Shown piece after piece: positions 1-9,312 of a DNA stretch of 9,312 nt; positions within the stretch are counted from its first letter, which is position 1, and every line of letters starts with the position of its first letter. The notes beneath the pieces are model-generated. The model was given only the letters and a program-made list of their open reading frames with translations, did not search any database and was not told the DNA's origin. Position numbers and translations under genes: made by a program. Source of the stretch: Candidatus Desantisbacteria bacterium CG1_02_38_46 (GTDB lineage Bacteria > Desantisbacteria > UBA1551 > UBA1559); the NCBI GenBank assembly GCA_001871015.1, contig MNUO01000009.1, positions 1 through 9,312 on the forward strand, in the 5' to 3' direction.

Positions 1-1245
1 TGCTTTGAAGAAGAGCATCCCAGCGTGATTTATGCCAAGAAAATCCTTGGTAAACTTCATCCCAATTGCCGTGATAAATTTTCAGTTAATTTGATAGTTA
101 ATCATCTCCTTATCAACAATGGAATAAGAGAAAGCTTTAGAAAAAAAGAAGGTTTTCAGCCACCCACAACAATTCTTATCAGTCCCACAATGAAATGTAA
201 CCTCAGATGCCAGGGATGTTATGCTGCAGATTATGTAAGGGAAGATGACTTAAGTCTTGAAATAATGAACAAAATAGTCAAAGAAAGCAAGGAAATCGGA
301 AATTCATTTTTCACGATTCTGGGCGGGGAACCATTTATATACCCGCATCTTTTTGAATTTCTTGCTGGTCATAGCGATTGCTATTTCCAGATTTATACAA
401 ATGGGACATTGCTGACCGATGATAACATAAAGAAATTAGCGAAACTCGGGAATGTAGCACTTATGTTCAGTTTAGAAGGTTTTAAAAAAGAAACAGATGA
501 AAGGCGGGCTCCAGGTGTTTACGATAAAATTATGAACGCAATGGACAAAGTAAGAGAAGCAGGAATATTATTTGGATACTCCTGCTATGTTACAAAATAT
601 AATGTTGAGACCATAATGAGCGATGAGTTTATTGATTTAATGATACAAAAAGGTGTTTTTATAGGCTGGTATTTTCTGTGTATGCCAGTAGGTAAAAATC
701 CTACAACAGAGTTTATGCCAACTCCACAACAGAGATTGTATCTCAAACTGAGAAGAGATTATATCAGGGACAATAAACCCCTTTTCATCATAGATTTCTG
801 GAATGATGCTCCATATGTGCGTGGCTGCATTGCTGGAAGACAATTTATTCATATAAATTCCCGCGGCGATATTGAACCCTGTATTTTCACGCACTTTGCT
901 GCAAATAATATTAAGACGAGTTCATTAAGAGATGCTTTAAAATCTCCCTTCTTTAAGGCTTTGAAAAACCGTCAGCCTTATGATGAAAATCTTTACCTTC
1001 CCTGCACTCTCATTGACCATCCTACAGTTATCAGGGAAGTTTTTGAGGAAACACATCCATATCCCACACATGAAGGAGCGATGGCGCTTATTAATGACGG
1101 AAAAATAAGGCAGGACCTGGATAATTATGCCAGGGAAGTAAAAAATCTTTATCAGAAAGTGTGGGAAGAAGATGTTAATAAGGGATTATGGAAATTTATG
1201 AGGGAGGAGACCAGGAGAAAGAAAGCAGGAGAGGTAGTGGATTAG
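1..1245 (+). CDS. Radical SAM protein with SPASM-like C-terminal cysteines (5'-partial)
   Basis: The reading frame is open from base 1 to the TAG at 1243-1245, so the true start probably lies outside the window. A GTG at 25 is the first possible internal start but has no clear ribosome binding site. Counting from that GTG, the radical SAM signature CxxxCxxC is at Cys58, Cys62 and Cys65, and the GGEP motif that helps bind S-adenosylmethionine is at 100-103. These support a [4Fe-4S] enzyme that cleaves SAM to a 5'-deoxyadenosyl radical. C-terminal Cys268, Cys286 and Cys327, with a GDIEPC motif, resemble the SPASM/twitch extension that binds a further cluster, though the spacing is not canonical. 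The substrate cannot be read from the sequence. The gene ends 12 bases before ribF and its stop codon overlaps the ribF ribosome binding site, so the two are probably cotranscribed. The radical SAM call is secure; the subfamily is not. Confidence 0.88.
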   Translation, partial: CFEEEHPSVIYAKKILGKLHPNCRDKFSVNLIVNHLLINNGIRESFRKKEGFQPPTTILISPTMKCNLRCQGCYAADYVREDDLSLEIMNKIVKESKEIGNSFFTILGGEPFIYPHLFEFLAGHSDCYFQIYTNGTLLTDDNIKKLAKLGNVALMFSLEGFKKETDERRAPGVYDKIMNAMDKVREAGILFGYSCYVTKYNVETIMSDEFIDLMIQKGVFIGWYFLCMPVGKNPTTEFMPTPQQRLYLKLRRDYIRDNKPLFIIDFWNDAPYVRGCIAGRQFIHINSRGDIEPCIFTHFAANNIKTSSLRDALKSPFFKALKNRQPYDENLYLPCTLIDHPTVIREVFEETHPYPTHEGAMALINDGKIRQDLDNYAREVKNLYQKVWEEDVNKGLWKFMREETRRKKAGEVVD

Positions 1246-1257
1246 AGGATTGGCGGT

Positions 1258-2172
1258 ATGGAAATCATAAGAAGAATAAGCAAAATAAGAACAAAACACA
1301 GGGATGGCATTTTAACCATTGGAACATTTGATGGGGTTCACCTGGGTCACCAGGCAATTATAAAGAGTGTGCTCAAGCGCGCCAGGTCCATTAATAAAAA
1401 AAGTCTAATTTTAACTTTCCATCCTCATCCATTAGAAGTTTTTGATTCAGAAAGCCAGTCCATTACCACACTCGAAGAGAAAATAAGAATAATCAGGGAC
1501 CTCGGCGTGGACGTCCTTATTATACTCAGATTTACAAAAAAATTTGCACTGCTTTCTCCCATGCAGTTTATTAGAAAGGTTCTTTTACGCCTTGTTCCTC
1601 GGGAAATTGTGGTGGGCTCCAATCATACCTTCGGGAAGGGAGGAAAAGGTCGCCCTCGGCAACTTAAAGAAGCTGGCAAGGTCCATCACTTTAAAGTGTT
1701 CATTATAAATTTGAAAAAATGCAGGGGAAATTATGTAAATAGTACAAGAATTCGTGCACTCCTTCGTCAGGGAAATGTGAAAAAGGCAGCAGTTGAATTA
1801 GGACGATATTTTTCCCTTATTGGAAGGGTGATGAAAGGGAATGGCCGCGGCGAAATCTTAGGTTTTCCAACTGCCAATTTGAAAGTTACCTCTTCCAATC
1901 TCCTGCCTGAAAATGGTGTTTACGCAGGTTATGTCTGGATTGCTGAAAAAAGATATAGAGGAATTGTTAATGTGGGGTATTGCCCCACATTCATGGAAAA
2001 GTTAAAGCATCCCCGTGTTGAAGTGTTTATTACAGGTTTTAAAGGTAAACTCTATGGCAGGATTTTAAAAGTGGAATTTGTAAAGAAAATAAGAGATGAA
2101 AGAAAATTTAACAGTGTTGAAGCATTGAGGCAACAGATAAAAAAAGATGTGAAATTGGGGGTCCCCAATTAA
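1258..2172 (+). CDS. ribF: Bifunctional riboflavin kinase / FAD synthetase
   Basis: RibF phosphorylates riboflavin to FMN and then adenylylates FMN to FAD in the cytoplasm. The 304-aa length is normal for the bifunctional form. The N-terminal FAD synthetase domain shows the nucleotidyltransferase motif [11 protein letters not shown] at residues 22-32 and the NSTRIR motif at 161-166 (family consensus ISSTxIR). The C-terminal riboflavin kinase domain begins near residue 184, with the GFPTAN motif at 202-207 that binds ATP/Mg and a likely catalytic Glu255 in RVEVF. The family often has His two residues after this Glu, and here it is Phe257. The ATG start is supported by GAGG at 1245-1248, which overlaps the stop of the preceding gene. 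ribF next to rpsO is a widespread bacterial arrangement, often with truB upstream; here the upstream gene is a radical SAM enzyme. The last codons lie in a perfect inverted repeat just ahead of rpsO. Confidence 0.96.
2153..2170 (+). promoter_or_regulatory. Inverted repeat at the ribF stop, next to the rpsO RBS
   Basis: AATTGGGG (2153-2160) and CCCCAATT (2163-2170) are perfect 8-base arms separated by GT; a physical hairpin would open to a 4-base loop. The repeat codes for the last residues of RibF and touches its TAA at 2170-2172. The rpsO ribosome binding site starts at 2173. It lacks a following T-run, so it is not a standard terminator. A role in translational coupling or in S15 feedback control is inference; S15 represses its own message in several bacteria through unrelated leader structures. 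Confidence 0.45.
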
Positions 2173-2179
2173 GGGAGGG
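2173..2179 (+). promoter_or_regulatory. rpsO ribosome binding site
   Basis: GGGAGGG lies directly after the ribF TAA. It would give zero spacing to an in-frame TTG at 2180 but a workable short spacing to the ATG at 2183, so the ATG is taken as the start. Confidence 0.75.
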
Positions 2180-2182
2180 TTG

Positions 2183-2452
2183 ATGGCTCTAGTAAAGGAA
2201 AAGAAGAAAGAAGTTATTCAAACATACAAGCTCCATTCAGATGATACAGGTTCACCTGAAGTACAGATAGCTCTTTTAACTGAGAGAATAAATAAGCTTG
2301 AGGAACACTTCAAATCTCACAAGAAGGATAGACATTCCCGCAGGGGATTGCTGAAGATGGTGGGGCAAAGAAGGAAATTTCTCAATTATTTAGAGAGGAA
2401 AGGAGAAAATCGGTACAAGACTCTGATACAAAAATTAGGGTTAAGAAAATAA
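2183..2452 (+). CDS. rpsO: 30S ribosomal protein S15
   Basis: S15 is a primary 16S rRNA-binding protein of the small subunit platform. The 89-aa product matches the family's usual length, and the whole chain is recognisable: the [16 protein letters not shown] segment in the first third, the [19 protein letters not shown] rRNA-contact region in the middle, and the LGLRK end. The ATG at 2183 is preferred over an adjacent in-frame TTG at 2180 because of the ribosome binding site position. The gene lies 10 bases after ribF and 92 bases before pnp. The rpsO-pnp pair is highly conserved; in Escherichia coli the two are cotranscribed and processed between the genes. Here that interval holds a long nested hairpin. 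Confidence 0.98.
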
Positions 2453-2470
2453 CAATAAAGGTGTCAGGTC

Positions 2471-2499
2471 TTGACATGTTGAGGTGTCAGGACTAAAGT
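2471..2499 (+). promoter_or_regulatory. Possible sigma70-type promoter for pnp
   Basis: A perfect -35 hexamer TTGACA (2471-2476) is followed after 17 bases by TAAAGT (2494-2499), which matches the -10 consensus at four of six positions. Transcription would start near 2506, inside the leader hairpin, so this transcript would lack the 5' arms of both large stems. The match could be chance in AT-rich DNA. Confidence 0.35.
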
Positions 2500-2511
2500 C
2501 CTGAGTTACAT
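2485..2511 (+). repeat. Half-copy of the 48-bp palindromic repeat
   Basis: These 27 bases hold the right-hand hairpin CAGGAC-TAAA-GTCCTG plus the closing AGTTAC of the repeat unit, and are identical to 9016-9042 at the start of the terminal array. The left hairpin of the full unit is absent. The half-copy is embedded in the loop of the larger rpsO-pnp hairpin and faces the same way as the other copies. Confidence 0.8.
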
Positions 2512-2544
2512 GGCAAGACCTGACACCTCAAAAAAGGAGAGTAA

Positions 2545-4638
2545 ATGGAAGCGATAAAAGAAGAAATAGAATTAGCAAATCGTATCTTGAGCATTGAAAC
2601 AGGGAAAATAGCAAAGCAAGCCAATGGAGCAGTGACGGTGAGATATGGCGATACAGTGATATTGGTTACTGCTGTGGCTTCTAAAGAAATCAGGGAAGGT
2701 ATTGATTTTCTTCCACTTCTGGTGGATTACAGGGAGAAGACTTATTCTGCTGGAAAAATTCCGGGTGGTTTTTTCAAAAGAGAGGGGCGCCCAACTACTA
2801 AGGAAATTCTAAATGGCCGTTTAGTTGACCGTTCAATAAGACCACTTTTTTCTCCCCTTGCAAGAAATAATATTCAGGTGAGCATAGCTGTTCTTTCCGT
2901 TGACCAGGTGAATGATCCGGATATATTAGGAGTAATTGGAGCATCTGCTGCTTTCTGTGTTTCAGATATTCCTTTTCCTGTTTTTGTCGGAGCTGTCAGA
3001 ATAGGAAAAGTTGGGGATGAATATATAATTAATCCAACTTATCAGGATATGGAAAAAAGCAAGATGGATTTAGTGGTAAGTGGTACGCGAGATGGAATAT
3101 TAATGTTAGAGACTGGTGCAAAGGAGATTTGTGAGGAGGATTTACTTAAAGGGATTGAACTCGCTATGGAACCTCTTGCAAAAATAAGTGAATTGCAGGA
3201 AAAACTGGCGGCAAGAGTTAAAGAAGTTAAAGAACCTCTAATTTTACTTGAGATTGATCCAGACTTAAAAAAGAAAGCGAAAGAATTATCTCAAAATGAA
3301 ATAGAAAAGGTGCTTTTTGGTAAGTCAAAAGAAGAAAGAACTCTTAAGCTTAATCAAGTTTTTTCTGAGATGAAGAAGTCTCTGAATATACAACCTGAAC
3401 AGGAAGCACAGGCAAAAGAAATATTTGAAGATATGAAAGGGGAAATTATCAGGAAAAATATTCTTGAAGGAAAGAGAGTTGATGGTAGAAACCCAGAAGA
3501 ACTTCGTCCAATTTCTTGCGAAGTGGGAATATTGCCCAGAACTCATGGTTCAGCACTTTTTATGCGTGGCGAAACGCAGAGTTTGGTTGTCGTAACCCTG
3601 GGCACTTCTGAGGATAAACAGAGAATAGATGACATTGAAGAAGAAACTTCAAAGAGTTTTATTCTGCATTATAACTTTCCTTCTTTTAGTACAGGAGAAG
3701 TTCGCCCGGATAGAGGTCCGGGCAGGAGAGAGATCGGACATGGAGCACTGGCTGAAAAAGCCATTTTGTCCATTCTTCCTTCAGAGGAAGAGTTTCCATA
3801 TACTATTCGCGTTGTTTCAGATATATTAGAATCCAACGGTTCTTCCTCAATGGCTACAGTTTGCGGTGCCAGTCTTTCTCTTATGGACGCCGGAGTTCCA
3901 ATCAAAAAACAAATTGCAGGGGTAGCTATGGGATTGGTAAAAGAAGGAGATAAATCAATAATTCTTACGGATATTACTGGACTTGAAGATCACTTTGGTG
4001 ATATGGATTTCAAAATATCCGGGACATCTGATGGCATTTGTGCTCTGCAATTGGATTTGAAAACAGCAGGAGTAGATATTCAGTTCCTCAGAAAAATTCT
4101 GGGGCTTGGAATGCAGAAGATATCGTTTATAATAGATAAGATGAACCAGGTTATTGAAAAACCCCATTCTGAACTTTCGGGTTATGCACCCAGAATATAC
4201 ATCCATCAGATAAAGCCCGATAAAATTGGTGCTCTGATAGGGCCTGGAGGCAAGACCATTAAATCAATTGTTGAAGAAACTGGAGTGAAAATTGATGTTC
4301 AAGACGATGGAAAAGTATTGATTGCATCAGCAGATGAAAAAAAGGCAAGGGAAGCTTTGGAGATGGTGCAATGTTTTACTGCCGAGGTAGAAATTGGTAA
4401 GATTTACACCGGAAAGGTGGTTAGAATAATGGATTTCGGCGTTTTTGTGGAAATCTTTCCTGGTAAAGATGGGTTAGTCCATATTTCTCAGCTAGAGGAT
4501 AAATATGTTGAAAATGTCAGAAGTGTTGTGAAAGAAGGCGATGAAATTCCTGTAAAAGTTATTGATATAGATGCGCAGGGCAGAATAGTTTTGAGCCGCA
4601 AGCAGGCACTGCGTGAGAGCAAGGAGAAGACGGGATGA
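2545..4638 (+). CDS. pnp: Polyribonucleotide nucleotidyltransferase (PNPase)
   Basis: PNPase is a trimeric 3'-5' phosphorolytic exoribonuclease that releases nucleoside diphosphates from RNA and acts in mRNA decay. At 697 aa it is full length. The first RNase PH-like domain contains GGFFKREGRPT (74-84). The second, catalytic PH domain contains SNGSSSM (430-436) and the EDHFGDMDFK segment, with Asp482, Asp488 and Lys490 lining up with the E. coli catalytic residues Asp486, Asp492 and Lys494. A KH RNA-binding domain has its GPGG loop at 566-569, and an S1 domain runs from about 617 to 688. Start ATG 2545 has AAGGAG at 2534-2539. The leader carries a long double-register hairpin that may control expression. 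The stop overlaps the ATG of the next gene by 4 bases (ATGA), which suggests translational coupling. Confidence 0.98.
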   Translation: MEAIKEEIELANRILSIETGKIAKQANGAVTVRYGDTVILVTAVASKEIREGIDFLPLLVDYREKTYSAGKIPGGFFKREGRPTTKEILNGRLVDRSIRPLFSPLARNNIQVSIAVLSVDQVNDPDILGVIGASAAFCVSDIPFPVFVGAVRIGKVGDEYIINPTYQDMEKSKMDLVVSGTRDGILMLETGAKEICEEDLLKGIELAMEPLAKISELQEKLAARVKEVKEPLILLEIDPDLKKKAKELSQNEIEKVLFGKSKEERTLKLNQVFSEMKKSLNIQPEQEAQAKEIFEDMKGEIIRKNILEGKRVDGRNPEELRPISCEVGILPRTHGSALFMRGETQSLVVVTLGTSEDKQRIDDIEEETSKSFILHYNFPSFSTGEVRPDRGPGRREIGHGALAEKAILSILPSEEEFPYTIRVVSDILESNGSSSMATVCGASLSLMDAGVPIKKQIAGVAMGLVKEGDKSIILTDITGLEDHFGDMDFKISGTSDGICALQLDLKTAGVDIQFLRKILGLGMQKISFIIDKMNQVIEKPHSELSGYAPRIYIHQIKPDKIGALIGPGGKTIKSIVEETGVKIDVQDDGKVLIASADEKKAREALEMVQCFTAEVEIGKIYTGKVVRIMDFGVFVEIFPGKDGLVHISQLEDKYVENVRSVVKEGDEIPVKVIDIDAQGRIVLSRKQALRESKEKTG

Positions 4639-5870
4639 AAATACTGGTAGAAGAAATGCCCTATCTTTCCAGCATATCTGTTGGAGTATGGATTGTGACT
4701 GGTTCTCGCGAAGAGGAAAAAAACATAAATGGCGTTTCACATTTTATTGAGCATATGCTTTTTAAGGGAACAAAAAAAAGGAATGCATCTGAAATTGCAT
4801 GGACGCTGGATCGCGTTGGCGGAAGATTGAATGCTTTTACCAGTAAAGAGATTACTTGCTATCACGCAACAGTTTTAAAAGAACATTTTTCTCTGGCACT
4901 AGACCTTCTTTCAGATATTCTGTTTAATTCGCTTTTTAAAGAAGGAGATATAGAGAAAGAAAAGCAAGTTATTGTTGAAGAAATAAATTTATATGAAGAT
5001 TCGCCTACAGAGCACATAAATGACCTTCTGGTCCAGACAATTTTTCCCCAGCATCCTTTAGGGCAGCCAATCAGCGGAAAGAGAGAAGCGGTTATTCATC
5101 TCAAGAGGGATGAAATCCTGAAACATTTCAGAGGGCATTACACTCCAGACAGATTTGTGATATCAGTAGCCGGGAACATTGGACCAAACGAAACAGAAAA
5201 GGCAGTTAAAAACTTTTTTAGTGGTAAACTTTTTACTTCATCGGATTTACCAACTATTTCTGTTCCTTCTTTTAACTCTAACATTAAAGTATTCTTAAGG
5301 GATTTAAACCAAGTTCATCTTTGTATTGGAACTCCTGGTATACCCCATGCTCACGATGAAAGATATATTTTTTCTATTTTGAATTTAATTCTTGGAGGAG
5401 GAATGAGTTCCAGGCTATTCCAGAAAATAAGGGAAAAGCATGGACTGGTTTATGCGATCTACTCGTATCTTGCTCCTTTTCGGGATACAGGATATTCAGG
5501 TATATACGCAGGAACAAATCCTGAGAATTTTTTCCAGGTTCTTGAATTGATATTTACCGAAATGGTAAAACTGAAAGAAGAAGGAGTGAAGGATGATGAA
5601 TTGAGTATGGCAAAAGAACATATGAAAGGCGGATTCCTTCTAAGCCTGGAAAGTAGTGATGCGAGGATGTCGAGACTTGCAAGTTCAGAAATCTATCTGG
5701 ACAGGATAATATCTATTGATGAGGTTCTAAAGAAAATAGACGAGGTGACCTTGCAGGACATCAGGGATGTTGCCAATAAATATTTTAAAAAGGAGTTGTT
5801 ATCCACTGTAACCCTGGGTCCCAAAATAGATGAAGATAAAATACAGAAGACGATTGAAAGAATAATGTAA
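4635..5870 (+). CDS. M16 family zinc metallopeptidase (processing-peptidase-like)
   Basis: This is a 411-aa member of the M16B/pitrilysin family, related to mitochondrial processing peptidase beta and to the bacterial pnp-linked proteins PepR/MlpA/YmxG. The inverted zinc motif HxxEH is HFIEH at residues 36-40, and Glu116 sits 76 residues after His40, the classic position of the third zinc ligand, so the active site looks intact. The C-terminal half-domain shows GGGMSSRLF (254-262) and an Arg...Tyr pair around 266-273 typical of active M16B enzymes. The natural substrate is unknown. ATG 4635 is the only plausible start: AAGGAG lies at 4621-4626 and an in-frame TGA at 4614-4616 blocks extension. 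This leaves the N terminus a few residues shorter than the usual form, which begins with an extra TxLxNG strand. It overlaps pnp by 4 bases and dut by 1. Confidence 0.93.
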   Translation: MKILVEEMPYLSSISVGVWIVTGSREEEKNINGVSHFIEHMLFKGTKKRNASEIAWTLDRVGGRLNAFTSKEITCYHATVLKEHFSLALDLLSDILFNSLFKEGDIEKEKQVIVEEINLYEDSPTEHINDLLVQTIFPQHPLGQPISGKREAVIHLKRDEILKHFRGHYTPDRFVISVAGNIGPNETEKAVKNFFSGKLFTSSDLPTISVPSFNSNIKVFLRDLNQVHLCIGTPGIPHAHDERYIFSILNLILGGGMSSRLFQKIREKHGLVYAIYSYLAPFRDTGYSGIYAGTNPENFFQVLELIFTEMVKLKEEGVKDDELSMAKEHMKGGFLLSLESSDARMSRLASSEIYLDRIISIDEVLKKIDEVTLQDIRDVANKYFKKELLSTVTLGPKIDEDKIQKTIERIM

Positions 5871-6313
5871 TGAAGAAAGTTAAAATTCTTTTAGAAAAAA
5901 TAACCAAAAATGCTACCATTCCTAGATATATGAGTAAAAAGGCAAGCGGGATGGATTTATATGCCTGTGTTAGTAAGAAGGTGATACTGAGGAGTTTTGA
6001 AAGAAAACTTATTCCTACAGGTATCAGAATTAGCGTCCCCCGTGGGTATGAGGTCCAGATTAGACCCAGGAGTGGTCTTGCATGGGAATATGGCGTCGGA
6101 GTATTAAATAGTCCTGGAACTGTTGATTCTGATTACAGGGGTGAGGTGAAAGTTATCTTGATAAATCTGGGAAAATCTCCGTTTGTCATTAAGCCCAATG
6201 ATAGAATTGCCCAGATGGTTCTCAATAAGGTTGAGCAGATTGATTTAAAAGTGGTGAAAAGTCTTGAAAACACAGAACGTGGATGTGGTGGATTCGGACA
6301 TACCGGCAGATAA
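5870..6313 (+). CDS. dut: Deoxyuridine 5'-triphosphate nucleotidohydrolase (dUTPase)
   Basis: dUTPase hydrolyses dUTP to dUMP and pyrophosphate, keeping uracil out of DNA and feeding thymidylate synthesis. The 147-aa length is typical of the homotrimeric family, and all five motifs are present in order: ASGMDLYA (25-32), RPRSGLA (65-71), GTVDSDYRGE (83-92, with Asp86 as the likely catalytic base), RIAQMV (112-117) and the C-terminal glycine-rich arm RGCGGFGHTG (137-146). The ATG at 5870 uses the last base of the upstream TAA (TAATG overlap), so translation is probably coupled to the M16 peptidase; no strong separate ribosome binding site is seen. It appears to be the last gene of the ribF-rpsO-pnp cluster, followed 3 bases later by an inverted repeat. 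Confidence 0.97.
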   Translation: MKKVKILLEKITKNATIPRYMSKKASGMDLYACVSKKVILRSFERKLIPTGIRISVPRGYEVQIRPRSGLAWEYGVGVLNSPGTVDSDYRGEVKVILINLGKSPFVIKPNDRIAQMVLNKVEQIDLKVVKSLENTERGCGGFGHTGR

Positions 6314-6316
6314 AGA

Positions 6317-6341
6317 AAAGGGGACGCGAATCGTCCCCTTT
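6317..6341 (+). terminator. Stem-loop after dut, possible terminator
   Basis: AAAGGGGACG (6317-6326) and CGTCCCCTTT (6332-6341) form a perfect 10-bp stem with a 5-base loop CGAAT. The stem has a GC-rich core, but the T-tract is only three bases and is part of the stem. It begins 3 bases after the dut stop. It may end or attenuate the operon, or it may be a dispersed palindrome; the AAAGGGGAC sequence resembles REP-type palindromes of other genomes, from general memory only. Confidence 0.45.
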
Positions 6342-6360
6342 CAGGGAGGGGGTGAATAAA

Positions 6361-6396
6361 ATGGCAAAAAAGAAAAAGAAGGGTTGCTGCAAATAG
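6361..6396 (+). CDS. Possible 11-aa Lys/Cys micropeptide
   Basis: The ORF encodes MAKKKKKGCCK and ends at TAG 6394-6396. It is preceded by a strong GGGAGGGGG tract (6344-6352), better than the ribosome binding sites of several large genes here. An in-frame GTG at 6352 could add three residues but is too close to the tract. There is no signal or membrane segment; the peptide is five consecutive lysines followed by a Gly-Cys-Cys-Lys tail. It lies between two stem-loops (6317-6341 and 6412-6440). It could be a free peptide (for example nucleic-acid- or metal-binding), a leader peptide acting through translation of its lysine codons, or a chance ORF. The first two lysine codons form A-AAA-AAG in phase, the classic -1 slippery heptamer, which may simply reflect lysine coding. 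Function unknown. Confidence 0.4.
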   Translation: MAKKKKKGCCK

Positions 6397-6411
6397 TTCC
6401 TGCGGCAGATT

Positions 6412-6440
6412 GAGCACCTGCTGACATTCAGCAGGTGCTT
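6412..6440 (+). terminator. Stem-loop between the micro-ORF and ftsK
   Basis: AGCACCTGCTG (6413-6423) pairs perfectly with CAGCAGGTGCT (6429-6439), extended by a G-T pair (6412/6440), around the loop ACATT. It is stable and GC-rich, but the following bases (TTCGCACTCATT) are not a T-run. The 3' arm can alternatively form GTGC-TTC-GCAC (6435-6445). It could be an imperfect terminator, an attenuator-like structure or the end of a small RNA covering 6344-6440. Confidence 0.45.
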
Positions 6441-6483
6441 CGCACTCATTAAATTATTGTAAAAGGTTAAAGCTGTTAGATGT

Positions 6484-6531
6484 GTAACTCAAACCTTCAG
6501 GTTTGATATCAGGACTAAAGTCCTGAGTTAC
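6484..6531 (+). repeat. Complete 48-bp palindromic repeat upstream of ftsK
   Basis: This is a full unit: closing stem GTAACT/AGTTAC (6484-6489, 6526-6531), left hairpin CAAACC-TTCA-GGTTTG (6490-6505), spacer ATAT (6506-6509) and right hairpin CAGGAC-TAAA-GTCCTG (6510-6525). It is identical to the units of the terminal array that end in C. It ends 4 bases before the ftsK ribosome binding site AAGGAG (6536-6541) and has the same orientation as the other copies. Confidence 0.9.
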
Positions 6532-6546
6532 AAGTAAGGAGATGAA

Positions 6547-8574
6547 ATGTCTGGGGATACCTCAAAGGGGAAATGGCGCGAGATCTGGACAATAATCTTT
6601 TTTGCAATATCATTTTTTCTTTTGGTCAGTCTAATTTCATTTGATATTCGTGATTGTCCATGGATGTACTATCCTCCTCAAGTACCCCTGAAGAATTGGA
6701 CAGGGGCATTCGGAGCATATACAAGCGGTGGATTAATCTATCTTTTTGGATTGGGAAGTTATATTCTTGTGGCAATCTTCGGGACATTAGGATGGAATAT
6801 ATTTAAGGAAAAGAAAATTACCCGCTCCAATGCTACCGGAATAGTTCTTTTGCTTCTGGTTTCCTGTGCATTCATGGATATCCTTCCATTTAATTTACTT
6901 GATAAATTAGGTAACTATAATGGTGGTTTATTTGGCCATTTCTTCACTTATTTTCTGGACCGATACTTTGGAAAATTGGGAAGTTATATTATCATAGGAA
7001 CATTATTCGTGCTTTCATTGTTGTTGAGCACTGAGTTTTCTTTCACTAACCTTAAAAGAGAAAAAAAGAAGGAAGAAATGAAGGGTATTTTAGATGAAAA
7101 AGAGATATTTCCCAGAGTAGGGCCAGTTATTATCGGGGCCAAAGAGAGAAAGAAGCCAGTTCAACCACATTTCGATTTCATTAATGAACTTTATGAGCCT
7201 CCACCGTTAGATTTGCTTACTGAACCTGTTGGTCCTGAAGAAGTTCCCAAGGAACAGTTACTCGAAGATGCACGAATATTAGAAGAAACTTTAAGTAATT
7301 TTGGAGTTTCTGTTAAAATCACTCAAATATCTAGAGGCCCTGTGATTACCCGATTTGAAATTCAACCAGCTGCTGGTGTCAGGGTTTCCAGTATAATGAA
7401 CTTATCAAATGACCTTGCGTTAGGGTTAGCAGTTCCAAGTGTGCGCATTGAAATCCCTGTTCCTGGAAAGGCAGTAATGGGAATAGAAGTTCCAAATAAG
7501 ACTCCAAATATTGTATATTTAAGAGAAATGCTTGAATCTGAACCCTTTCGGCAAAGTAAAAAACCATTAACTTTTTCTCTGGGGAAAGATATAGGAGGTA
7601 ATCCAATTGTCTCGGATTTAGAGGGTATGCCCCATCTGTTAATAGCTGGTGCGACGGGCTCAGGAAAAAGTGCTTTTATTCATTCTCTTATCCTCAGTTT
7701 TTTGTTTAGAAACGGACCCTCAGATATTAATTTTATTTTGATTGACCCAAAGATGGTAGAACTTATTGTTTTTGAGGGAATACCGCATCTGGTTCTTCCT
7801 GTGATGAAGGAGGCAAAAAAATCCGGGTTTGCTATGAAATGGCTCATCAAAGAAATGGAAGACCGCTATCAATCCTTTTTAGGAAAAGGTGTTCATACAA
7901 TCAGGGATTATAATCAGACCACTCCTAAGTTGCCATACCTTGTAGTGATAATTGATGAATTAGCAGATTTAATGCTTCTTTCACCTTTAGAAATTGAGGA
8001 TAAACTATGCCGCCTTGCACAGATGGGAAGGGCGGTCGGTATTCATCTTGTCCTTGCAACCCAGCGTCCATCTGTGGATATTATCACCGGTTTAATTAAA
8101 GCGAATTTTCCTTCCAGAATTTCCTTTGCAGTATCTACGCAGGTTGATTCCAGAACAATTCTCGATTTTGCTGGAGCAGAGAAATTGTTAGGTAAAGGAG
8201 ATATGCTTTTTTCTCAAATTGGAGCTTTAAAACCAGTACGTTTGCAGGGTGCATTTGCATTTCATCAAGAAGTTAAGAAGGTTGTTGCATACTTAAAAGA
8301 CAAATATGGTTCGTCAGAGTACGATAATGAAATTTTGGAAATAGAAAAAGAAGTACCAATTGAAGGAGAAGATGAATTATTTAAGGAAGCGGTTCAATTA
8401 GTGATAAGACACCGTCAGGCATCTACTTCATTACTGCAGCGCCGGCTCAAGATTGGATATAACCGAGCAGCAAGAATTGTTGATACTATGTACGAGAGGG
8501 GTATCATTGGTCCTTCTGATGGTAGTAAACCCAGAGATGTACTTGTGGATGAGAATTATTTGAAAAAATTGTAG
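6547..8574 (+). CDS. ftsK: DNA translocase FtsK/SpoIIIE
   Basis: FtsK is a membrane-anchored hexameric ATPase that pumps chromosome termini through the division septum. The N-terminal domain has about four hydrophobic helices (roughly residues 13-33, 55-85, 97-115 and 143-165). The linker is short. The alpha domain (about 230-335) is followed by the RecA-like motor with Walker A GATGSGKS (368-375) and Walker B VVIIDELADL (466-475). A C-terminal winged-helix gamma domain (about 609-675), which in the family reads KOPS/SRS orientation sequences, ends the protein. At 675 aa it is compact, closer to Bacillus SpoIIIE than to E. coli FtsK with its very long linker. ATG 6547 is set by AAGGAG at 6536-6541. 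A 48-bp repeat lies directly upstream. The next gene starts 25 bases after the TAG and is probably cotranscribed. Confidence 0.97.
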   Translation: MSGDTSKGKWREIWTIIFFAISFFLLVSLISFDIRDCPWMYYPPQVPLKNWTGAFGAYTSGGLIYLFGLGSYILVAIFGTLGWNIFKEKKITRSNATGIVLLLLVSCAFMDILPFNLLDKLGNYNGGLFGHFFTYFLDRYFGKLGSYIIIGTLFVLSLLLSTEFSFTNLKREKKKEEMKGILDEKEIFPRVGPVIIGAKERKKPVQPHFDFINELYEPPPLDLLTEPVGPEEVPKEQLLEDARILEETLSNFGVSVKITQISRGPVITRFEIQPAAGVRVSSIMNLSNDLALGLAVPSVRIEIPVPGKAVMGIEVPNKTPNIVYLREMLESEPFRQSKKPLTFSLGKDIGGNPIVSDLEGMPHLLIAGATGSGKSAFIHSLILSFLFRNGPSDINFILIDPKMVELIVFEGIPHLVLPVMKEAKKSGFAMKWLIKEMEDRYQSFLGKGVHTIRDYNQTTPKLPYLVVIIDELADLMLLSPLEIEDKLCRLAQMGRAVGIHLVLATQRPSVDIITGLIKANFPSRISFAVSTQVDSRTILDFAGAEKLLGKGDMLFSQIGALKPVRLQGAFAFHQEVKKVVAYLKDKYGSSEYDNEILEIEKEVPIEGEDELFKEAVQLVIRHRQASTSLLQRRLKIGYNRAARIVDTMYERGIIGPSDGSKPRDVLVDENYLKKL

Positions 8575-8599
8575 TAATGGCAGAGTTGTGGAGTGAAAA

Positions 8600-8836
8600 A
8601 TGATTTCAATAATCAATAAATTAAAAGAGGCAAGGGAGCAGAAAGGAATAACGCTTGCCACTGCGAGTGAGGATACCAGGATAAGCACTAAATTTCTTGA
8701 ATCTCTGGAAAAAGACGACTATAAAGTATTTCCTGCTGAAGTCTACTTGAAAGGGTTTCTTCGTATCTATGCCCGGTACCTTGGTTTGGCTCCAAAAGAG
8801 ATTCTGGAGGAGTACGAAAAGAATAAAGGAGATTAG
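8600..8836 (+). CDS. Stand-alone RodZ-like helix-turn-helix protein
   Basis: The 78-aa product matches the N-terminal cytoplasmic HTH domain of RodZ/YmfM-type proteins (HTH_25 type): LKEAREQKGITL, then ISTKFLESLEKDDYKVFP, then the typical YLKGFLRIYARYLGL ending near residue 63. RodZ links the MreB cytoskeleton to the wall machinery through a membrane helix and a periplasmic domain, and rodZ-like genes often follow ftsK. Here the protein stops right after the HTH, with no membrane helix or periplasmic part, so it is either a minimal cytoplasmic relative or the remaining front end of a disrupted rodZ. ATG 8600 has GGAG at 8590-8593. The frame continues open after the TAG for 49 codons to a TAA at 8984-8986 and includes a hydrophobic stretch, which may be chance. 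A DNA-binding regulator role is possible but less likely given the sequence and position. Confidence 0.82.
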   Translation: MISIINKLKEAREQKGITLATASEDTRISTKFLESLEKDDYKVFPAEVYLKGFLRIYARYLGLAPKEILEEYEKNKGD

Positions 8837-8843
8837 ACAATTA

Positions 8844-8899
8844 AAAGGACAAGTTTTGTCAATGAGCGACAATTTTCGTCCTTTGTCGCCCAAGGCGAC
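8844..8899 (+). other. Cluster of overlapping inverted repeats after the HTH gene
   Basis: Several alternative stems share the GACAA/TTGTC motif. AAAGGAC (8844-8850) pairs with GTCCTTT (8878-8884). Inside that, TTGTC (8856-8860) pairs with GACAA (8868-8872). GACAA (8848-8852) can instead pair with TTGTC (8856-8860), or GCGACAA (8866-8872) with TTGTCGC (8883-8889). A compact hairpin GTCGCC-CAA-GGCGAC closes the segment at 8885-8899. No long T-tract follows. It could be a weak terminator of the ftsK transcript, a structured RNA, or the remains of a palindromic element. Confidence 0.5.
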
Positions 8900-8909
8900 C
8901 CCCTGTTTG

Positions 8910-8986
8910 TTTATCCCCCCTTCTTGCTTTCGCTCTTCCACTTCCTCTTACAGAGCCTACTTCGGCAAGAAAGCAGGGGGGATTAA
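8910..8986 (+). repeat. 77-bp element with terminal inverted repeats
   Basis: TTTATCCCCCC (8910-8920) and GGGGGGATTAA (8976-8986) are inverted repeats matching at 10 of 11 positions. Internally TTCTTGC (8921-8927) pairs with GCAAGAA (8965-8971), and GCTCT (8932-8936) pairs with AGAGC (8952-8956), so the whole element can fold as one arm. One strand is strongly pyrimidine-rich, unlike the surrounding DNA. The form fits a very small non-autonomous palindromic element or a structured RNA. No target-site duplication is evident. Confidence 0.45.
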
Positions 8987-8987
8987 G

Positions 8988-9016
8988 TTGGCACGGTTAT
9001 TGCATAATATTGTAAT
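8988..9016 (+). promoter_or_regulatory. Promoter-like sequence reading into the repeat array
   Basis: TTGGCA (8988-8993, five of six against TTGACA) is followed after exactly 17 bases by TGTAAT (9011-9016, five of six against TATAAT). Transcription would begin near 9023, in the first half-unit of the array. No ORF follows within the window, so the product would be a repetitive, highly structured RNA or the leader of a gene outside it. Confidence 0.4.
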
Positions 9017-9040
9017 GTCAGGACTAAAGTCCTGAGTTAC
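9012..9040 (+). repeat. Half-unit at the head of the repeat array
   Basis: GTAA-TG is followed directly by the right hairpin (9019-9034) and closing AGTTAC (9035-9040); the left hairpin and ATAT spacer are missing. The TG replacing TA before the right hairpin is shared with the half-copy in the rpsO-pnp leader, so the half-unit may be a distinct variant and not a random truncation. Confidence 0.8.
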
Positions 9041-9312
9041 ATCTGTATGTTGTAACTCAAACCTTCAGGTTTGATATCAGGACTAAAGTCCTGAGTTAGA
9101 TAATGGCTTATGTAACTCAAACCTTCAGGTTTGATATCAGGACTAAAGTCCTGAGTTACATCTGTATGTTGTAACTCAAACCTTCAGGTTTGATATCAGG
9201 ACTAAAGTCCTGAGTTAGATAATGGCTTATGTAACTCAAACCTTCAGGTTTGATATCAGGACTAAAGTCCTGAGTTACATCTGTATGTTGTAACTCAAAC
9301 CTTCAGGTTTGA
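9041..9312 (+). repeat. Tandem array of 48-bp units with alternating linkers
   Basis: Full units lie at 9052-9099, 9112-9159, 9171-9218 and 9231-9278, and a fifth begins at 9290 and is cut by the window end. Linkers alternate: ATCTGTATGTT (11 bases, at 9041, 9160 and 9279) and ATAATGGCTTAT (12 bases, at 9100 and 9219). The true period is therefore a 119-bp dimer. Units before the 11-base linker end in C and those before the 12-base linker end in G; otherwise all are identical. Each unit can fold as a three-way junction. The 119-bp period is not a multiple of three, so this is not a coding repeat. The near-perfect identity points to recent expansion by slippage or unequal exchange of a dimer. 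Confidence 0.93.

Follow-up and report, generated by a model that had tools for sequence, protein, structure and literature searches.

An ordered cluster of GTAAC-tagged REPs in a Candidatus Desantisbacteria genome and a related branch of RAYT genes in other genomes

Organization of the array

The window analyzed here is a 9,312-nt stretch from a Candidatus Desantisbacteria MAG of 1.73 Mb (88% complete), and its final 295 bases form an array of ten hairpins in alternating orientation (Table 1). Hairpins reading CAGGAC-TAAA-GTCCTG alternate with hairpins reading CAAACC-TTCA-GGTTTG, these two stem variants having the triplets GGA and AAC, and two head-to-head linkers, ATCTGTATGTT (11 bp) and ATAATGGCTTAT (12 bp), alternate strictly to give a period of 119 bp. 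The two full 119-bp copies are 99% identical. This arrangement of alternating hairpins, two alternating linkers and a 119-bp super-repeat had been described in an initial annotation made from the letters alone and is borne out at 9018-9312, with a start at 9018 rather than the 9012 given there. The same annotation recorded that the last base of each unit, C or G, tracks the linker that follows; this base turns out to be the first tag base of a REP, the tag reading CTAAC instead of GTAAC in the REPs adjoining the 12-bp linker on one side. Its proposal of a recent amplification of a dimer fits the array, which is also non-coding as stated. Like that annotation, we reject a CRISPR reading, as the spacers are two recurring linkers and the repeats alternate in orientation.

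Fold z-scores were -4.4 for a single 48-bp unit and -8.2 for the 119-mer. The window contains no Rfam match over the gathering score, and a terminator scan detected no terminator-like site in its array region. The array runs off the contig end, so that 295 bases is a lower bound for its length. Contig C4 of the same genome (L020 6854-7002) likewise ends in a REP array with the 11-bp linker ATCTGTATGTT, and, reversed, it could be a neighbor of the window's contig.

Table 1. GTAAC REPs and associated features in the window and, in the last row, in a related genome.
Feature	Position	Strand	Remark
Lone GTAAC REP inside larger inverted repeat (GGTGTCAGGTCTTG...CAAGACCTGACACC)	2487..2509	-	between rpsO and pnp
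Isolated tail-to-tail GTAAC REP doublet	6484..6531	.	between dut and ftsK
Ordered BIME/REPIN cluster, ten 23-bp GTAAC REPs, alternating orientation, 119-bp super-period	9018..9312	.	cut by contig end
REP type A, GTAACTCAGGACTTTAGTCCTGA	9018..9040	-	
11-bp head-to-head linker ATCTGTATGTT	9041..9051	.	recurs in arrays of contigs C4, C32, C60 and C77 of the window's genome
REP type B, GTAACTCAAACCTTCAGGTTTGA	9052..9074	+	
REP type A, altered tag CTAAC	9077..9099	-	the "final base G" of the initial annotation
12-bp head-to-head linker ATAATGGCTTAT	9100..9111	.	
REP type B	9112..9134	+	
REP type A	9137..9159	-	
48-bp tail-to-tail doublet	9112-9159		2-bp spacer TA
REP type B	9171..9193	+	
REP type A, CTAAC tag	9196..9218	-	
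REP type B	9231..9253	+	
REP type A	9256..9278	-	
REP type B	9290..9312	+	final one before contig end
Inverted REP doublet	1763-1810		CG1_02_49_89, 29,289-bp contig

The 23-bp REP as the conserved unit

Read from its tag, the REP (repetitive extragenic palindrome) has the form GTAAC-TCA-nnn-C-TTYA-G-nnn-TGA, an unpaired tag of five bases followed by a hairpin whose stem is 7 bp long and whose loop has four bases, and the 48-bp unit consists of two such REPs placed tail to tail and separated by TA. The 48-bp doublet alone folds as a three-way junction because its two inverted REPs carry complementary tags (GTAAC/GTTAC). The initial annotation had taken this junction as the basic unit, a reading we reject since lone and tandem REPs are common; as REPs occur alone, in tandem and at various spacings, the conserved unit is the 23-bp REP. 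This was assessed in a 271-kb sample of contigs of the window's genome, chosen partly for carrying REPs, so that REP densities taken from it are biased upward. Lone REPs account for 10 of 28 clusters in this sample, spacers measure 2 or 5 bp between tail-to-tail REPs and 0, 2, 11 or 12 bp between head-to-head REPs, and clusters hold up to eight REPs in a strict count (the window array holds ten).

The tag reads GTAAC in 62 of 69 hairpins in the sample from the window's genome and GTAGC in two; in the same sample it is conserved at 94-97% per base, and conservation drops upstream of it except at a T-rich base directly before the tag. Across all fetched loci, tag and loop are fixed and the variable stem triplet, of which 17 different versions were seen, is complementary in 436 of 474 occurrences, which are not all independent because loci overlap. 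At 23 bp and 250 copies, the element is a high-copy palindrome within the 20-40 bp expected of REPs, and it occurs as inverted pairs, alone or in tandem clusters, as expected of REPINs and BIMEs. Its tag, GTAAC, lies outside the GTAG superfamily (GTAG, or GTGG, GYRG etc.). The initial annotation found no standard class for the array, but it belongs to one, being an ordered REPIN/BIME cluster.

Genomic distribution of GTAAC REPs

With 250 exact copies of the 23-mer pattern, the window's genome carries the element far beyond the array in which it was noticed. It occurs 120 times in Candidatus Desantisbacteria CG1_02_49_89, the sole other genome of the order, and of the phylum, in our comparison; the pattern read backwards has 0 copies in either genome, which places the observed counts well above chance. 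In the 271-kb sample 76 of 82 REPs fall outside ORFs of at least 100 aa, even though coding calls cover about 90% of its sequence, and the family is thus mostly extragenic, as REPs are expected to be.

Several other repeats were observed around these elements. Some GTAAC REPs are enclosed by a longer inverted repeat, GGTGTCAGGTCTTGACA...TGTCAAGACCTGACACC (window 2460-2527; L022, L023, L029, L030, L032 and L033), part of which also follows the long RAYT L064 in CG1_02_49_89. Upstream of the array, the window carries a 20-nt inverted repeat, TTTATCCCCCCTTCTTGCTT / AAGAAAGCAGGGGGGATTAA (8910-8986), which has short partial matches only elsewhere in the 271-kb sample. A second REP family is present in the window's genome, with the tag GTAGTG, stems GTCGAG or GCAGAG and the loop TTTA or CTTG (L021, L024, L026, L028, L030, L032, L033, L035, L037 and L038); a GTAGTG REP also flanks RAYT L228 in another genome, and L228 is likely the cognate of this family.

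GTDB genomes were also scanned for the inverted GTAAC doublet. Among the matches listed are "Deltaproteobacteria" (Desulfobacterota-type) and Syntrophaceae, Nitrospinota/Nitrospinae, Methylomirabilota, Planctomycetota including Scalindua, and Patescibacteria (Magasanikbacteria, Paceibacter). Many of the doublet-carrying genomes among these matches are of groundwater origin, and copy numbers range from 2 to 97 in 23 of the genomes listed.

RAYT genes flanked by GTAAC REPs

RAYTs, the REP-associated tyrosine transposases of the HuH/Y1 type, are established partners of REPs. Contig C23 of CG1_02_49_89 carries two RAYT genes of 160 aa, 86% identical to each other and bracketed by inverted GTAAC REPs, one of which ends at the base preceding the gene's stop codon. 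Their products score 94.7 and 99.7 bits against NCBIfam REP_Tyr_transpos (cut-off 80), and H71, H73 and Y130 are invariant in the RAYT alignment, meaning that the HuH motif and the catalytic Tyr are kept. Among solved structures, the closest match by sequence is 4er8, the E. coli RAYT bound to REP (E 2.8e-5). IS200/IS605 transposases and 4er8 also rank top in a Foldseek search with the predicted C23 RAYT model, which is of modest confidence (mean pLDDT 61.8) and serves for fold recognition only.

We searched 24 genomes with the C23 RAYT protein and counted those matches that had loci. GTAAC REPs lie within ~300 bp of eight of the nine RAYTs that are at least 43% identical to it and flank 0 of the 21 more distant ones (<43% identity). 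The sole exception above this level, L183 (44%), has GTAGT REPs on its flanks. Further RAYTs of lower identity come with GTAGC, GTAGG or GTAG REPs whose stem feet differ. Each RAYT branch thus carries a REP of its own, GTAAC-TCA being that of one branch. In a first tree the GTAAC-flanked RAYTs formed a single group, requiring 1 change versus 7.4 in shuffles, and in a larger tree ten RAYTs with TCA-stem REPs cluster (92/80). On the larger tree the A of the tag requires five changes, because L244 has GTAGC REPs, L184 is mixed and L265, a RAYT outside the cluster, has GTAA. Taken together, RAYT genes flanked by inverted cognate REPs, the arrangement of a REPtron, are found in CG1_02_49_89 and in genomes of other phyla, and none was found in the window's own assembly. 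In a Paceibacter genome (L177, L184), the open RAYT frame overlaps in its 5' part with a pair of GTAAC REPs, which lies ahead of the likely start.

No cognate RAYT was detected in the window's assembly, where the only Y1 candidates found are two larger genes and, at the end of a contig, an IS200-like fragment. The two larger genes, one of which has an internal stop codon, share 28% identity with the REP-flanked RAYT, fall in other branches, and no GTAAC REP lies closer to them than 1.5 kb. As none of the three Y1 candidates is flanked by GTAAC REPs, a RAYT next to REPs in the window's own genome was rejected; the Y1/RAYT gene that the initial annotation envisaged beside the repeat exists in CG1_02_49_89 and in other phyla but not in this assembly. 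A RAYT bounded by arrays could be absent from the assembly, because the MAG is 88% complete and contigs end inside REP arrays. We infer that the organism has or had a cognate RAYT that its assembly lacks, with loss of the gene as the alternative. At L010 1462-2445 the window's genome encodes a RAYT fusion with a DnaA-like C-terminal domain; a 20-nt inverted repeat, AGGGTCAGACCTCAACATCT, encloses it, much as in the TIR-flanked "TIRYT" genes that Di Nocera et al. describe.

Tag sequence and the residue at position Q95

Residue Q95 of the E. coli RAYT makes contact with the GTAG tag, and the REP-linked subclasses conserve it well (PMC8266576, PMC6006769). Among GTAG-flanked RAYTs with data, 30 of 32 have Q at this position; the two others are L184, which also has imperfect GTAAC REPs, and L215, which has effectively one hairpin. 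GTAA-flanked RAYTs have H, Y or A there in seven of eight cases, the exception being L265 with Q. L244, nested among GTAAC RAYTs, combines GTAGC REPs with Q, a pairing that fits a joint change of tag and residue. The tree provides just three to four independent comparisons of tag and residue, with which a sign test cannot reach 0.05, and with so few independent changes the covariation is no more than a suggestive lead towards co-evolution. We put forward, tentatively, the possibility that a separate RAYT clade in at least five phyla switched its guide-tag specificity from GTAG to GTAA, Q95 being replaced by H, Y or A and the REP population being remade to match. If true, a single-strand transposase would have had its guide sequence recoded in nature.

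Proposed origin of the array and alternative explanations

In our assessment the array is very probably an ordered REPIN/BIME-type cluster of 23-bp GTAAC REPs, non-autonomous elements served by the RAYT clade described above, the array having grown locally by tandem duplication. A RAYT, an HuH single-tyrosine nuclease of the IS200/IS605 superfamily, would recognize the single-stranded, folded REP through its tag and TTYA-loop hairpin, cut near it and join it at another site, probably acting on DNA that is single-stranded during replication, and REPs and inverted REP pairs would thereby spread through intergenic DNA. The 119-bp array would then have expanded locally as a unit of two doublets was duplicated in tandem, by slippage or unequal recombination. 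The proposed RAYT action on the GTAAC REP, and the mobility of the REP, are drawn from homology to the RAYT/REP systems of E. coli and Stenotrophomonas, and the tandem-duplication step is likewise inferred. Of the three options offered in the initial annotation, the one in which a REP-like family spreads by way of a transposase gene located elsewhere draws support from the copy number, the intergenic placement, the inverted doublets and the REP-flanked RAYTs in relatives. The nearly invariant tag and the paired stem triplets also speak for our account; against it count the lack of a cognate RAYT in the window's assembly, the GTAGT REPs beside L183 and the five changes of tag A on the larger tree.

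A rather unlikely alternative is that the REPs have become fixed in the host, where they would serve as hairpins in RNA (protecting 3' ends, or in attenuation or termination of transcripts) or as binding sites for a host protein, with only a historical link to a RAYT. Such roles have been reported for E. coli REPs (PMC8266576, PMC6006769), and here the REP stems are kept paired, one REP lies between rpsO and pnp, and 22 of the 28 REP clusters in the 271-kb sample lie between co-directional genes. However, co-directional genes border 139 of the sample's 152 intergenic gaps in any case. The asymmetric tag is conserved and lies outside the hairpin, the terminator scan of the array region was negative, and a role of this kind does not predict that REPs flank RAYT genes in other phyla.

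The remaining alternatives concern the outer repeats and the assembly. It is improbable that the elements are MITEs that move by means of the outer inverted repeat (GGTGTCAGGTCTTGACA...) and carry REPs along as passengers: several REPs of the window's genome do lie inside the longer inverted repeat, and part of its motif follows RAYT L064 in CG1_02_49_89, but most REPs, including the entire window array, are without it, as are the GTAAC REPs found in other phyla. That the array is an assembly artefact or a collapsed repeat is scarcely credible. Both the window's contig and at least one other, C4, terminate in an array of the GTAAC REP family, yet units and linkers recur in the interior of many long contigs, bordered on either side by unique sequence, and in other genomes, which confines the doubt to the copy number at the window's contig end.

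Relation to known systems and conclusions

The GTAAC family resembles the GTAG-tagged REPs (Di Nocera et al. 2013, PMC3733652; Nunvar et al. 2010, PMC2817692) in being a palindrome of 20-40 bp with an unpaired tetranucleotide at one end, in its hundreds of extragenic copies in inverted pairs and clusters, and in its link to RAYT genes flanked by inverted REPs; it differs in the tag, which is GTAG there and GTAA(C) here. Di Nocera et al. 2013 describe tag degeneracy at positions 2 and 3, plus GTGG; the text "GTAA" is absent from that paper, and its examples do not include the host clades of GTAAC REPs (PMC3733652). The REPINs of P. fluorescens SBW25 (Bertels and Rainey 2011, PMC3116915) likewise form inverted doublets and ordered tandem clusters of alternating units with two alternating spacings, but their spacers are tens of bp long versus 0-12 bp here, where lone REPs are also common. 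Group 3 REPtrons (S. maltophilia, Marinomonas; Corneloup et al. 2021, PMC8266576) share a short, perfectly paired hairpin after the tag, a RAYT of ~160 aa, D at the E100 position and a retained R104; unlike them, the present family has A at tag position 4, and its RAYTs have H, Y or A at the Q95 position. Mutation of the S. maltophilia tag from GTAG to GTAC led to complete loss of cleavage (PMC8266576). The E. coli BIMEs and TnpA-REP (4er8) similarly combine alternating inverted REPs and linkers with a homologous HuH transposase, although the E. coli REPs are longer and have a bulge, and the RAYT similarity is remote (E 2.8e-5).

In conclusion, the ordered REPIN/BIME cluster is an already known form; what is unusual is the tag outside the published GT[AG]G rule, the spread over several phyla and the matching RAYT branch. 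We found no mention of a GTAA(C) tag in the published REP/RAYT full texts searched, and annotation tools that require GTAG or GTGG would overlook the family. The finding extends REP/RAYT systems to a tag outside GT[AG]G and to several mostly uncultured groups. RAYT tag reading has so far been approached by mutating a few model systems, and the GTAA clade and its sister GTAG clades, which share TTYA-loop hairpins, offer a natural comparison on how RAYTs read the tag.
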